Positions 1-64,000 of a stretch of 64,000 bases of DNA are shown here, piece by piece. Below the pieces are notes generated by a model. The model was given only the letters and a program-made list of their open reading frames with translations. It was not told the origin of the DNA and did no database searches. The position numbers were made by a program, and so were the translations under genes. Each line of letters opens with the position of its first letter. Positions within the stretch are counted from its first letter, which is position 1. The DNA comes from Aeromicrobium phoceense (lineage in GTDB: Bacteria > Actinomycetota > Actinomycetes > Propionibacteriales > Nocardioidaceae): NCBI RefSeq assembly GCF_013868155.1, contig NZ_JACEOG010000002.1, positions 248,001-312,000 on the forward strand. The letters are read 5' to 3'.

Positions 1-367
1 AGGACTTCCCCTCGTCGGTGAGGGTCGCGGTCTTGCGACCGTCGACCCGCTCGAACTCGACGAAGCCCTCGTCCTCGAGCTGCTGCAGGACCGGGTAGAT
101 CGAGCCGGGGCTCGGCGACCAGGCGCCTTCGCTCCGCGCGGCGATCTGCTGGATCAGGTGGTACCCGTGGGCGGGTGCCTCGTCCAGCAGCAGGAGAGCG
201 GCGGCGCGGACGTCGCCACCCTTGCGGCCGCGGCGCGGACCACGAGGTCCGGGGCGGCCCGTCCGACCGGGACCGAGGTCCCAGTCGAAGTCACGGGGTC
301 CGCCGGGGCGACGCCCGCGGCGGGGGTGCCGGTGCTGACCGGCGGGTTCGGGAGGAGTGCTGTGCAT
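1..367 (-). CDS. PadR-family transcriptional regulator (3' end outside window)
   Basis: The first 122 codons of a PadR-type repressor are visible; the C-terminal part lies beyond the left edge. Residues 1-50 are a disordered Gly/Pro/Arg-rich tail. The PadR winged helix begins near residue 52 (RAAALLLLDEAPAHGYHLIQ) and continues through SPGSIYPVLQQLEDEGFV, the recognition region, and the start of the wing. The ATG at 367 is preceded by AAAGGGGACGAG, a good ribosome binding site. An AT-rich inverted repeat lies 51-73 bases upstream and is the probable operator, so the gene is likely autoregulated. The ligand and any co-regulated transporter are unknown, since the downstream neighbour is not in the window. 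Confidence 0.9.
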   Translation of the reverse strand, partial: MHSTPPEPAGQHRHPRRGRRPGGPRDFDWDLGPGRTGRPGPRGPRRGRKGGDVRAAALLLLDEAPAHGYHLIQQIAARSEGAWSPSPGSIYPVLQQLEDEGFVEFERVDGRKTATLTDEGKS

Positions 368-417
368 GCTCGTCCCCTTTCGGTGTTCCTCGACACCAGT
401 GCGATGCCGATGCATTA

Positions 418-440
418 ACGATATATCGAATCTATATCGT
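418..440 (-). promoter_or_regulatory. Probable PadR operator (inverted repeat)
   Basis: ACGATATA (418-425) and TATATCGT (433-440) form a perfect 8-base inverted repeat around a 7-base spacer. The left half also belongs to the 10-base palindrome CGATATATCG (419-428). The site is a strongly AT-rich island in high-GC DNA, just upstream of the padR start on the same strand. Its position and form fit an autoregulatory PadR site; binding is inferred. Confidence 0.7.
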
Positions 441-491
441 CATGCAACGTGAGTGCGGGCACACGGGTGCTCCGGGGCAGCGTGAGGCGGG

Positions 492-920
492 TCAGCCCTG
501 GACGTAGTGGGTGAGCTGGTCGCGCTCGAACTCCAGCTGGTCCATCCGGAACTTCACGGCGTCGCCGATGCTCAGCACGCCGACGATCTCGTCGTCCTCC
601 AGGACGGGGATGTGCCGGACGCGGTGCTCGGTCATCGAGCTCATGAGCGATCCGAACGAGTCCTCGGGCGTGCACACCTGCACGTCGGTGGTCATGATCT
701 GCTGGACGGTCGCCTCCCGCGGATCGGGCAGCGCCCGCAGCTTGCGGACGATGTCGCGCTCGGACACGATGCCCGCCATCGACTTCCCGTCCGGGCTGAC
801 CACCAGGGCGCCGATGTTGTGCTCGGCGAGCAGGTCCAGCAGCTCGTCGACCGTGGCATCGGGCGAGATGGTGAACACCGCCGAACTGCCCTTGGCGCTG
901 AGTACGTCACGAACACGCAT
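492..920 (-). CDS. Stand-alone CBS-pair protein
   Basis: A 142-residue protein made almost entirely of two CBS motifs (about residues 8-65 and 73-128), forming one Bateman module. Such modules usually bind adenine nucleotides or other adenosyl ligands and sense energy or redox state; no output domain is present here. Typical features are MAGIVSERDIVRKL at the end of CBS1 and RHIPVLEDDEIVGVLSIGDAV in CBS2. I chose ATG 920 (MRVRDVL) because GAGGAGG lies just upstream; an in-frame start at 962 would add 14 residues with no such site. The gene seems monocistronic. The ligand and partner cannot be told from sequence. Confidence 0.88.
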   Translation of the reverse strand: MRVRDVLSAKGSSAVFTISPDATVDELLDLLAEHNIGALVVSPDGKSMAGIVSERDIVRKLRALPDPREATVQQIMTTDVQVCTPEDSFGSLMSSMTEHRVRHIPVLEDDEIVGVLSIGDAVKFRMDQLEFERDQLTHYVQG

Positions 921-990
921 ATGGTGCCTCCTCGATGTGATCGGCAGTGTAGCCCGCATCACACCCGGGCGCAGGTGCCGATCTCGAGGG

Positions 991-1887
991 TCAGTCGTCG
1001 CGGGTGAAGCGCAGTCGCGTGACGTTGTCGGCGAGCTGCTCGCCGTCGCCCTCCTCGGGCTCGTCGGGCCACGAGGGCTCGTCGTCGGGGAAGTGGCCGA
1101 GGTAGGCCATCACCGTGTCGTGCAGGCGCCCGTTCGTGGCCACCGCGTTGGCGCCCCAGGGTCCGGGCTCACCGGCGAGGCTCGTGAACTGGCCGCCGGC
1201 CTCGCGCACGATGATGTCGAGCGCCGCCATGTCCCAGACGTTCAGCTCGGGCTCGGCCGCGATGTCGACCGCGCCCTCGGCGACCATCATGTACGACCAG
1301 AAGTCGCCGTAGGCGCGCGTGCGCCAGCACTGGCGCAGCAGCGCGTCGAACTCGCCCTGGCGTCCGATCTGGCTCCAGCTCGGGGCCGAGGAGTACGACA
1401 GCGACGCGGCGGTCAGCTCGCGGACCCCGGACACGTGGATGGGCCGCGTCTGGCGGAAGGACTTGCCGGTGTGGGCGCCGTCGCCCTTCATGGCCCACCA
1501 GCGGCGGCCGATGGCCGGCGCCGAGACGCAGCCGACGACGATCTCGCCGGCCTCCTCGAGGGCGATGAGCGTGGCCCACACCGGGACCCCGCGGACGAAG
1601 TTGGAGGTGCCGTCGATCGGGTCGATGATCCAGCGCCGGTCGGCGTTCTCGGCCGTGCCCTCGGTCTCGCCGGACTCCTCGCCCAGGACGATGTCGCGTC
1701 CGCGGGAGGTCTTGAGCGTGCGGCGGATCGCATCCTCGACCGCGCGGTCGGACTCCGTCACGTACGTCATGTCGGGCTTCGTGGAGACCTCGAGGTCGAG
1801 GGCGCCGAAGCGGTCCATGCTGAGGTTGTCGGCGGAGTCGGCCAGGACGTGGGCCAGGCGCAGGTCGTCCAGGTACGGGTTGGCCAT
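991..1887 (-). CDS. hisN: Histidinol-phosphatase, inositol-monophosphatase type
   Basis: A 298-residue member of the Mg-dependent inositol monophosphatase family. In actinobacteria this branch supplies the histidinol-phosphate phosphatase step of histidine synthesis. The metal-binding motifs are clear: GEESG near residue 70, WIIDPIDGTSNF near residue 87, and the C-terminal WDMAALDIIVREAGG motif near residue 218. An acidic tail (residues 265-285) follows the catalytic domain. The gene lies 34 bases downstream of rsgA on the same strand, in an order (aroA, rsgA, hisN) common in actinobacteria. A general inositol-phosphatase role is the alternative, but the neighbours favour HisN. Confidence 0.88.
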   Translation of the reverse strand: MANPYLDDLRLAHVLADSADNLSMDRFGALDLEVSTKPDMTYVTESDRAVEDAIRRTLKTSRGRDIVLGEESGETEGTAENADRRWIIDPIDGTSNFVRGVPVWATLIALEEAGEIVVGCVSAPAIGRRWWAMKGDGAHTGKSFRQTRPIHVSGVRELTAASLSYSSAPSWSQIGRQGEFDALLRQCWRTRAYGDFWSYMMVAEGAVDIAAEPELNVWDMAALDIIVREAGGQFTSLAGEPGPWGANAVATNGRLHDTVMAYLGHFPDDEPSWPDEPEEGDGEQLADNVTRLRFTRDD

Positions 1888-1921
1888 GGGCCCACCCTAC
1901 GGTCTGGCCTCCTCGCGCAGG

Positions 1922-2899
1922 TCAGTACTCGTCGGCGAGCGACCGGCTGGCCATGATGCGCCGGAACGACTGCAGTCGCGCCGGGTCGATCTCGCCGTTC
2001 GCGGCGGCCACGTCGAGGGCGCACTCGGGCTCCCCGGCCAGGTGCGTGCAGCCCCGGGGGCAGTCGCGGGCGGCGGTGTTCAGGTCGGCGAAGGCGCGCA
2101 GGATCCGCTCGATGTCCACGTGGGCCAGGCCGAACGAGCGGAAGCCGGGGGTGTCCACGATCCGCCCGCCGAAGGGCAGCGGGAGGATCATCGCCGAGGT
2201 CGACGTGTGGCGGCCGCGGCCCGTGACCTCGTTGACGTGGCTCGTGGTGCGGTGCGCCTCGGGCACGAGGGCGTTGACCAGGGTGGACTTGCCCACGCCG
2301 CTGTGGCCGATCAGCACGCTGGTGCGGTCGCGCAGCAGGTCGCGCAGTGGCTCCAGGTCGCCGTCCTGGCGGGTGGTCACGGTGCGCACGTCCAGCGGCT
2401 TCAGCTGGGCGACGATCTCGTCGGCCGGCGCGAGGTCGGCCTTCGTCAGGCACACGGCCGGGTCCATGCCGGCGTCGTAGGCCGCGACGAGGCAGCGGTC
2501 GATCAGGCCCGGCCGCGGCGGCGGGTCGGCCAGCGCGGTGACGATCACCAGCTGGTCGGCGTTGGCCACGACGACGCGCTCGATCGGGTCGTCGTCGTCG
2601 GCGCTGCGGCGCAGCACCGTGCGGCGGTCGCGGACCTCCACGATGCGGGCGAGGCTGCCGGGCTGGCCGGAGACGTCGCCCACCACGCGCACCTCGTCGC
2701 CCACCACGACGCCCTGGCGCCCGAGCGGTCGAGACTTCATGGCGGTGACGACGGTTCCGTCCTCGAACAGCAGCGTGTAGCGGCCCCGGTCGACCGTGGT
2801 GACGACGGCGACGACCGCGTCGGAGTAGTCGGGCCGGTCCTTCGTGCGTGGACGGGTGCGCCGGCGCGGGCGGTCGTACTGGGCGTCCTCGTCCCTCAC
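1922..2899 (-). CDS. rsgA: Ribosome-maturation GTPase RsgA
   Basis: A 325-residue circularly permuted GTPase that checks and matures the 30S subunit. An N-terminal OB fold (about 30-100) is followed by GTPase motifs in permuted order: G4 (LTKADLA), G1 ([14 protein letters not shown]) and G3 ([10 protein letters not shown]). The C-terminal zinc knuckle is visible as [14 protein letters not shown]. The basic N-terminus ([13 protein letters not shown]) fits RNA contact. The ATG at 2899 overlaps the aroA stop by 4 bases, so translation is coupled to aroA. Pairing of aroA with rsgA is a common actinobacterial arrangement. Confidence 0.96.
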
Positions 2900-4158
2900 G
2901 GCACCAACCGTCCCCAGTCGTCGGCGAACCCGGGATACGTCTTCGCGGTGGTGCCGATGTTCTCCACGACGACGCCGGGAACGCGCAGGCCGATCACGGC
3001 GGCGGCGTGGGCCATGCGGTGGTCGTCGTAGGTGGCGAAGCGGCCGCCGTGCAGGGGAGCTGGCGTGATGGTGAGGCCGTCGGGCTGCTCCTGCACGGAG
3101 CCGCCGAGGCGGTTGATCTCGGTGGCCAGCGCGGCGAGGCGATCGGTCTCGTGGCCGCGCAGGTGGCCGATCCCCGTGAGCCGGCTGGGGGCCTCGGCGA
3201 GAGCGGCCAGGGCAGCGACCACGGGGGTCAGCTCGCCCACGTCGTGGAGGTCGAGGTCGACGCCCGCGAGGCGCTCGGGACCGGTGACGACGAGGTCGCT
3301 GCCGTCGCGCTCGGCGCGACCGCCGAACGCCACGGCGAGCTCGCGCCAGGCGTCTCCGGCCTGGTCGGTGTGCTCGGGCCAGTTCCGCACGAGCACCCGG
3401 CCACCGGTGGCGAGCGCCGCCGCGACGAACGGGCCGGCGTTGGACAGGTCGGGCTCGATCGTGACGTCGAGCGCCTTCACCGGTCCGGGCCGGACGTGCC
3501 AGCGACCCGGTGCCTCGTCGACGACCACGCCACGGCGGCGCAGCTCGGTGACGGTCATCGCGACGTGGGGGAGCGAGGGGAGGGAGCCGCCCTCATGGCG
3601 CAGGTCGAGCCCCTCGGTGAAGCGCGGCGCGACGAGCAGGAGCGCCGACACGAACTGACTGGACGCGGAGGCGTCGACCGTGAGGTCACCGCCGCGGACC
3701 GCGGAGGCGCCGTGCACCGTGAACGGCAGGCTGCCCCGGCCGTCGTCCTCCACTCGCACGCCGAGGTCGCGCAGGCTCGAGATGGTGGTGGCCATCGGAC
3801 GCTCACGGGCGCGGGGGTCGCCGTCGAACCGTGCCGGACCGGTGCCGAGGGCCGCGACGGGAGGCACGAAGCGCATCACGGTGCCCGCCAGGCCGCAGTC
3901 CACCTCGGCCGCCCCGACCGGCTCGATCGGGGTGACCGACCAGGACTCGGGCCCACGCTCGATGCGGGCTCCGAGCGACACGAGCGCGTCGGCCATCAGC
4001 TCGGTGTCCCGGGCGGCCAGGGGCAGGTGGACGGTGGAGGGTCCGTCGGCGAGGGCCGCCAGCACGAGGGCGCGGTTGGTCTGGGACTTCGAGCCCGGCA
4101 GCAGCACCTCGGAGTCGACGGCCGCCGAGGGATGGGGAGCGTTCCAGTCCATCCTCAT
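2896..4158 (-). CDS. aroA: 3-phosphoshikimate 1-carboxyvinyltransferase (EPSP synthase)
   Basis: A 420-residue EPSP synthase, which joins phosphoenolpyruvate to shikimate-3-phosphate in the aromatic amino acid pathway. The substrate-binding motif [13 protein letters not shown] lies near residue 21. Other family markers are [10 protein letters not shown], the serine-rich [13 protein letters not shown], and [11 protein letters not shown] near the C-terminus. ATG 4158 overlaps the stop of the DoxX gene (ATGA); a second in-frame ATG at 4152 is equally plausible. The gene is coupled at both ends, to the DoxX gene upstream and rsgA downstream. Confidence 0.95.
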
Positions 4159-4640
4159 CCCCGCAGGTCGTCGAGCTGGTCGACGATCGTGTCCTTGGCC
4201 GCGATGGCGGTGTTCCTCGCACGCCGGCCGAGCCACGGCTTGTGCGGATCCGGGTCGAGGGTCGACAGCAGCAGGCCGCCGGTGAGCGACACGTTCTTCA
4301 TGAAGTGGGTGAACTGGTTCTTGCGGGCGACGGGATCGGTCTCGTTCCAGAACGGGTGCCCGGCCACCGTGGTGGCGGGCATCGTGGCGGCCAGCACGAG
4401 CGCGGAGGTGCGCGGGAGGTGGCCAGTGGCCAGCGTGGCGCCGGCGGCCACGTGCACCGCCGAGTTCAGCCGGATCAGATTCGTCGGCGAGAGGTTCGCC
4501 TGGGGCGCGACCTTGCGCAGCACGTCGGCCACGGGCTGGGCCTTGTGGGCGAGCGCGCCGGGCTTGCGCAGCGCCATCACCCCGCCGGTGATGAACATCG
4601 AGGCGAGCATCGGACGGGCCACCGCGCGCAGGAGAGTCAT
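4155..4640 (-). CDS. DoxX-family membrane protein
   Basis: A 161-residue protein of the DoxX family (Pfam DoxX, four-helix membrane proteins often tied to thiol or redox stress). Hydrophobic segments lie near residues 8-25, 60-80, 80-95 and 115-130, and the N-terminal [14 protein letters not shown] is typical of the family. The C-terminus is polar and charged ([14 protein letters not shown]). It is the first gene of the leftward aroA-rsgA-hisN group and overlaps aroA by 4 bases. The function of this subfamily is not established. Confidence 0.8.
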
Positions 4641-4682
4641 GGGTTCATCATGCCGCAGAGCGGCCCTGCTGCCGAGGTCCGC

Positions 4683-6758
4683 TCAGCCGAAGGTGCCCGA
4701 GAGCGACGTGCCGCCGCTGGTGACCGAGTAGTTGCCCTGGGGGAACCACAGCGTGTTGATCCGCAGCGCCGGGAGGGTGCGGTCCGCGGTGACCGGCTGC
4801 GCGCAGTTGAGCGTGGGGCTGATCTGGCTGGCCCGGGTGCACGTCCAGCCGGACCACCCCGTGATGAGCTCGACGCCCGGGAAGCCGCCGGTGAACGTGA
4901 CGCGCATCTGCACCGTCTGACCGGGCCGGACGTCGGGGCCGACCGTGAACGCGAACGTCGCCGAGGTCCAGCTCGTGGTCGCCGTGGCGCGCACCGTGCT
5001 GTCAGTCGGCTGCGTGGTGGGTTCCGTGGTCGGTTCCGTGGTGGGCTCGGTGGTGGGTTCCGTGGTGGGCTCGGTGGTCGGCTCTGTGGTCGGTTCCGTC
5101 GTGGGCTCGGTGGTGGGTTCCGTGGTCGGCTCGGTCGTGGGTTCCGTGGTCGGCTCGGTCGTGGGTTCCGGCGTCGGGATGGTGGTCGGCTCCGGCGTGG
5201 GCTCCGTGGTCGGCTCGGTGGTCGGTTCCGTGGTCGGCTGCTCGCCCGTGGGCTCGGTGGTCGGCTCGCCCGTGGGTTCCGTGGTGGGCTCGGTGGTCGG
5301 CTCGGTGGTGGGTTCCGTGGTCGGCTCGGTGGTGGGTTCCGTGGTCGGCTCGGTGGTCGGTTCCGTGGTCGGCTCGGTCGTCGGCTCGGTGGTCGGTTCC
5401 GTGGTCGGCTCGGTGGTCGGTTCCGTGGTCGGTTCCGTGGTCGGTTCCGTCGTGGGCTCGGTCGTCGGTTCCGTGGTCGGTTCCGTCGTGGGCTCCGCGG
5501 TCGGCTCGGTGGTCGGCACGGGCGGCAGCGGCTGGGGCTCGTCGGGGAACGGCTCGTCGATCACCGGGTCGTCGGCCGGCGGCTCCTCGTCGCCGTCGGC
5601 GGGTGCCTCCTCCGGGGGGTCCTGCCACACCATCGGGTCGGGGAGGGCGCCCACGTCGGGCGCCGCTGCATCCGCGGCAGCACCGCCGGGCAGGGCCGCG
5701 GCACCGGGGGCAGCGGCGCGGGTGGTGTTCTCCACGGCCGGCGGACGATCCACGGTGATGAGCGCGGTCGCGCCCGCGATCACCACGACGCTGGCCGCGG
5801 CGCCGGCGGCGATTCCGGCCGGGCCGATCGTGCCCAGCACGCCCATGAAGCCCGACGTGGACCCTCCGACCGCACCCGCTCCGCCACCTGCTCCGGTACC
5901 GCCACCACCGCCGCCGCCGTTGCCGTTCCCGCCGGCACTGGCCGCGGCCAGGCCGCCGGCGGCACCGGTGCCCTGCAGGTATCCCGCGGCCGCGGTGCCG
6001 AGGATGGCCGGGGCCAGGATGCCGGCCAGGCCGTGGTTGAAGTCCTGGAGCTCGAGGTACAGACCCATGCACGCGCGGCACTCGTCGAGGTGACGCTGCA
6101 CCTTGCCGGCGTCGCGCCGCGACAGCCCGCCACGCACGAAGGCGCCCAGGTTGCCGATCGCGAACTGGCACTCGGGCGTCGTCGTCGGGACGAGGTGCTT
6201 CTGGAGGTAGGCCTGGCGCAGGCCCTCACGCGCCCGGTACGCCAGGGCCGAGACGCTGTTCGCGCTCATCCCCAGCATCGGCGCGATCTCAGCGGGCTTC
6301 TGTCCCTCCACGTCGAGGTGCCACAGCACCATCTGCCAGCGCTCGGGCAGCGAGGCGAACGCCTCCGCGGTGGTGGTGCGCTCGAAGCCGAGCTCGGCGG
6401 TGTCGACGAAGTCCACCCGGCCGTCCAGCTCGAACTGGTCGTCGGTGGGGCGCTCGCGCGTGACGGCGCGGATGCGGTCGACGTGCAGCCGCCGGACCGC
6501 GGTGAGCAGGTAGGCGCGGAAGGACTCCTGCGGGCCGCCGCCCTTCTGGACCGTGACCAGCACCTTGGTGAAGGCCTCCGCGACGAGGTCGTCGGCGTCG
6601 GCACCACGCATCAGCTGGCGCGCCAGGCGCAGCGCCGCGGCCTGGTGCCGGGTGTAGAGGTCGCCGTACGCAGCCGAGTCGCCCTCGCGGACGGCGGTCA
6701 GCAGATCGGCGTCGCTTCGGTCGTGGCCCAGGGCAGAGGAGGAGGCGTCGATGGTCAC
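4683..6758 (-). CDS. ECF sigma factor fused to zinc-finger anti-sigma domain, membrane helix and Thr/Pro/Glu stalk
   Basis: A 691-residue protein that joins a whole signalling chain in one chain. Sigma region 2 lies about 18-95 and region 4 about 130-190 ([18 protein letters not shown], then a helix-turn-helix). A zinc anti-sigma motif H223-x3-C227-x2-C230 follows, with C197 before it. Next come a Gly/Ala linker, a membrane helix about 312-336 ([20 protein letters not shown]), a Pro/Ala/Asp segment, about 170 residues of TEPT repeats (415-585), and a C-terminal beta-rich domain (586-691) with two cysteines. The predicted topology is sigma and anti-sigma inside, stalk and C-terminal domain outside. 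I chose GTG 6758 because AAAGGGGCAG sits upstream; an in-frame start at 6806 lacks one. ECF groups with a C-terminal zinc finger, helix and surface domain are known, but the signal and targets here are unknown. Confidence 0.88.
5005..5516 (-). repeat. 12-bp coding repeat (TEPT stalk)
   Basis: About 42 tandem copies of a 12-base unit encode Thr-Glu-Pro-Thr on the minus strand. A few units are altered (Ala for Thr, Gly insertions, one Gln before the end). Synonymous codons vary between copies (ACC or ACG, GAG or GAA, CCG or CCC), so the tract is old enough to have drifted, yet the unit length is kept. Copy-number change by slippage would keep the frame and alter only stalk length. Confidence 0.92.
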
Positions 6759-6823
6759 TGCCTGCCCCTTTCCCGAGTGGTCGCGTGGGTGCCTACGCGT
6801 GACCACGACTGGCCACCTTGCTC

Positions 6824-6852
6824 AGTCTAGGTGCCGAGCGCGCTGCTGTCCG
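6824..6852 (-). promoter_or_regulatory. Candidate promoter of the fused sigma gene
   Basis: Read on the minus strand, CGGACA (6852-6847) and TAGACT (6829-6824) are separated by 17 bases and lie about 65 bases upstream of the GTG start at 6758. TAGACT matches the TANNNT -10 used widely in this window. The -35 match is only partial, so an ECF-type promoter elsewhere in the interval is not excluded. Confidence 0.4.
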
Positions 6853-6870
6853 TGGTTCCGGTGGCCCTTT

Positions 6871-6882
6871 GTGACTAGTCAC
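6871..6882. promoter_or_regulatory. 12-bp palindrome in the divergent sigma/GGDEF promoter region
   Basis: GTGACTAGTCAC is a perfect 12-base palindrome between the fused sigma gene and the GGDEF-like gene. It lies 19 bases upstream of the candidate -35 of the sigma gene and 143 bases before the ATG of the divergent gene. A dimeric regulator could bind here; none can be named. The rest of the 266-bp interval holds no visible gene. Confidence 0.4.
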
Positions 6883-7024
6883 GGGCCCGTTTTTCGCGGC
6901 GGCGGCAGCGTGAACTCACCGTTACGCGCGATCGGTGCAGAAAGTCGCGTCATGGGGGCCGCGGTCAGCCGTCCCCTAGATGTCACACGGCGACCACGCC
7001 CGGCCCTTGCGAGAGGAGGCACGG

Positions 7025-7672
7025 ATGAACCCCTTCGACGTCAGCTATGTCGACCTCGACTCGGCGGTCCGTGCCGGTCAGGTGGACGCAGTGGACGTTG
7101 CACACGAGGTGGGAGCGAGTGCAGCGTCTCTCGGAGTTCCACTCCACGAGGTCCTCGACCGCGTGGAGAGGGCCTTCGACGGCCTCGAACCGTCGTTCGC
7201 GATGGTCCGTGGGGTCGCCGTGGCGTGGGCCGAGACGTCCCGGGCGCTGCAGCTCGAGACGTCGTGCGAGGACCCGCTGACCCAGTTGTCGACCCTGGCG
7301 CACCTGCGGCACAGCCTGGACGGGCTGTACCGCGGGGCGGTCAGGGACGACTCCACGGTCACGGATCGTCACGGGCTCGTCGTGGTCGAGCTGCCTCGGC
7401 AGGCCGGCCAGGTGCTCGAGCAGGCGCTGCACGCGGTCGACGTGAGTGTCGCCCTGCGGACGGTGTTCCCGGGCGACGAGGTCATCGCACAGCTGAGCCC
7501 ACGACGCTTCTGCGTCCTGGCCGAACGACGTCGGCTGGACCAGCCGCCGCTGAGCCTGGTCCCCGTCCTGCTGCGCCGGACGTTCGAGTCGCCCCCGCCT
7601 CGGGTGTGGCTCGAGCTGCTGCCGCCGGTCGCACAGGACGTGACCTGGGTGCTCGACGCACTCACCGGTTGA
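7025..7672 (+). CDS. Degenerate GGDEF-like protein
   Basis: A 215-residue soluble protein without signal peptide or membrane helix. Residues about 80-200 resemble a diguanylate-cyclase fold: EDPLTQLSTLAHLRHSLDGL matches the DxLTGLxNR-like first helix, and FPGDEVIAQLSPRRFCVLAER sits where the strands around the active loop would be. The GGDEF signature is missing, so cyclase activity is not expected. ATG 7025 follows GAGAGGAGG. The gene is divergent from the fused sigma gene, so the two may share control. A nucleotide-sensing or structural role is possible but not shown. Confidence 0.6.
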   Translation: MNPFDVSYVDLDSAVRAGQVDAVDVAHEVGASAASLGVPLHEVLDRVERAFDGLEPSFAMVRGVAVAWAETSRALQLETSCEDPLTQLSTLAHLRHSLDGLYRGAVRDDSTVTDRHGLVVVELPRQAGQVLEQALHAVDVSVALRTVFPGDEVIAQLSPRRFCVLAERRRLDQPPLSLVPVLLRRTFESPPPRVWLELLPPVAQDVTWVLDALTG

Positions 7673-7754
7673 CCGGCGGGGTCCGCCCCCATCTCGGGTG
7701 TGGCGGAACCCGCCGGGCGGCCGGAGCGTCGGTCGTCGCGCCTAGGCTGGTCGC

Positions 7755-8462
7755 ATGTGCGGCCGTTACGCGACGTCCCGGACCCCGACCACCCTCGTCG
7801 ACGACTTCGAGAGCGATCTCGGCGACCTGTTCGTCGACACCGGACCCGACTTCAACCTCGCGCCCACCAAGCTGGCGCCCCTCGTCGTCGCTCGCTCCGG
7901 TGACGCGGGCCCGCGCCGCGAGCTCGTCACCGCGAAGTGGGGCCTGGTTCCCTCGTGGGCCAAGGACCCCTCGATCGGCAACCGCCTCATCAACGCCCGC
8001 AGCGAGACCGTCGCCGAGAAGCCGTCATTCCGGTCGGCCTTCGCCAAGCGGCGCGCGATCGTCCCGGCCGACGGGTTCTACGAGTGGTACCAGCCCGAGG
8101 CGGAGCCCGGCGCGAAGCGACCGCCCAAGCAGCCCTTCTTCATGAGCGCCGAGGGCGGACTCGGCCTCGCGGGGCTCTACGAGTTCTGGAAGGACCCCGA
8201 GGGGGAGTGGCTGCTCACCTACACGATCCTCACCACGTCGGCCGAGGGCGAGGACGGGCGCATCCACGACCGCGCGCCGCTGATCGTCGGCGCCGAGGTC
8301 GCCGAGCACTGGCTGGCGGCCGAGCCGTGGCCCGAGGCGCTCGAGCACCTGGTGCCGGCCACGCCGGGCGTGCTGGACACGTGGCCGGTGTCCACCGAGG
8401 TCAACAACGTGCGCAACAACGGCCCCGAGCTGGTCGAGCCGCTTCCGCTCGAGGGGGAATAG
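7755..8462 (+). CDS. SOS response-associated protein YedK/HMCES
   Basis: A 235-residue SRAP-domain protein. The family forms a covalent DNA-protein crosslink with abasic sites in single-stranded DNA through Cys2, shielding them during replication. The N-terminal MCGRYA with Cys2 is intact, and ARSETVAEKPSFRSAF and ADGFYEWY, which carry further active-site residues, are clear. NRAPLIV-type residues appear as HDRAPLIVGAE. The gene is probably leaderless: TAGGCT at 7742-7747 ends 7 bases before the ATG and no ribosome binding site is seen. The SigR promoter for the next gene overlaps its stop codon. Confidence 0.95.
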   Translation: MCGRYATSRTPTTLVDDFESDLGDLFVDTGPDFNLAPTKLAPLVVARSGDAGPRRELVTAKWGLVPSWAKDPSIGNRLINARSETVAEKPSFRSAFAKRRAIVPADGFYEWYQPEAEPGAKRPPKQPFFMSAEGGLGLAGLYEFWKDPEGEWLLTYTILTTSAEGEDGRIHDRAPLIVGAEVAEHWLAAEPWPEALEHLVPATPGVLDTWPVSTEVNNVRNNGPELVEPLPLEGE

Positions 8463-8481
8463 CGGGGCGCCGCGAGCCGTT
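8455..8481 (+). promoter_or_regulatory. SigR-type promoter (GGGAAT-N18-GTT)
   Basis: GGGAAT (8455-8460) is followed after exactly 18 bases by GTT (8479-8481), the SigR/SigH consensus. The -35 element overlaps the stop of the upstream gene. Transcription would begin near 8488-8490, just before an AGGAGG site at 8491-8496. The position implies autoregulation of sigR. Confidence 0.88.
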
Positions 8482-8490
8482 TGACCAAGC

Positions 8491-8550
8491 AGGAGGTTTT
8501 GAATGCTCGCATGCCCCGTACGTCCTGCCGCAGTAGGCTGGGCGACGATG
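8491..8550 (+). promoter_or_regulatory. Dual start region of sigR (long and short isoforms)
   Basis: AGGAGG (8491-8496) lies 6 bases before an ATG at 8503 that is in frame with sigR and adds 15 residues. A separate -10-like TAGGCT (8534-8539) lies 8 bases before the second ATG at 8548, which has no good ribosome binding site and would be leaderless. This gives a stress-induced long form and a constitutive short form, as known for SigR' and SigR in Streptomyces. Confidence 0.65.
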
Positions 8551-9162
8551 ACTGACGACACCGTCGTGGACCCGTCGACCGAGACCACGGAGGAGCGCCA
8601 GGCCCGATTCGAGGCCGACGCCCTTCCCTTCCTCGACCAGTTGTACTCGGCCGCTCTGCGCATGACCCGCAATCCCCAGGATGCCGAAGACCTGGTGCAG
8701 GAGACCTATGCCAAGGCGTTCAGCGCCTTCCACCAGTTCAAGCCCGGCACGAACCTGAAGGCCTGGCTGTACCGGATCCTCACCAACACGTACATCAACC
8801 ACTACCGCAAGAAGCAGCGCCAGCCCCAGCAGGTGACCGACGAGGTCGAGGACTGGCAGATCGCGGCGGCGGCGGCCCACAGCTCCTCGGGGCTGAAGTC
8901 CGCCGAGATGGAGGCGCTCGAGCGCCTGCCCGACTCCGACGTGAAGGACGCCCTCCAGCAGCTGCCCGAGGACTTCCGCTACGCGGTGTACCTGGCCGAC
9001 GTCGAGGGCTTCCCCTACAAGGAAATCGCGGAGATCATGGACACGCCCATCGGCACCGTGATGTCCAGGCTCCACCGCGGACGGCGTCAGCTGCGCGAGC
9101 TGCTCACCGACTACGCCCGCGAGCGCGGTATGAAGGTTCCTGCTGGAGGTGACGCGAAGTGA
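8548..9162 (+). CDS. sigR: ECF sigma factor SigR (SigH-type), thiol-oxidative stress
   Basis: A 204-residue ECF sigma factor that directs the thiol-stress regulon (thioredoxin and mycothiol genes). Region 2 is clear ([18 protein letters not shown], then [28 protein letters not shown]), as is region 4 ([16 protein letters not shown], then [23 protein letters not shown]). The QRQPQQ linker is typical of the SigR branch. The stop overlaps the GTG of rsrA by 4 bases. Expression is probably from two promoters: a perfect SigR site giving a form starting at 8503, and a leaderless start at 8548. The identification is strong because of the rsrA neighbour. Confidence 0.95.
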
Positions 9163-9422
9163 GCTGCGAAGGACCCGATTGCGAGAAGGCGCTGGAGAAC
9201 CTCTACGTCTTCCTCGACCACGAGATCGACACCGCCAGCTGCGACGAGATCCAGTCCCACCTCGACGACTGCTCCGAGTGCCTGAACGAGTTCCACCTCG
9301 AGCAGATCGTGAAGGCCCTCGTCGGCCGGTCGTGCACCGAGGTGGCACCCACCCCGCTGCGCGAGAAGGTCATGTTCCAGATCCGCACGGTCCAGGTGGA
9401 GATCCGCACCGAGTCACCCTGA
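9159..9422 (+). CDS. rsrA: Redox-sensitive anti-sigma factor RsrA
   Basis: An 87-residue zinc anti-sigma factor. It holds SigR inactive when reduced and releases it when its cysteines form a disulfide. The ZAS motif H34-x3-C38-x2-C41 is present (HLDDCSEC), with additional Cys at 3, 8 and 28 in the places expected for the RsrA subfamily. The GTG start overlaps the sigR stop (GTGA), which couples the two and keeps their amounts matched. A strong hairpin follows 12 bases after the stop. Confidence 0.95.
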
Positions 9423-9433
9423 CCTGGAGACGA

Positions 9434-9462
9434 CGAAACCCCATCCGCTGGATGGGGTTTCG
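9434..9462. terminator. Hairpin terminator between sigR-rsrA and bL37
   Basis: CGAAACCCCATCC (9434-9446) pairs over 13 bases with GGATGGGGTTTCG (9450-9462) around a 3-base loop. It sits between two convergent units and can serve both strands. The GGGGTTTCG arm gives a short U-run within the stem on the plus strand. Confidence 0.85.
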
Positions 9463-9480
9463 TGCGTTATCGGCGCGTTC

Positions 9481-9555
9481 TCACGCGTTGGGGCGCTTAC
9501 CGTGGTTCGCGCCCTTCTTGCGACGCGCCCGGCGCTTGCGACCGGTCTTGCCCAT
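9481..9555 (-). CDS. Ribosomal protein bL37 (24 residues)
   Basis: A 24-residue, very basic protein: it starts MGKTGRKRRARRKKG and ends in ANHGKRPNA. The NHGKRPN ending is the hallmark of bL37, a small large-subunit protein first seen in mycobacterial ribosome structures (also annotated as the AURKAIP1/COX24-domain protein). ATG 9555 is preceded by GAGGAGG with a 4-base gap. The gene is easily missed because of its size. It has its own promoter region of about 40 bases or could be read from the upstream thioesterase transcript. Confidence 0.92.
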   Translation of the reverse strand: MGKTGRKRRARRKKGANHGKRPNA

Positions 9556-9594
9556 GGTTCCTCCTCAAAACGCTGACCATCAAGTCTCGCACAC

Positions 9595-9981
9595 TCAGTC
9601 GACCGGGGGCACACGGGACAGGAACCGCTCGCGCTCGACCACGATGCGGCGCACCTGGCCACTGGCCACGAGGACCTCGTTGCCGTCGCGTGCGGAGACC
9701 TCGAAGATCACCATCCGCCCGTCGCGCTGGGTGAGCGAGGCCGCGGCGGTGATCGTGGCGCCGACCCCGCTGGCGGCCAGGTGCTGGACCTCCACGCGGG
9801 TGCCCACGCTGGTCTGGCTGTCCTCCAGGTCGAGGGCGGCGCACGTGGCCTCCTCCAGCCAGGCCAGCAGGACCGGCGTCCCGAGCACCTCGAGGTCGCC
9901 GCTGCCCACCGCGCGGGCGGTGTGCTCGGGCCCGACGGTGTGGGTCACGGTGGCGTGACCCGCGTCGCCGGCCACGCTCAC
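9595..9981 (-). CDS. Hotdog-fold thioesterase, FlK-like
   Basis: A 128-residue single hotdog domain. The order of features (TVGPEHTARAVGSGDLEVLGTP, then LLAWLEEATCAAL, then VGTRVEVQHLAASGVG) matches the FlK branch of acyl-CoA thioesterases, including the conserved Glu in the central helix (WLEEAT) and the His in VQHLAASG. GTG 9981 overlaps the stop of the IlvG-like gene by 4 bases, so the two are translationally coupled. The acyl substrate is unknown; coupling to a TPP enzyme suggests a linked CoA-ester step but does not prove one. Confidence 0.82.
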   Translation of the reverse strand: MSVAGDAGHATVTHTVGPEHTARAVGSGDLEVLGTPVLLAWLEEATCAALDLEDSQTSVGTRVEVQHLAASGVGATITAAASLTQRDGRMVIFEVSARDGNEVLVASGQVRRIVVERERFLSRVPPVD

Positions 9982-11666
9982 ACGCCCATCGTATTGCGAG
10001 GGTAGAGCGCGTTGACGTCCGTGGCGACGTTCACCAGGTAGGGCACGCCTGAGGCGAACGCGCGGTCCAGGGCGGGGCCGATCTCGCGCGGGTCGGTGAC
10101 GAACTCGCCACCGCCGCCGAGCGCCTCGACGACCTGGTCGTACCGGGTGTTGGGCGCCAGGTCGGCGGCCACGTCGTAGCCGTAGAGCATCTGCATCGGG
10201 GGCTTCTCCAGGCCCCACGCCGAGTTGTTGCCCACGACGATGACGACCGGGAGGTGGTGACGCACCAGCGTGTCGACGTCGATGAGGGACATGCCCGCGG
10301 CGCCGTCGCCCATCAGCAGCACGACCTGGCTGGACGGGCGGGCGATGCGGGCGGCCATCGCCGCGCCGAGGCCGGCACCGAGGCAGCCGTACGGTCCGGG
10401 GTCGAGCCAGCCGCCGGGTCGCTGGGGCTCGACGAACTTGCCGGCGAACGACACGAAGTCGCCACCGTCGCCGATCACGACCGCGTCGTCGGCCAGCCGC
10501 GGCAGCAGCTCACCGTAGATGCGGGCGGGGTGGATCGGATCCGCCTCGGCGGTGAGCAGGGCCGAGTCACGCTCCACGGCGGAGGCGACGACGTCCTGCA
10601 GCTCGCCGAGCCACGGCGCCCAGTCGGGACGCGACGTGCCCGACTGCAGTCCCTGGAGCAGGGCGTCGAAGACGAGGCTGAGGTCGCCGGCGACCGAGCC
10701 GCCGAGCGAGGCGTGCGTGGACACCTGGCCGGGGGAGTCGGCGACGTGCACCGTGACGGCGGGGTTGCCCCCCTCCTTGCCGCCGAAGCGGCCGAAGCCC
10801 AGCCGGAAGTCCAGCGGCGTGCCCACGACCACGACGAGATCGGCGGTGCCCAGGGCGCGCGAGCGAGCCTTCGTCACGAGGTTCGGGTGGCCGCCGGGGA
10901 CGATGCCGCGGCCCATGCCGTTGGCGATCGCCGGGATGCCGGTCTCCTGCACGAAGCGCAGGGCGGCCTCCTCGGCGTGGTCGGACCACACGTCGCTGCC
11001 CAGGATCACGACCGGACGTCGCGCCTGCGCCAGCAGACGCACGATGGTGGCGACGGCGTCGGGATCGGGCTCGAGGCGGTACTTCGAGGGGCCGCTCGAC
11101 ACGTGCTCGACCGGACCGGAGTTGAAGAACTCGTCCATCGGGATGTCGACGAAGGTCGGGCCGCGGTGCGAGGAGCCGGCGAGGGTGAACGCCTCGTCGA
11201 CGACGGGCGCGATGTCGGCCAGGCTGCGCGCCGTGGTGGCCGACTTCGTGATGGTCTCGAAGATCGGCGGGTGGTCCAGCTCCTGCAGGGTGCCGGTGCC
11301 CCACGTCGACGCGGCGGCGCGACCGCCGACGACGACCAGCGGCGAGCCCGAGAAGTACGCCTGCGCGACGGGGCTGACGCCGTTGGTGACGCCCGGGCCG
11401 GCGGTCAGGACGGCCAGGCCCGGCGTCCGCGTGAGCTTGCCGATGGCCTCGGCGGCGAAGACGGCCGACGGCTCGTGACGCACGTCGATGATCGGCATCG
11501 GCTGGTCGGACTTCACGGCCGCGTCGTACATCGGGAAGATGTGGGCGCCCGAGAGGGTGAACATCGCCTCGGCGCCGTGGGCGCGCGCGACGTCGAGTGC
11601 GTGGTGGCCGCCGTGCGGCCCGGTGGGCTCGGGGAACGTGGCGTCCTGCTGCTGGTCTTCGCTCAT
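9978..11666 (-). CDS. TPP-dependent enzyme of the acetolactate synthase family (IlvG-like)
   Basis: A 562-residue member of the acetohydroxyacid synthase superfamily, closest in my reading to mycobacterial IlvG (Rv1820). The N-terminal PYR domain has the catalytic Glu in RHEPSAVFAAEA. A central FAD/nucleotide-like domain covers about 190-330. The C-terminal TPP domain carries GDGAAGMSLIDVDTLV and ends in NNSAWGLEKPPM. True IlvB enzymes usually have an IlvH partner; none is here, and catabolic or other 2-oxoacid chemistry (oxalyl-CoA decarboxylase is a relative) is possible. ATG 11666 was chosen over very long upstream in-frame extensions that run antisense through the kinase gene. Confidence 0.85.
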   Translation of the reverse strand: MSEDQQQDATFPEPTGPHGGHHALDVARAHGAEAMFTLSGAHIFPMYDAAVKSDQPMPIIDVRHEPSAVFAAEAIGKLTRTPGLAVLTAGPGVTNGVSPVAQAYFSGSPLVVVGGRAAASTWGTGTLQELDHPPIFETITKSATTARSLADIAPVVDEAFTLAGSSHRGPTFVDIPMDEFFNSGPVEHVSSGPSKYRLEPDPDAVATIVRLLAQARRPVVILGSDVWSDHAEEAALRFVQETGIPAIANGMGRGIVPGGHPNLVTKARSRALGTADLVVVVGTPLDFRLGFGRFGGKEGGNPAVTVHVADSPGQVSTHASLGGSVAGDLSLVFDALLQGLQSGTSRPDWAPWLGELQDVVASAVERDSALLTAEADPIHPARIYGELLPRLADDAVVIGDGGDFVSFAGKFVEPQRPGGWLDPGPYGCLGAGLGAAMAARIARPSSQVVLLMGDGAAGMSLIDVDTLVRHHLPVVIVVGNNSAWGLEKPPMQMLYGYDVAADLAPNTRYDQVVEALGGGGEFVTDPREIGPALDRAFASGVPYLVNVATDVNALYPRNTMGV

Positions 11667-11717
11667 GTGACGCAGGTTACCCGCGAGTCGCTTCCGGCGG
11701 AGCCCTAGGCTCGGAAC

Positions 11718-13112
11718 GTGCCCTCCTTCGAAGACATCGCCGACGCGCAGACGGCCCTGACCACCGCGCAGATCGACCGTCTGCAGCTGCTGGTGACCGA
11801 CTGGCAGATCGTCGCCGACCTGTCCTTCAGCGACCTCGTGCTGTGGGTGGAGGACGCCGAGGAGAAGGGGATGTGGGCAGCCGCGCAGATCCGTCCGACC
11901 ACCGGCCCCACCACGCTGCTGGAGGACGTGGTGGGCACCTTCGTCCCGCGCGACCTGTCCGACATCGACGACGAGGTCCTGGCCGACGGGGCGGTGGTGG
12001 TCCAGGCGCCCGTGCCGGTCATGTGGGCCGGGCGCAGGATCGCGCTCATCGTCACGCGCCGGCCCGCCACCGACCGCCGCGCCGCGGGTGCCCTCGAGTC
12101 GGCGTACCAGCGCACGAGCGAGGAGCTGTTCGAGATGATCCAGCGCGGCGAGTTCCCGCTGCCGGGCGTCCCGTCCGAGCTGGCCGACTCCCTGCGCGTG
12201 GGCGACGGCTTCGTGCGCACCGACGCCGACGGACTGGTCTCCTACGCGAGCCCCAACGCGCTCTCGGCCTACCGCCGCCTGGGCTACGCCGGCGACCTGC
12301 GCGGGGCCGACCTGATCGACGTGACGACCCGCCTCATCGGTGCCGATGCGGACCGGCCCTTCAGTGCGCTGTTCGGGGCCGGCGAGGCGGAGGCCGAGAT
12401 CGAGAGCGGTGGCGCGTCGATGCTGCTGCGGATCATGCCGCTGCGCAGCGGGGGAGCGGCGACGGGCTCGCTCATCCTGCTGCGTGACGTCACCGAGCTG
12501 CGGCTGCGCGAGCGCGAGCTCGTCTCGAAGGACGCCACGATCCGCGAGATCCACCACCGGGTGAAGAACAACCTGCAGACCGTGGCGGCGCTGCTGCGGC
12601 TGCAGAGCCGCCGGATGGAGATCCCCGCCGCGCGCGAGGCCCTGCAGGAGGCCGAGCGGCGGGTGGGATCGATCGCGCTGGTCCACGAGACCCTGAGCCA
12701 GTCGTTCGACGAGTCGGTCGAGTTCGACGCGATCGCGGACACGCTGCTGCGCACCGTGCTGGACGTGGGCGGCGGCGTCGTGAAGGCGGAGCGGGTGGGC
12801 TCGTTCGGGCTCGTGCCCGCCGAGATCGCGACGCCGCTGGCGATGACGCTCACCGAGCTCGTGCAGAACGCGGCGGAGCACGCGTTCGGGCCGGAGGGAG
12901 GTCGGGTCATGCTCGCGGTGAACCGGATCCGCGGACGGATCCGGCTGCGCGTGAGTGACGACGGCCGAGGGCTGCCGGACGACTTCGATCCGACGCTCAG
13001 CCTGGGCCTGTCGATCGTGTCGACGCTGGTGCGGGGGGAGCTGAAGGGCGATCTGGACTACGAGTCGATGCCGTCGGGCGGCACGACCGTGACGATCGCG
13101 TTCGGGCTATAA
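11718..13112 (+). CDS. pdtaS: PdtaS-type sensor histidine kinase
   Basis: A 464-residue cytosolic sensor kinase: GAF-like domain (about 10-140), PAS domain (about 155-260), then HisKA_2 and an HATPase domain. The phosphoacceptor region is IREIHHRVKNNLQTVAALLRL with His279/280. ATP-binding motifs include ELVQNAAEHAF and SDDGRGLPDDF. There is no membrane segment. In mycobacteria PdtaS phosphorylates the ANTAR regulator PdtaR, which binds RNA; no PdtaR gene is in this window, though a CheY-like protein lies at 30.1 kb. GTG 11718 is probably leaderless, 6 bases after TAGGCT (11706-11711). Confidence 0.9.
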   Translation: MPSFEDIADAQTALTTAQIDRLQLLVTDWQIVADLSFSDLVLWVEDAEEKGMWAAAQIRPTTGPTTLLEDVVGTFVPRDLSDIDDEVLADGAVVVQAPVPVMWAGRRIALIVTRRPATDRRAAGALESAYQRTSEELFEMIQRGEFPLPGVPSELADSLRVGDGFVRTDADGLVSYASPNALSAYRRLGYAGDLRGADLIDVTTRLIGADADRPFSALFGAGEAEAEIESGGASMLLRIMPLRSGGAATGSLILLRDVTELRLRERELVSKDATIREIHHRVKNNLQTVAALLRLQSRRMEIPAAREALQEAERRVGSIALVHETLSQSFDESVEFDAIADTLLRTVLDVGGGVVKAERVGSFGLVPAEIATPLAMTLTELVQNAAEHAFGPEGGRVMLAVNRIRGRIRLRVSDDGRGLPDDFDPTLSLGLSIVSTLVRGELKGDLDYESMPSGGTTVTIAFGL

Positions 13113-13118
13113 GCCCGA

Positions 13119-13370
13119 TCAGGCGGTGCGAATGCGGGCGCGGGCGTTGCGCCGCTTGAGCGCGCGGCGCTCGTCCTCGCTGAGGCCGCCCCACACGCCG
13201 TGGTCCTGGCCGGACTCGAGGGCCCACTGCAGGCACTGCTCGCGCACGTCGCACCGACGGCACACCAACTTGGCCTCTTCGACCTGGAGGATCGCCGGGC
13301 CGGTGTTGCCGATCGGGAAGAACAGTTCCGGATCTTCGTCCAGACAGGCCGAACGATGACGCCAATCCAT
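13119..13370 (-). CDS. whiB1: WhiB-family iron-sulfur regulator WhiB1
   Basis: An 83-residue Wbl protein. The four cluster cysteines are at 9, 37, 40 and 46 (SACLDED, LVCRRCDVREQCLQWAL), followed by the GVWGGLSEDERRALKRR turn and basic tail. The length and sequence match WhiB1, an essential nitric-oxide-sensitive 4Fe-4S protein that binds the main sigma factor. It converges with the kinase gene, leaving 6 bases between stops. The ATG at 13370 follows AAAGGAGTC. The 178-bp region upstream (13371-13548) carries its promoter. Confidence 0.95.
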   Translation of the reverse strand: MDWRHRSACLDEDPELFFPIGNTGPAILQVEEAKLVCRRCDVREQCLQWALESGQDHGVWGGLSEDERRALKRRNARARIRTA

Positions 13371-13548
13371 ACGGATGACTCCTTTGGCTGCTTACAGTGG
13401 GGGAAACCGTGCGCCGGGACGCACGCTCGTCCAGTTTCGCAAGGTTCTGCACACTCCACAACAGATGCGGACCGACCGATTCTGAGGGAAACGTCACATA
13501 CTCGTAACATTGAAAAGGCTTGCGTTCACGCCGCGTTAGCCTGAGACC

Positions 13549-13944
13549 GTGCCTGTCTCCTCCCGCGCCCCGCTCCTGATCGCCGCCGTCGTGGTGGGTC
13601 TCCAAGGCCTGGTCTTCCTCGTCCTGGCAGTGCTCGACCTCAGCGGACTCGTCCCCGGGCGCATCGCCGTCGGGGTCGGGATCGGGATCCTGCTGCTGCT
13701 GGTCGGCGCCGGGCTGGTGGCGGCCGCGGTGGGTCTGGCCCGTGGTGCCCACGTCGCCCGGGGGCCGGCCGTGGTCGCCCAGCTCATCGGTCTCGGACTG
13801 GCCTGGTCGCTGCGCCATCCCGATCCCAACACGGGCGACAACCGTGCGGTCGCGCTGGCGATCGCCGTTTCGGCCCTGGTCGTCCTCGGATGCCTGGCCA
13901 CGGGGCCGGCCCGCCGGGCGCTGGCCGACGACTACGAGGCGTGA
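13549..13944 (+). CDS. Small integral membrane protein of unknown function
   Basis: A 131-residue protein with four predicted membrane helices (about 8-30, 40-65, 72-90 and 100-120) and short charged loops ([10 protein letters not shown] between helices 3 and 4). It has no motif I can name. GTG 13549 is probably leaderless: TAGCCT (13537-13542) ends 6 bases before it. It diverges from whiB1 and precedes the malic enzyme gene by 116 bases. Similar four-helix proteins are common hypothetical proteins in actinobacteria. Confidence 0.7.
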
Positions 13945-14060
13945 CCCGTGTGCGAGACTTGACGCTGGGGCACACCCCGTCCTCACCCGCGGAACGACAC
14001 CGCAACCGGCAGCCGGATCGGCGCCGCCCGCACCTGTAGTCCCACGTTGCGCGAGGAACC

Positions 14061-15275
14061 ATGTCCACCCAACTCGACCCCATCGATGCCGACCTGCTCA
14101 TGACGCTCACCGAACACGATGATCCTGTCTTCTCGCTGCACCGCGGCGGAAAGATGGAGGTCGCCTCGACGGTACCCGTGGCCGACGCCGACGACCTGTC
14201 GCTGGCGTACACGCCGGGCGTCGCGAAGGTGTGCGAGGCCATCGCCGCCGATCCTGAGGTCGCGCACGAGTACACGTGGGTGGGCAACACCGTGGCCGTC
14301 GTCACCGACGGCACGGCCGTCCTGGGCCTGGGCGACATCGGTCCCGCCGCCGCGATGCCGGTGATGGAGGGCAAGGCGATCCTGTTCAAGCAGTTCGGTG
14401 GCGTCGACGCCATCCCGATCGCGCTGGACACCACCGACACCGACGAGATCGTCGAGACGATCGTGCGGCTCGCCCCCACGTTCGGCGGCATCAACCTGGA
14501 GGACATCTCCAGCCCCCGTTGCTTCGAGATCGAGCGCCGCCTCATCGAGCGCCTCGACATCCCGGTCTTCCACGACGACCAGCACGGCACCGCCGTGGTG
14601 GTGCTCGCCGGCCTCTACAACGCGCTGCGCCTGACCGACCGCGAGCCCGACGAAATCAAGGTGGTCATCTCCGGCGCCGGCGCCGCGGGCGTGGCCATCA
14701 CGAAGATCCTCCGCTCGGCGGGGGTCCGCAAGATCAGCGTCGTCGACCGCACCGGCGTGATCACGCCCGCGCGCGACGACCTCAACGAGGTCAAGCGGTT
14801 CCTGGCCGAGGAGACCGCCGACTGGGCCCGTCCCGGATCGGTCGCGGACGCCCTCGACGGGGCCGACGTCTTCGTCGGCGTCTCGGGCGGCACCGTGCCC
14901 GAGGAGGCCGTCGCGAAGATGGCCCCCGACGCGATCATCTTCGCCCTGGCCAACCCGAACCCCGAGGTCCACCCCGACGTCGCGAACCGCCACGCGCGGA
15001 TCGTGGCCACCGGACGCTCCGACTTCCCAAACCAGCTCAACAACGTGCTGGTGTTCCCGGGCATCTTCCGTGGCGCGCTCGACGTGCGCGCCACGACGAT
15101 CTCCGAGTCGATGAAGCTGGCTGCGGCCCGCGCCATCGCCGACCTCGTGGACGACGACGAGCTGTCCGAGACCCACATCATCCCGTCGCCGTTCGACCCT
15201 CGGGTGTCGCAGGCGGTCGCCCGCGCGGTCACCGACACGGCCCGGCGCGACGGCCTGGCGCGTCGCCCCTACTGA
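14061..15275 (+). CDS. NAD(P)-dependent malic enzyme
   Basis: A 404-residue short-form malic enzyme that converts malate to pyruvate and CO2, giving pyruvate and reducing power for gluconeogenesis or lipid synthesis. The malic domain includes [12 protein letters not shown], then [14 protein letters not shown] and [17 protein letters not shown]. The nucleotide domain includes [20 protein letters not shown] and the Rossmann motif [32 protein letters not shown] is typical near the C-terminus. Length fits the bacterial single-domain form without a phosphotransacetylase tail. ATG 14061 follows GAGGAACC. Cofactor preference cannot be fixed from sequence. Confidence 0.93.
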
Positions 15276-15356
15276 TCGGCCCACCCTCGCCGGCGGGCGG
15301 AGCGCGATCCGGTTAGGGTCGCTCCGTAGTTGTCGCCCGACCCCAGGAGATCGCTC

Positions 15357-16613
15357 GTGTTCGCCGTCTACGCCGCCTCGATGGACAAGAAGCACCCGCT
15401 GGACGGCCTGGTGGTGGGTGAGCGGCCCGATCCCGAGGTGCCGGCCGGCTGGACCACGGTGACCGTGAAGGCCGCCTCGATCAACCACCACGACGTGTGG
15501 AGCCTGCGCGGCGTCGGCCTGCGCGAGGAGGCGCTGCCGATGATCCTGGGCTGCGACGCCGCCGGCTACGACGAGGACGGCAACGAGGTCATCGTGCACG
15601 CGGTGATCAGCGACCCGGACTGGGTGGGCGACGAGACGCTCGACCCGCGGCGCTCGCTGCTCTCGGAGCGCCACCAGGGCACGTTCGCCGAGAAGGTCGC
15701 CGTGCCGCGCCGCAACGTGGTGCCCAAGCCCGCCGGGCTGTCCATGGCCGAGGCCGCGTGCCTGCCCACGGCATGGCTGACCGCCTACCGGATGCTGTTC
15801 ACCCAGGCCGACCTGGGCCCCGGCGACGCCGTGCTGGTGCAGGGTGCCGGTGGAGGCGTCGCCACCGCCGCGATCACGCTGGCGCGCGCGGCCGGCTTCC
15901 GGGTCTACGCCACCAGCCGCGACGAGGACAAGCGCCGGCGCGCGCTCGAGATCGGCGCGCACGAGGTCTTCGAGTCCGGAGCCCGGCTGCCGGTCAAGAT
16001 GGACGCCGTCATGGAGACCGTGGGAGCGGCCACGTGGTCGCACTCGGTCCGCTCGATGCGCCCAGGCGGCACGCTGGTGATCTCCGGTGCCACCTCGGGC
16101 GACGCCCCGTCGCACGCCGAGCTCACCCGGATCTTCTTCCAGCAGATGCGCGTCCACGGCTCCACGATGGGCACGCGGGAGGAGCTGCGCCGGCTGGCCG
16201 AGTTCATGGCCGTCACGGGCACGAAGCCCCTGATCGACGCCGAGATCCCCATGGAGGACGCCGCGCAGGGCCTCCAGCGCGTCATCGACGGCGACGTGTT
16301 CGGCAAGATCGTCCTCACTCGCTGCGCCGCGGCCGCTGCTCGGGGACATCAGTCGAGCAGGTGCCGCAGGTACCGGTCGGGCCGGTCGAGGAACGCGCGC
16401 CAGTGGTGCACGACCTCGAGATCCTCCCAGGCGGTCTCCCGCCAGCCCCACGCGCCGACCTCGAGGATGCGCGCCCCCGGCAGCGACGCCAGGACGGGGG
16501 AGTGGGTCGCGCACAGGACCTGGCCCCGGTCGCGGGTGATCCGGTCGAGCGTCGCCATGAGGGCGAGCGTGTTGGAGAACGACAGGGCGGCCTCCGGCTC
16601 GTCGAGGCAGTAG
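15357..16613 (+). CDS. Zinc-binding-dehydrogenase-family (quinone oxidoreductase-like) protein with abnormal C-terminal extension
   Basis: A 418-residue reading frame whose first 322 residues form a complete MDR-family oxidoreductase: GroES-like domain (about 20-130) and NADP Rossmann fold with VLVQGAGGGVATAAITLARA. The family normally ends near GKIVLT (residues 315-321). Here the frame runs on for about 96 more residues that are Arg/Ser-rich and, from 16349 on, lie antisense to the next gene. One base change at 16325 (TGC to TGA) would restore a stop at residue 323. I suspect a stop loss or sequence error. GTG 15357 follows AGGAG. The substrate is unknown. Confidence 0.75.
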   Translation: MFAVYAASMDKKHPLDGLVVGERPDPEVPAGWTTVTVKAASINHHDVWSLRGVGLREEALPMILGCDAAGYDEDGNEVIVHAVISDPDWVGDETLDPRRSLLSERHQGTFAEKVAVPRRNVVPKPAGLSMAEAACLPTAWLTAYRMLFTQADLGPGDAVLVQGAGGGVATAAITLARAAGFRVYATSRDEDKRRRALEIGAHEVFESGARLPVKMDAVMETVGAATWSHSVRSMRPGGTLVISGATSGDAPSHAELTRIFFQQMRVHGSTMGTREELRRLAEFMAVTGTKPLIDAEIPMEDAAQGLQRVIDGDVFGKIVLTRCAAAAARGHQSSRCRRYRSGRSRNARQWCTTSRSSQAVSRQPHAPTSRMRAPGSDARTGEWVAHRTWPRSRVIRSSVAMRASVLENDRAASGSSRQ

Positions 16614-17062
16614 AAGCCGGCCCCGTCGAAGCGGTGCTCGAGCAACGCCACGAAGGACTCGCCGTGGCTCATCGCGTGGAAGTCGGGCTCGTGAGGATTG
16701 CCGCCCGGATGGTCCGCGAGGTAGGAGTACCAGCCGTGCATCGTCTCGGCGCGCAGGAAGAACCCCCATCTGCCGCTGCCCACCCCGCGCTGGATCGTGA
16801 GGCTCCTCCACAGCGACGACTCGGTCTCGCGCGTCTGGTGGTGGCCGAAGGCCGAGCCACCCTCGGGCGACAGTCCGTAGGCGACGGCGATCGCCTCGAC
16901 CAGGGTGGACTTGCCGGAGCCGTTCTCCCCGACCAGGAACGTGACCCCCGGGCCCAGGTCGAGGCCGTCACGCGCCAGCTGGCGCACCGCGGGGATCGAG
17001 GCGGACCAGTCGTCCGGCTCCACGCCCGTGACGCGCACGACGGGCGGCTGATCGAAGTCCAC
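16349..17062 (-). CDS. Small ABC-type/AAA ATPase
   Basis: A 237-residue stand-alone ATPase of the ABC/SMC-like type. Walker A is GENGSGKSTLVEAIA (about residue 44), the signature-like motif is SHGESFVALL, Walker B is FYCLDEPEAALS, and the H-loop is ATHSPVLASLPGA. No membrane or DNA-binding domain is attached. Related proteins predict RecF/YhaQ-like or defence-linked ATPases, but the neighbours here give no such context. The 3' part overlaps the aberrant extension of the upstream convergent gene. A 15-bp hairpin separates it from the kgd operon. Confidence 0.82.
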   Translation of the reverse strand: MDFDQPPVVRVTGVEPDDWSASIPAVRQLARDGLDLGPGVTFLVGENGSGKSTLVEAIAVAYGLSPEGGSAFGHHQTRETESSLWRSLTIQRGVGSGRWGFFLRAETMHGWYSYLADHPGGNPHEPDFHAMSHGESFVALLEHRFDGAGFYCLDEPEAALSFSNTLALMATLDRITRDRGQVLCATHSPVLASLPGARILEVGAWGWRETAWEDLEVVHHWRAFLDRPDRYLRHLLD

Positions 17063-17125
17063 GCCAGCACCGTAGTGGCCGCTACCGACACCGGGTGCGG
17101 CAGGACGGTCCGCGGGGTGAGCGCA

Positions 17126-17160
17126 GAAGTGCCCGCCACTCGGTGAGTGGCGGGCACTTC
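17126..17160 (-). terminator. Hairpin after the kgd operon
   Basis: GAAGTGCCCGCCACT (17126-17140) pairs perfectly over 15 bases with AGTGGCGGGCACTTC (17146-17160) around loop CGGTG. It lies 24 bases beyond the stop of the small DUF6104 gene. No U-run follows, which is usual for actinobacterial terminators. Confidence 0.8.
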
Positions 17161-17183
17161 AGGGCCGGACGGCGTGCTCGGTG

Positions 17184-17360
17184 TCAGTCCTCGTCGTCGT
17201 CGAGGCGGGCCAGCCAGGTGGCGAGCCGCTCGACGGGCACCTCGAACTCGGGGTTGAGGTCGACGAAGATCGAGAACTGCTCGGCCAGCCACGCGAAGGA
17301 GACCTGCTCCTCCCCGCGGCGGGCCGTCAGCTCCTCGATGCCTCGATCGGTGAAGTACAT
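17184..17360 (-). CDS. 58-residue DUF6104-family protein
   Basis: A 58-residue acidic protein, MYFTDRGIEELTARRG at its start, then EEQVSFAWLAEQFSIFVDLNPEF, ending in ARLDDDED. It matches the actinobacterial DUF6104 family as I recall it, which is regularly found just downstream of the 2-oxoglutarate decarboxylase gene. It is 7 bases from the kgd stop, so co-expressed. Its fold looks alpha-helical with conserved aromatic residues; the function is unknown. A link to Kgd activity or stability is a reasonable guess from position only. Confidence 0.82.
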   Translation of the reverse strand: MYFTDRGIEELTARRGEEQVSFAWLAEQFSIFVDLNPEFEVPVERLATWLARLDDDED

Positions 17361-17367
17361 CGTCGGA

Positions 17368-20300
17368 TCAGGCGAAGGCCCGGTTCATCAGGTCCTTGAA
17401 CTCGGTGACGTGCACCGAGTGCGAGCCCACGGACGGAGCCGAGGACTCCGGACGGGTGACCGGGTTCATCGGCAGGCCGAGCGCGTCGCGCAGGTACAGC
17501 GCGACGTGCGGCCACGGCCCCTGGTTCTCCGGCTCGTCCTGGACCCAGCGGATCTCGCGAGCGTTCGGGTACTTCGCGATCTCCTCCTTGAGCTCGGCCA
17601 GCGGACGCGGGTAGAGCTGCTCGAGACGCACGATCGCGGTGCGGGGGTTGTCGCCCTCGCGGCTCTTGCGATCGGTCATCAGGTCCCACGTGACCTTGCC
17701 CGAGCACAGGATGACCCGCTCGACGCGGCTGGGATCCACCGTGTCGTCACCGATGACCGGACGGAACGTGCCGGAGGTGAAGTCCTCCGGCTGGCTCGCG
17801 GCCAGCTTGTTGCGCAGCATCGACTTCGGCGTGAAGACGATGAGCGGACGGTGCTGCGACTGCAGGTTCTGCCGGCGCAGGAGGTGGAAGTACGACGCGG
17901 GCGTCGACGGCTGGGCGATCGTCATCTCGTCGTTGGCCGCGAGCGTCAGGAAGCGCTCGATGCGTCCTGAGGAGTGGTCGGGGCCTTGGCCCTCGTAGCC
18001 GTGCGGCAGCAGCAGCACGACGCCGGACTTCTGGCCCCACTTGGTCTCACCCGAGCTGATGTACTCGTCGATGACCGACTGGGCGCCGTTGACGAAGTCG
18101 CCGAACTGGGCCTCCCACATCGTCAGCGCCTCGGGACGCGCCACCGAGTAGCCGTACTCGAAGCCGAGCGCGGCGTACTCGCTCAGCAGCGAGTCGTAGA
18201 TGTAGAAGGACGCCTGGTCCTCGCCCACGTGCTGCAGCGGGGTCCACTCGGCTCCGTCCTTGCGGTCGATGATCGTGGCGAAGCGCGTCGTGAACGTGCC
18301 ACGGCGCGAGTCCTGGCCGACGAGGCGCACGGGACGCCCGTCGAGCAGCAGCGAGCCCATCGCGATGATCTCGCCGGTGCCCCAGTCGATCGGGCCGGCC
18401 GTGATCGAGGCCGCGCGGCGCTGCAGCTGGGGCAGCACCTTCGGGTGCACCGTGAAGCCCTCGGGCACGTTCGTGTAGGCGTCGGAGACGGCCTTGAGCG
18501 TGTCGGGGGTGATCGCGGTGACGAGCTCTTCGTCGTACGGCTTCTCGGGGTAGTCGGGCGTGCGCGAGTAGCCGGAGTCGTGCTGGGCCTGCTTGACCTT
18601 CGCCAGGTTCTGCTCGAGCAGCTTCTGGTAGCCCTTCAGCGCCTCCTCGGCCTCCTCGAGCGTGATGTCGCCACGGCCGACGAGAGCCTCGGTGTACAGC
18701 TTGCGCACCGACTTCTTCTTCTCGATCGTGTCGTACATCAGCGGCTGCGTGAAGCTCGGGTCGTCGCCCTCGTTGTGGCCGCGACGGCGGTAGCAGACCA
18801 GGTCGATGACGACGTCCTTGTGGAACGTGCGGCGGTACTCGTAGGCCAGCTGCGCGGCACGGATGCAGGCCTCCGGGTCGTCGCCGTTCACGTGGAAGAT
18901 CGGCGCCTGGACCATCCGCGCGACATCGGTGCAGTAGGTCGAGGACCGCGACGCCGACGGGCTCGTGGTGAAGCCGACCTGGTTGTTCACGATCACGTGG
19001 ACCGTGCCGCCGGTGCGGTAACCCCGCAGCTGCGACAGGTTCAGCGTCTCGGCGACGACGCCCTGGCCCGCGAACGCCGCGTCACCGTGGACGAGGACCG
19101 GCAGGACCGGGAACTCCTCGCCACGGTTCAGCACGTCCTGCTTGGCGCGGGCGATGCCCTCCAGGACCGGGTCGACGACCTCCAGGTGCGACGGGTTCGC
19201 CGCGACCGAGACCTTGATCGTGTCGCCACGGACCGAGGTGAACTCGCCGTCGACGCCCAGGTGGTACTTGACGTCGCCCGAGCCCTGGACGGTGCGCGGG
19301 TCGATGTTGCCCTCGAACTCGCGGAACACGTTGGCCGGGTCCTTGCCGGCGATGTTCACGAGCACGTTGAGGCGACCACGGTGCGCCATGCCGATGCAGA
19401 CCTCCTCGAGGCCGTCGGCAGCAGCGCCCTCACAGATCTCGTCGAGCAGCGGGACCATCGTCTCGCCGCCCTCGAGGCTGAAGCGCTTCTGGCCGACGAA
19501 CTTCGTCTGCAGGAAGGTCTCGAAGGCCTCGGCCTGGTTGAGCTTCTGCAGGATCCGCAGCTGCTCCTCGCGGGGCTCCTTGACGTGCGGGCGCTCCAGG
19601 CGCTCCTGGAACCAGGCGCGCTCCTCGGGCCCCTGGATGTGCATGTACTCCACGGCCATCGTGCGCACGTAGGAGTCGCGCAGGATGCCCAAGATCTCGC
19701 GCAGCTTCATGAAGCGCTTGCCCGAGGCCTTGCCGAACGAGCCGACGGGGAACTCGCGGTCGAGGTCCCACAGGGTGAGGCCGTGCGACGCGATGTCGAG
19801 GTCGGGGTGGGTGCGCTGGCGGTACTCCAGCGGGTTCGTGTCGGCCATCAGGTGGCCGCGAACGCGGAAGGAGTGGATGAGCTCCAGCACGCGGGCCTGG
19901 CGGTCGACGTCGTCGTCGTGGTTGACCGAGATGTCCTGGGCCCAGCGGATGGGCTCGTAGGGGATCCGCAGCGACGTGAAGATGTCGTCGTAGAAGCCCT
20001 CGGCGCCCAGCAGCAGCTGGTGCACGCGACGCAGGAACTCGCCCGACTGCGCGCCCTGGATGACGCGGTGGTCGTACGTCGACGTGAGGGTCATCATCTT
20101 CGACACGGCCATCTGTGACAGCGTGTCGGCCGAGGCGCCCTGGAACTCCGGCGGGTAGTCCATCGAGCCGACGCCCACGATGAGGCCCTGGCCGGCCATG
20201 AGGCGCGGCACCGAGTGGTTCGTGCCGATGCCACCGGGGTTCGTCAGGCTCAGGGTCGTGCCCTGGAAGTCGCTGACCTCGAGCTTGTTGTCGCGGGCCT

Positions 20301-21159
20301 TGCGCACGATGGTCTCGTAGCCGCGCCAGAACTGCGCGAAGTCCATCGTCTCGGCGGCCTTGATGTTCGGCACCATCAGCTGGCGCGAGCCGTCGGACTT
20401 CTGGACGTCGACCGCGAGCCCGAAGTTGATGTGCTCGGGGTTCAGCTGGACCGGCTTGCCCTTCTCGTTGTACTCGAAGCCGGTGTTCATCTCGGGCATC
20501 GACTTCACGGCCTGGACGACGGCGTAGCCGATCAGGTGCGTGAACGAGACCTTGCCGCCGCGAGCGCGGGCGAGGTGGTTGTTGATGACGACGCGCTGGT
20601 CGAACAGCAGCTTCACCGGCACGGAGCGCACGCTGGTGGCGGTGGGGACCGCGAGGCTGGCGTCCATGTTCGTGGCGGTGCGCGCGGCGGCGCCACGCAG
20701 GATGACCTTCTCGACCTCGCCGGGGCCGGCGGGCTGCTCGGCCGGCTTGTCCTTCGCAGGTGCCTTGGCCGCGGCGGGCTGCTTCTTCTCGGCCGGCTTC
20801 GGGGTGGGCGGCGCCTGGGCCGGAGCCGGCGGGTTCTTCTCCTCGGCCGCGCGGGCGGACGGTGTCTTCTCGGGCGTCGCCGGCTTCTCGGCCTGCTGCT
20901 TGGAGGGCTCGAGCGCCGGCTCGTCGGTCCGGGTCTCGGACGACTCGGACTTCGGCGGGGAGGCCTTGCTCTCGGTCACGCCGTTGGATCCGCCGTTGGA
21001 GCCGTACCCTCCCTTGCGGAAGAAGTCGGCCCATTCATCGCCGACCGAGGACGGATCGGCGGTGAATTGGTCGTACATCTCTTCGACCAGCCACTCGTTG
21101 CTGCCGAAGTCGGGATGGGGAGCGTCGGTCGCCGACGCGGTGGGGGAGGACTCGGCCAC
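17368..21159 (-). CDS. kgd: Multifunctional 2-oxoglutarate metabolism enzyme Kgd (E2o-E1o fusion)
   Basis: A 1263-residue fusion typical of actinobacteria. Residues 1-40 resemble the E1o N-terminus (SNEWLVEEMYDQFTADP). A Lys/Ala/Pro-rich linker (about 50-140) follows, then an E2-type acyltransferase domain with DHRVIQGAQSGEF (about 360), then an E1o domain with AHRGRLNVL (about 590), GDAAFAGQGVVAETL, and NNQVGFTTSPSASRSSTY. The enzyme decarboxylates 2-oxoglutarate and, with Lpd and the AceF E2, feeds succinyl-CoA into the TCA cycle; GarA normally inhibits it. GTG 21159 is preceded by GGAAGAGG. The first 130 residues carry no lipoyl domain, which is normal for Kgd. Confidence 0.96.
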   Translation of the reverse strand: MAESSPTASATDAPHPDFGSNEWLVEEMYDQFTADPSSVGDEWADFFRKGGYGSNGGSNGVTESKASPPKSESSETRTDEPALEPSKQQAEKPATPEKTPSARAAEEKNPPAPAQAPPTPKPAEKKQPAAAKAPAKDKPAEQPAGPGEVEKVILRGAAARTATNMDASLAVPTATSVRSVPVKLLFDQRVVINNHLARARGGKVSFTHLIGYAVVQAVKSMPEMNTGFEYNEKGKPVQLNPEHINFGLAVDVQKSDGSRQLMVPNIKAAETMDFAQFWRGYETIVRKARDNKLEVSDFQGTTLSLTNPGGIGTNHSVPRLMAGQGLIVGVGSMDYPPEFQGASADTLSQMAVSKMMTLTSTYDHRVIQGAQSGEFLRRVHQLLLGAEGFYDDIFTSLRIPYEPIRWAQDISVNHDDDVDRQARVLELIHSFRVRGHLMADTNPLEYRQRTHPDLDIASHGLTLWDLDREFPVGSFGKASGKRFMKLREILGILRDSYVRTMAVEYMHIQGPEERAWFQERLERPHVKEPREEQLRILQKLNQAEAFETFLQTKFVGQKRFSLEGGETMVPLLDEICEGAAADGLEEVCIGMAHRGRLNVLVNIAGKDPANVFREFEGNIDPRTVQGSGDVKYHLGVDGEFTSVRGDTIKVSVAANPSHLEVVDPVLEGIARAKQDVLNRGEEFPVLPVLVHGDAAFAGQGVVAETLNLSQLRGYRTGGTVHVIVNNQVGFTTSPSASRSSTYCTDVARMVQAPIFHVNGDDPEACIRAAQLAYEYRRTFHKDVVIDLVCYRRRGHNEGDDPSFTQPLMYDTIEKKKSVRKLYTEALVGRGDITLEEAEEALKGYQKLLEQNLAKVKQAQHDSGYSRTPDYPEKPYDEELVTAITPDTLKAVSDAYTNVPEGFTVHPKVLPQLQRRAASITAGPIDWGTGEIIAMGSLLLDGRPVRLVGQDSRRGTFTTRFATIIDRKDGAEWTPLQHVGEDQASFYIYDSLLSEYAALGFEYGYSVARPEALTMWEAQFGDFVNGAQSVIDEYISSGETKWGQKSGVVLLLPHGYEGQGPDHSSGRIERFLTLAANDEMTIAQPSTPASYFHLLRRQNLQSQHRPLIVFTPKSMLRNKLAASQPEDFTSGTFRPVIGDDTVDPSRVERVILCSGKVTWDLMTDRKSREGDNPRTAIVRLEQLYPRPLAELKEEIAKYPNAREIRWVQDEPENQGPWPHVALYLRDALGLPMNPVTRPESSAPSVGSHSVHVTEFKDLMNRAFA

Positions 21160-21305
21160 GGCCTGAATCGCCTCTTCCGGGGAAAATCGCTCGCGTGATC
21201 GCGCACGGATGGTGGACTCATCACAGGGTAACGCGCGCGCCTACGGCGACGCAGGCAGGTCGCGCAACCCGTCGATGAACGGACGCCATTCGACGTCCGG
21301 CGGAC

Positions 21306-21752
21306 TCAGACGGTCTCGAGTGTGGCGTCGAGGGTGATGTCGTCGACGCCGTCGAGCGCCTTGCTGACGGGGCACGTCTCCTTGGCCTCGTCGGCCACCT
21401 GCTGGAACTCGGTGGCGTCGATCCCCTCCGCCTCGGCCCTGACGGTGAGGGTGATCTGGGTGATCCGGAAGCCGCCGTCGGGGTCCGGGCCGAGCGTCAC
21501 GTCGGCCGAGGTCTCCACCGCGTTCACGGTGGCGCCGGCGCGTCCGAGCAGCGCCGTCAGCTGCATCGTGAAGCAGGCGCTGTGCGCTGCGGCGATGAGC
21601 TCCTCGGGGTTGGTGGCGCCGCCGCCGTCATCGGACGAGCGCTTCGGGAACGACATCTCGAACGTGCCCAGGCCCGAGGACGTGAGCTCGACCTGGCCGG
21701 ATCCGTCCTCGAAGCCGCCGTCCCAGGCGGTGCGTGCAGTACGAGTGGGCAT
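21306..21752 (-). CDS. OsmC-family peroxiredoxin
   Basis: A 148-residue OsmC/Ohr-type thiol peroxidase. Two redox cysteines are in place: HSACFTMQL (about residue 58) and KETCPVSKAL (about residue 126). The N-terminal TARTAWDGGFEDGSGQV is typical of the OsmC branch rather than Ohr. Such enzymes reduce organic hydroperoxides using lipoyl or mycothiol-type thiols. ATG 21752 has AGGAGG 8 bases before it. It is divergent from the beta-lactamase-fold gene; the 126-bp gap holds promoters only. Confidence 0.92.
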   Translation of the reverse strand: MPTRTARTAWDGGFEDGSGQVELTSSGLGTFEMSFPKRSSDDGGGATNPEELIAAAHSACFTMQLTALLGRAGATVNAVETSADVTLGPDPDGGFRITQITLTVRAEAEGIDATEFQQVADEAKETCPVSKALDGVDDITLDATLETV

Positions 21753-21878
21753 GAGGGGCCTCCTGTGGCTGGGGTGATGGTGCTCAGGTGGGTGTTCCTT
21801 CTCGACGCTAACCACGTTTGGACAGGTCTGCACGGCGCGTCCGTGGACAGCGCCCGGACGGGCTCCTAGGTTCGAGCC

Positions 21879-22610
21879 GTGGAGGTCACCGAGGTCGCGG
21901 ACGGCATCTGGTTCGCGCACACCGAGTTCGTCAACTGGATCGTGCTGGTCGAGGACGGGCGCGCGGCGCTCGTGGACTGCGGCTACCCCGGGCAGGCCGC
22001 GCTGGTGGAGGAGTCCGTGCGCCGCGCCGGCGCCACGATGGACCAGGTCGAGGCCCTCGTCGTGACCCACAACCACGTCGACCACACCGGGTCGATGCCG
22101 GCGCTGGCCGCCCGCGGCGTGCGGGTGCTCGCGGGGGCTGAGGAGCTGCCGATGCTCCGGGGCGAGCGCGTCGAGAGCGCCACCACGGCCGACGTCCTCG
22201 TGCGCGCCTGGCGGCCCCGGGTGCTGCGCTGGGCCCTGGGCATCGCCCGCCTCGGCGCGTCGGGGCATCCGCGGGTCGACGACGCCGAGGCGGTGACGCC
22301 CGGGACGCCGCTCGACATCGCCCGCTCACCCGTTCCGCTGCACCTGCCGGGCCACACCTCGGGGCACCTGGCGCTGTACTTCCCCGAGCAGCGTGCCGTG
22401 GCCACGGGGGACGCGCTCGTGACCGGGCACTCGCTCAGCCCGGTCGAGGGCCCGCAGGCGATCGACGCGTTCTTCCACCACGACACGGCCCGGCTGCGCG
22501 CGACGCTGCCGGACCTCGCCCTGCTCGACGCCGACCTCGTGCTGCCGGGTCATGGGCCCGTCGCCCACGTGCCGATCGCCCGGGCCGTCGGTGAGGCGCT
22601 GAGTCACTGA
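21879..22610 (+). CDS. Metallo-beta-lactamase-fold hydrolase
   Basis: A 243-residue MBL-fold protein. Metal motifs are THNHVDHTGSM (HxHxDH), LPGHTSGHLAL, ATGDALVTG and LPGHGPV at the C-terminus. The spacing is like glyoxalase-II-type or other thioesterase-like hydrolases; the C-terminal helices needed for glutathione binding are absent. GTG 21879 follows TAGGTT (21867-21872) by 6 bases, so it is probably leaderless. Its TGA overlaps the ATG of the E1 gene by one base (TGATG), so the two are translationally coupled and may act in one pathway. Confidence 0.9.
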   Translation: MEVTEVADGIWFAHTEFVNWIVLVEDGRAALVDCGYPGQAALVEESVRRAGATMDQVEALVVTHNHVDHTGSMPALAARGVRVLAGAEELPMLRGERVESATTADVLVRAWRPRVLRWALGIARLGASGHPRVDDAEAVTPGTPLDIARSPVPLHLPGHTSGHLALYFPEQRAVATGDALVTGHSLSPVEGPQAIDAFFHHDTARLRATLPDLALLDADLVLPGHGPVAHVPIARAVGEALSH

Positions 22611-24724
22611 TGGAGACGATCGACGAGTACGTCGTCCGCGTGCTGCCGGAGCTGCGTGCGGATCCCGGCGGGGAGCGGGACGCGGACGTGGACGCCCTGC
22701 GTCGGCTGTTCGCCGCCCAGGTCCAGAGCCGGCACCTCGACTTCGCGGCGCGCTGGCTGCAGGCGCAGGGCCAGGGGCACTACACGATCGGCTCCGCCGG
22801 GCACGAGAGCAACGCCGCCCTCGGCCTGCTGTCGGAGGTCACCGACCCGGCGCTGCTGCACTACCGCTCGGGCGGACTGTACGCGGCGCGGTCGGCCAAG
22901 GCCGGACGCGACGACGGGGTGCGGGCGGTCCTGCAGAGCCTCACCAGCGCCCGCAGCGACCCGATGTCGGGCGGGCGGCACAAGGTCTTCGGCCATCCGG
23001 CGCTCAGCATCATCCCGCAGACCTCCACCATCAGCTCGCACCTGCCGCGCGCCGTCGGGCTGGGGCTGGGGCTCGGCTTCGCCCGGAGGCTGGGCCGACA
23101 CACCGCGTGGCCCGAGGACGCCGTCGTGCTGTGCAGCTTCGGCGACGCCTCGGTCAACCACTCGACCGCCGTCGGTGCGCTCAACGCCGCGGCCTACCTC
23201 ACGCACCGGGGGCTGGAGTGCCCCGTGCTGTTCGTGTGCGAGGACAACCGGATCGGCATCAGCACCGCGTCGCCCGTGGGCTGGCCGGGCGCCATGCTGG
23301 AGCGGCTCCCCGGGATCGGCTACCGGACCGCGGACGGGGACGACCCGGTCGGCCTGCTGGCGCAGACGCGGGACGCGCTCGACGAGGTGCGCTCCAGCCG
23401 TCGGCCCGGGGTGCTGCACCTGAGCACCGTCCGGTTCCTCGGTCACGCCGGCTCCGACACCGAGATCGCCTACCGCACACGGCGCCGGATCGAGGCCGAC
23501 CACGTCCACGACCCGCTCGTCGCGACCGCCCGGGCGCTCGTCGACGCCGGCGCGATGACCGGGGCCGAGGCACTCGACGCCTACGAGGAGATGCGCCGGA
23601 CCGTCATGGAGGGGGCCGAGGCGATCATCGGCGAGGCGCGCCTGGAGTCGCGTGCCGCCGTCACGGCGCCGCTCGCGCTGCCGTCGGTCGCTTCGGTGGC
23701 CGGGGAGCCGGCCGACGGACCGCGGCGCACCCTGGCGCAGGCGATCAACGCCACGCTCGTGGAGCTGCTGGAGGAGCACGGCGAGACCTTGGTCTTCGGT
23801 GAGGACGTGGCGGTCAAGGGCGGCGTCTACGGCGTGACCCGCGGCCTGCGCAAGCGCTTCGGCGGTCAGCGCGTCTTCGACACGCTGCTGGACGAGCAGA
23901 CGATCCTCGGCACGGCCCTGGGCACGGCGTTGGCCGGGTTCGTGCCGATTCCCGAGATCCAGTACCTGGCGTACCTGCACAACGCGGAGGACCAGCTGCG
24001 TGGCGAGGCCGCCTCGCTCGCCTTCTTCTCCGCCGGCCAGTACCGCAACGGCATGGTGGTCCGCGTCGCCGGACTGGCCTACCAGCGAGGCTTCGGCGGC
24101 CACTTCCACAACGACAACTCGGTGGCCGTGCTGCGTGACATCCCCGGACTGGTGCTTGCGGTCCCGAGCCATCCCGCCAACGCTCCGGGACTGCTGCGGG
24201 CCTGCCACGAGCTCGCCCGGCAGGGACAGGTGTGCGTGTACCTCGAGCCGATCGCGCGCTACCACTCCCGCGACCTGCACGAGGAGGGCGACGGCCTGTG
24301 GACCGCGGCCGCCTCGGAGGGTGCGGTCATCGCCCCGGGGGAGCTCGGGGTGCACGGCGACGGCCGCGACGTCGTGCTCGTCACGTTCGGCAATGGCACG
24401 TTCATGAGCCTGCGGGCGGCGGAGGTCCTGCGGGCCCAGGGCATCGAGGCGACCGTCGTCGACCTGCGCTGGCTGGCGCCGCTGCCCGAGGAGCGGATCG
24501 TCGACGCGTGCCGCGACTTCGACGCGGTGCTCGTGGTCGACGAGACCCGTCGCTCCGGCGGCGTGGGGGAGGGAGTCGTGAGCGCCCTCGTCGCCGGACG
24601 ACACCCGGGCCGCATCGCGCGCGTCGCCAGCGCCGACAGCTTCATCCCGCTGGGCCCGGCCTCCGACCAGGTGCTCCTGGGCGAGGACGAGATCGTCCGC
24701 GCCGCGCTCGCCCTGCTGGCCTGA
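22610..24724 (+). CDS. Fused alpha-beta E1 subunit of a 2-oxoacid dehydrogenase-type enzyme
   Basis: A 704-residue fusion of the E1-alpha domain (about 1-350) and E1-beta domain (about 375-704). The alpha part has the TPP motif SFGDASVNHSTAVGALNAA, ending in CEDN, and the phosphate-anchoring HYRSGGLYAAR. The beta part has FGEDVAVKGGVYGVTRGL and RRSGGVGEGV. It is similar to fused branched-chain-type or acetoin-type E1 enzymes, but no E2 or E3 gene lies nearby. The ATG at 22610 is coupled to the MBL stop. Substrate is unknown; a link with the MBL hydrolase (CoA or acyl-thioester) is inference. Confidence 0.85.
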   Translation: METIDEYVVRVLPELRADPGGERDADVDALRRLFAAQVQSRHLDFAARWLQAQGQGHYTIGSAGHESNAALGLLSEVTDPALLHYRSGGLYAARSAKAGRDDGVRAVLQSLTSARSDPMSGGRHKVFGHPALSIIPQTSTISSHLPRAVGLGLGLGFARRLGRHTAWPEDAVVLCSFGDASVNHSTAVGALNAAAYLTHRGLECPVLFVCEDNRIGISTASPVGWPGAMLERLPGIGYRTADGDDPVGLLAQTRDALDEVRSSRRPGVLHLSTVRFLGHAGSDTEIAYRTRRRIEADHVHDPLVATARALVDAGAMTGAEALDAYEEMRRTVMEGAEAIIGEARLESRAAVTAPLALPSVASVAGEPADGPRRTLAQAINATLVELLEEHGETLVFGEDVAVKGGVYGVTRGLRKRFGGQRVFDTLLDEQTILGTALGTALAGFVPIPEIQYLAYLHNAEDQLRGEAASLAFFSAGQYRNGMVVRVAGLAYQRGFGGHFHNDNSVAVLRDIPGLVLAVPSHPANAPGLLRACHELARQGQVCVYLEPIARYHSRDLHEEGDGLWTAAASEGAVIAPGELGVHGDGRDVVLVTFGNGTFMSLRAAEVLRAQGIEATVVDLRWLAPLPEERIVDACRDFDAVLVVDETRRSGGVGEGVVSALVAGRHPGRIARVASADSFIPLGPASDQVLLGEDEIVRAALALLA

Positions 24725-24771
24725 GCCCGCGGCCCCACCTGCCGCGAGTGGCGCAGTGCCACCGCCGCTTG

Positions 24772-24816
24772 GTCAACACGGGTTGACGAATGAGTCGCCT
24801 GTCAACTAGGGTTGAC
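24772..24816 (+). promoter_or_regulatory. Two copies of GTCAAC-N4-GTTGAC operator
   Basis: GTCAAC-ACGG-GTTGAC (24772-24787) and GTCAAC-TAGG-GTTGAC (24801-24816) are two perfect inverted repeats, 29 bases centre to centre. The second contains the TAGGGT -10 (24807-24812) of the HTH gene, whose ATG is at 24820. Binding there would block transcription, so negative autoregulation by the HTH protein is likely. Confidence 0.75.
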
Positions 24817-24819
24817 CAC

Positions 24820-25029
24820 ATGACGCATTCCGCACTGGTGGACTCCGCAGCGGGCGATGACCCGGCTGTCGGGCTGCGGGCGGTGAGGTCGCTGCGCGAG
24901 CTCGCCGACCGGCTCGAGTCGCTCCAGGTCGCCCGGGCCCGACAGCTCGGCTGGTCCTGGCAGGAGGTCGCCGAGGCTCTCGGCGTCAGCAAGCAGGCGG
25001 TCCACAAGAAGCACGGCAGGAGCAAGTGA
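24820..25029 (+). CDS. Small helix-turn-helix protein
   Basis: A 69-residue protein. The C-terminal half is a compact HTH (ARQLGWSWQEVAEALGVSKQ then AVHKKHGRSK) with a leading helix (RSLRELADRLESLQVAR). No ligand domain is present. An earlier in-frame ATG at 24790 would add 10 residues but would lie inside the operators; ATG 24820 fits a leaderless transcript, 7 bases after TAGGGT. The stop shares bases with the start of the Clp-N gene (TGATG). Paired small HTH and Clp-N proteins occur in other actinobacteria, usually as unstudied genes. Confidence 0.85.
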   Translation: MTHSALVDSAAGDDPAVGLRAVRSLRELADRLESLQVARARQLGWSWQEVAEALGVSKQAVHKKHGRSK

Positions 25030-25559
25030 TGTTCGAGAAGTTCTCCCACGAGGCCCGCACCGCCGTCGTCGCCGCACAGGAGGTCGCGCGGGAGTCGGCC
25101 ACCCGCCGGATCGACACGCGCCACCTGCTCGTCGCCCTGACGCGAGCCCAGGGTCCGGCCCGCACGGCGCTCGAGGCGTCGGGGGTCGACGTCGCCGGGC
25201 TGTCTGCCCGGGCACTCGCCGATCTCCGGTCCGGCGGTCTCGATGCCGACGCGCTCGCGGGCATCGGCATCGACCTGGAGGCGGTGCGCCGTGAGGCGGA
25301 GCGGACCTTCGGGGCTGATGCGCTGGAGCGTGCGGGACGCGCTCGCGGCGGCCACATTCCGTTCGCGCCGGAGGCGAAGAAGGCGCTCGAGCTCGCTCTG
25401 CGCGAGGCCATCCGGCTGAAGCAGAAGCGGATCGACGGGGGACACCTGCTGCTCGGCATCCTGCGCGCGGACTGCGCCGGACGCGCCCTCCTCGTGGAAG
25501 CCGGCGTCGACACGGGCGCCCTCCGGACGGCGATCGAGGGCCGGCGCAGCGCCGCCTGA
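25029..25559 (+). CDS. Clp N-terminal domain protein without ATPase
   Basis: A 176-residue protein of two Clp-N repeats (about 4-75: SHEARTAVVAAQEVARES, RHLLVALTR; and about 105-170: PEAKKALELALREAIRLKQK, GGHLLLGILR). It lacks the AAA+ modules of ClpA/ClpC. Stand-alone Clp-N proteins could act as adaptors, substrate receptors or stress sensors for ClpC. ATG 25029 overlaps the HTH stop by one base and has AGGAG 6 bases upstream (25018-25022); GTG 25026 is an alternative. It is co-controlled with the HTH gene through the GTCAAC-N4-GTTGAC operators. Confidence 0.88.
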   Translation: MFEKFSHEARTAVVAAQEVARESATRRIDTRHLLVALTRAQGPARTALEASGVDVAGLSARALADLRSGGLDADALAGIGIDLEAVRREAERTFGADALERAGRARGGHIPFAPEAKKALELALREAIRLKQKRIDGGHLLLGILRADCAGRALLVEAGVDTGALRTAIEGRRSAA

Positions 25560-25597
25560 GTCGTGCGGGACTTCGTCGGCTTCGCGAGGATGGGCGC

Positions 25598-25864
25598 GTG
25601 ACGGTGTACCTGGCGTGGACCGCGGCGCAGCTGGACGATCTCGACGGCCCGTGGCAGGAGGCGCGTCCGATCGCGCCGGGCCTGCTGCTCATCGAGAGCA
25701 CCGAGACGCTCTCGGTGGTCTACCACGCGCTGAAGTGGTCGCTGCCCGGCGACGAGGCGCTCATCGTGACCCCGGTCGACCGCACTCCGAAGTCTCGGGG
25801 GATGGCGCCGGGGACGACCACGTGGCTGCGGGAGCGGACGAGTCCGGGCGGGTCCGTCAGCTGA
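25598..25864 (+). CDS. Hypothetical protein, 88 residues
   Basis: An 88-residue protein I cannot assign. The first 60 residues look like a compact alpha/beta domain (VYLAWTAAQLDDLDGPWQEA, then LLLIESTETLSVVYHALKW). The last 25 residues are Arg/Thr/Gly-rich and probably flexible. The start is GTG at 25598, with no strong ribosome binding site. Its end overlaps the acetyltransferase gene, transcribed from the other strand, by 8 bases. It could share the upstream Clp-N transcript (gap 38 bases). Confidence 0.6.
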   Translation: MTVYLAWTAAQLDDLDGPWQEARPIAPGLLLIESTETLSVVYHALKWSLPGDEALIVTPVDRTPKSRGMAPGTTTWLRERTSPGGSVS

Positions 25865-26891
25865 GGTCGAGGTCCTTGAACCAGGACTCGGTGACGTAGT
25901 CGGTCTCCCAGCCCAGCGAGCGGTACAGCTCGTCGGCCTTGGTGGGGGAGTCGGCATCGACCTCGAGGGACACCCGATCCCGACCGCTGCGGGCCGCATC
26001 GGCGATCACGGTGGCCAGCAACGACTTCGCCACCCCTCGTCCGCGTGCCGCCCGGTTCACGCCGATGTACTCCACGTAGGTGCCCGGGGTGCCGCCCTCG
26101 GGGGCCGCGCTCGACGAGCACACCACGGTGCCCGCCGGCACGTGATGGCCGCCGTCGGTGTCGACGTACGCGAGCCACCAGTGGTCCCAGCTGTGGCCGG
26201 GATCCTCCCGCAGTCGCTGGACGAACTCCGAGAAGCTCTCGCGGTAGGAGTTGAAGTGGTCCTGGAACGAGGTCTCGAGCATCTGGTGCACGACCTGCAG
26301 GTCCGCCGCGACGGGCATCCCGTTCTCGTGCCGCTCGACCGGCCGGACGGTGACGCCGGCGCGGGGCTCGAGCGAGGCCTCGTCCGCGGTGACGGGGCGC
26401 TCCATGTGCAGCCACGTGCGGCGCTTGGCGTAGCCCGCCTGCCTCAGCCAGCCGGCCTGGCGCGTGTCACCGGCGAAGGGACTCTCGTCGAGCCGGGTGG
26501 CGGTGACGCCGCGGAAGCGGGCCATCGCGACGGCGGCATCCTCCGCCCAGGCGTAGAACGCCTTTGCGATCGCGTCGATCTGCTCCACGTCGCGGTCGAA
26601 GTATCCCCAGATCAGCGCACGCCCGGCGGCCCGGTCGTGCACCGTGATCCACGCGCGCGGCACGTCGTCGTCACCCACGGCGACGAGCTGCCGGCGGGTC
26701 CAGCTCGCCTGCCCCGCCACCTCGGACTCGATCCCCGCGGGATCGACGTGTGCCTCGCCCGTTCCCTGCAGCTCGTCGAGCCGTCGCAGGGCGACCAGGG
26801 CGTCGATGTCGGCGTAGCCGGGAACCCGTGCGCGCCACGGCTCCGGGAGGTTGGGAAGGTCCTGGTGGGTCGCGCTCGTGGTGTCGGGCAT
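25857..26891 (-). CDS. GNAT-family acetyltransferase, tandem-domain type
   Basis: A 344-residue protein with two GNAT-like halves, as in mycothiol-synthase-like and Eis-like proteins. The C-terminal half (about 180-340) has the acetyl-CoA loop VNRAARGRGVAKSLLATVI. The N-terminal half retains the fold but not a clear Q/RxxGxG motif. No signal or membrane segment is seen. ATG 26891 is 7 bases after CACAAT, so may be leaderless; ATG 26900 would add three residues. The substrate cannot be told; mycothiol synthase (MshD) is one relative, but the sequence is not close enough to name it. Confidence 0.8.
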   Translation of the reverse strand: MPDTTSATHQDLPNLPEPWRARVPGYADIDALVALRRLDELQGTGEAHVDPAGIESEVAGQASWTRRQLVAVGDDDVPRAWITVHDRAAGRALIWGYFDRDVEQIDAIAKAFYAWAEDAAVAMARFRGVTATRLDESPFAGDTRQAGWLRQAGYAKRRTWLHMERPVTADEASLEPRAGVTVRPVERHENGMPVAADLQVVHQMLETSFQDHFNSYRESFSEFVQRLREDPGHSWDHWWLAYVDTDGGHHVPAGTVVCSSSAAPEGGTPGTYVEYIGVNRAARGRGVAKSLLATVIADAARSGRDRVSLEVDADSPTKADELYRSLGWETDYVTESWFKDLDLS

Positions 26892-26953
26892 CGGGACCAT
26901 TGTGGTGGAAACGGCGCGAGGCGTCGCCTCCGCCCCGACGTGCCGCCCCGAGC

Positions 26954-27802
26954 TCAGACCCGCGTGAGGGCCTTGTCGCGGCGCGCCGCCACGGCCGATC
27001 CGGACTCCCGGCGGGCCATGCGCTGCAGCAGTCGCGGAGCCAGGACCATCCCGATCACGGCCCACACCGTCAGCACCGCGACCGCCTGCCAGACCCGCCA
27101 TTCCCCGCCGGGTTCGAGGGTGGCGGCCCAGTCGGGGAGCAGCGCCGCGCGCATCCCGGCCGCGAGCCAGTGCAGCGGGAAGAGCTGCCCGACGACCTCC
27201 ACCCAGCGCGGCAATCCACCCGTGCTGAAGATCCCCGAGGCGTAGACGAGGGCGCCGATGACGACCATGCCCCAGCCGCCCACCGAGCGGGGGTTCTTGA
27301 AGATCGAGCCCAGCACGAAGCCGATCGGCGCGCAGGCCAGCAGGCCCAGCACGATCAGCGCCACGACGCCGAGGAGTCCCGGCACGCCGCGATGCCAGAG
27401 GCCGTCCACGAGAGCCGTGGCGGCCGCGAGGATGATCGCGGAGCCGAAGATCGTCTCGTACGTCACCCGCGCGGACTGTCCCACGACATAGCCGCGCATG
27501 CCGCGCGGGACACTCTTCGCGCGCAGCAGGGTGCCGTCCTCGCGCTCGGTCACGACCACCGTGGCCAGCCCGTAGGCCGCGCCGAAGACCACCATCATCG
27601 CGAGCGCGTTGGGCACGATGAAGTGGGCCACGCTGATGTCGGCGTCCTCGATCATGTTGTCGCGGTTGAGGTACAGCACGACCGCGAGGATCCCGTTGAG
27701 GAGCACGTAGTACATCAGGTCCTCGGGGGCGCGGAGGCTGTTGCGGAACTCGATCCAGCCGCGCCGCATCCCGGAGCGGACGGCGACGTCGACGGTGCTC
27801 AC
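26954..27802 (-). CDS. ABC-2-type transporter permease
   Basis: A 282-residue permease with six predicted helices (about 30-50, 65-85, 115-140, 150-170, 180-200 and 245-265). The pattern is that of ABC-2 exporters of drugs or lipids, with the conserved LPRWVEVVGQLFPLHWLAAGMR segment before the last helix. GTG 27802 overlaps the ATPase stop (GTGA). It has a basic C-terminal tail (RRESGSAVAARRDK). Probably forms an exporter with the ATPase. The substrate is not known. Confidence 0.9.
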   Translation of the reverse strand: MSTVDVAVRSGMRRGWIEFRNSLRAPEDLMYYVLLNGILAVVLYLNRDNMIEDADISVAHFIVPNALAMMVVFGAAYGLATVVVTEREDGTLLRAKSVPRGMRGYVVGQSARVTYETIFGSAIILAAATALVDGLWHRGVPGLLGVVALIVLGLLACAPIGFVLGSIFKNPRSVGGWGMVVIGALVYASGIFSTGGLPRWVEVVGQLFPLHWLAAGMRAALLPDWAATLEPGGEWRVWQAVAVLTVWAVIGMVLAPRLLQRMARRESGSAVAARRDKALTRV

Positions 27803-28719
27803 GCGACCACCTCCCGCGGCTCGTCGGACTGCTCGTGCCGGGCCACCATGGCCAGGTAGGTGTCCTCGAGGGTCGACCGGCGGACCTCGAGGTCGGTGAT
27901 CCCGTCGGGGTGACGTGCGAGGAGGTCGCGCACGAAGTCGGTGCCGTCGGCGGTGGTGTGCACGTGGGCCTCGCCGTGATGGGTCCACCGCACCTCGGTG
28001 GTGCCCGAGATCTGCTCGGCGAGGGAGGCCGCGCTGCCGTCGGCCACGATGCGTCCGTGGTTCAGGATGAGGATCCGGTCGGCGAGCTTCTCCGCCTCGT
28101 TCAGGTCGTGCGTCGTCAGCAGGATGGTGGTGTCCTCGAGGTCGCTGAGCCGGCGCACGAGGGCGTGGAAGTCCCGGCGGGCCACGGGGTCGAAGCCGAC
28201 CGTCGGCTCGTCGAGGAACAGCATCTCCGGGCGGCCGACGATGCCGATCGCGACGTCCAGCCGGCGCCGCTGGCCGCCCGAGAGCGACTTGACCTTCGCG
28301 CTGGCCTGGGCCGTCAGGCCGACCCGGTCCAGCAGCTCGTCCGTGTCGTAGGGGCGCGGGTGGTCGGGCGTGGCGTACGGCGCGTAGTACGAGCCGAACT
28401 GCTCGAGCAGCTCGCGCACCTGCCAGCGGCCATGGTCGCGCCACGACTGCAGCACCACGCCGACCCGCGAGCGCCACGCCTCGTCGGCCGTGAGCGGCGA
28501 CTCGCCGAGGACGCGCACCTCGCCGTCGGACGGCTTGCGGAACCCCTCGAGGATCTCGATCGTGGTGGTCTTCCCGGCGCCGTTGGGGCCCAGCAGGGCC
28601 ACCACCTCGCCGCGGCGCACCTCGAAGTCCAGGCCCTTGAGGACCTCCCGAGGCCCGTAGGACATGCGGAGTCCGGACGCGGTGACGACCGCGGGCTGCT
28701 GCGACGGGTCTGGATCCAC
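27799..28719 (-). CDS. ABC exporter ATPase
   Basis: A 306-residue ATPase of the drug/lipid exporter (CcmA/DrrA-like) type. Walker A is GPNGAGKTTTIEIL, the signature is LSGGQRRRLDVAIG, and Walker B is MLFLDEPTVGFD, with H-loop LLTTHDLNEAEKL. A C-terminal regulatory domain (about 225-300) is present, as in DrrA-type subunits. GTG 28719 has only a moderate ribosome binding site (GAGAGCGAGC region). The 72-bp gap to the next gene upstream holds a likely promoter. Confidence 0.92.
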   Translation of the reverse strand: MDPDPSQQPAVVTASGLRMSYGPREVLKGLDFEVRRGEVVALLGPNGAGKTTTIEILEGFRKPSDGEVRVLGESPLTADEAWRSRVGVVLQSWRDHGRWQVRELLEQFGSYYAPYATPDHPRPYDTDELLDRVGLTAQASAKVKSLSGGQRRRLDVAIGIVGRPEMLFLDEPTVGFDPVARRDFHALVRRLSDLEDTTILLTTHDLNEAEKLADRILILNHGRIVADGSAASLAEQISGTTEVRWTHHGEAHVHTTADGTDFVRDLLARHPDGITDLEVRRSTLEDTYLAMVARHEQSDEPREVVA

Positions 28720-28791
28720 GGGCTCGCTCTCGACGGGGGAGGTTCGTCCGAACCTAATGCCGCCGCGGCGCCCGCAACAAGGACCCGCGGC

Positions 28792-29421
28792 TCACGGGCG
28801 AGTGGAGATCAGCGGTGCGATCTCGCGAGCGACGTCGCGCGGCGCGTCGACCCAGAAGCCCACCCGGTCCGCGACGAGCTCGCCCTTGGACGAGCGCAGC
28901 GTGGTGACACCCGTGAGCTCGAGCTCGAGGTTGGTGCGGCCGCTCACGCCGAGCAGCAGCAGGTCGTCCTCGTGGTGCACGGAGCGGATCGTCCCCGGCA
29001 TCTCGTGCTCGACGAGCCGGCACCCCGCCACCGCGGAGAGCGGGACGTCGACCCAGGTGCGGGCGCCGCAGCGCAGCCGCAGCCGGTCGTCGTGCAGCAG
29101 GTGCGGGCGGACCCGGTAGGACGCCAGCAGCCCGAGCATCCACAGGACGCCCCAGACGCCGAGCACGAGCAACGGAAGCCGGATGGCGTCGGCCCACGCG
29201 GCATCGACGTGGCGCAGCACCAGCTCGACCGCGACGGTCTCGGTGGCCGAGCCGAAGATCCACAGCCACAGCATCGGGCCGACGAGCTGCGCGTAGCCGA
29301 TCGGCGTCGCACCGGCCGGCACGTCCGGACGGCGGGCGATCCAGCGGACGAGGGAGCGGTAGAGGGCGAGCTCCAGCAGCAGCGCCTCCCGCGCCAGGCC
29401 GAGCAGCCGCCGGGTGGTCAC
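28792..29421 (-). CDS. Membrane protein downstream of MarR regulator
   Basis: A 209-residue protein with two or three membrane helices in the first 110 residues (about 45-65 with GPMLWLWIFGSATET, and 80-105 with LPLLVLGVWGVLWMLGLLA), then a beta-rich soluble C-terminal domain (about 115-205). The GTG start at 29421 overlaps the MarR stop, so the two are translationally coupled and probably co-regulated. I know no named family for it. It could be a stress-linked membrane sensor. Confidence 0.7.
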   Translation of the reverse strand: MTTRRLLGLAREALLLELALYRSLVRWIARRPDVPAGATPIGYAQLVGPMLWLWIFGSATETVAVELVLRHVDAAWADAIRLPLLVLGVWGVLWMLGLLASYRVRPHLLHDDRLRLRCGARTWVDVPLSAVAGCRLVEHEMPGTIRSVHHEDDLLLLGVSGRTNLELELTGVTTLRSSKGELVADRVGFWVDAPRDVAREIAPLISTRP

Positions 29422-29861
29422 GTGCTTTCCTGCATGAGTCGCAGGAAGGTCGCGATGGTCTCGTCGAGCGTGGACTCGAACGCGGCCAGCCTGCGCTCGG
29501 GAACGTCGCCGAAGAGCTGCCGCGCGAGATTGGCATGGCTCTCACGGAGGTCGCGGATCGTCCGTTCGCCGACCTCGGTCGGGGTCACCAGGATGGCGCG
29601 GCGGTCGGTGGGGTGCGGCTCGCGGGTGACGTGTCCCGAGGCGACCAGGCCGTCCACGAGCCCGGTGACGTTCCGCGGCGTCACCTCCAGAGCGGCGGCG
29701 AGCGCCTGCTGCGTGCTGGGGCCGGACAGGCCGAGCATCCAGAGCACGTGGGTGCGGGCCGTGGTGAGTCCCGACTCCCGCTCGAACCGGCTCAGGTCGG
29801 CCGCCATCAGCGACGAGAGGTGCAGCAGCTTGTCGAGCACGGTCGCCGGTTCGCGGGTCAC
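29418..29861 (-). CDS. MarR-family transcriptional regulator
   Basis: A 147-residue MarR-type dimeric winged-helix repressor. The recognition region is QALAAALEVTPRNVTGLVDGLVASG and the wing is HPTDRRAILVTPTEVG. The N- and C-terminal helices form the dimer domain. GTG 29861 follows TAGACT (29873-29868) by 6 bases on the minus strand, so it is likely leaderless. It is coupled to the downstream membrane protein. No Cys-rich redox motif is present; the ligand is unknown. Confidence 0.9.
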   Translation of the reverse strand: MTREPATVLDKLLHLSSLMAADLSRFERESGLTTARTHVLWMLGLSGPSTQQALAAALEVTPRNVTGLVDGLVASGHVTREPHPTDRRAILVTPTEVGERTIRDLRESHANLARQLFGDVPERRLAAFESTLDETIATFLRLMQEST

Positions 29862-29914
29862 ATCGTGAGTCTACTTCACCATGTACCACGTTCACGAATC
29901 GCGATTGGATTGGG

Positions 29915-29949
29915 AAAAAGCAGAAGGTCCGCCCTCGACGGACGGACCT
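29915..29949 (-). terminator. Rho-independent terminator of tRNA-Arg
   Basis: On the minus strand, AGGUCCGUCC pairs with GGGCGGACCU over 10 bases (one G-U pair) around a 5-base loop, followed by UCUGCUUUUUC. The U-run is at 29919-29915. It lies 15 bases past the tRNA 3' end. Confidence 0.88.
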
Positions 29950-29963
29950 CGGTGGTGCCAGCG

Positions 29964-30035
29964 TGCCCCCGGCAGGATTCGAACCTGCGCTCCCGCCTCC
30001 GGAGGGCGGTGCTCTATCCCCTGAGCTACGGGGGC
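29964..30035 (-). tRNA. tRNA-Arg (anticodon CCG)
   Basis: A 72-nt tRNA folds fully: acceptor GCCCCCG with CGGGGGC plus discriminator A, D arm GCTC...GAGC, anticodon stem CCGCC/GGCGG with loop CTCCGGA (anticodon CCG), and T arm GCAGG-TTCGAAT-CCTGC. CCA is not encoded. CCG reads CGG codons, used heavily in high-GC genomes. A terminator follows directly. I saw no integrase or direct repeat that would mark a used attachment site. Confidence 0.97.
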
Positions 30036-30092
30036 CGCTCGCGGTGTGGGATACCGCGGGGACCAACGGTAGCGCACGAGTAGGTTGTAGCC

Positions 30093-30473
30093 GTGCCCCC
30101 CACCGTGCTGGTCGTCGACGACACGGCGTCCATTCGCTTCCTGATCCGCACCAACCTCGAACTGGCAGGCTTCGACGTGATCGAGGCGGAGGACGGACAG
30201 GACTGTCTCGACGTCCTCGCGTCCCTCGACGAGCTGCCGGGCCTCATCACGATGGACATGATGATGCCGCGCATGGACGGCGTCACCGCCATCACGCGCA
30301 TCCGGGCCGATGCGCGTTACGCGGGCGTGGGGCTGGTCATGGTGTCCACCCAGAGCCAGCAGATCGACCTCAACCGCGCCGCGGCGGCCGGCGTCGACGA
30401 CTACGTCACGAAGCCGTTCGACCCGGACACGCTCGTCGCGACCGTGCGCCGGGTCCTCGAATCCCGGCAGTAG
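30093..30473 (+). CDS. CheY-like single-domain response regulator
   Basis: A 126-residue receiver domain without an output domain. The acidic pair (VVDDTAS, Asp9-Asp10), the phosphoacceptor in ITMDMMMPRMDG (Asp about residue 54), and the Lys in VTKPFDPDTL are all present. GTG 30093 is probably leaderless, 6 bases after TAGGTT (30081-30086). No kinase is adjacent; the PdtaS-like kinase is 17 kb away. It may act through protein contact as in other stand-alone receivers. Confidence 0.88.
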   Translation: MPPTVLVVDDTASIRFLIRTNLELAGFDVIEAEDGQDCLDVLASLDELPGLITMDMMMPRMDGVTAITRIRADARYAGVGLVMVSTQSQQIDLNRAAAAGVDDYVTKPFDPDTLVATVRRVLESRQ

Positions 30474-30495
30474 CCCACGCAGATAGGCTGTGCCG

Positions 30496-32157
30496 GTGAC
30501 CCCCGACCAGCTTTCCGACGCCATCGTCGCCGCCCTGACGTCCCTCGTGGACGCGGGCCGCGTGACCCTTCCCGACCCGGTCCCCGCCCAGGTCCGCGTC
30601 GAGCGACCGAAGGTCAAGGAGCACGGCGACTACGCCACGAACATCGCGATGCAGCTGGGCAAGAAGGCCGGCATGAACCCGCGCGCGTTCGCCGAGCTGC
30701 TCGCCGCCGAGCTGGCCGCGTCCGACGGCATCGCCGGCGCCGAGGTGGCCGGCCCCGGCTTCCTCAACATCCGTGTCGCTGCGGGTGCCCAGGGCGAGAT
30801 CGCGCGCCACGTCCTCGAGGCGGGGGAGGCCTACGGCTACGCGCCGCCCTCCGGCCGCAAGGTCGACATGGAGTTCATCAGCGCCAACCCTACGGGTCCG
30901 CTGCACCTCGGTCACACCCGCTGGGCGGCCGTCGGCGACGCGATCGGCCGCGTGATGGCGGCGGCGGGCGACGAGGTCACCCGTGAGTTCTACATCAACG
31001 ACCGCGGCAACCAGATGGACAAGTTCGGTGCCTCCCTGATGGCGCGGGCCCACGGCCAGGAGCCGCCCGAGGACGGCTACCTGGGCGCCTACGTCGCCGA
31101 CCTCGCCGCCCGGATCGTCGAGGACGCCCCTTCGATCATGAGCCTGCCCGAGGACGAGCAGCTGGTGGCCTTCCGCGAGGCCGGCTACACGCTGCAGCTG
31201 GGCGAGCACCAGTCCGAGCTGGCCGAGTTCAACACCCACTTCGACGTCTGGTTCTCCGAGCGCTCGCTGCACGAGTCCGACGCCGTCGAGCGCGGCATGG
31301 TCAAGTTGCGCGAGCAGGGCCGGCTGTTCGAGTCCGAGGGCGCCACGTGGATGCGCACCACCGACTTCGGCGACGACAAGGACCGGGTGCTGCTGCGCGG
31401 CAACGGCGAGCTCACCTACTTCGCGTCCGACACGGCCTACTACGTCGACAAGCGCGACCGCGGCTTCGACACCTGCATCTACCTGCTCGGCGCCGACCAC
31501 CACGGCTACGTCGGGCGCCTCAACGCGATGGCGGCCTGCGTCGGCGACACCCCGGGCGAGCAGATCGAGGTCCTCATCGGCCAGCTCGTGAAGATCATGC
31601 AGGACGGCAAGGAGCTCAAGCTCAGCAAGCGCGCGGGCACGATCGTGTCGCTGCGCGAGCTGATCGACCTCATCGGCGTCGACCCGCTGCGGTACACGCT
31701 GATCCGGTACCCGGCCGACTCGCCGCTCACGCTCGACGTCGCCGAGATGACGCGCAAGAGCAACGACAACCCCGTCTACTACGTGCAGTACGCGCACGCC
31801 CGGCTGTCGTCGATCATCCGCAACGGCGCCGACCTGGGCCTGACCGCCGACCTCGACCGGTTCGACCCGTCGCTGCTCGTCGAGGACCGCGCCGGCGACC
31901 TGCTGCGCGCCCTGGCGGAGTTTCCGCGGGTCGTGGCGCGCGCCGCCGAGCTGCGCGAGCCGCACCGGGTCGCCCGGTACCTCGAGGACACGGCCTCCAC
32001 GTTCCACAAGTTCTACGACGTCTGCCGGGTCCTCCCGCAGGGCGACGAGGAGCCCACGGACACCCACCGCGCCCGGCTCGTGCTGGTCGCGGCCACGCGC
32101 CAGGTGGTCGCCACCGGGCTCGACCTGCTGGGCGTCTCGGCGCCGGAACGGATGTGA
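30496..32157 (+). CDS. argS: Arginyl-tRNA synthetase
   Basis: A 553-residue class I synthetase that charges tRNA-Arg. The N-terminal Arg_tRNA_synt_N domain (about 1-85) is followed by the catalytic core with the HIGH-like signature GPLHLGHTRWAAVGD, and KMSKS-like region ELKLSKRAGT. The C-terminal DALR anticodon domain (about 440-553) is complete. GTG 30496 lies 6 bases after TAGGCT (30484-30489), suggesting a leaderless start; another GTG at 30490 directly abuts the -10 and is less likely. Its stop overlaps lysA, so this gene leads an argS-lysA unit. Confidence 0.96.
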   Translation: MTPDQLSDAIVAALTSLVDAGRVTLPDPVPAQVRVERPKVKEHGDYATNIAMQLGKKAGMNPRAFAELLAAELAASDGIAGAEVAGPGFLNIRVAAGAQGEIARHVLEAGEAYGYAPPSGRKVDMEFISANPTGPLHLGHTRWAAVGDAIGRVMAAAGDEVTREFYINDRGNQMDKFGASLMARAHGQEPPEDGYLGAYVADLAARIVEDAPSIMSLPEDEQLVAFREAGYTLQLGEHQSELAEFNTHFDVWFSERSLHESDAVERGMVKLREQGRLFESEGATWMRTTDFGDDKDRVLLRGNGELTYFASDTAYYVDKRDRGFDTCIYLLGADHHGYVGRLNAMAACVGDTPGEQIEVLIGQLVKIMQDGKELKLSKRAGTIVSLRELIDLIGVDPLRYTLIRYPADSPLTLDVAEMTRKSNDNPVYYVQYAHARLSSIIRNGADLGLTADLDRFDPSLLVEDRAGDLLRALAEFPRVVARAAELREPHRVARYLEDTASTFHKFYDVCRVLPQGDEEPTDTHRARLVLVAATRQVVATGLDLLGVSAPERM

Positions 32158-33554
32158 TGATGCGATCGCACGAGGCAGGCGCCCTGCACGGTCAGGCCGG
32201 CACCCGTGGCCCCGAGTGGCTGCGCGAGCCCGACGACTCCAACGAGCTCGTGCCGCACCTGTGGTCGGCCAACGTCAGCAAGATCGACGGCGTGCTCACG
32301 ATCGCGGGGGAGCCGGCCACGGACCTGGCGCAGGAGTTCGGCACCCCGCTCTACGTCGTCGACGAGGACGACTTCCGGGCGCGGGCCCGCGGCTTCCGCG
32401 AGGCGTTCCCCGACGCCGACGTCTACTACGCCGGCAAGGCGTTCCTGTGCGTCGCCACGGCTCGTTGGATCGCCGAGGAGGGCCTCAACCTCGACGTGTG
32501 CACCGGGGGAGAGCTGGCGGTCGCGCTGCGCGCCGGGTTCCCGCCCGCCCGCATCGGCCACCACGGCAACAACAAGTCCGTCGCCGAGCTGCGCCGGGCC
32601 CTCGAGGTCGGCGTCGGCCGCATCGTCATCGACTCGTTCGAGGAGATCGACCGGCTCGCCGCCCTCAGTGCCGAGCTCGACGTGCGCGCGCCCGTGATGG
32701 TGCGGGTCACCGCCGGCGTCGAGGCGCACACGCACGAGTACATCTCCACCTCGCACGAGGACCAGAAGTTCGGCTTCTCCATCTCCGACGGCGCCGCGCT
32801 CGAGGCCGTCCGCCGGGTACTGGCCGCCGACGGGCTGGAGTTCCTCGGTCTCCACTCGCACATCGGCTCGCAGATCTTCGTCACCGACGGCTTCGAGGTC
32901 GCCGCGCGGCGCGTGCTGCGCCTGCACGAGCAGATCGCCCGCGAGCTCGGCGTCACCGCGCCCGAGCTCGACCTCGGCGGCGGCTTCGGCATCGCGTACA
33001 CGACGCAGGACGACCCCCGGCCCGCCGAGGACCTGGGCCGCGAGATCGTGAAGATCGTCACCGACGAGTGCGCCGCCCTGAAGATCGACGTGCCCCAGCT
33101 GTCGATCGAGCCCGGCCGCGCGATCGCCGGGCCCTCCACCTTCACGCTCTACGAGGTGGGCACCACCAAGGCCGTGGGCCTCGACGGCGGCGGCTCGCGG
33201 ATGTACGTCTCGGTCGACGGCGGCATGAGCGACAACATCCGCCCCGCGCTCTACGGCGCCGACTACTCGTGCACCCTCGCGTCGCGCGAGTCCGAGGCCC
33301 GCCCAGTGCTCGCCCGCGTCGTGGGCAAGCACTGCGAGTCCGGCGACATCGTGGTGAAGTCCGAGTTCCTGCCCTCGGACATCGCCGCGGGCGACCTGCT
33401 GGCCGTGCCGGGCACGGGGGCCTACTGCCGCTCGCTGGCCAGCAACTACAACCACGTGCCGCGCGCGGCGGTCGTGGCCGTGCGCGACGGCGAGGCGCGC
33501 CTCATCCTGCGCCGCGAGACCGAGGACGACCTGCTCGCCCTCGACGTCGAGTGA
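32157..33554 (+). CDS. lysA: Diaminopimelate decarboxylase
   Basis: A 465-residue PLP enzyme that makes L-lysine from meso-diaminopimelate. The PLP lysine is in VYYAGKAFLC near residue 90, and other markers are GLHSHIGSQIF, DLGGGFGIAY, EPGRAIAGPS and the C-terminal GAYCRSLASNYN. The ATG at 32157 overlaps the argS stop by one base; ATG 32160 and GTG 32154 are also in frame. The argS-lysA coupling is a well known actinobacterial arrangement, in which both can respond to lysine and arginine supply. It leads into hom, thrC and thrB. Confidence 0.97.
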   Translation: MMRSHEAGALHGQAGTRGPEWLREPDDSNELVPHLWSANVSKIDGVLTIAGEPATDLAQEFGTPLYVVDEDDFRARARGFREAFPDADVYYAGKAFLCVATARWIAEEGLNLDVCTGGELAVALRAGFPPARIGHHGNNKSVAELRRALEVGVGRIVIDSFEEIDRLAALSAELDVRAPVMVRVTAGVEAHTHEYISTSHEDQKFGFSISDGAALEAVRRVLAADGLEFLGLHSHIGSQIFVTDGFEVAARRVLRLHEQIARELGVTAPELDLGGGFGIAYTTQDDPRPAEDLGREIVKIVTDECAALKIDVPQLSIEPGRAIAGPSTFTLYEVGTTKAVGLDGGGSRMYVSVDGGMSDNIRPALYGADYSCTLASRESEARPVLARVVGKHCESGDIVVKSEFLPSDIAAGDLLAVPGTGAYCRSLASNYNHVPRAAVVAVRDGEARLILRRETEDDLLALDVE

Positions 33555-33569
33555 CCTGACGCCCTCCCC

Positions 33570-33583
33570 GCGCCGATCGGCGC
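33570..33583. promoter_or_regulatory. 14-bp palindrome between lysA and hom
   Basis: GCGCCGATCGGCGC is a perfect palindrome, 51 bases before the hom GTG and about 38 bases before its -10. It could be an operator or a small hairpin. High-GC palindromes arise by chance here, so confidence is low. Confidence 0.3.
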
Positions 33584-33633
33584 AGGCGCGGACAGGGGCA
33601 CGAGCGGCAGCGCGTCGCCGCTAGTCTTGCCCG

Positions 33634-34941
33634 GTGACCACGTCCGCTCCCGCCCGCCCGATCCGCATCGCGATGCTCGGCTGTGGTGTCGTCGGCACCG
33701 AGGTCGCCCGGTTCCTCCTGCGCGACGCCGAGGAGCTCGGCCGCCGCGTCGGTGCACCGGTCGAGCTGGTCGGGATCGCCGTCCGTCGCCTCGAGCGCAC
33801 GCGCAGCCTCGACATCCCCTCCGAGCTGTTCACCACCGACGCCAAGGCCCTCGTCACCCGGGGCGACCTCGACGTCGTCATCGAGGTCATCGGCGGCATC
33901 GAGCCCGCCCGCGAGCTCATCCTGGCCGCCCTCGAGAGCGGCGCGTCGGTCGTCACCGCGAACAAGGCCCTGCTGGCCGAGGACGGCGACACCCTCTACG
34001 AGGCGGCGGTCAAGGCCGAGCGCGACCTCTACTACGAGGCCGCCGTCGCCGGTGCCATCCCGATCGTCCGCCCGTTGCGCGAGTCGCTCGCCGGCGACCG
34101 GGTCGAGCGGGTGCTCGGCATCGTCAACGGCACCACCAACTTCATCCTCGACGCCATGACCACCACGGGCGCGGGCTTCGACGACGCGCTCGACGAGGCC
34201 CAGCGCCTCGGGTTCGCCGAGGCCGATCCCACCGCCGACGTGGAGGGCTTCGACGCCGCCGCCAAGGCCGCGATCCTGGCCGGTCTGGCGTTCCACACAC
34301 GCGTCACCATCGCCGACGTCCACCGCGAGGGCATCACCGAGGTCACCGCCGCCGACGTGGCGTCGGCCTCCGAGATCGGCTCGGTCGTCAAGCTGCTGGC
34401 GATCTGCGAGATCGACCCCGAGGGCACCGCGGTGTCCGTGCGCGTCCACCCCGCGATGATCCCGGCCACGCATCCGCTGGCCAGCGTCCGCGGCGCCTAC
34501 AACGCCGTCTTCGTCGAGAGCGAGGCCGCCGGCCAGCTCATGTTCTACGGGCCCGGCGCCGGCGGTGCACCCACCGCGAGCGCGGTCCTCGGCGACGTCG
34601 TCACCGTGGCCCGCCATCGCGTCGACGGCGTCTTCGGCCCCGGCGAGACCGTGCACGCCCAGGTGGAGGTGCTCGACATCGGCCGGGCCCGCACGCGGTA
34701 CCACGTCCAGATCGACGTCGAGGACCGTCCGGGTGTGCTGGCCGCCGTCGCGGAGGCGTTCGCCGTCCACGACGTCTCGATCAAGACGGTCCGCCAGGAG
34801 GGCCGCGGCGGCGACGCCCAGCTCGTCGTCGTCACCCATGAGGCCGACGACGCCGCACTCGCGGCGACGGTGCGTCAGCTCCGCGACCTCGAAATGGTGC
34901 GCGGGGTCTCGTCGGTCATGCGAGTCGAAGGAGTGTCGTGA
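33634..34941 (+). CDS. hom: Homoserine dehydrogenase
   Basis: A 435-residue enzyme that reduces aspartate semialdehyde to homoserine, the branch point to threonine and methionine. The N-terminal Rossmann motif is [15 protein letters not shown], the catalytic domain has [14 protein letters not shown] and [11 protein letters not shown], and the C-terminal ACT domain (about 350-430: [21 protein letters not shown]) allows feedback control by threonine. GTG 33634 is 6 bases after TAGTCT (33622-33627), so leaderless. The stop shares bases with thrC, making hom-thrC-thrB one coupled operon. Confidence 0.97.
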
Positions 34942-36005
34942 TGGCCAGCCCGTGGCGCGGAGTCATCGAGGAGTACCGGGACCGGATCCCGCTCGAGCCG
35001 GGCGCGACCGTCGTGTCGCTGGGGGAGGGCGGCACGCCGCTCATCCACTCGGCGTGGCTGTCCGGCCTCGTCGCCGGCGACGTCTGGGTGAAGGTCGAGG
35101 GGAACAACCCCACCGGCTCCTTCAAGGACCGCGGCATGACCACGGCGATCTCCGCCGCGGTGGCCGAGGGCGCCAAGGCCGTCGTGTGCGCCTCCACCGG
35201 CAACACCTCGGCGTCGATGACGGCCTATGCCGCGCGCGCAGGGCTCACCCCGATCGTGCTCGTGCCCCAGGGCAAGATCGCGGCCGGGAAGATGGCCCAG
35301 GCGGTCATGCACGGCGGTGACATCATCCAGGTCCGCGGCAACTTCGACGACTGCCTGAACATGTCGCGCGGGCTGGCCAAGGAGTACCCCGTCGCGCTGG
35401 TCAACTCGGTCAACCCGATGCGCCTCGAAGGTCAGAAGACCGCCTCGTTCGAGATCGTCGACGTGCTCGGCCGGGCGCCCGACATCCACGTCCTCCCGGT
35501 CGGCAACGCCGGCAACATCAGCGCGTACTGGAAGGGCTTCGTGGAGTACCACGAGTCCGGCGACGCCTCCTCGCGTCCGCGGATGTGGGGCTTCCAGGCC
35601 GCCGGCGCCGCGCCGCTCGTGCGGGGCGAGATCGTCACCCACCCCGAGACCATCGCCACCGCGATCCGGATCGGCAACCCGGCCTCGTGGACGCTGGCCG
35701 AGAACGCCCGCGACGAGTCGGGCGGCCGGATCGACGCCGTCAGCGACGAGCAGATCCTGCACGCCCAGCGCGAGCTCGGGCGCCACGAGGGCATCTTCGT
35801 CGAGCCCGCGTCCGCCGCGGGCGTCGCCGGTCTGCTTGCCGCCGTCCAGGCGGGGGAGGTGCCGACCGGCCTGACGATCACGGTCACCGTCACCGGGCAC
35901 GGCCTGAAGGACATCGACACGCCGCTGTCGCAGATCGGCTCGATCGTCGACACGGTCGTCGACGCCGACGTGCACGCGGCCGCCGAGGCAGCCGGGCTCG
36001 CATGA
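34941..36005 (+). CDS. thrC: Threonine synthase
   Basis: A 354-residue PLP enzyme that converts O-phosphohomoserine to threonine. The PLP lysine is in [13 protein letters not shown], and the phosphate-binding [13 protein letters not shown] is present near residue 188. It is the short bacterial form. ATG 34941 has AGGAG upstream with the right gap and overlaps the hom stop (TGATG); GTG 34938 is an alternative. The stop overlaps thrB by 4 bases. Confidence 0.97.
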
Positions 36006-36880
36006 CCTTCGTCGACGTGCCGGTGACCGTCCGGGTCCCGGCCACCAGCGCCAATCTCGGACCCGGCTTCGACTCCCTCGGGATGGCGCTGTCCTGGTAC
36101 GACGAGGTCACGGCCGAGGTCACCACCTCGGGCCTGACGTTCGACATCGAGGGCGAGGGTGCCGACGAGGTCCCGCGCGACGAGACGCACCTGCTGTACC
36201 GCGCGATGGACGCCGCGTTCGACCTCCTCGGCGAGAAGCCGGCGGGCCTGCACCTGACGTGCCGCAACACGATTCCCCACGGCCGCGGCCTTGGCTCCTC
36301 GGCCGCGGCGATCGCCGCGGGCGTCGTGCTCGCCCGCGCCCTGGTCGTCGGCGGCGACGAGCGCGTCGACGACACCACGCTCTTCGGCCTGGCCACCGAT
36401 CTCGAGGGTCACCCCGACAACGTCGCACCGGCGCTGTTCGGCGGCTTCACCATCTCGTGGATCGAGGGCGCCGCGGCCGAGACGCTGCGGCTCGACGTCG
36501 AGGCCGACGTCACCGTGTTCGTCCCGCCGGAGCCGGTCGCCACCTCCGTGGCCCGCGGCCTGCTGCCCGAGCAGGTCCCGCACGGGGACGCCTCCTTCAA
36601 CGCCGGGCGCACGGCCCTGCTGGTGGCGGCACTCACCTCCGCGCCCGAGCGGCTGATCTCGGCCACCGAGGACCGGTTGCACCAGCCGTACCGCGCCGAG
36701 GCGATGCCCGACTCCTACAAGTTGGTCCGCCAGCTGCGTGTCGAGGGCGTGCCCGCGGTCATCTCCGGAGCCGGCCCGACGGTGCTGGCATTCGCGCACG
36801 GACTCGAGGCCTGGAGCCCGGCCGGATGGGCTCGACGCGAACTGCGCGTGTCGCCCGAAGGCGTGCACTTCCGGTCCTGA
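36002..36880 (+). CDS. thrB: Homoserine kinase
   Basis: A 292-residue GHMP kinase that phosphorylates homoserine for threonine synthase. Motif 1 is [18 protein letters not shown], the ATP-binding motif 2 is [21 protein letters not shown], and motif 3 is [15 protein letters not shown] 36002 overlaps the thrC stop (ATGA). It ends the threonine operon; rho follows after a 158-bp interval. Confidence 0.97.
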
Positions 36881-37038
36881 GTGCGTGTTACAGTGAAGTT
36901 GTCGGAGTCGAGTCTCTCTCCCCGACACCATGCCACCTCTCAGCCCGTCGGATACGGGCGAACCTGAACGAGACGCGACGTCGGCCAACCCGATAGGCGC
37001 CCACCCAGGAAGCGTGGCCTCCCGAAAAAGGACAACGT

Positions 37039-39066
37039 GTGACGGAATCAACCACGGTCGATCCCACGCCCGCGGACGGTGCCGACAAGGCCCCCGCGAA
37101 GGCCCCCCGCAAGACCGGGGGAGCGCTCGGCGGAAAGGTGATCGCCGAACTCCAGGAGATCGCCGCCGGCCTCGGCATCGAGGGTGCCGCCAAGATGCGC
37201 AAGGGTCAGCTGATCGACGCCATCAAGACCGCCCGCGGTGACGCGAAGCCGGTCGAGGCGCCCCGTGCCAGCCAGGACAGCCAGGACACGCTCATCGACG
37301 TGCCGGCCGAGACCACGACCAAGGCCAGGACGACGAAGCGCCCGGCGCGCGCCAGCCGCGCCGCCGGTGCCCCCAAGTCCTCCGCGCCGGTCGAGCAGGC
37401 CGAGACGCGCGAGAGCGACGCCGCCGAGACCGCCGGGCCGGCCGAGACGTCCGACCAGGGCGAGACCCGTCGCGACCGCTCGCAGGGCGAGAAGCAGTCC
37501 GACCAGGCTCAGGGCGACCGCTCGCAGGGTGAGAAGCAGGCCGAGAAGGGCCAGGGCGACCGCTCGCGCGGCGAGAAGCAGGCCGACAAGGGTCAGGACG
37601 ACCGCTCGCGCGGCGAGAAGCAGGCCGACAAGGGCCAGGAGGATCGTCGCGACCGCGAGTCCGGCGACCGCGAGGGCAACCGCGGCCAGGGCCGCCAGGA
37701 TCGCCAGGGCGGCAACCAGAACCGCCAGGACCGCCAGGATCGCCAGGACCGCCAGGGCGGCGGCCAGCGCACCCAGGGTGGCGGCCAGAACCGCGATCAG
37801 AGCCGCGACCAGAACCGTGACCAGGACGAGGACGGCGGACGCCGTCGCAACCGTCGCGGCCGCAACCGCGGCGGCAGCACGGGCCGCGGCCTCGAGGACA
37901 ACCCCACCTTCACCGAGGACGACGTCCTGGTGCCGGCCGCGGGCATCCTCGACATCCACGACAACTACGCGTTCGTGCGCACCACGGGCTACCTGCCCAG
38001 CGAGAACGACGTCTACGTCTCGATGGCGCTCGTGCGCAAGCTCGGCCTGCGCCGCGGTGACGCGATCACCGGCCAGGTGCGCCAGCCCCGTGAGGGCGAG
38101 CGCAAGGAGAAGTTCAACCCGATGGTCAAGGTCGACTCGGTCAACGGGTCGGACGCCGACGAGGCCAAGCGCCGCGTCGACTTCTCCAAGCTGACGCCGC
38201 TGTACCCCTCGGAGCGCCTGCGCCTCGAGGGCCAGGCCGGTGGCCTGACGGGCCGCGTCATCGACCTCGTCTCGCCGATCGGCAAGGGCCAGCGCGGCCT
38301 CATCGTCTCGCCGCCCAAGGCGGGCAAGACGATGGTGATGCAGCAGGTCGCCAACGCGATCACCGAGAACAACCCCGAGTGCCACCTGATGATCGTCCTG
38401 GTGGACGAGCGTCCGGAGGAGGTCACCGACTTCCAGCGCACCGTCAAGGGCGAGGTCATCGCCTCCACGTTCGACCGTCCGGCCTCCGACCACACCACCG
38501 TGGCCGAGCTGGCGATCGAGCGCGCCAAGCGCCTCGTCGAGCTGGGCCACGACGTGGTCGTGCTGCTCGACGGCATCACCCGCCTGGGCCGGGCCTACAA
38601 CCTGGCCGCGCCCGCCTCCGGACGCATCATGTCCGGCGGCGTCGACTCCTCGGCGCTGTACCCGCCGAAGAAGTTCTTCGGCGCGGCGCGCAACATCGAG
38701 GACGGCGGCTCGCTGACCATCCTGGCGACCGCGCTGATCGAGACCGGCTCGCGCATGGACGAGGTCATCTTCGAGGAGTTCAAGGGCACCGGAAACTGGG
38801 AGCTGCGCCTGCGCCGCGAGTTCGCGGACAAGCGGATCTTCCCGGCGATCGACGTCGACGCCTCCAGCACCCGCCGCGAGGAGCTGCTCATGGCTCGCGA
38901 CGAGCTGGCCATCGTGTGGAAGCTGCGCCGCCTGCTCTCGGGCCTCGACGGCCAGCAGGGCCTCGAGCTCATCCTGGGCAAGCTCAAGAAGACGCAGAAC
39001 AACGTCGAGTTCCTCATGGAGATCAACAAGACGATGCCCGGCGGTGCGAGCAACGGCGAGAACTGA
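37039..39066 (+). CDS. rho: Transcription termination factor Rho with long N-terminal insert
   Basis: A 675-residue Rho. The N-terminal Rho_N helical domain lies about 20-65 (GGKVIAELQEIAAGLGIEG). A highly charged insert (about 70-285) rich in Arg, Asp, Gln, Gly and Asn follows, with tandem GEKQADKGQ-type repeats. The RNA-binding domain is at about 290-345 (DVLVPAAGILDIHDNYAFVR). Walker A is SPPKAGKTMVMQ near residue 424, Walker B is MIVLVDERPEEVTD, and the Q/R-loop region follows. Such inserts are common in actinobacterial Rho and widen RNA binding. GTG 37039 follows AAAAAGGA. A 158-bp leader precedes it, and a hairpin follows. Confidence 0.97.
   Translation: MTESTTVDPTPADGADKAPAKAPRKTGGALGGKVIAELQEIAAGLGIEGAAKMRKGQLIDAIKTARGDAKPVEAPRASQDSQDTLIDVPAETTTKARTTKRPARASRAAGAPKSSAPVEQAETRESDAAETAGPAETSDQGETRRDRSQGEKQSDQAQGDRSQGEKQAEKGQGDRSRGEKQADKGQDDRSRGEKQADKGQEDRRDRESGDREGNRGQGRQDRQGGNQNRQDRQDRQDRQGGGQRTQGGGQNRDQSRDQNRDQDEDGGRRRNRRGRNRGGSTGRGLEDNPTFTEDDVLVPAAGILDIHDNYAFVRTTGYLPSENDVYVSMALVRKLGLRRGDAITGQVRQPREGERKEKFNPMVKVDSVNGSDADEAKRRVDFSKLTPLYPSERLRLEGQAGGLTGRVIDLVSPIGKGQRGLIVSPPKAGKTMVMQQVANAITENNPECHLMIVLVDERPEEVTDFQRTVKGEVIASTFDRPASDHTTVAELAIERAKRLVELGHDVVVLLDGITRLGRAYNLAAPASGRIMSGGVDSSALYPPKKFFGAARNIEDGGSLTILATALIETGSRMDEVIFEEFKGTGNWELRLRREFADKRIFPAIDVDASSTRREELLMARDELAIVWKLRRLLSGLDGQQGLELILGKLKKTQNNVEFLMEINKTMPGGASNGEN
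37465..37655 (+). repeat. Coding repeats in the Rho insert
   Basis: Imperfect tandem repeats of about 45 bases encode units of DRSQGEKQ or DRSRGEKQADKGQ. They lie at Rho residues about 143-206. The nucleotide copies are almost identical in the second half, suggesting recent duplication; the unit is a multiple of three, so the frame is kept. Confidence 0.75.
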
Positions 39067-39101
39067 TCGCCGGCGGCCGCCGCGCCGCACCTGCTGAGCC
39101 T

Positions 39102-39137
39102 CGAAGGCCCGGTTCCCGCAAGGGGGCCGGGCCTTCG
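39102..39137 (+). terminator. Terminator after rho
   Basis: CGAAGGCCCGG (39102-39112) pairs over 11 bases with CCGGGCCTTCG (39127-39137); the 14-base loop (39113-39126) may pair further. It lies 35 bases after the rho stop. Confidence 0.8.
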
Positions 39138-39153
39138 TCGCTAGGCTCGCCAC

Positions 39154-39636
39154 ATGACCACCGCCTGGGACTTCAGCGCCACCACGATCGACGGCATGGA
39201 GCAGCAGCTCGCCGACTACCGCGGCAAGGTCGCGCTCGTCGTCAACACCGCCTCGCAGTGTGGCTTCACGCCGCAGTACGGACCCCTGCAGGACCTCTAC
39301 GACACCTACGCCGATCGCGGCTTCGTCGTGCTGGGCTTCCCGTGCGACCAGTTCGGCGGTCAGGAGCCGGGCGCCGAGGACGAGATCGCCACGTTCTGCG
39401 AGTCGCAGTTCGGCGTGCAGTTCCCGATGTTCTCCAAGGTGAAGGTCAACGGCTCGGACGCCCACCCGCTCTTCCAGTGGCTGAAGTCGGAGAAGAAGGG
39501 CGTCCTCGGGGGTGCGATCAAGTGGAACTTCACCAAGTTCCTGGTCGACACCGAGGGCACGGTGGTCAAGCGCTACGGCTCGACGACGAGCCCCGAGGAC
39601 ATCGCGAAGGACATCGAGGCGCTGCTTCCGGCCTGA
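39154..39636 (+). CDS. Glutathione-peroxidase-family thiol peroxidase
   Basis: A 160-residue protein of the GPx family. The peroxidatic Cys is in NTASQCGFTPQY, the resolving-type Cys in GFPCDQFGGQEPG, and the conserved Trp-Asn are in WNFTKFLVD. Actinobacteria lack glutathione, so these enzymes usually run as thioredoxin-dependent peroxidases. ATG 39154 is 6 bases after TAGGCT (39142-39147) and is probably leaderless. The next gene is on the opposite strand and ends 11 bases away. Confidence 0.93.
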   Translation: MTTAWDFSATTIDGMEQQLADYRGKVALVVNTASQCGFTPQYGPLQDLYDTYADRGFVVLGFPCDQFGGQEPGAEDEIATFCESQFGVQFPMFSKVKVNGSDAHPLFQWLKSEKKGVLGGAIKWNFTKFLVDTEGTVVKRYGSTTSPEDIAKDIEALLPA

Positions 39637-39646
39637 TCGCTGCCGG

Positions 39647-39964
39647 TCAGGAGCCGCTGGGGTCCTTGCGGCGCCGTCCGACCTGCTTGTCGTCGCCGGG
39701 CAGGATCGTGCGACGGGCGACGGGGCGCTGCTCGTTGCGCAGCGTCGTGTCCTCCTCGGTGAGGATGCGCCGGGCGCTGGTGGCCGTGATGATCGAGACG
39801 ATCGTGAGGATGACCCACGCCAGCGCGGCGACGAGTCCGACGGCCGCGATCACGGTGATGGCACGGCTGCGGCCGTACTCGGTGGCGATGTAGACCCCGG
39901 CGCCGCCGATCACGAGGAGCATCACCAGCGTGATGGCAATGGTCTTGAGTCTCCCGGTCCCCAT
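39647..39964 (-). CDS. Two-helix membrane protein
   Basis: A 105-residue protein with two membrane helices (about 8-28, TIAITLVMLLVIGGAGVYIA; and 38-60, VIAAVGLVAALAWVILTIVSII), then a basic, disordered C-terminal tail (about 65-105). ATG 39964 is chosen because TACTAT on the minus strand (39977-39972) ends 7 bases before it, consistent with a leaderless start; ATG 39973 would add three residues. No known family. Confidence 0.7.
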   Translation of the reverse strand: MGTGRLKTIAITLVMLLVIGGAGVYIATEYGRSRAITVIAAVGLVAALAWVILTIVSIITATSARRILTEEDTTLRNEQRPVARRTILPGDDKQVGRRRKDPSGS

Positions 39965-40119
39965 GAGGGTCATAGTAGGCGGTGCCTCGGGATTTGAGGA
40001 CAGGGGAACACCCCGGGCCCGATTTGGGTTATACAAGGTGCCACTGGCAGAATCAATCCTTGGTTCCGGTTCACGGTCCGCACCCGCGTCCCGACCCGGC
40101 GACCCCACGAGAGGACATC

Positions 40120-40326
40120 ATGAAGAAGGACATCCACCCCGCGTACGTGGAGACCCAGGTCACCTGCACCTGCGGCAACTCGTTCACCACCCGCAGCACG
40201 GCCACCGAGGGCTCCCTCCGCGCCGATGTCTGCTCGGCCTGCCACCCGTTCTACACGGGCAAGCAGAAGATCCTCGACACCGGCGGCCGCGTCGCCCGGT
40301 TCGAGAAGCGCTACGGCAAGAAGTAG
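40120..40326 (+). CDS. rpmE: Ribosomal protein bL31, zinc-binding form
   Basis: A 68-residue zinc-ribbon ribosomal protein. The cysteines at 16, 18, 38 and 41 ([17 protein letters not shown]) mark the zinc form rather than the cysteine-free paralogue, which is made in zinc starvation in related bacteria. The RSTATEGS segment and KRYGKK tail are standard. ATG 40120 follows GAGAGGA. A long 155-bp leader lies upstream, and a strong terminator follows. Confidence 0.97.
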
Positions 40327-40335
40327 GACTTCTCC

Positions 40336-40368
40336 GGCGCCGGTCGCTCTGATGGAGCGACCGGCGCC
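40336..40368 (+). terminator. Terminator after rpmE
   Basis: GGCGCCGGTCGCTC (40336-40349) pairs perfectly over 14 bases with GAGCGACCGGCGCC (40355-40368) around loop TGATG, 9 bases after the rpmE stop. A short T-rich stretch follows (GTTGTCGTG). Confidence 0.88.
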
Positions 40369-40407
40369 GTTGTCGTGTCCGGGCACCCGAGCGCAGGAGG
40401 TGACGAC

Positions 40408-41472
40408 GTGTTCGAAGCAGTCGAGTCGTTGATCGGCGAGCACGCCGAGGTCGAGCAGCAGCTGGCCGACCCCGCCGTGCACTCCGACGCGCGCCGCGCC
40501 CGCGACCTCGGACGCCGGTACGCCGAGCTGACGGCGATCATCCGCGTCTACCGCGAGTGGCTGGACGCCGGCGAGGACCTCGTGGCTGCGCAGGAGCTGC
40601 ACATGACCGAGGAGGCGGCCGACCTCGAACGCCGCGTCCCCGAGCTCGCCGAGCGCCTCGAGCGCATGCTCGTCCCGCGCGATCCCGCCGACGGCAAGGA
40701 CGTGATCCTCGAGATCAAGGGTGGCGAGGGCGGTGACGAGTCGGCGCTGTTCGCCGCCGACCTGATGCGGATGTACTCGCGCTTCGCCGAGCGGCACGGG
40801 TGGAAGGTCGACGTGCTCGACTGCACCGAGACCGCGCTCGGCGGCTACAAGTCGGTCACCGCCGCGGTGAAGGCGAAGGGCACCCCCGAGCCGGGGGAGG
40901 CGCCCTACGCGAAGCTCAAGTTCGAGGGCGGCGTGCACCGCGTCCAACGCGTTCCCGTCACCGAGTCGCAGGGGCGCATCCACACGTCGGCCGCCGGTGT
41001 CCTGGTGCTGCCCGAGGCCGAGGACGTCGACGTCCAGGTCAACGACAACGACCTGCGGATCGACGTCTTCCGCTCGTCCGGACCGGGCGGGCAGAGCGTC
41101 AACACCACCGACTCGGCCGTGCGGATCACGCACCTGCCCACCGGGATCGTCGTGAGCTGCCAGAACGAGAAGTCGCAGCTGCAGAACAAGGAGCAGGCGA
41201 TGCGCATCCTGCGCTCCCGCCTGCTCGACGCGGCGCAGGCCGAGGCCGACGCCGCGGCCTCCGACGCGCGCCGCTCGCAGGTGCGCACGGTCGACCGCTC
41301 CGAGCGGGTGCGCACCTACAACTTCCCCGAGAACCGGATCTCGGACCACCGCACGGGGTTCAAGGCCTACAACCTCGACCAGGTCATCGACGGCGCACTC
41401 GACGACGTGATCGGCTCGCTGGTCGAGGCCGACCTGGCCGACCGACTCGCGGCCCTCGAGGACCGCCCGTGA
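40408..41472 (+). CDS. prfA: Peptide chain release factor 1
   Basis: A 354-residue class I release factor for UAG and UAA. The GGQ catalytic motif is in [16 protein letters not shown] near residue 227. Domain order is helical N-terminus (about 1-100), codon-recognition domain, and C-terminal DALEFHR region. GTG 40408 is preceded by GCAGGAGGTGACG, an excellent ribosome binding site; a long in-frame upstream extension to 40375 lies over the rpmE terminator and was rejected. Its stop overlaps prmC by 4 bases. Confidence 0.97.
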
Positions 41473-42311
41473 GCACCCGCCGCCTGCTGGAGGAGGCCGC
41501 CGCCACGCTCGAGCAGGGTGGGGTCGGGTCCCCGCGCCACGACGCCGAGGTGCTCCTGAGTCACGTCACCGGCACGCCGCGGGCGCTGCTCACGCTCACC
41601 GCGCGCGTCGACGACGTCCAGCGCCGCACCTACCTCGAGATGATCGCGGCTCGCGCCCGCCGGGTCCCGCTGCAGCACATCACCGGCACGGCCGCCTTCC
41701 GCTACGTCGACGTCGAGGTGGGTCCTGGCGTCTTCGTGCCACGCCCCGAGACCGAGCTCCTCGCGGGGTGGGCGATCGACGCCGCGCGCGAGGTCCTGCA
41801 GCAGGGGCTCCCGCCCGTCGTCGTTGAGCTGTGCGCCGGCTCCGGCGCGATCTCGCTCTCGGTGGTGCACGAGGTGCCCGAGGCGCGGGTGCACGCCGTC
41901 GAGCTCGACGAGTCCGCCCACGGTTGGGCGATGCAGAACCTCGACGGCACGGGGGTCGACCTGCGTCGCGGCGACATGGCCGACGCGTTCCCCGAGCTCG
42001 ACGGCACGGTGGACGTCGTGGTGGTGAACCCGCCCTACATCCCGCTCGACGCATGGGAGTCGGTGGCGCCGGAGGCCCGCGACCACGACCCGCAGCTCGC
42101 GCTGTGGTCGGGCGACGACGGCCTCGACGCGATGCGCGTGGTCGAGCAGGTGGCCTGGCGGCTGCTGCGCTCCGGCGGGGTCGTCGGTGCCGAGCACGCC
42201 GACGCGCAGGGCGAGAGCGCCCCGGCCGTCTTCACCTCGCGCTGGGCCGAGGTCCGCGACCACGCCGACCTCGCCGACCGGCCCCGCTTCGTCACCGCCC
42301 GCCGCCCCTGA
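41469..42311 (+). CDS. prmC: Release factor glutamine methyltransferase
   Basis: A 280-residue SAM methyltransferase that methylates the GGQ glutamine of release factors. The SAM motif is [15 protein letters not shown], and the catalytic NPPY motif is VVNPPYIPL. The N-terminal helical substrate domain (about 1-85) is present. GTG 41469 overlaps the prfA stop (GTGA), so the modifying enzyme is translated together with its substrate. Confidence 0.96.
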
Positions 42312-42351
42312 TTCCACCCACTGCCACTCGCGAGGCCGGGGGAGCGGGGAG

Positions 42352-43221
42352 TCAGGCGACGCGCGCGCGGGGGCCGGCGTCGGCGATGCGGTAGAGGCCC
42401 CACGCGATGCCGACGAGGCCGATCGCCTGCAGCGCCAGCGTCCCCGGCGACGTGGGCAGCGACTCCTGGAACAGCACCGACCCGAGCACGATCGACAGCA
42501 GCACGGAGGTCACGTTCAGCACGGGCATGGAGTGCGAGAGGCGCGACAACTGGTAGGCCCGCTGGTTGAGCGACATCGCCAGGAACGCGCACGACAGCAG
42601 CACCCAGGGCGACCAGGTGCCGAGGAACCCCGGGACGCCGTGCGTGCTGATCGCCTCACCCACGACCTTCATGAGGCAGGCGGTGATGCCGAAGAGCATG
42701 CCGGCGGTCATCCCGAGCACGAACGCCGCCATGCCGCGTCGGGGCAGATCGTTGGCGAACCGGGTCACCACCAGCGCGATCACCACGCCGGTGCCGGCCA
42801 CCGCGAGCATCCAGGAGGTCGGCGCGGTCGCGCCCTCGTGGCTGGTGTCCGCGACCGAGACCACGGCGATCAGCGAGGCGATCGTGACGGTGACTCCCAC
42901 GAGCTCGTTCCGGCTCGGCCACCGGCGGTCCAGCGACGATCGAACGACGACCGCGAGGACCACGCCCAGCAGGATGATCGGCTGGACCAGCGAGAGGGTG
43001 CCGAGGTTGAGCGCGACCGCGTGCAGCAGCCACGCCATCAGGCCGATGGTGCTCCCCGCGAGCCAGCGCGGGCTGCGCAGCAGCTGCAGCAGCACGAGGA
43101 GGGGGTGCGTGACGGTGAGGTGGACGCGTCCGGCGGCCAGGTGCTGGAAGGAGGTCGAGAACGCGAAGCCGAGCGCGGAGCCCAGGGCGAACAGCGCGGC
43201 CAGCGTCGGGGACGGGGTCAT
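42352..43221 (-). CDS. DMT-superfamily (EamA-like) transporter
   Basis: A 289-residue protein with about nine or ten membrane helices across two EamA-like halves, a pattern seen in small-metabolite exporters. No signal peptide. The motif NLGTLSLVQPIILLGVVLAVVV marks the end of the first half, and LNQRAYQLSRLSHSMPVLNVTSV the second. ATG 43221 is divergent from the Sua5 gene; the 112-bp gap between them holds promoters for both. It ends 40 bases from prmC. The substrate is unknown. Confidence 0.85.
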   Translation of the reverse strand: MTPSPTLAALFALGSALGFAFSTSFQHLAAGRVHLTVTHPLLVLLQLLRSPRWLAGSTIGLMAWLLHAVALNLGTLSLVQPIILLGVVLAVVVRSSLDRRWPSRNELVGVTVTIASLIAVVSVADTSHEGATAPTSWMLAVAGTGVVIALVVTRFANDLPRRGMAAFVLGMTAGMLFGITACLMKVVGEAISTHGVPGFLGTWSPWVLLSCAFLAMSLNQRAYQLSRLSHSMPVLNVTSVLLSIVLGSVLFQESLPTSPGTLALQAIGLVGIAWGLYRIADAGPRARVA

Positions 43222-43333
43222 GGGGTCACGACGGTCGGGACCGGCCTGGAGGAACGCATCCTGACGATTCTAACGATCCGTCTCCCGGCAGCCGACGCCG
43301 TGGGTGCCGGTGTCGACCCCTAACCTTGGGGTC

Positions 43334-43987
43334 ATGAGGTTCGACTGCGCGACGGAACTCGACCGCGGCGTCGAGGCGGCTGTCTCGGCACTGCGCGATG
43401 GCGCGCTGGTGGTCCTGCCGACCGACACGGTCTACGGGATCGCGGCCGACGCCTTCGACCCCTCGGCCGTCGCCCGCCTGCTCGAGGCCAAGGGCCGCGG
43501 GCGCGACATGCCGCCGCCGGTCCTCATCGCCGACCCGGTCACCCTCGACGCGCTGGTGGCCGAGCGTCCCGCCGCGTGGCTGCAGACGATGCTCGCGGAC
43601 CTCTGGCCCGGCCCGCTCACGGTCGTCTTCCGGGCGCAGCCGTCGCTCACCTGGGACCTGGGGGAGACCCACGGGACCGTCGCGGTCCGCGTCCCCGACG
43701 ACGAGCGCACGCGTGCCGTGCTGCGCCAGTCCGGACCCAGTGCCGTCAGCAGCGCCAACCTGAGCGGGCAGCCGGCGGCCACCACGGTCGACGAGGCCGA
43801 GGCGATGCTCGGCGACTCCGTGCGGGTGTACCTCGACGGCGGACCGTCGGCCGGCTCCACGCCGTCCACGATCCTCGACGTCACCGGCCCGGTGCCGCGC
43901 GTGCTGCGCGAGGGCGCGATCGACCTGGCCACCCTCCACGGCTTCAACAACACGATCGAGCCCGCCGGCGGTGGAGCCGGTGCGTGA
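43334..43987 (+). CDS. L-threonylcarbamoyladenylate synthase (Sua5/YwlC type)
   Basis: A 217-residue enzyme that makes threonylcarbamoyl-AMP for the t6A37 modification of tRNAs. The family features are LPTDTVYGIAADAF, the KGRGRDMPPPVLIAD segment, LWPGPLTVVFRA, and SSANLSGQPAATT. The length fits the YwlC/TsaC branch with no C-terminal Sua5 domain. ATG 43334 is 7 bases after TAACCT (43321-43326), so leaderless; an in-frame start at 43304 would lie ahead of this -10. It overlaps the WecA-like gene by 8 bases. Confidence 0.95.
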   Translation: MRFDCATELDRGVEAAVSALRDGALVVLPTDTVYGIAADAFDPSAVARLLEAKGRGRDMPPPVLIADPVTLDALVAERPAAWLQTMLADLWPGPLTVVFRAQPSLTWDLGETHGTVAVRVPDDERTRAVLRQSGPSAVSSANLSGQPAATTVDEAEAMLGDSVRVYLDGGPSAGSTPSTILDVTGPVPRVLREGAIDLATLHGFNNTIEPAGGGAGA

Positions 43988-45104
43988 GTACCTCGTCATC
44001 TTCGGCGTCGCGATCGGCGTGGCCTACCTGCTGTCGTCGATCGCGCGGCAGACCGCCCAGCAGCTCGGCGCCGTCGCCCAGGTGCGCGACCGCGACGTGC
44101 ACGCGATCCCCACGCCGTACTTCGGCGGGCCGGCGATGCTCGGCGGCCTCGTCGCGGCCTACCTGACCGCCACCCACCTGCCCTTCCTGTCCGGCGGCGA
44201 CCCGTCGCTGTTCGCCGACGTCCGCGCCGTGCTGGTGGGCGCCTGCGTCATCTGCCTGGTGGGCATCATCGACGACATCTTCGAGCTCGACGCGCTGAGC
44301 AAGTTCGCCGGGCAGGTCCTGGCGGGCGTCATCACGGTCGCCATGGGCCTGCACTTCGTCTACCTGCCGCTGCCCAACACCTACCTCGGGCTCGACCAGG
44401 CCCAGGCGATGATCCTCACGGTCTTCCTCATCGTCGCCACGGCCAACGCCATGAACTTCGTCGACGGGCTCGACGGACTGGCCGCCGGCATGGCGGCCAT
44501 CGGGTCGATCGCCTTCTTCGTCTACGCCTTCGTCCTGGCAGTGGAGAACGGCGAGACCCGCGCGGTCGCAGCCGCGATCCTGACCATCGCTCTCGCGGGC
44601 GCGTGCCTGGGAATCCTGCCGCACAACTTCTTCCCGGCCCGGATGTTCATCGGCGACTCGGGCTCGATGCTGCTGGGCTTCGTCCTCGCCTGCTCCTCGA
44701 TCAGCCTCACCGGCCAGTTCCCCGCCACGAGCCTGTCCGAGGGCATCGGCGGCGCCGACTCGAGCCTGCTGCCGGCGGCGATCCTGCCGCTCGTCCTGCC
44801 GTTCGCGGTCCTCATGGTGCCGTTCCTGGACATGGGCCTGGCGGTGCTGCGCCGCACCCGAGCGGGCCGGTCGCCGTTCAGCCCTGACAAGATGCACATC
44901 CACCACCGGCTGCTCGAGATCGGGCACTCGCACCGGCGCGCCGTCCTGTTGATGTACGCCGCCGCGGCCCTGGTCGCCTTCGGCGTCGTGGCCATCGGAC
45001 TGTTCAGCGGCTGGCAGCTCTTCGTGGTGATCGCACTGCTCACCGCCCTGGTGACCGCGGCGATCTTCCTCCTGCCCCGACTCGAGTCGAAGGTGTGGTC
45101 GTGA
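43980..45104 (+). CDS. Undecaprenyl-phosphate glycosyl-1-phosphate transferase (WecA/Rfe-like)
   Basis: A 374-residue polytopic membrane enzyme of the MraY/WecA family, which moves a sugar-1-phosphate (usually GlcNAc-1-P) onto the lipid carrier. Catalytic acidic motifs are IIDDIFELDALSKFAGQ, NFVDGLDGLAAG and MFIGDSGSMLLGF; a late cytosolic MHIHHRLLE loop is present. About 11 helices are expected. GTG 43980 (VREYLVIF) resembles the usual start; GTG 43971 would add three residues. In this position (before atp genes) it is called Rfe in other actinobacteria and starts the arabinogalactan or teichoic-type cell wall linker. Confidence 0.9.
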   Translation: MREYLVIFGVAIGVAYLLSSIARQTAQQLGAVAQVRDRDVHAIPTPYFGGPAMLGGLVAAYLTATHLPFLSGGDPSLFADVRAVLVGACVICLVGIIDDIFELDALSKFAGQVLAGVITVAMGLHFVYLPLPNTYLGLDQAQAMILTVFLIVATANAMNFVDGLDGLAAGMAAIGSIAFFVYAFVLAVENGETRAVAAAILTIALAGACLGILPHNFFPARMFIGDSGSMLLGFVLACSSISLTGQFPATSLSEGIGGADSSLLPAAILPLVLPFAVLMVPFLDMGLAVLRRTRAGRSPFSPDKMHIHHRLLEIGHSHRRAVLLMYAAAALVAFGVVAIGLFSGWQLFVVIALLTALVTAAIFLLPRLESKVWS

Positions 45105-45532
45105 GCCCGCGTCGCTGGGCCCTGCGCGCCGGCCTGGCCACCATCGCGGTGTGCACGGTCGTGGCGGGCCTCGTGGTCGGCACCGAAGGCGTGGTGGGCG
45201 CCCTGATCGGCGGGGTCATCGTGCTGGGGTTCTTCGGTGCGACCCCCACCGTGCTCGGCCCGGTCGCCAAGGCCACGCCTGCGCTGTCCTTGATGTTCGC
45301 GATGATCTTCTTCCTCACCAAGGTCGTCGCCCTGTTCGCGCTCTTCGTGGTCCTGCGGCGCTCGGCCGGCGAATCCGGTCCGATCGACGCCGAGTCGGTG
45401 TCGGTCACCGTGATCGCCACCACGATGGTGTGGCTCGGCGCCCGGGTCCTCGACGCCACCCGGGAGCGAACCCCGATCTACGACCTGCCCGAGCAGAAGC
45501 CCGCCGAACCGGGCGAAACGCCTCGGGACTGA
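45101..45532 (+). CDS. AtpI-like membrane protein preceding the ATP synthase operon
   Basis: A 143-residue protein with four membrane helices (about 10-28, 32-50, 62-85 and 100-120). It corresponds by position and size to the ATP synthase I-type protein found before atp genes in actinobacteria; a role in c-ring or magnesium handling is proposed for relatives. GTG 45101 overlaps the WecA stop (GTGA). The C-terminus (about 120-143) is polar. Confidence 0.7.
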   Translation: MSPRRWALRAGLATIAVCTVVAGLVVGTEGVVGALIGGVIVLGFFGATPTVLGPVAKATPALSLMFAMIFFLTKVVALFALFVVLRRSAGESGPIDAESVSVTVIATTMVWLGARVLDATRERTPIYDLPEQKPAEPGETPRD

Positions 45533-45581
45533 ACGTTCCGGGCGCTCGTACGGGGCGCCCGCGCGGGGCCGCGCCGACGAA

Positions 45582-45595
45582 GTGAAAAGTTTCAC
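45582..45595. promoter_or_regulatory. CRP/GlxR-like site before the ATP synthase genes
   Basis: GTGA-AAAGTT-TCAC matches the CRP-type consensus GTGA-N6-TCAC with both half sites perfect. It lies 33 bases upstream of a TAGATT -10-like element (45628-45633). In Corynebacterium the CRP homologue GlxR controls the ATP synthase genes; direct binding here is inference. Confidence 0.65.
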
Positions 45596-45642
45596 GACCT
45601 GCCTGCAGCGGCTGCAAACGTCCCTGATAGATTCGGGGTGCA

Positions 45643-45834
45643 ATGAACGACGCACCCCCACCGCAGGACCCGTGGGTCGCCTTCGGTCGTGTGGCCGGGG
45701 GAGTGATCTTCTACGGTGGAGCAGGGTTCCTGCTCGACCGATGGTGGGACACGTCGTTCATGGTCGCCATCGGCGTGGTGGTGGGTGCCGCACTGGGCAT
45801 CTACACCGTCGCGATGGCGCAACGCGAGAGCTGA
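45643..45834 (+). CDS. AtpZ/AtpI-family protein
   Basis: A 63-residue protein with two membrane helices (about 14-31, VAGGVIFYGGAGFLLD; and 38-56, SFMVAIGVVVGAALGIYTV), matching the AtpZ family encoded at the head of ATP synthase operons. Relatives bind divalent cations and may help assemble the a subunit or supply magnesium. ATG 45643 sits 9 bases after TAGATT. The start of atpB is 64 bases on. Confidence 0.85.
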   Translation: MNDAPPPQDPWVAFGRVAGGVIFYGGAGFLLDRWWDTSFMVAIGVVVGAALGIYTVAMAQRES

Positions 45835-45898
45835 TCCGCGTGAACTGCCGACCGACGTCGGGGCCGACAGGGGCTCGACGCCACAGAAGGGTGATCGA

Positions 45899-46714
45899 TT
45901 GTCCGCCGTGACGACCACCGTGCTGAACGCCGCCTCGGACTCCGAGGGCGGCTTCGCCGCTCCGGGACCTGGCAGCTTCGAACTCCCGCCGGTCTTCCAC
46001 ATCGGTGACCTCGGTGTCACGAAGCCGATGCTCCTGCTGGCGCTCTCCGTGCCGCTGATCGTGGGCTTCTTCTGGGCCGCGTCCAAGCGCCAGGCCGTCG
46101 TGCCGGGCCGCCTGCAGTTCGCCGGCGAGTACGTCTACGGGTTCGTGCGCAACGGCGTCGCTCGGGACTCGATCGGCTCGCACGACTTCCTCAAGTTCGT
46201 GCCCCTGCTCTTCACGCTGTTCACCTTCGTCCTGGTGAACAACTACTTCAGCCTCATCCCGTTCCTGCAGTTCCCGTCGTTCTCCCGGTTCGGCTTCGTC
46301 GTCCCGATCGCCCTGCTGGTGTGGGTCATCTACAACGGCGTCGGCATCGCAAAGCACGGCTTCGGCGGCTACCTGCGCCACGTCTGCATCCCCGGCGGCA
46401 TCACCGGCCCGATCCTGGCGCTGATCATTCCGCTGGAGTTCCTCTCCACGATCTTGGTCCGCCCGGCCACGCTGGCACTGCGTCTCTTCGCCAACATGTT
46501 CGCCGGCCACCTGCTGCTGATCCTGTTCGCCACGGGCGCTGCCTACCTCATCCTCGACTCCGGCAACCCCTGGTACGCGCCGGTCGGCGTGCTGTCCTTC
46601 CTGATGGGCGTCGCCGTGAGCTTCCTCGAGCTGCTGGTGCTGTTCCTGCAGGCCTACGTCTTCACCCTGCTGTCCGCGATGTACATCGGCGGGGCACTCG
46701 CCGACGAGCACTGA
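45899..46714 (+). CDS. atpB: ATP synthase F0 subunit a
   Basis: A 271-residue membrane stator that forms the proton half-channels beside the c-ring. The conserved LRPATLALRLFANMFAGHLLL-type helix is present with the key Arg in ALRLFANM, and STILVRPATL just before it. Five or six helices are predicted. TTG 45899 is my start because AGAAGG lies 8 bases upstream; the GTG at 45908 would be 17 bases away. Starts with TTG are rare but occur in high-GC operons. Confidence 0.95.
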   Translation: MSAVTTTVLNAASDSEGGFAAPGPGSFELPPVFHIGDLGVTKPMLLLALSVPLIVGFFWAASKRQAVVPGRLQFAGEYVYGFVRNGVARDSIGSHDFLKFVPLLFTLFTFVLVNNYFSLIPFLQFPSFSRFGFVVPIALLVWVIYNGVGIAKHGFGGYLRHVCIPGGITGPILALIIPLEFLSTILVRPATLALRLFANMFAGHLLLILFATGAAYLILDSGNPWYAPVGVLSFLMGVAVSFLELLVLFLQAYVFTLLSAMYIGGALADEH

Positions 46715-46791
46715 TCGTCGGTCACAACTCCATAACCCTCAGTTTTCGCTAACCGACGGCGCTCGTGCGTCGTCAACGAAAGGAAAAACCC

Positions 46792-47007
46792 GTGGATCTC
46801 GAAACCCTCGGCTCCCTGAACATGATCGGCTACGGCCTGGCGGCCGTGGGCCCCGGCATCGGCATCGGTCTGATCTTCGCCGCGTACATCAACGGCGTGG
46901 CCCGCCAGCCCGAGGCCCAGAGCCGCCTCCAGTCGATCGCGATCCTCGGCTTCGCCCTGGCCGAGGCCCTGGCCATCATCGGCATCGCGCTCGCCTTCGT
47001 CCTCTGA
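46792..47007 (+). CDS. atpE: ATP synthase F0 subunit c
   Basis: A 71-residue hairpin of two membrane helices. The proton-carrying acidic residue lies in [12 protein letters not shown] in the second helix, and the polar loop is [11 protein letters not shown] sharp loop and Gly-rich first helix ([17 protein letters not shown]) are typical. GTG 46792 follows AAAGGAAAAACC. A 7-bp stem could form between 46716-46722 and 46752-46758 ahead of it, possibly tuning its high output relative to its neighbours. Confidence 0.97.
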
Positions 47008-47026
47008 CAACGTCAGGAACTGACTG

Positions 47027-47569
47027 ATGTACTCCACGATTCTCGCCACGGCTGCCGAAGGCGAGGAGCACAACCCGCTGGTGCCGATCCTCTCTGAGGT
47101 CGTGCTGTCGCTGGTCGTCTTCGCGATTCTGTACTTCCTCGTGAGGAAGTACGTCGTTCCCAACTTCGAGAAGGCCTACGCCGAGCGCACGGCCGCGATC
47201 GAGGGCGGGATCGAGGAGGCGCAGTCGGCGCAGAAGGAAGCCCAGGCCGCGCTCGAGCAGTACACCGCGCAGCTGGCCGACGCCCGGCACGAGGCCGCCG
47301 CCATCCGTGAGGAGGCGCGCGAGCAGGGTGCCCAGATCGTCGTCGAGATGCGCGAGCAGGCTCAGGCCGAGTCCGCGCGCATCGTCTCGGCGGCGCAGGC
47401 CCAGATCGCTGCCGAGCGCCAGCAGGCGATCGCGCAGCTCAAGTCCGAGGTCGGCGGCATGGCCACCGAGCTCGCGGGCCGGATCGTCGGCGAGTCCCTC
47501 GCCGACACCGACGCGCAGCGTCGTTCCGTCCAGCGCTTCATCGACGAACTCGAGGGGTCGGCCAACTGA
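47027..47569 (+). CDS. atpF: ATP synthase subunit b
   Basis: A 180-residue b subunit: one N-terminal membrane helix (about 20-42, LSEVVLSLVVFAILYFLV) and a long charged coiled coil (about 50-170) that forms the peripheral stalk. It is a free b subunit, unlike the b-delta fusion of mycobacteria. Its stop overlaps the atpH start (TGATG). Confidence 0.96.
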   Translation: MYSTILATAAEGEEHNPLVPILSEVVLSLVVFAILYFLVRKYVVPNFEKAYAERTAAIEGGIEEAQSAQKEAQAALEQYTAQLADARHEAAAIREEAREQGAQIVVEMREQAQAESARIVSAAQAQIAAERQQAIAQLKSEVGGMATELAGRIVGESLADTDAQRRSVQRFIDELEGSAN

Positions 47570-48372
47570 TGCGTGGATCGTCTGCCAAGTCGCTCGACGA
47601 CACCCTGACCGCGGTCGCCGCGGTCCCGGGTGCGTCGGCGGCCCAGGTCGGCGCCGAGCTCTTCGGCATCGTCTCGGCGCTCGACTCGGCCGTGGCCGCC
47701 CGACGCGTTCTGACCGATCCGTCGACCGAGGCCGAGGGCAAGCGCACGCTCGCCGCCGGCATCTTCGAGGGCAAGGTCGCCGCGGACACGCTCACGGTGC
47801 TCTCCAGCGCCGTCAGCGGTCGCTGGGCCGCTGGGCGTGACCTGACCGACGGTCTCGAGATCGCCGGCGTCGCGGCCTACACCCGCGCCGCCGACGAGGC
47901 CGGCCAGGGCGACATCCTGGAGAACGAGCTGTTCGAGGCCGGACGGGTCATCCACGACTCCGACGAGCTCCGACGGGTCGTCTCCGACCGGTCGGTCCCG
48001 GCCTCGGCCCGCACCACGTTGCTCCAGGACGTGTTCCGCGGCAAGGTCTCCGACTCGACCCTGGCCCTGCTCTCGCAGGCAGCGGTGGCTCGCACCGGTT
48101 CGTTCGAGCGGGTCCTGGAGGCGTTCAGCCGCCAGGTCGCCGCACGTGAGGACCGGCTCGTCGCCGTGGCTCGCGTCGCGTACGACCTCGACGACACCGA
48201 GCGTCAGCGACTCACCGATGCGCTCTCGCGGCGCTACGGACGGGAGATCCAGCTCAACACCGTGGTCGATCCGTCCGTCATCGGCGGCATCGCCGTCTCC
48301 GTGGGCGACGAGGTCGTCGACGCCACCATGTCCACCCGCCTCGAGGCCGCACGCCGGCGCATCGCAGGCTGA
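47569..48372 (+). CDS. atpH: ATP synthase subunit delta
   Basis: A 267-residue delta subunit that joins the peripheral stalk to the F1 head. It is longer than the 177-residue E. coli protein, as is usual in actinobacteria; the conserved C-terminal region (YGREIQLNTVVDPSVIGGIAVSVGDEVVDATMSTRLEA) is complete. The ATG at 47569 overlaps the atpF stop by one base. Confidence 0.95.
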   Translation: MRGSSAKSLDDTLTAVAAVPGASAAQVGAELFGIVSALDSAVAARRVLTDPSTEAEGKRTLAAGIFEGKVAADTLTVLSSAVSGRWAAGRDLTDGLEIAGVAAYTRAADEAGQGDILENELFEAGRVIHDSDELRRVVSDRSVPASARTTLLQDVFRGKVSDSTLALLSQAAVARTGSFERVLEAFSRQVAAREDRLVAVARVAYDLDDTERQRLTDALSRRYGREIQLNTVVDPSVIGGIAVSVGDEVVDATMSTRLEAARRRIAG

Positions 48373-48411
48373 CCAGAACGCACCGTTCGCACAAGAAGGC
48401 AGGCACACAGC

Positions 48412-50055
48412 ATGACTGAACTCTCGATTCGTCCGGAGGAGATCCGCGACGCGTTGCAGAAGTTCGTGTCGGACTACACCCCGACGCAGGGCGAGGCCGA
48501 AGAGGTCGGCATCGTCGCGTCGGCGGCCGACGGCATCGCGCAGGTCGAGGGTCTTCCCTCAGCGATGGCCAACGAACTGCTCGAGTTCGAGGACGGCACC
48601 CTCGGTCTGGCGCTGAACCTCGACGTCCGCCAGATCGGCGTCGTCATCCTCGGTGACTTCGCCGGCATCGAAGAAGGCCAGAAGGTCAAGCGCACGGGCG
48701 AGGTTCTCTCGGTCCCCGTGGGCGAGGGCTACCTCGGACGCGTCGTCGACCCGCTCGGCAACCCGATCGACGGCCTCGGCGAGATCACCGGCATCGAGGA
48801 GCGTCGCGCCCTGGAGCTCCAGGCGCCGAACGTGATGCAGCGCAAGAGCGTCCACGAGCCCCTGATGACCGGCCTCAAGGCGATCGACTCGCTGACCCCG
48901 GTCGGCCGCGGCCAGCGCCAGCTGATCATCGGTGACCGCCAGACCGGCAAGACCGCCATCGCGATCGACACGATCATCAACCAGAAGGAGTTCTGGGAGT
49001 CGGGCGATCCGAGCAAGCAGGTCCGCTGCATCTACGTCGGCATCGGTCAGAAGGGCTCGACCATCGCCAGCGTGCGCGGCGCCCTCGAGGCGGCCGGCGC
49101 GCTGGAGTACACGACGATCGTCGCATCCCCCGCATCGGACTCGGCCGGCTTCAAGTACCTGGCCCCGTACACCGGCTCGGCCATCGGCCAGCACTGGATG
49201 TACCAGAGCAAGCACGTCCTGATCATCTTCGACGACCTGTCGAAGCAGGCCGAGGCCTACCGCGCCGTGTCGCTGCTGCTGCGTCGCCCGCCGGGCCGCG
49301 AGGCCTACCCCGGCGACGTGTTCTACCTGCACTCGCGGCTGCTCGAGCGTTGCGCCAAGCTCAGCGACGACCTGGGCGCGGGCTCGATGACCGGCCTGCC
49401 GATCATCGAGACCAAGGCCAACGACGTGTCGGCGTACATCCCGACCAACGTCATCTCGATCACCGACGGTCAGATCTTCCTGCAGTCGGACCTGTTCAAC
49501 GCCAACCAGCGTCCCGCGGTCGATGTCGGCATCTCGGTGTCGCGCGTCGGCGGCTCGGCGATGACCAAGGCGATGAAGGCCGTCACCGGCTCGCTCAAGG
49601 TCGAGCTCGCCCAGTACCGCGCCATGGAGGCGTTCGCGATGTTCGCGTCCGACCTCGATGCCGCGTCCAAGGCCCAGCTCGCCCGCGGCCAGCGCCTCAT
49701 GGAGCTGTTCAAGCAGGCGCAGTACGACCCGTTCTCGATGGAGAAGCAGGTCGTCTCACTCTGGGCCGCCACCACCGGCAAGCTCGACGCCGTGCCGGTC
49801 TCGGACATCCACCGCTTCGAGGCCGAGTTCCAGGACTACGTCAAGCGTTCGCACCCCGGGGTGCTCGACGCGATCCGCGAGAGCGGCAAGTTCGAGGACT
49901 CCAGCGCCCAGGCGCTTGACGAGGCCTACGACTCGTTCCTCGACCAGTTCGAGACCGGTGACGGTGAGTCGATCAAGGCCGGGCACGAAGAGTTCGACGC
50001 CCTCGCCGACGAGGACGTCGAGCAGGAGCAGATCGTCCGACAGAAGCGAGGCTGA
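48412..50055 (+). CDS. atpA: ATP synthase subunit alpha
   Basis: A 547-residue non-catalytic nucleotide-binding subunit. The P-loop is [15 protein letters not shown] near residue 175. It ends with about 35 residues beyond the usual bacterial length ([20 protein letters not shown], then QIVRQKRG). A similar tail in mycobacterial alpha helps suppress ATP hydrolysis. ATG 48412 is preceded by AAGAAGGCAGGC. Confidence 0.97.
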
Positions 50056-50057
50056 CG

Positions 50058-52452
<2,395 letters not shown>

Positions 52453-52463
52453 GGTCCGCTGAC

Positions 52464-52835
52464 ATGACACTGCAGATCGAGCTCGTCGCCGCCGACCGCG
52501 TCGTGTGGTCGGGTGAGGCCCGTGAGGTCATCGCCCGTACCGCCGAGGGCGACATCGGCGTGCTCACCGGCCATGCGCCGCTGCTGTCGCTGCTGGTGCC
52601 CGGTGTCGTCGAGATCTTCCCCGTCGAGGGCGACACCGTGCGTGCCGCCGTCGCCGAGGGGTTCATCTCGGTCGCCGCCGACCGCGTGTCGATCCTGTCC
52701 GAGGACACGTTCCTCGCCGACGAGGTCGACGAGTCGGCCACCCAGGCTGAGCTGGAGAAGGCCCGGTCGTCCGAGGACGACCTGGCCGTCCGCCGTGCCG
52801 AGGCGAAGCTGCGCCTCATCGGCAAGGCGTCCTGA
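52464..52835 (+). CDS. atpC: ATP synthase subunit epsilon
   Basis: A 123-residue epsilon subunit: N-terminal beta-sandwich (about 1-84, with GDIGVLTGHAPLLSLLVPG) and a short C-terminal two-helix part. The helical part is shorter than in E. coli, as in other actinobacteria, which often means weak inhibition by epsilon. ATG 52464 has GAGG 9 bases before it. Confidence 0.95.
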   Translation: MTLQIELVAADRVVWSGEAREVIARTAEGDIGVLTGHAPLLSLLVPGVVEIFPVEGDTVRAAVAEGFISVAADRVSILSEDTFLADEVDESATQAELEKARSSEDDLAVRRAEAKLRLIGKAS

Positions 52836-52858
52836 TGGTGATCGCGAGGCAGTGATCG

Positions 52859-53305
52859 ATGCCGCTCTGGTTGTGGCTGGTCGACTCCCTCGCGATCATC
52901 GTCGTGCTGGGCCTGCTGTTCCTCGGCGGGCTCGTCGCCCGGCGGCGCTGGATCGCCCGCAAGGGCGTGACCTTCGAACTGAGCGTGAACCGTGGCGCCG
53001 AGCACTCAGCCTCCGGCTGGGTGCTCGGCGTCGCGGTCTATCGCGACGACGCCATCGACTGGTACCGCACCTTCTCCTTCTCGGCGCGTCCCCGACACCG
53101 GTTCGTCCGTGGGGGAGTGCTCATCGAGGGCCGCCGCCAGCCCGAGGGTGCCGAGGCGTACGCGCTGCACGACGGGCACATCGTGGTGCGCACCGAGAAC
53201 GCCGAGGGGATCGAGCAGTTCGCGCTGAGCCCGAACTCGCTCACCGGGCTGCTCTCGTGGCTGGAGTCCTCGCCGCCCGGGCGCGGCGTCAACAACGTCC
53301 TGTGA
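52859..53305 (+). CDS. DUF2550-family protein
   Basis: A 148-residue protein with one N-terminal membrane helix (about 8-28, SLAIIVVLGLLFLGGLVA), then a cytosolic-type beta-rich domain. It matches DUF2550, regularly encoded right after atpC in actinobacteria. Conserved residues include ELSVNRG, GWVLGVAVY and LEVFR-like FSARPRHRF. Its function is not known; the location suggests a link to the ATP synthase or envelope. ATG 52859 is 23 bases after the atpC stop. Confidence 0.85.
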   Translation: MPLWLWLVDSLAIIVVLGLLFLGGLVARRRWIARKGVTFELSVNRGAEHSASGWVLGVAVYRDDAIDWYRTFSFSARPRHRFVRGGVLIEGRRQPEGAEAYALHDGHIVVRTENAEGIEQFALSPNSLTGLLSWLESSPPGRGVNNVL

Positions 53306-53373
53306 CCTGAACTGGTGCGGCGGACCTTGCCGTTTCGGTTGCCGAGCGCTCGCTTAACCCTCACACTGATGAC

Positions 53374-53499
53374 ATGAAGAAGCTCATCGCTGCAGTCCTC
53401 CTCGCCCTCGCTGTCGCCGCCGGTACGGTCGCGTCGCCCGCCCAGGCGGACGACACCTCCAGCATCAAGATCCGTGTTCAGGCGATCGACTGGATGTGA
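53374..53499 (+). CDS. 41-residue predicted secreted peptide
   Basis: A 41-residue open frame with a textbook Sec signal peptide: basic n-region MKKL, hydrophobic core (IAAVLLALAVAAGTVA), and an AQA cleavage site (residues 23-25). Cleavage would release a 16-residue peptide, DDTSSIKIRVQAIDWM. No match to any family I know. A ribosome binding site is weak. The gap to the DUF2550 gene is 68 bases and to the next gene 31 bases, so it is an independent small gene. The signal-peptide quality and codon use support it; a function is unknown. Confidence 0.6.
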   Translation: MKKLIAAVLLALAVAAGTVASPAQADDTSSIKIRVQAIDWM

Positions 53500-53530
53500 G
53501 CCGCTGAGGCCACACCTCTAGGGTGAACCC

Positions 53531-54112
53531 ATGGTTCACCTCACGAAGATCTACACCCGAACAGGTGACGACGGCACCACCAACCTCGTCGACTTCAGCC
53601 GCACGTCGAAGAACGACGTGCGGCTGATCGTCTATGCCGACGTCGACGAGGCGAACAGCCAGATCGGTGTCGCGCTGGCCACGGGTGAGCTCGACGCCGA
53701 CGTCACGGCGGTGCTGACGCACATCCAGAACGACCTGTTCGACCTGGGCTCCGACGTCGGCAACCCGATCGTGGCCGAGCCCAAGTACGTCCCGCTGCGG
53801 GTCGAGCCCGACTACGTCGAGCGGCTCGAGCAGTGGTGCGACCGCTTCAACGAGGTCACCCCGAAGCTGGACTCGTTCATCCTGCCCGGCGGCACTCTCG
53901 CCGCCGCCCACCTCCACGTGGCGCGCACCGTGACGCGCCGCGCCGAGCGTGCCGCCTGGCGCGCGATCGAGGAGCACGGCGACACGGTCAACGTGCTCGT
54001 GGCGAAGTACCTCAACCGGCTGAGCGACCTGCTGTTCATCCTCGGCCGCTACGCGAACCGCGAGCGCGGCGACGTGCTCTGGGTCCCCGGCGGCGATCGC
54101 TCCGGCGCCTGA
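53531..54112 (+). CDS. PduO-type cob(I)yrinic acid a,c-diamide adenosyltransferase
   Basis: A 193-residue enzyme that makes adenosylcobalamin from ATP and cob(I)alamin. The ATP loop is TRTGDDGTTNL, and the conserved Arg/Glu region VARTVTRRAERAAW follows. It is probably leaderless: TAGGGT (53519-53524) ends 6 bases before ATG 53531. The next gene is a B12-dependent mutase, so it supplies that cofactor. Confidence 0.94.
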   Translation: MVHLTKIYTRTGDDGTTNLVDFSRTSKNDVRLIVYADVDEANSQIGVALATGELDADVTAVLTHIQNDLFDLGSDVGNPIVAEPKYVPLRVEPDYVERLEQWCDRFNEVTPKLDSFILPGGTLAAAHLHVARTVTRRAERAAWRAIEEHGDTVNVLVAKYLNRLSDLLFILGRYANRERGDVLWVPGGDRSGA

Positions 54113-54181
54113 GCCACGCGCGGGGGCGAGCGCTGGGTGGACCGTCGTTCGCACGTCCGGGGCCAGCGGTACCCTTGCCGC

Positions 54182-56167
54182 ATGTCAGTGCAGCCTGATC
54201 GCCCGTGGGTGATGCGAACCTACGCCGGCCACAGCTCCGCAGCCGAGTCCAACGCGCTCTACCGACGCAATCTGTCGAAGGGCCAGACCGGTCTGTCGGT
54301 CGCCTTCGACCTGCCGACGCAGACGGGGTACGACCCCGACCACGTCCTGTCGCGCGGCGAGGTCGGCAAGGTCGGCGTGCCGATCCCTCACCTGGGTGCG
54401 ATGCGTCGTCTCTTCGAGGACATCCCGCTCTCGGAGATGAACACGTCGATGACCATCAACGCCACGGCCATGTGGCTGCTGGCGATGTACCAGGTGGCCG
54501 CCGAGGAGCAGGGTGTCGACGCGTCGGCCCTGGCCGGCACGACGCAGAACGACATCATCAAGGAGTACCTGTCGCGCGGAACCTACGTGTTCCCGCCCGA
54601 GGCCTCGCTGCGCCTGACCACCGACATGATCGCGTACACGGTCGCGAACATCCCGAAGTGGAACCCGCTGAACATCTGCAGCTACCACCTGCAGGAGGCC
54701 GGGGCCACGCCCGTGCAGGAGCTGGCCTTCGCGATGAGCACCGCGATCGCGGTCCTCGACGCGGTCAAGGACTCCGGCCAGGTGCCCGAAGACCAGTTCG
54801 AGCAGGTCGTGGGCCGCATCTCCTTCTTCGTGAACGCCGGCGTGCGCTTCGTCGAGGAGATGTGCAAGATGCGCGCGTTCGGTCGGATGTGGGAGGAGAT
54901 CACCCGCGACCGCTACGGCGTCACCGACCCGAAGATGCGCCGCTTCCGCTACGGCGTGCAGGTCAACTCCCTCGGCCTGACCGAGGCGCAGCCCGAGAAC
55001 AACGTCCAGCGCATCGTCCTGGAGATGCTGGGCGTCACGCTCAGCAAGAACGCCCGCGCGCGTGCCGTGCAGCTGCCGGCATGGAATGAGGCGCTGGGCC
55101 TGCCGCGGCCGTGGGACCAGCAGTGGTCCCTGCGCCTGCAGCAGGTGCTGGCCTACGAGTCCGACCTGCTCGAGTACGGCGACATCTTCGACGGCTCGCA
55201 CGTCATCGAGGCCAAGGTCGACGAGCTGGTCGAGGGCGCGAAGGCCGAGATGGACCGCGTCCAGGCGATGGGCGGCGCCGTCGCCGCCGTCGTCTCGGGC
55301 TACATGAAGCAGGAGCTGGTCACCTCGCACGCCGAGCGGCGCGCGCGGATCGAGTCCGGCGAGATGAAGGTCGTGGGCCTCAACAGCTTCGTCGAGACCG
55401 AGCCGTCGCCGCTGACGGCCGACCTCGACGCCGCCATCATGGTCGCCGACCCGAAGGCCGAGGCGAACGCGATCGCCGACGTCCAGCAGTGGCGCAGCCA
55501 GCGCGACCAGGCCGCCGTCGACGCGGCCCTGGAGGCCGTGCAGCAGCAGGCCAAGACCGACGAGAACCTCATGGCCGCCACGCTCGACGCCGTGCGCGCC
55601 GGTGCCACCGTGGGCGAGTGGTCCGCGGCGCTGCGCGAGGTCTTCGGCGAGTACCGGGCGCCCACGGGCGTGGCAGGAGTGAGTGGCGTGGCCGAAGCCG
55701 GATCCGAACTGACTGCCGTGCGCGAGAAAGTGCGCCAGACCGGCGAGGAGCTGGGCGGACGCCTGCGCTTCCTCGTGGGCAAGCCGGGCCTCGACGGGCA
55801 CTCCAACGGTGCCGAGCAGGTCGCCGTCCGAGCCCGCGACGCCGGCTTCGAGGTCATCTACCAGGGCATCCGGCTGACGCCCGAGCAGATCGTCGCCGCC
55901 GCGGTGGCCGAGGACGTCCACGTCGTGGGCCTGTCGATCCTGTCCGGTTCGCACATGGAGCTCGTGCCCGACGTCCAGAAGGGCCTGGCCGACGCCGGCC
56001 TGACGAACGTGCCGATCATCGTGGGCGGGATCATCCCCGACTCCGACGGCCGCAAGCTCGAGGCCGCCGGCATCGCCGCGGTCTTCACGCCGAAGGACTT
56101 CGGCATGACCGACATCATGTCGCGCGTCGTCGACGAGATCCGCAAGGCCAACGACCTGCCGGTCTGA
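54182..56167 (+). CDS. ecm: Ethylmalonyl-CoA mutase (MeaA-like, adenosylcobalamin-dependent)
   Basis: A 661-residue single-chain mutase. The catalytic barrel (about 1-520) begins with RPWVMRTYAGHSSAAESNALYRRN-like residues and includes LSVAFDLPTQTGYDPDH and PENNVQRIVLEMLGVTLS. The C-terminal B12 domain has the DxHxxG motif (KPGLDGHSNGAEQ), the SxL motif (VGLSILSGSH) and VPIIVGGIIP. The length (about 660) and sequence fit MeaA/Ecm better than methylmalonyl-CoA mutase (about 730) or the large subunit of isobutyryl-CoA mutase. It isomerises (2R)-ethylmalonyl-CoA to methylsuccinyl-CoA. ATG 54182 is 6 bases after TACCCT, so leaderless. Partner genes (crotonyl-CoA reductase, 3-hydroxyacyl-CoA dehydrogenase) lie 3-10 kb away. 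Confidence 0.88.
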   Translation: MSVQPDRPWVMRTYAGHSSAAESNALYRRNLSKGQTGLSVAFDLPTQTGYDPDHVLSRGEVGKVGVPIPHLGAMRRLFEDIPLSEMNTSMTINATAMWLLAMYQVAAEEQGVDASALAGTTQNDIIKEYLSRGTYVFPPEASLRLTTDMIAYTVANIPKWNPLNICSYHLQEAGATPVQELAFAMSTAIAVLDAVKDSGQVPEDQFEQVVGRISFFVNAGVRFVEEMCKMRAFGRMWEEITRDRYGVTDPKMRRFRYGVQVNSLGLTEAQPENNVQRIVLEMLGVTLSKNARARAVQLPAWNEALGLPRPWDQQWSLRLQQVLAYESDLLEYGDIFDGSHVIEAKVDELVEGAKAEMDRVQAMGGAVAAVVSGYMKQELVTSHAERRARIESGEMKVVGLNSFVETEPSPLTADLDAAIMVADPKAEANAIADVQQWRSQRDQAAVDAALEAVQQQAKTDENLMAATLDAVRAGATVGEWSAALREVFGEYRAPTGVAGVSGVAEAGSELTAVREKVRQTGEELGGRLRFLVGKPGLDGHSNGAEQVAVRARDAGFEVIYQGIRLTPEQIVAAAVAEDVHVVGLSILSGSHMELVPDVQKGLADAGLTNVPIIVGGIIPDSDGRKLEAAGIAAVFTPKDFGMTDIMSRVVDEIRKANDLPV

Positions 56168-56169
56168 TC

Positions 56170-56208
56170 ACGAGAGGACAGGCGCGCGAAGGCTCGCCTG
56201 TCCTTCGT
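56170..56208. terminator. Terminator after the mutase
   Basis: AGGACAGGCG (56175-56184) pairs perfectly with CGCCTGTCCT (56195-56204) and the flanking ACGA/TCGT extends the stem (one bulged base). It sits directly after the stop codon. Confidence 0.8.
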
Positions 56209-56262
56209 GGCGACGGCGGGTCCGGACCAATAGGCTCGGCGTGATCGAAGCAGTCGAAGTGA

Positions 56263-56472
56263 TCAGGCGGCCAACGGCTTGGTCTTGGTCTTGGAGGGTT
56301 TCGAGGACTTCTTCTTGTCCTTGTCCTTCTTCTTGACCTTGACCAGCTTGCGCTTCTTGACGGTGTAGCCGTCGGGGAGGGTGCCTTCGGCCATCATGCG
56401 AATCGGGCAGCGCTTGCAGCGCGGCTTGCTCACGCAGCACTTCTTCTTCGGCGGCTTCGGCACACCCACCAC
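56263..56472 (-). CDS. Small Cys- and Lys-rich protein
   Basis: A 69-residue protein with CC and CxxC-type cysteines in the first part (KKKCCVSKPRCKRCPIRM) and a long Lys-rich tail (KKKDKDKKKSSKPSKTKT). The pattern could bind zinc or an iron-sulfur cluster, and the tail could bind nucleic acid. Similar unnamed proteins occur in actinobacteria. GTG 56472 is the outermost start; GTG 56469 and 56463 are alternatives. It is divergent from ferritin and shares the iron-box region, so it may be iron-regulated. Confidence 0.75.
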   Translation of the reverse strand: MVGVPKPPKKKCCVSKPRCKRCPIRMMAEGTLPDGYTVKKRKLVKVKKKDKDKKKSSKPSKTKTKPLAA

Positions 56473-56482
56473 GGTACAGCGC

Positions 56483-56501
56483 GAAGGTTAGGCTGACCTA
56501 G
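56483..56501. promoter_or_regulatory. DtxR/IdeR iron box
   Basis: GAAGGTTAGGCTGACCTAG matches the 19-base consensus TWAGGTWAGSCTWACCTWA at 16 of 19 positions, and the two halves AGGTTAG/CTGACCT are symmetric at 6 of 7. It overlaps a TAGGCT -10 (56489-56494) for the ferritin gene and ends 4 bases before GAGGAGG. Confidence 0.78.
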
Positions 56502-56515
56502 CCAGAGGAGGAAAC

Positions 56516-57040
56516 ATGGCTTCCGAGCAGTTCGTGAAGGCCCTGCAGGATCAGATCGGTCACGAGTTCAGCGCGCACCAGCAGTACGTCGGCATCGCGA
56601 CGTACTACGACGCGCTCACCATGCCGCAGATGGCCGCGCTGTTCTACGCGCAGGCCCTCGAGGAGCGCGACCACGCGATGATGATGGTCCAGTACCTGCT
56701 CGACCAGGACCAGCGCGTCGTGATCCCGGCCCTCGCCGCTCCGCGGATGGACTTCGCCGACGTCGTCGAGCCGGTCGCGGCGGCCCTGGAGCAGGAGAAG
56801 CGCGTGACCGCGCAGATCAACGAGCTCACCCGCCTGGCGCGCGAGGACAACGACTTCGCCTCCGACCAGTTCATGCAGTGGTTCATCAAGGAGCAGGTCG
56901 AGGAGGTCGCGAAGATGAGCGACCTGCTGGCCGTCGTCACCCGCTCGAAGGACGACTACGAGCGCATCGAGGACTGGATCGCGCGCGAGGAGACCGGCGA
57001 GGGCTCCGACCCCACCGCGCCGCCGATCGCGGGCGCCTGA
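56516..57040 (+). CDS. Ferritin
   Basis: A 174-residue ferritin of the four-helix type. The ferroxidase residues are in GHEFSAHQQYVGIA and EERDHAMMMVQYL, plus KEQVEEVAKM; haem-binding features of bacterioferritin are absent, so this is BfrB-like. It stores iron and limits Fenton chemistry. ATG 56516 has GAGGAGG at an ideal gap. The iron box over its -10 suggests direct control by a DtxR-type repressor, which is unusual because mycobacterial bfrB is activated by IdeR through distant sites. Confidence 0.94.
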   Translation: MASEQFVKALQDQIGHEFSAHQQYVGIATYYDALTMPQMAALFYAQALEERDHAMMMVQYLLDQDQRVVIPALAAPRMDFADVVEPVAAALEQEKRVTAQINELTRLAREDNDFASDQFMQWFIKEQVEEVAKMSDLLAVVTRSKDDYERIEDWIAREETGEGSDPTAPPIAGA

Positions 57041-57044
57041 CGTC

Positions 57045-57983
57045 GTGAGGGTCGTCCGGGCGCTGCTGACGGTCGTCGCCGTGGCGCTGCTGCTGCTGGC
57101 GGCGACACCGTGGATCGACCGGATCGAGCCGTCCTGGCTCCCCGCGGTCCAGGCACTGGGCCGGCTGTGGATCGTGCTCGCCGTCGTGGGCATCGTCCTC
57201 AGCCTGCTCACGCGGGCGTGGCTCGCCCTGGGCGCGAACGCCGTGGTGATCGCCGTGGCGCTCGTGACGATCCTCAACGTCAGCAACCGGCCGGCCTGCG
57301 ACGCGGGGGAGTCCCGCCTGTCGGTGATGACCTTCAACGCGTTCTACGGTGAGGCCGACGTGGCCCAGCTGGCGGCCGCGGTGCAGCGCCATGACGTCGA
57401 CGTCCTGGTCCTGGCCGAGGCGACCGAGCCGATGATCGCGGCGCTGTCGGCCACGGAGGCCGGCAGCCGCTTCACACACCGCACCGGGCAGACCGTCGAG
57501 GGGCGCGACACCGAGGGCACCGCGATCCTGTCGCGGTACCGCGCCACCCGGGTGGAGGTGCCGGCGGGCGAGGCCGACACCTTCCAGCAGCCCGCCCTGT
57601 CGGTCGACGTGGCCGGGACGCCCATCCTGGTGCGCGCGGTGCACCCGAAGCCGCCGATCGAGCAGTGGCTCGAGGACTGGCGTGCGGGACTTCTCGAGCT
57701 GGGGGAGTGGCAGCGCGCGAACCGCGGCCGACCGCTCGTGATGGCGGGCGACTTCAACGCCTCCTCGGCCCACGCCGCCTTCCGCGATGCCAAGCGCGGC
57801 ATGTACGACACGGCGGGCCCGTGGCCCACGGCCACCCGGCCCCAGAACCGCGCCCACCCGCCGTTCGCCGACATCGACCACGTGCTCGTGCGCGGGCTGA
57901 CCGTGCAGGGCAACGGCACCGAGGACATCAAGGGCAGCGACCACCGCGCCGTGTGGGCCGACCTGCGCGTCTGCACCCGCTAG
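57045..57983 (+). CDS. Endonuclease/exonuclease/phosphatase-family membrane protein
   Basis: A 312-residue protein with two or three N-terminal membrane helices (about 8-22, 42-62 and 65-85), then an EEP domain. Catalytic residues include the FNAFYGE Asn/Glu, the central AGDFNASSAHA (Asp-Asn), and the terminal GSDHRAVWADL (Asp-His). Such proteins can cleave phosphodiesters of nucleic acid, inositol or lipids. GTG 57045 is close to the ferritin stop (4 bases), so may be co-transcribed. The substrate is unknown; a periplasmic active site is likely. Confidence 0.82.
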   Translation: MRVVRALLTVVAVALLLLAATPWIDRIEPSWLPAVQALGRLWIVLAVVGIVLSLLTRAWLALGANAVVIAVALVTILNVSNRPACDAGESRLSVMTFNAFYGEADVAQLAAAVQRHDVDVLVLAEATEPMIAALSATEAGSRFTHRTGQTVEGRDTEGTAILSRYRATRVEVPAGEADTFQQPALSVDVAGTPILVRAVHPKPPIEQWLEDWRAGLLELGEWQRANRGRPLVMAGDFNASSAHAAFRDAKRGMYDTAGPWPTATRPQNRAHPPFADIDHVLVRGLTVQGNGTEDIKGSDHRAVWADLRVCTR

Positions 57984-57991
57984 TGCGCGTG

Positions 57992-58098
57992 ATCTCGATA
58001 TGCGTCTCGCTGCGCTCGCCTGCTACTCGATCGCCGGTGGCGCTGGCTGGATCGCCGGTGGTCGAGTAGCTCGCGAGGGACGAGCGGCGTATCGAGAC
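57992..58098. repeat. Imperfect long inverted repeat (REP-like element)
   Basis: Two arms of about 45 bases, 57992-58036 and 58054-58098, form an imperfect inverted repeat with motif GGTCTCGATACGC...CTACTCGACCACCGG. Such elements (CTCGATA with CTACTCGA cores) are scattered in many actinobacterial genomes and form long hairpins between convergent genes. Here it lies between the EEP gene and nucS, both ending at it. No transposase is present. Confidence 0.75.
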
Positions 58099-58114
58099 CA
58101 CGTCCACCCGGAGG

Positions 58115-58792
58115 TCAGAACAGGCGCAGGCTCGGGTCGTCGAGTCCGCGCAGCTCGTCGTAGTCGACGACGACGCAGTCGATGCCGCGGTCCTTGGCCA
58201 AGGTGCGGGCCTGGGGCTTGATCTCCTGGGCGGCGAAGATGCCGCGCACGGGGCGCAGCTTGGGGTCGCGGTTCATCAGCTCGAGGTAGCGGGTCAGCTG
58301 CTCGACGCCGTCGATCTCGCCACGGCGCTTGATCTCCACGGCGACCGAGGCGCCGGCGGCGTCGCGGCACAGCAGGTCGACCGGACCGATCGCGGTCATG
58401 TACTCGCGGCGCACGAGCGTCATGCCCTCCTCGAGGGCGACGGTGTGCTCGGCCAGCAGCTCCTGGAGGTGCTTCTCGACACCGTCCTTCTGCAGTCCCG
58501 GGTCGACGCCCAGCTCGTGCTCGGAGTCGTGGATGACCTCCTCGAGCCGGATCCGCAGCGTGTCGTCGGTCTTCCTCGCGGTAACGGTCCACTCGGGCAC
58601 GCCGTCCTCGGCGACTCCCTCGCGCAGCGTGCACGGCGGGCTCATCCAGTTGAGGGGCTTGTAGGAGCCTCCGTCGGCGTGCACCAGTACGGAGCCGTCG
58701 GACTTGACCATGATGACCCGCAGGGCCAGCGGCAGGTGGGCCGTCAGGCGTCCGGCGTAGTCGACCTGGCAGCGGGCGACGACGATCCTCAC
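58115..58792 (-). CDS. nucS: Mismatch-specific endonuclease NucS (EndoMS)
   Basis: A 225-residue enzyme of the NucS family, which gives actinobacteria a MutS/MutL-free mismatch repair. The N-terminal DNA-binding domain (about 1-100) is followed by a RecB-like nuclease with [39 protein letters not shown] (catalytic Asp, Glu, Lys), and [17 protein letters not shown]. The final residues LRLF form the beta-clamp contact motif. The GTG at 58792 overlaps the lipoprotein stop. Confidence 0.95.
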
Positions 58793-59157
58793 AGGCGCTC
58801 GAGCATCCCGAGTTTGAAGTTGATGGTGTCGCCCGAGAGCTCGCCCTCGGTGGTCTCGCCGTCGTCACCGTCGAGGTAGACGATGCCGTCCTCGACCCGG
58901 TAGGCGCCGCGACGGAAGTCGACGTTGCCCTCGAAGTCCTCGGTGAACGTGCCGTCGGCCGCGAAGTGCACCGTCCAGTCGGCCTCGTCGGCGCGCCAGG
59001 AGCCCACGAGATCGGCCCGCGGATCCTGCGACGGAACGGTGGCGCTGGGCGTCGCCGAGGTCGGGTCGCTGGGCGTCGCGGGCTCCTCCTTGGCACACCC
59101 GGCCAGGCCGGTGAACAGGACGAGCGCGACGGCCGTCGCGGCGAGACGTGAGGACAT
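58789..59157 (-). CDS. Small lipoprotein
   Basis: A 122-residue lipoprotein: signal peptide with lipobox LAGC (Cys21) and a Thr/Pro/Ser-rich stretch (about 25-48), then a small beta-rich domain (about 50-120, [25 protein letters not shown]) like lipocalin/DUF4198-style strands. The stop overlaps nucS (GTGA), so it is translated with it; whether there is a functional link is unknown. ATG 59157 is supported by the signal peptide. Confidence 0.85.
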
Positions 59158-59253
59158 GGGACTCCCATCGAGACATCGGTGCTGTCACGCTACCCTTTCA
59201 CGAACGCTCGGCGGGAAGCAGCACCGGCGGGCCAAGCCTCCAAGGAGAATCTG

Positions 59254-60444
59254 ATGGCAGAGATCGTCGATAGCATCACCGCCGACGACGAGAAGGGCCG
59301 CATCGCGCGGACCCTGCTCTTCCCGTACCTGAACCACGCCGCGACGATGTACGGCGACGGCTACGCGACGGCAGCCGACATCGATGCGGGCATGCGCTTC
59401 GGCTGCGGCTACCCGATCGGTCCGCTGGCCCTGATCGACGCACTCGGCGCGAAGACGGTCGTCGACGGTCTCTCCGAGCAGTTCGCCCAGACCGGTGACC
59501 CGCTGCACCGCCCGGCCCCCGCGCTGGTCGAGATCGCCGACTCCGGCGCCTCGTTCTCCGGCGAGGGCGCCGACGGCACCCCCGTGCCCGAGGTCAAGCG
59601 CCCCGTCGCCTCGGTCGGCGTCGTCGGCACCGGCACGATGGCCTCGGGCATCGCCCAGGTCTTCGCGCAGGCGGGCTACGACGTCGTCTACGTCGGTCGC
59701 TCGCAGGAGAAGCTCGACGGCGTCGTCGCCTACGTGACGAAGAACCTCGACCGCGCCGTCGCGCGCGGCAAGCTCGACGAGGCCGGCAAGGACGCCGTGC
59801 TCGGCCGTCTCACCGGAGCCACCGAGCGCGAGGCGCTCGCCGACGTCGACCTCGTCGTCGAGGCGATCGCCGAGGACCTCGACATCAAGCTCCAGCTGTT
59901 CCGCGACCTCGACCGCGTCTGCAAGCCGGGCGCGATCCTGGCCACCACCACCTCCTCGCTGTCGATCCGGGCGTGCGCCGACGCCACGGCTCGCCCGGCC
60001 GATGTCATCGGCATGCACTTCTTCAACCCCGCTCCGGTCATGAAGCTGGTCGAGGTCGTCACCACCGAGGTCACCGACCCCGACGTCGACGAGACGGTGC
60101 GCGCCCTGTGCCTGGCCACCGGCAAGCACCCCGTCTCGTGCGGCGACCGCGCGGGCTTCATCGTCAACGCGCTGCTGTTCCCCTACCTGAACGACGCCAT
60201 CCTGCTGCAGGAGTCCGGTGCGGCCTCCATGGAGCAGATCGACGCCGCCATGAAGGAGACCAAGCTGCCGATGGGCCCGTTCGAGCTGCTCGACGTGGTC
60301 GGCAACGACGTCTCGCTGGCGATCCAGCAGACGCTCGTCGACACGTTCGGCCACGAGGGCTGGCAGCCCGCCGAGTCGCTGAAGAAGGTCGTCGCCGAGG
60401 GCCGGCTGGGCCGCAAGACCAAGGCTGGCTTCCACACCTACTGA
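59254..60444 (+). CDS. 3-hydroxybutyryl-CoA dehydrogenase with duplicated C-terminal-type domain
   Basis: A 396-residue enzyme for NAD(P)-dependent oxidation/reduction between acetoacetyl-CoA and 3-hydroxybutyryl-CoA. The Rossmann domain (about 118-295) has VGVVGTGTMASGIAQVF and HFFNPAPVMKLVEVV. The C-terminal domain (about 300-396: FIVNALLFPYLNDAIL, PMGPFELLDVVG) is normal. Residues 10-55 at the N-terminus (RTLLFPYLNHAATM, PIGPLALIDALG) are a second copy of that C-terminal-domain helix set. ATG 59254 follows AAGGAG. It fits the ethylmalonyl-CoA pathway. A classic beta-oxidation role is also possible. Confidence 0.88.
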   Translation: MAEIVDSITADDEKGRIARTLLFPYLNHAATMYGDGYATAADIDAGMRFGCGYPIGPLALIDALGAKTVVDGLSEQFAQTGDPLHRPAPALVEIADSGASFSGEGADGTPVPEVKRPVASVGVVGTGTMASGIAQVFAQAGYDVVYVGRSQEKLDGVVAYVTKNLDRAVARGKLDEAGKDAVLGRLTGATEREALADVDLVVEAIAEDLDIKLQLFRDLDRVCKPGAILATTTSSLSIRACADATARPADVIGMHFFNPAPVMKLVEVVTTEVTDPDVDETVRALCLATGKHPVSCGDRAGFIVNALLFPYLNDAILLQESGAASMEQIDAAMKETKLPMGPFELLDVVGNDVSLAIQQTLVDTFGHEGWQPAESLKKVVAEGRLGRKTKAGFHTY

Positions 60445-60467
60445 GCAGCACCCGCACGCAGCTCGCG

Positions 60468-60498
60468 CATGGCCCCGATCGGTACGATCGGGGCCATG
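60468..60498. terminator. 13-bp hairpin over the end of fadB-like gene and start of next gene
   Basis: CATGGCCCCGATC (60468-60480) pairs perfectly with GATCGGGGCCATG (60486-60498) around loop GGTAC. It follows the dehydrogenase by 23 bases. The right arm holds the -10 TACGAT overlap and the ATG of the next gene, so terminator and leaderless start share one sequence. Confidence 0.75.
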
Positions 60499-60771
60499 TC
60501 GCGTCGCAAGGCAGCCGCCGCCCGGGCCGCCCGTCGCGAGCCCCCGGCTCGGCGTGAGGAGCTCGTCCACCGCCGCGCCGGCGACTTCTGGCAGCGCTTC
60601 ATCACCGGCGCCACGTCCTCGTCGGCGTACCGCTGCCCCGGCTGCGACCAGCTGATCCCGCCGTCGACCCCGCACTTCGTGGTGTGGCCCGACGTGCCGA
60701 GCCTGCTGGAGTCCGACGGGATCAACGAGCGCCGCCACTGGCACCAGCACTGCTGGCAGCGGCAGTCCTGA
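60496..60771 (+). CDS. Small zinc-ribbon-like protein
   Basis: A 91-residue protein. The N-terminus is basic (SRRKAAAARAARREPPARREE). The conserved part (about 35-90) has YRCPGCDQLIPPSTPHFVVWP and ends in RRHWHQHCW, so CxxC plus H/C pairs likely bind zinc; the family is known in actinobacteria only as a conserved hypothetical. ATG 60496 is 7 bases after TACGAT (60483-60488) and lies in the hairpin arm. The link to neighbours is unknown. Confidence 0.82.
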   Translation: MSRRKAAAARAARREPPARREELVHRRAGDFWQRFITGATSSSAYRCPGCDQLIPPSTPHFVVWPDVPSLLESDGINERRHWHQHCWQRQS

Positions 60772-60814
60772 CGGCCGCCCGTCGCCGCGTCACCGGCTCG
60801 GGCAGGATGGACGT

Positions 60815-61591
60815 GTGAAGATCACGGGATCGTCGGTGCTTCCCGCCCGACGCGAGGACATCGAGCTCACGACCGCCGCCGGACTGACGCTGGTGGGGGA
60901 GCTGGCGCTGCCCGCCGATCGTGATCCCGTCGCCACGATGATCTGCCTGCACCCGCTGCCCACCCACGGCGGGATGATGGACAGCCACGTCTTCCGCAAG
61001 GCGTCCTACCGCCTGCCCGCCCTGGCCGACATCGCGGTGCTGCGGTTCAACACGCGGGGCACCGAGAGCGTGCGAGGACGCAGCGAGGGCGAGTTCGACC
61101 GGGCCGAGGGCGAGCGCTTCGACGTCGCCGCGGCGATCGAGTACGCCGAGTTCACCGAGCTGCCGAACGTGTGGATGGTCGGCTGGTCCTTCGGGACCGA
61201 CCTGACCCTCATGTACGGGCTCGAGCCCGACGTGGCCGGCGCCATCCTGCTGTCGCCGCCCCTGCGGTTCAGTCGGCCCGAGCACCTCGAGGCGTGGGCC
61301 GCCGACGGCCGTCCCCTCACGGCGCTGGTCCCGGAGCTGGACGACTACCTCCGGCCCGTCGAGGCGCGCGAGCGCTTCGCTGCGGTCCCGCAGGCCGAGG
61401 TGATCGCCGTGGACGGCGCCAAGCACCTCTGGGTGGGCGACACCGAGCGCGTGCTCGACGAGATCGTGAGCCGCCTCAACCCGCAGGCCCAGGTGCCGTT
61501 GCCGCGCGAGTGGGACGGTCCGATGGAGCGTGCCGACTCCTCGGCCTACGCCGACCGCACCACGGCGGTGTTCAGGGACCAGCCGCGCTGA
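60815..61591 (+). CDS. Alpha/beta hydrolase
   Basis: A 258-residue alpha/beta-hydrolase of the dienelactone-hydrolase-like group. The oxyanion region is ICLHPLPTHGG, the nucleophile elbow is GWSFGTD (Ser), and the C-terminal acid/His are near AVDGAKHLWVGDTE. GTG 60815 has CAGGAT (60803-60808) 6 bases upstream, a weak leaderless start. Its last 20 bases overlap the convergent membrane gene. The substrate is unknown. Confidence 0.85.
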   Translation: MKITGSSVLPARREDIELTTAAGLTLVGELALPADRDPVATMICLHPLPTHGGMMDSHVFRKASYRLPALADIAVLRFNTRGTESVRGRSEGEFDRAEGERFDVAAAIEYAEFTELPNVWMVGWSFGTDLTLMYGLEPDVAGAILLSPPLRFSRPEHLEAWAADGRPLTALVPELDDYLRPVEARERFAAVPQAEVIAVDGAKHLWVGDTERVLDEIVSRLNPQAQVPLPREWDGPMERADSSAYADRTTAVFRDQPR

Positions 61592-62627
61592 GGCCGTCGC
61601 GCGGTCCCAGGGTGGCCCGCACGATCCGGTGCAGTGCCCACTCGAGCGGCCCCCGGGAGAAGCGCAGGAACCACAGGCTCGCTGCGACGAAGGCGACCCC
61701 GAGCGTCCACAGGGCCAGCGCGCCCGAGCCGGACTCGAGCGCGGGGTCGACCTGGATCGCGGCCCAGTAGGCCACGATGTGGCCCACGTAGAGCGTCAGC
61801 GCCATGCGCCCGACCGACTCCAGGGGATACGTCAGTCCGCGCGCCTGCGGCGTGAGGGCGATCAGCAGGGCCAACACGGCGACGCAGATCGCCAGGACGG
61901 ACGCCGCCTCCACCGGGTTCTGCGAGCGGTGGTCCGACGTCAGGGTGGTCAGGACGAGGCTCTCGCGAGCGGCGGGGTCGGCGAGCGTGCGCTGCAGGAG
62001 ATCGAGCATGAGCTGGTGCAGGAGGATGCCGACTCCGAGACCCACGAAGCCGAGGGCGAGCAGGGTGGACCGGCCGATCCGCAGGCGGCCCAGGCCCAGC
62101 CCGACGAGCAGGAAGCCGGTCCACTGGATCGCGGGATAGGGCATGCCGACGAACAGCTCGCCGATCGGGCTGGTGGTCAGCTCGGGCACCCGTTCCACGA
62201 GCCACGCGATGATCACGGGGCCGGCGATGCCGAGCACCGAGCCGACGCCGATCAGCACCGGCACGGGCGCTCGCAGGAACGGCAGCGCCGCCACGAAGTA
62301 CACGGCGTACGAGGCCAGGATGACGGCCACGGGGGTGCCGAGGGCGCTGAGGAAGGCGCCGAGTGCGGCCAGCACCGCGGCGCGCACGAAGATGGCCAGC
62401 CGGTCGTCGGCGAGGCGTTCGCCAACGTGGGGCCGTGTCCCGCCGGTGGTGAGCGCGAGCGAGAACCCGGCGACGACGACGAACAGCACGGCGGCACGCC
62501 CGTCGCCCACATGCCGCCAGGACGCAGCGACACCCGGATCGAAGTCGATCCGGGTGTCGAGGTGGGCGACCACCATGCCCACGAGCGCGAGTCCACGAGC
62601 GGCATCCAGCCCGCGGACTCGCGTCAT
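61572..62627 (-). CDS. Polytopic membrane protein, DUF1624/acyltransferase-like
   Basis: A 351-residue protein with about ten membrane helices. The N-terminus RVRGLDAARGLALVGMVVAHL matches the heparan-alpha-glucosaminide N-acetyltransferase-like (DUF1624/YeiB) family, which has a conserved Arg-Asp and His in that first helix. Such proteins are thought to acylate cell-surface sugars. It lies 8 bases after the crotonyl-CoA reductase stop, so is co-transcribed with it, with no obvious metabolic link. Confidence 0.75.
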   Translation of the reverse strand: MTRVRGLDAARGLALVGMVVAHLDTRIDFDPGVAASWRHVGDGRAAVLFVVVAGFSLALTTGGTRPHVGERLADDRLAIFVRAAVLAALGAFLSALGTPVAVILASYAVYFVAALPFLRAPVPVLIGVGSVLGIAGPVIIAWLVERVPELTTSPIGELFVGMPYPAIQWTGFLLVGLGLGRLRIGRSTLLALGFVGLGVGILLHQLMLDLLQRTLADPAARESLVLTTLTSDHRSQNPVEAASVLAICVAVLALLIALTPQARGLTYPLESVGRMALTLYVGHIVAYWAAIQVDPALESGSGALALWTLGVAFVAASLWFLRFSRGPLEWALHRIVRATLGPRDGLSAAGP

Positions 62628-62635
62628 GTCGGCGA

Positions 62636-63973
62636 TCAGATGCCGCGGAAGCGGTTGATCTCCGTGAGGTACTTGGCGCGCTTCTCCTCGTCAGTGACGC
62701 CCAGGCCCTCCTCGGGCGCCAGCGTCAGCACGCCGACCTTGCCCTGGTGCTTGTTGTGGTGCACGTCGAGCGCGGCCTGGCCGGTGTCCTCGAGCTTGTA
62801 CACCTTCGACACGGTCGGGTGGATGAGGCCCTTGTCGATGAGGCGGTTGGCCTCGTAGGCCTCGCGGTAGTTCGCGAAGTGCGAGCTCTTGATGTTCTTC
62901 AGGTTCATCCACAGGTACCGGTTGTCGTACTGGTGCATGTAGCCCGAGGTCGACGCGCAGGTGATGATCGTGCCGCCCTTGCGCGTGACGTAGACGCTGG
63001 CGCCGAAGGTCTCGCGGCCCGGGTGCTCGAACACGATGTCCGGGTCCTCGCCGCCGGTGAGCTCACGGATCTTCTTGCCGAAGCGCTGCCACTCCTTGGG
63101 GTCCTGGTTGTGCTCGTCCTTCCAGAACTTGTAGCCCTCGGCCGAGCGGTCGATGATGTGCTCGGCGCCCAGCGAGCGCACGATCTCGGCCTTGTCGGGG
63201 CTGGAGACGACGCACACCGGGATGGCTCCACCGTTGAGGGCCATCTGCGTGGCGTAGGAGCCCAGGCCGCCCGAGGCGCCCCAGATCAGCACGACGTCGC
63301 CCTGCTTCATGTTGGCGCCGTTCTTGCTCACCAGCTGGCGGTACGCGGTGGAGTTCACGAGGCCGGGCGAGGCCGCCTCCTCCCACGTCAGGTGCGCGGG
63401 CTTGGGCATGAGCTGGTTCGACTTCACGATGGCCAGCTCGGCCAGGCCGCCGAAGTTCGTCTCGAAGCCCCAGATGCGCTGCTGCGGGTCCATCATCGTG
63501 TCGTCGTGGCCGTCGGGGCTCTCGAGCTCGACCGACAGGCAGTGTGCGACGACCTCCTGGCCGGGCTTCCAGGCGTTGACGCCCGGGCCCGTGCGCAGCA
63601 CGACGCCGGCGAGGTCGGAGCCGACCACGTGGTACGGCAGGTCGTGGCGCTTCGTGTACTCCGAGAGACGGCCGTAGCGCTCGAGGAACCCGAACGTCGA
63701 GACGGGCTCGAAGATCGAGGTCCACACCGTGTTGTAGTTGATCGCGCTGGCCATGACGGCGACGAGGGCCTCGCCCGGAGCCAGCTCCGGGAGGGGGACG
63801 TCGTCGAGGTGCAGGCTCTTGCGCGGGTCCTTGTCCCGGGTGGCCACGCCCTCGAACATGTTCTGCTCGTCCTTGTGGACGGTGATGCCCCGGTAGGTCT
63901 CGGGGAGCTCGAGGTTCTGGTACGTCTCTGCGGTGCGGTCGCCGGACATGATGGCGTCGAGGATGTGCTGCAC
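62636..63973 (-). CDS. ccr: Crotonyl-CoA carboxylase/reductase
   Basis: A 445-residue MDR-type enzyme that carboxylates and reduces crotonyl-CoA to (2S)-ethylmalonyl-CoA with NADPH and CO2. Family markers are AINYNTVWTSIFEPVSTF, VGSDLAGVVLRTGPGVNAW, the nucleotide fold VLIWGASGGLGSYATQMAL, and the extended segment IVFEHPGRETFGASVYVT found in CCR but not in plain quinone reductases. The GTG at 63973 has AAGGAT upstream. It is the entry enzyme of the ethylmalonyl-CoA pathway; the mutase lies at 54.2 kb. Its upstream context is beyond the window. Confidence 0.95.
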   Translation of the reverse strand: MQHILDAIMSGDRTAETYQNLELPETYRGITVHKDEQNMFEGVATRDKDPRKSLHLDDVPLPELAPGEALVAVMASAINYNTVWTSIFEPVSTFGFLERYGRLSEYTKRHDLPYHVVGSDLAGVVLRTGPGVNAWKPGQEVVAHCLSVELESPDGHDDTMMDPQQRIWGFETNFGGLAELAIVKSNQLMPKPAHLTWEEAASPGLVNSTAYRQLVSKNGANMKQGDVVLIWGASGGLGSYATQMALNGGAIPVCVVSSPDKAEIVRSLGAEHIIDRSAEGYKFWKDEHNQDPKEWQRFGKKIRELTGGEDPDIVFEHPGRETFGASVYVTRKGGTIITCASTSGYMHQYDNRYLWMNLKNIKSSHFANYREAYEANRLIDKGLIHPTVSKVYKLEDTGQAALDVHHNKHQGKVGVLTLAPEEGLGVTDEEKRAKYLTEINRFRGI

Positions 63974-64000
63974 GGGGGATCCTTCGCGTCGGTATTGCAG

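Follow-up and report, generated by a model that had tools for sequence, protein, structure and literature searches.

Few studies have dealt with sigma factors that carry a membrane anti-sigma domain of their own. In the Aeromicrobium locus described here, the gene for such a protein lies next to the gene for a small cyclase-like protein, here named GGL, and the question raised by the locus is whether the two belong to one regulatory unit and, if so, what part GGL plays in it. We analysed the pair within the window, i.e., the whole stretch of 64,000 nucleotides, which comes from the genome G000 (Aeromicrobium type, 3.27 Mb, 100% complete), and compared it with related genomes.

Organization of the locus

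The sigma factor is encoded on the minus strand and GGL on the plus strand. The features of the sigma gene and of the region between the two genes are the following.

4683–6758, minus strand: ECF sigma factor fused to a zinc anti-sigma domain, with one membrane helix, a Pro/Thr-rich tail, and a C-terminal domain (691 aa; GTG start; from Pfam, the ORF, alignment, and orthologues)
6456–6659, minus strand: sigma-70 region 2 (aa 34–101; Pfam PF04542, E 1.1e-9)
6225–6365, minus strand: sigma-70 region 4 (aa 132–178; Pfam PF08281, E 9.5e-7)
6069–6170, minus strand: zinc anti-sigma domain zf-HC2 (aa 197–230; Pfam PF13490, E 3.2e-6)
5751–5813, minus strand: most hydrophobic segment (aa 316–336), a likely membrane helix (Kyte-Doolittle scan)
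5004–5516, minus strand: (TEPT)n proline/threonine repeat (Pfam PT), presumed extracellular
6759–7024, no strand: divergent intergenic region of 266 bp, between the starts of sigma (minus) and GGL (plus)
6871–6882, no strand: perfect 12-base palindrome GTGACTAGTCAC, present and not conserved

Pfam finds Sigma70_r2, Sigma70_r4_2, zf-HC2, and PT repeats in the sigma protein, with PF04542, PF08281, and TIGR02937 above cut-off. Residues C197, H223, C227, and C230 of the zinc anti-sigma domain are invariant in an alignment of sigma homologues (33/33). The ECF regions 2 and 4, the C-terminally fused zinc anti-sigma domain, the hydropathy peak at aa 316–336, and the PT repeats all correspond to features of ECF52 sigma factors. 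For the C-terminal domain, the Pfam scan gave no match and recognized no carbohydrate-binding domain. The coding repeat at 5004–5516 is hypervariable in length among close relatives, where full proteins have 691, 724, and 813 aa.

The ORFs confirm the exact spacing given in a preliminary description of this DNA, with the sigma and GGDEF-like genes divergent across 266 bp. Chance is far from accounting for this arrangement, which is genuine. The same description had drawn attention to the palindrome between the genes, which is indeed present but has no significance. It is missing from the corresponding region of the nearest relative, G006, though the GGL of that genome is 98% identical to the window's, and perfect 12-base palindromes are common in the window (62 observed, 40 expected from composition). 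For these two reasons we rejected GTGACTAGTCAC as an operator; its presence is evidence of nothing.

A second ECF sigma gene, which reads like SigH/SigR, is located at 8503–9421 together with a following gene that reads like a zinc anti-sigma factor. This second sigma gene is also retained close to the pair in loci of Aeromicrobium, Kribbella, and Nocardioidaceae. The names aroA, RsgA, SigH, and symporter were given to genes by reading only.

Conservation of the sigma–GGL pair

The back-to-back pair occurs in Aeromicrobium and many related soil bacteria. Among the window's own genome and 57 relatives, GGL is present in 34, and a sigma homologue stands head to head with it in 32/32 relative loci fetched (33 minus that of G022, which is fragmented). 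Across the order, full-length GGL matches (E ≤1e-28) were obtained in 107/293 genomes, and the sigma factor (E ≤1e-100, plus G211 at 3e-74) is found in the same 107. The pairs are divergent in 106/107 cases, 130–549 bp apart by match edges; the remaining one is split by contig ends. The class (393 genomes) yielded 20 full-length GGL matches in other families, all of them head to head with sigma (20/20), one (G391) with a weaker sigma match of 3e-43. The GGL search left out G670 and G671. None of the window's other neighbors was detected around these 20 loci, within ≤6 kb on each side and with some stretches ended by contig ends. The pair is therefore kept by more than shared synteny.

First-copy loci are divergent in 14/14 cases in Nocardioidaceae, and a count of 34 first-copy loci gave 34/34. 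The same holds for 77/80 named loci, which come partly from the same genomes as the other counts; the exceptions are a tandem arrangement (L317), a locus with no sigma within the flank (L267), and one that starts near a contig edge (L278). The two genes are thus neighbors in relatives, the point on which the preliminary description had let its proposal stand or fall. The compared genomes are related, so that these counts are not independent and the numbers overstate independence. We conclude that sigma and GGL form a conserved two-gene module of Actinomycetes, which is probably functional.

Six second copies of GGL were found. Five, in Kribbella, have no sigma of the same family in the 12.6-kb stretch, and the sixth (G178) lies tail to tail with a sigma paralogue. 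The record of L260 (G043) bears the name Streptomyces sp. SID13031 but falls among the Kribbella genomes (genus label g3), and is probably mislabelled.

Sigma relatives with no detected GGL also exist in the class. Six of them (G477, G597, G433, G644, G590, and G509) match at E 1e-97 to 1e-81, and those of the f22 genomes mostly near 1e-65. In five of the six, the divergent neighbor reads like an orotate phosphoribosyltransferase (the one scanned matches Pribosyltran). G024 carries a further sigma copy without GGL; its locus L336 has two tandem sigma-family genes (4568–6163 and 6247–7068) and no GGL was found in the 10-kb stretch.

GGL is predicted to be a degenerate GGDEF protein

GGL is composed of two predicted domains.

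7025–7672, plus strand: GGL, helical N-terminal domain and degenerate GGDEF domain (215 aa; ATG start; ORF, predicted fold)
7025–7258, plus strand: N-terminal four-helix domain (aa 1–78; best Foldseek E against PDB 1.2)
7259–7669, plus strand: GGDEF-fold domain (aa 79–215; VIA-align Z 12.9 against the LapD GGDEF domain; hhalign)
7496–7510, plus strand: SPRRF at the GGDEF position (aa 158–162; hhalign profile comparison)

The protein has nothing above the Pfam cut-off and no NCBIfam match in the two model sets, and within its family only 2/33 members touch GGDEF_2 and 1/33 GGDEF, all weakly. In a structure model built from 33 sequences (pLDDT 87.7), residues 79–215 match GGDEF domains. The best VIA-align match is the GGDEF domain of LapD (Z 12.9, rmsd 3.2, 131 residues), with other GGDEF domains tied within 1, and Foldseek comparison of the model with GGDEF domains gave a best E of 1.6e-4. 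In agreement with this, hhalign against six canonical GGDEF domains (probability 92.9, E 3.6e-7) places IAQLSPRRF over VARLGGDEF. The family profile also matches long open frames over the same stretch, most of 477–1524 residues; in G024, G027, G036, and G098, the four positions compared, these matches overlap PF00990 matches.

Two sets of GGL sequences were inspected for catalytic and regulatory motifs, one of 33 and a more divergent one of 47, with 7 common to both. Neither the GG[DE]EF motif nor RxxD at the I-site position occurs in any of them (0/33 and 0/47 for each). The preliminary description had called the protein cyclase-like without its GGDEF motif, which agrees with SPRRF in the motif position and with the GGDEF fold predicted over residues 79–215. 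On the strength of the model and the alignments, GGL is a predicted catalytically dead GGDEF-fold protein. Residues 1–78 form a confidently modelled four-helix domain (pLDDT 89.4) with no good PDB match by Foldseek (best E 1.2), which does not show a new fold.

That description had also raised c-di-GMP as a possible ligand. We searched for c-di-GMP enzymes with two models, those of the GGDEF and EAL domains. The window's own genome has no match to PF00990 (GGDEF), which matches in 8/14 control genomes, and none to PF00563 (EAL), while among 49 genomes of the genus GGDEF is found in 33 and EAL in 32. GGL is kept in several genomes with neither GGDEF nor EAL matches: G000, G006, G007, G018, G101, and the more diverged G004. 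The proteins of G006, G007, and G018 are 84–98% identical to the window's. By these two models, neither domain is found in canonical form in the host, and in the species that keep GGL without them a c-di-GMP role would have no canonical source. Control by c-di-GMP is thus unlikely in the host, and in the clade of the window c-di-GMP signalling seems to have been lost.

A promoter-like element between the genes

The intergenic region holds one conserved element.

6922–6956, plus strand: conserved promoter-like element reading into GGL, with core GCGTCATG at 6947–6954, its first base 78 nt before the start codon

The word GCGTCATG, which was picked from the same data, occurs within one mismatch in 66/67 intergenic regions, where four Markov shuffles gave 15.25 on average. 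A strict pattern, an A-rich stretch followed by YCGCGTCATGR, is present in 63/67. ECF promoters often carry CGTC at −10. A −35 element with fixed spacing was not found among the intergenic regions; the position of the A-rich stretch varies, with a shift in the clade of the window itself. The median PWM score across the 67 regions is 30.6 toward GGL, where 40 of the 67 sites are training sites of the PWM, and −1.2 toward sigma. A second copy directed at the sigma gene, as expected for autoregulation, is thus not the rule, the six highest of the 67 regions reaching 10.1–17.8.

The conserved element is therefore single and GGL-directed, which suggests that sigma turns GGL on. The proposal that one sigma factor controls both genes finds support for GGL but not for the sigma gene itself, and the partner is probably part of the sigma factor's response, as had been supposed, judging from the promoter-like element that reads into it.

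At only 11.5 bits, the GGL site of the window ranks second there. The site at 62608–62628 (13.5 bits) was taken as chance; by reading, it runs into the final part of a coding region of the opposite strand.

Other candidate targets of the element

The association between element and sigma was examined in four tests, all on sites that were not among the 40 used for training. The first began with a non-exhaustive whole-genome profile search of 17 chosen genomes, with 150 candidates scored in each. GGL sites are among the listed places in 13/15 cases, many of them training sites; those of G000 and G007 are unlisted, and the search missed a Wzz site of G012 that a locus-level scan found.

In the window's clade, the recurrent second sites of this search precede two genes, N1, which has no Pfam family, and N2, which matches AAA ATPases. 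The site is present before 9/9 best-matching N1 homologues (six 78–100% identical, three 36–43%), four of the nine being the sites that led to N1. Its distance to the aligned start is 28 nt in five and 34–67 nt in four. Seven weaker N1 homologues are without GCGTCATG, five of them in four GGL genomes (G013, two in G025, G034, and G002). One of the nine N1 sites is that of G017 (82% complete), in which no GGL was found. N1 is matched in 20/49 genomes. At L166, L172, L179, and L173 (G000:C1, ~2657142 and ~2660552), two element copies lie 3.4 kb apart before N1 and N2, and the genes that they flank (G000:C1) look, by reading, like an operon for an acetate symporter.

In G261, the second site stands before a gene of the SsgA family. 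Among SsgA-family genes, the element scores above the 95% null in 16/21 genomes with sigma and in 0/9 without it (p 7.7e-4); two of the nine sigma-less genomes (G068 and G071) hold a sigma paralogue. With G261, the genome that suggested the test, set aside, 15/20 sigma genomes are above the null. The test took one locus in each of 30 of 31 matching genomes, leaving out 11 further copies and G198. The 16 positive cores contain CGTCA in 9 and GCATCA or TGTCA in 7. At the ssgA-like gene of G151, which has no sigma, an altered copy, GCCTCAC, stands where relatives have GCATCA[CT]. No ssgA was found in 13/13 genomes of the window's genus.

The element also accompanies GGL copies away from sigma. 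All five stand-alone Kribbella copies carry it (scores 12.4–23.6), so that GGL may act in trans. No element accompanies the G178 copy, which is tail to tail with a sigma paralogue. At GGL-less loci the picture is mixed. G477 has a strong element (23.3) and no recognizable GGL, and at the five loci of the orotate phosphoribosyltransferase type the best scores are −9.0 to 9.9, with no CGTCAT in any best site.

Shorter Aeromicrobium sigma paralogues are divergent from Wzz-like genes (L330, L337–L340, L342, and L345; two Pfam-scanned). The core xCGTCAT is located 31–80 nt before the Wzz start in 6/7 of these loci, three of which are near-identical, and the full profile exceeds the 95% null (6.9) in 2/7. 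Over all sigma-paralogue or GGL-less loci examined, it does so in 5/32 (2/20 and 3/12). The sigma paralogue–Wzz pairs may form a similar switch, in this case for polysaccharide. In G657, G638, G524, and G043, the further second sites lie before genes for small proteins that have no Pfam family (three of them scanned), and the element copy of G020 (L183) has an ECF sigma gene on one side and a DUF5667 gene on the other.

A model for the pair and its alternatives

We propose that the sigma factor, which carries its own anti-sigma domain, would be held at the membrane until an external signal, read by the tail, frees the sigma part; this step is suggested by the architecture and by the proteolysis model published for ECF52. 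Once freed, sigma would start GGL transcription at the one GCGTCATG element of the intergenic region; it may also transcribe a small regulon, with N1 and N2 as candidates in the window's clade and ssgA-like division genes in Nocardioidaceae. GGL, in turn, would be an adaptor or feedback regulator in the cytoplasm that acts back on sigma through contact between the two proteins, c-di-GMP not being the mediator. That sigma transcribes GGL is well supported by the comparative sequence data. For the return step, we infer that GGL most likely acts on sigma as a non-catalytic partner, because it is the sole candidate target that accompanies sigma throughout the order, the others depending on lineage. 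Taken as a whole, with a membrane-released sigma, transcription of GGL and a small regulon, and feedback by GGL, the explanation has in our judgment about an even chance of being right. The close sigma relatives without GGL, the missing fixed −35, the different motif of SCO4117, the low score of the window's own GGL site, the N1 homologues without a site, the N1 site of G017, the ssgA cores other than CGTCA, and the rarity of the full profile beside sigma paralogues count against it. A more specific form, in which a GGDEF fold would have become a dedicated anti-sigma or co-sigma factor that needs no cyclic nucleotide, is transcribed by its own sigma, and is kept where canonical c-di-GMP enzymes are gone, is put forward tentatively, as possible though doubtful.

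GGL might instead be a mere product of the regulon and serve other targets, such as cell division or envelope polysaccharide proteins, in a structural or adaptor role, with no feedback on sigma. The five Kribbella second copies, which keep the element with no same-family sigma within ~6 kb, would fit such a role, as would the SsgA-family genes among the other candidate targets and the Wzz genes that adjoin sigma paralogues. We consider it somewhat unlikely, as it leaves unexplained why GGL and sigma are kept together in 107/107 genomes while N1 and ssgA vary by lineage. The element itself could be read by another factor co-inherited with sigma. If the reader were some other regulator or sigma factor, the pair would be joined only through its shared location, and the inconsistent −35, the different published ECF52 motif, and the lack of a full element at most sigma-paralogue loci would find an easy explanation. 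The pair, however, stands in other families without the window's synteny, the element goes with sigma at ssgA-like genes, and its core lies beside sigma paralogues with a different partner at 6/7 Wzz loci; this alternative is thus quite improbable.

A role as a nucleotide receptor, by which a degenerate GGDEF domain binds c-di-GMP or GTP and passes a second-messenger signal to sigma, is suggested by the predicted fold and by the GGDEF and EAL proteins of many relatives (33/49 and 32/49). Degenerate GGDEF domains are known as receptors elsewhere. Against this stand the persistence of GGL in the six genomes without GGDEF or EAL matches named above and the loss of both GG[DE]EF and the I-site RxxD from every sequence of the two sets, and we regard such a role as very unlikely. 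The proposed protein-contact feedback on sigma remains our preferred reading. The element offers a testable promoter and a candidate regulon across several actinobacterial families, with GGL as the constant partner. GGL is also an example of a GGDEF fold retained by a genome without canonical GGDEF or EAL matches.

Comparison with known systems

A search of titles and abstract beginnings found no literature on the sigma–GGL pair; prior mention in ECF classification papers is possible. GGL resembles the degenerate GGDEF receptors LapD and FimX in having the same predicted fold with the catalytic motif lost. In contrast to these, GGL lacks an EAL domain as partner, persists where neither GGDEF nor EAL models match, and goes with a sigma factor. 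Streptomyces has another pair in which a small protein of the cytoplasm, RsiG, is associated with a developmental sigma factor of Actinobacteria, WhiG. RsiG, however, binds c-di-GMP via a coiled coil and not a GGDEF fold, and WhiG is not an ECF sigma factor, both unlike the pair described here.

Among ECF sigma factors, a passage of PMC8999054 describes ECF42 with a C-terminal extension and a conserved neighboring YCII-domain protein that is thought to be regulatory, as may be the case here. The partner of ECF42 is a YCII protein and its extension is of the TPR type, whereas here the partner is GGL and the fusion is to a membrane-bound zinc anti-sigma domain. A further passage of that source proposes release by proteolysis for ECF48, ECF52, and ECF53 (PMC8999054).

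In domain architecture, the window sigma resembles ECF52 SCO4117 of Streptomyces coelicolor, a single protein with an ECF domain, a zinc finger, a membrane helix, and an extension rich in proline. The carbohydrate-binding domain of ECF52 has no counterpart recognized by Pfam in the window protein. The main text of a 2018 paper presents SCO4117 as the first characterized ECF52 member, places it downstream of atrA, and does not contain the word GGDEF (PMC5826349). The promoter motif proposed there, CSGYN-17-SRHA, is theoretical and differs from the element found here (PMC5826349). According to the same main text, SCO4117 activates differentiation genes including ssgB, and its knockout lowers ssgB (PMC5826349), an effect that fits SsgA-family genes as candidate targets of sigma factors of the window's type.

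Follow-up and report, generated by a model that had tools for sequence, protein, structure and literature searches.

Does a 69-residue helix-turn-helix (HTH) protein, encoded behind two inverted repeats and coupled to a Clp-N protein without ATPase modules, represent a new kind of regulatory module? The question comes from a preliminary description, made from sequence alone, of a locus in a 64,000-nucleotide stretch of the Aeromicrobium phoceense genome, referred to here as the window. Sequence comparison leads us to regard the module as real, conserved and autoregulated; we see in it not a new kind but a split form of the ClpC2 system. Its features are the following, in window coordinates.

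24772-24787, no strand: distal operator GTCAAC-ACGG-GTTGAC, an exact palindrome (GTCAACACGGGTTGAC) whose right half contributes the -35
24783-24788, plus strand: -35 element TTGACG, within the right half of the distal operator
24801-24816, no strand: proximal operator GTCAAC-TAGG-GTTGAC, an exact palindrome (GTCAACTAGGGTTGAC) ending 3 bp 5′ of the ATG
24807-24812, plus strand: -10 element TAGGGT, inside the proximal operator
24820-25029, plus strand: 69-aa HTH protein (P0001), putative autorepressor; ATG at 24820; Pfam HTH_23 and HTH_3 over cut-off
24991-25014, plus strand: predicted recognition helix codons (residues 58-65, KQAVHKKH), from an AlphaFold2 model and covariation with operator bases
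25027-25031, plus strand: TGATG, in which the HTH stop overlaps the Clp-N start; inferred translational coupling
25029-25559, plus strand: 176-aa stand-alone Clp-N protein (P0002); PF02861 at 1e-14; no ATPase module

Tandem operators overlap the promoter of a short HTH gene

Both inverted repeats, which had been described as identical, proved exact, and a scan of the whole genome (3,270,508 bases) for more sites returned no other exact copy of GTCAAC-N4-GTTGAC. Going by base or dinucleotide composition, chance alone would give 0.06-0.10 single sites per genome and about 2e-7 pairs within 60 bp. The explanation that these are chance palindromes beside unrelated genes can draw on a scan of the window alone, in which operator matches with 2 mismatches were no commoner than in shuffles. 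It nevertheless has next to no probability, since both sites are exact and unique in the genome, and it is refuted by the conservation of the arrangement across many families of the class. The Pfam assignments and the TGATG overlap also bear out the earlier reading of a 69-residue HTH coupled to a Clp-N protein lacking ATPase modules.

With 29 bp from one to the other, the two operators cover the -35 and -10 elements of the HTH gene promoter, which are separated by an 18-bp spacer. One repeat had been placed over the -10, and the proximal operator does hold this element; the account was incomplete, however, in that the distal operator supplies the -35. Since the ATG lies 3 bp past the operator that holds the -10, the HTH transcript is predicted to be leaderless. 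Among homologous loci, the TTGAC hexamer and the -10 are separated by 17 bp in 68 and by 18 bp in 37, and TANNNT is present in the proximal operator of 106 of 113 loci versus the distal operator of 9 of 112. Rfam gave no match in this region.

The preliminary description had considered the pair undescribed. In ClpC2 of M. tuberculosis (Rv2667), a single protein that dimerises via residues 4-72, a Clp-N domain is part of the same chain. ClpC2 is an autorepressor acting via CGTCAAC-n5-GTTGACG sites 1-2 nt before the ORF; in many cases a further copy lies upstream, so that the -35 and -10 are covered. This repression is lifted by cyclomarin A, heat induction being mild, about twofold (PMC10030653). 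The fused protein, the operator half-sites, autorepression, and ligand and mild heat induction had thus been published in 2023, and novelty in that sense must be given up. As for the split HTH and Clp-N pair, our literature search found no paper on it.

The split pair is widespread in Actinomycetes

A search with the window HTH protein in 121 genomes of the host's family yielded about 25 close homologues, nearly all of them with a Clp-N gene next; at nearly all protein-search loci the two operators are 27-29 bp apart and 2-4 bp upstream of the ATG. At the DNA level, a pattern of two N4 palindromes in tandem matched 52 of the 395 class genomes scanned, against 0 for a reversed control pattern, and the 30 loci fetched from this search carry a short HTH ORF directly 3′ of the operators. 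Clp-N is the next gene in 61 of 71 distinct short-HTH loci, and the -1 offset between the two genes is the commonest layout (19 of 61 pairs). With a split Clp-N protein as query in a family rich in fused ClpC2, the HTH and Clp-N pair was found with N4 sites, partly degenerate, in 17 of 41 genomes. The window locus itself is syntenic in two further genomes of the same genus. The split pair is widespread in Actinomycetes: operators and HTH are conserved together, and the arrangement recurs in many families of the class. This conservation, together with covariation between operators and recognition helix (see below), upholds the view of the HTH as autoregulated.

Some neighbouring and solitary genes were recorded along the way. 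The ORF upstream of the pair (704 aa, window 22610-24724), which adjoins it also in L006 and L007, would by our reading encode a 2-oxoacid dehydrogenase E1 with its alpha and beta subunits fused. One split pair (L031) has its HTH reading frame broken by a frameshift, either a sequencing error or decay. A second kind of solitary Clp-N, encoded at L179:529-1167, bears a C-terminal extension, is near ClpC1-NTD (125 bits), and has neither an HTH nor an operator upstream.

Operator spacers differ between split and fused loci

In a set of 113 distinct loci that was partly selected by spacer, the spacer is N4 in 73 of 73 short-HTH loci and N5 in 40 of 40 fused loci, the latter including L114 although it has no Clp-N. 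Because part of the set was chosen in this way, the safe wording is that N5 tandems stand mostly before fused genes and N4 tandems before short ones. The protein-search loci, whose choice was independent of the spacer, are all N4 and short. A tandem N5 pattern matched 84 of 390 genomes, and 27 of the 30 loci fetched by it encode a fused protein, the others being L114, which is RelI-like, and L113 and L122, which are without one; fused-type loci were also fetched from one family besides this pattern. At L113, the tandem N5 operators are followed by a small membrane-protein-like ORF and then by an HTH-containing ORF (SWAAIGGVLGLSRQAVQQRF). Tandem N5 operators also lie directly 5′ of a methyltransferase-like ORF (L122) and near a monooxygenase-like ORF (L096), both possible further targets of fused ClpC2.

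Fused ClpC2 and the split pair reside together in five checked genomes, given here as split/fused loci: G267 (L042/L112), G128 (L048/L134), G181 (L056/L139), G195 (L057/L140) and G253 (L047/L124). In a Clp-N tree, which is unrooted and whose bootstrap has not settled, all fused domains group in a single clade (100/98) that lies among the split ones.

The N-terminal HTH is the candidate DNA reader

The AlphaFold2 model of the window HTH (pLDDT 84) places the motif in helices 47-54 and 58-65. A Foldseek search with this model returned generic HTH domains only, every E value being above 0.4. An HMM built from split HTHs only matched 40 of 40 fused N-termini with a median E of 3e-11, the best of 800 shuffles reaching 0.14, and hhalign of the split HTH versus the fused N-terminus gave an E of 1e-9. 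By these measures, the window-type HTH and the N-terminal domain of ClpC2 are homologues. The D46-R57 salt bridge of the ClpC2 dimer is also reflected in the short proteins, 80 of 91 rows retaining the acid-R pair (D30-R41 in the window).

The 8ADA crystal chain can be aligned 1:1 with a fused homologue as far as residue 72; the stretch that follows in the homologue, TKQAAQKRF, is the recognition helix. The published ClpC2 fragment (residues 4-72) consequently stops just short of this helix. The DNA contacts of ClpC2 were assigned by the authors to the Clp-N domain (R185/R189; PMC10030653); an HTH region in ClpC2 has already been noted (PMC13284704).

Covariation points to the HTH. Base 5 of the operator varies with the recognition helix, GTCAGC going with Q-T..HRK in 5 of 5 loci and GTCAAC with Q-A; two loci have mixed operator sites. 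The rule, drawn from L028, L029 and L034, predicted L142 and L143, which were found by a tandem GTCAGC search, and both obey it. Given the few independent lineages, the base-5 covariation is strong support, not proof, that the N-terminal HTH is the DNA reader. A second pairing, between the H-x-K motif and the inner operator base, is suggestive: the base is C in 187 of 202 half-sites where the motif has K, but in only 25 of 64 where it has Q, a pattern concentrated in one family and with L103 as an exception.

HTH and operator cassettes occur with other partners

The same HTH family and tandem operators are also found without any Clp-N gene (L032, L033, L053-L055 and L059). In L044:1-1500 and L045:1500-3042 the cassette is followed by an ABC-transporter transmembrane gene (PF00664) that shares a 4-bp overlap with the HTH gene; here the start codon lies about 36-44 bp past the N4 operators, which are tandem in L044 and triple in L045. 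A gene for a beta-lactamase-fold serine hydrolase (PF00144) is overlapped by the cassette in L053:284-1497 and L054:1548-2782. In L032, L033, L034 and L059/L107, such operators precede a short HTH gene that has no recognisable partner downstream. HTHs of this family may accordingly not need Clp-N.

The Clp-N protein and a proposed mechanism

The window Clp-N protein matches ClpC1-NTD and ClpC2-CTD chains, to which it is homologous, and is identical to ClpC1 at F2, F5, R10, Q17, F80, K85 and E89. Both Glu of the T-E-H motifs, which in the ClpC of B. subtilis are phospho-arginine sites, are absent and replaced by R and G. In ClpC1 numbering, F2, F80 and E89 correspond to F96, F172 and E181 of Rv2667, the cyclomarin contacts in ClpC2 (PMC10030653). 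As these groove residues are retained, the window protein could in principle bind cyclomarin-type ligands. The arginines of the ClpC2 CTD, R185 and R189, are both kept in 37 of 40 fused versus 13 of 61 split Clp-N proteins, and their equivalents are both retained in the window protein. An AlphaFold2 model of Clp-N was set aside (pLDDT 52, 2-row alignment). A Pfam search of the genome found three Clp_N proteins: the window protein and two long ones, an 878-aa frame that we interpret as ClpC1 and a 909-aa frame that we interpret as ClpB. This search did not turn up a fused ClpC2.

We consider it probable that the window encodes a split ClpC2-type autorepressor together with a Clp-N sponge or sensor. 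A dimer of the 69-aa HTH would bind both GTCAAC-N4-GTTGAC sites over the -35 and -10 and hold the operon off, and the co-translated Clp-N would offer the ClpC1 ligand groove without an ATPase. Abundant Clp-N could then bind unfolded segments or ClpC1-directed cyclic peptides and draw them away from ClpC1. The inducing signal would most likely be Clp-N occupancy (or ClpC1 overload), passed to the HTH in trans and leading to derepression, as ClpC2 does within one chain. This action in trans is less certain than the reading as a whole; the link between Clp-N and repression is plausible because ClpC2 unites both in a single chain and is derepressed by cyclomarin A, a ligand of its Clp-N domain (PMC10030653).

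Two observations count against the trans step. Cassettes without Clp-N but with the same operators suggest that repression and induction can work without it, and the R185/R189 pair is mostly not conserved in split Clp-N proteins, which may thus play no part at the DNA. Both fit an alternative that we hold to be possible but doubtful: the HTH would be a self-sufficient autorepressor with its own signal, or would be degraded by ClpC1P, and Clp-N would be an effector only (sponge or holdase) with no action on the HTH. Such independence would agree with cassettes that also control an ABC-transporter-like gene, a PF00144 gene or no detected partner. A functional link is favoured, however, by the conserved pairing with Clp-N, present at 61 of 71 loci, and by the natural fusion, in which ligand binding to Clp-N lifts DNA binding (PMC10030653).

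A specific form of the trans step would have HTH and Clp-N sit on the DNA as one complex, with Clp-N a co-repressor needed for tight binding and the ligand removing the complex. Consistent with this, the isolated ClpC2 C-terminal domain and dimer-deficient R57A are weaker DNA binders and R185A/R189A has reduced affinity (PMC10030653), and the window Clp-N has both arginines. We nonetheless judge it unlikely, given the scarcity of the arginine pair among split proteins and the partnerless HTHs with identical operators.

If the split ClpC2-type reading is correct, it suggests an inducible ClpC1 shield in many actinomycetes. ClpC2 sponges cyclomarin A away from ClpC1 (PMC10030653) and shields mycobacteria from cyclomarin-type ClpC1 ligands; its DNA reading is still modelled on the Clp-N domain. 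In the split form, reader and sensor are separate proteins, and this form, with the covariation, points to the N-terminal HTH as reader; it also provides a small two-protein system for direct testing of the trans step. New here are the wide occurrence of the split pair, the spacer difference between split and fused loci, the covariation, the HTH homology to the ClpC2 N-terminus and the wider cassette family; of these, we rate the spacer difference, the covariation and the cassette family as the most useful. More tentatively, one may imagine a class-wide family of very small HTH autorepressors whose leaderless promoters contain tandem palindromes and drive protective genes that can replace one another, whether for a Clp-N sponge, an ABC transporter or a beta-lactamase-fold hydrolase. 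In this picture ClpC2 would be a single later fusion, the 1-bp spacer change would keep paralogues in one cell apart, and split Clp-N would signal in trans.

Comparison with known systems

Regulation of the ClgR or HspR type was rejected, as the window operator GTCAAC-N4-GTTGAC differs from the ClgR and HAIR motifs. The type II toxin-antitoxin class was also rejected, the partner being Clp_N only, with no toxin fold. A looser toxin-antitoxin-like pair, with the HTH as antitoxin and autorepressor and Clp-N as toxic partner, is very improbable. Modules of this kind typically repress themselves and have overlapping genes, 9sdc was matched, and RelI (Rv2664), the antitoxin of RelS, is a small actinobacterial HTH related to that of ClpC2 (PMC13284704). 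The Clp-N partner, however, has a ClpC1-type ligand groove and no known toxin fold, and in M. smegmatis ClpC2 is protective and a derepressed mutant has no growth defect (PMC10030653). Unlike RelI, which is paired with a ribonuclease toxin, the window HTH groups with HTHs that precede Clp-N under tandem operators.

ClpC3 (MSMEG_3761; locus tag from PMC10454040) is a small Clp protein, an induced stress factor alongside ClpC2, that binds cyclomarin and ecumicin (PMC10864484). We weighed PDB 8b9o as a possible ClpC3 but dropped it as ClpC2-like: it scores 180 bits against fused ClpC2 and 42 bits against split Clp-N, and being far closer to the former it is unusable as a ClpC3 reference. With the ClpC1 N-terminal domain, the window protein shares the Clp-N double repeat, but it lacks the D1/D2 ATPase.

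The closest likeness is to ClpC2, with which the window pair shares an HTH-type domain and Clp-N, tandem GTCAAC/GTTGAC operators over the -35 and -10, a leaderless start and the lack of an ATPase. It differs from ClpC2 in that the pair consists of two overlapping genes, not one polypeptide, in that split Clp-N proteins do not as a rule keep both C-terminal arginines, and in the operator spacer, which is 4 bp instead of 5 bp, with half-sites and position alike.
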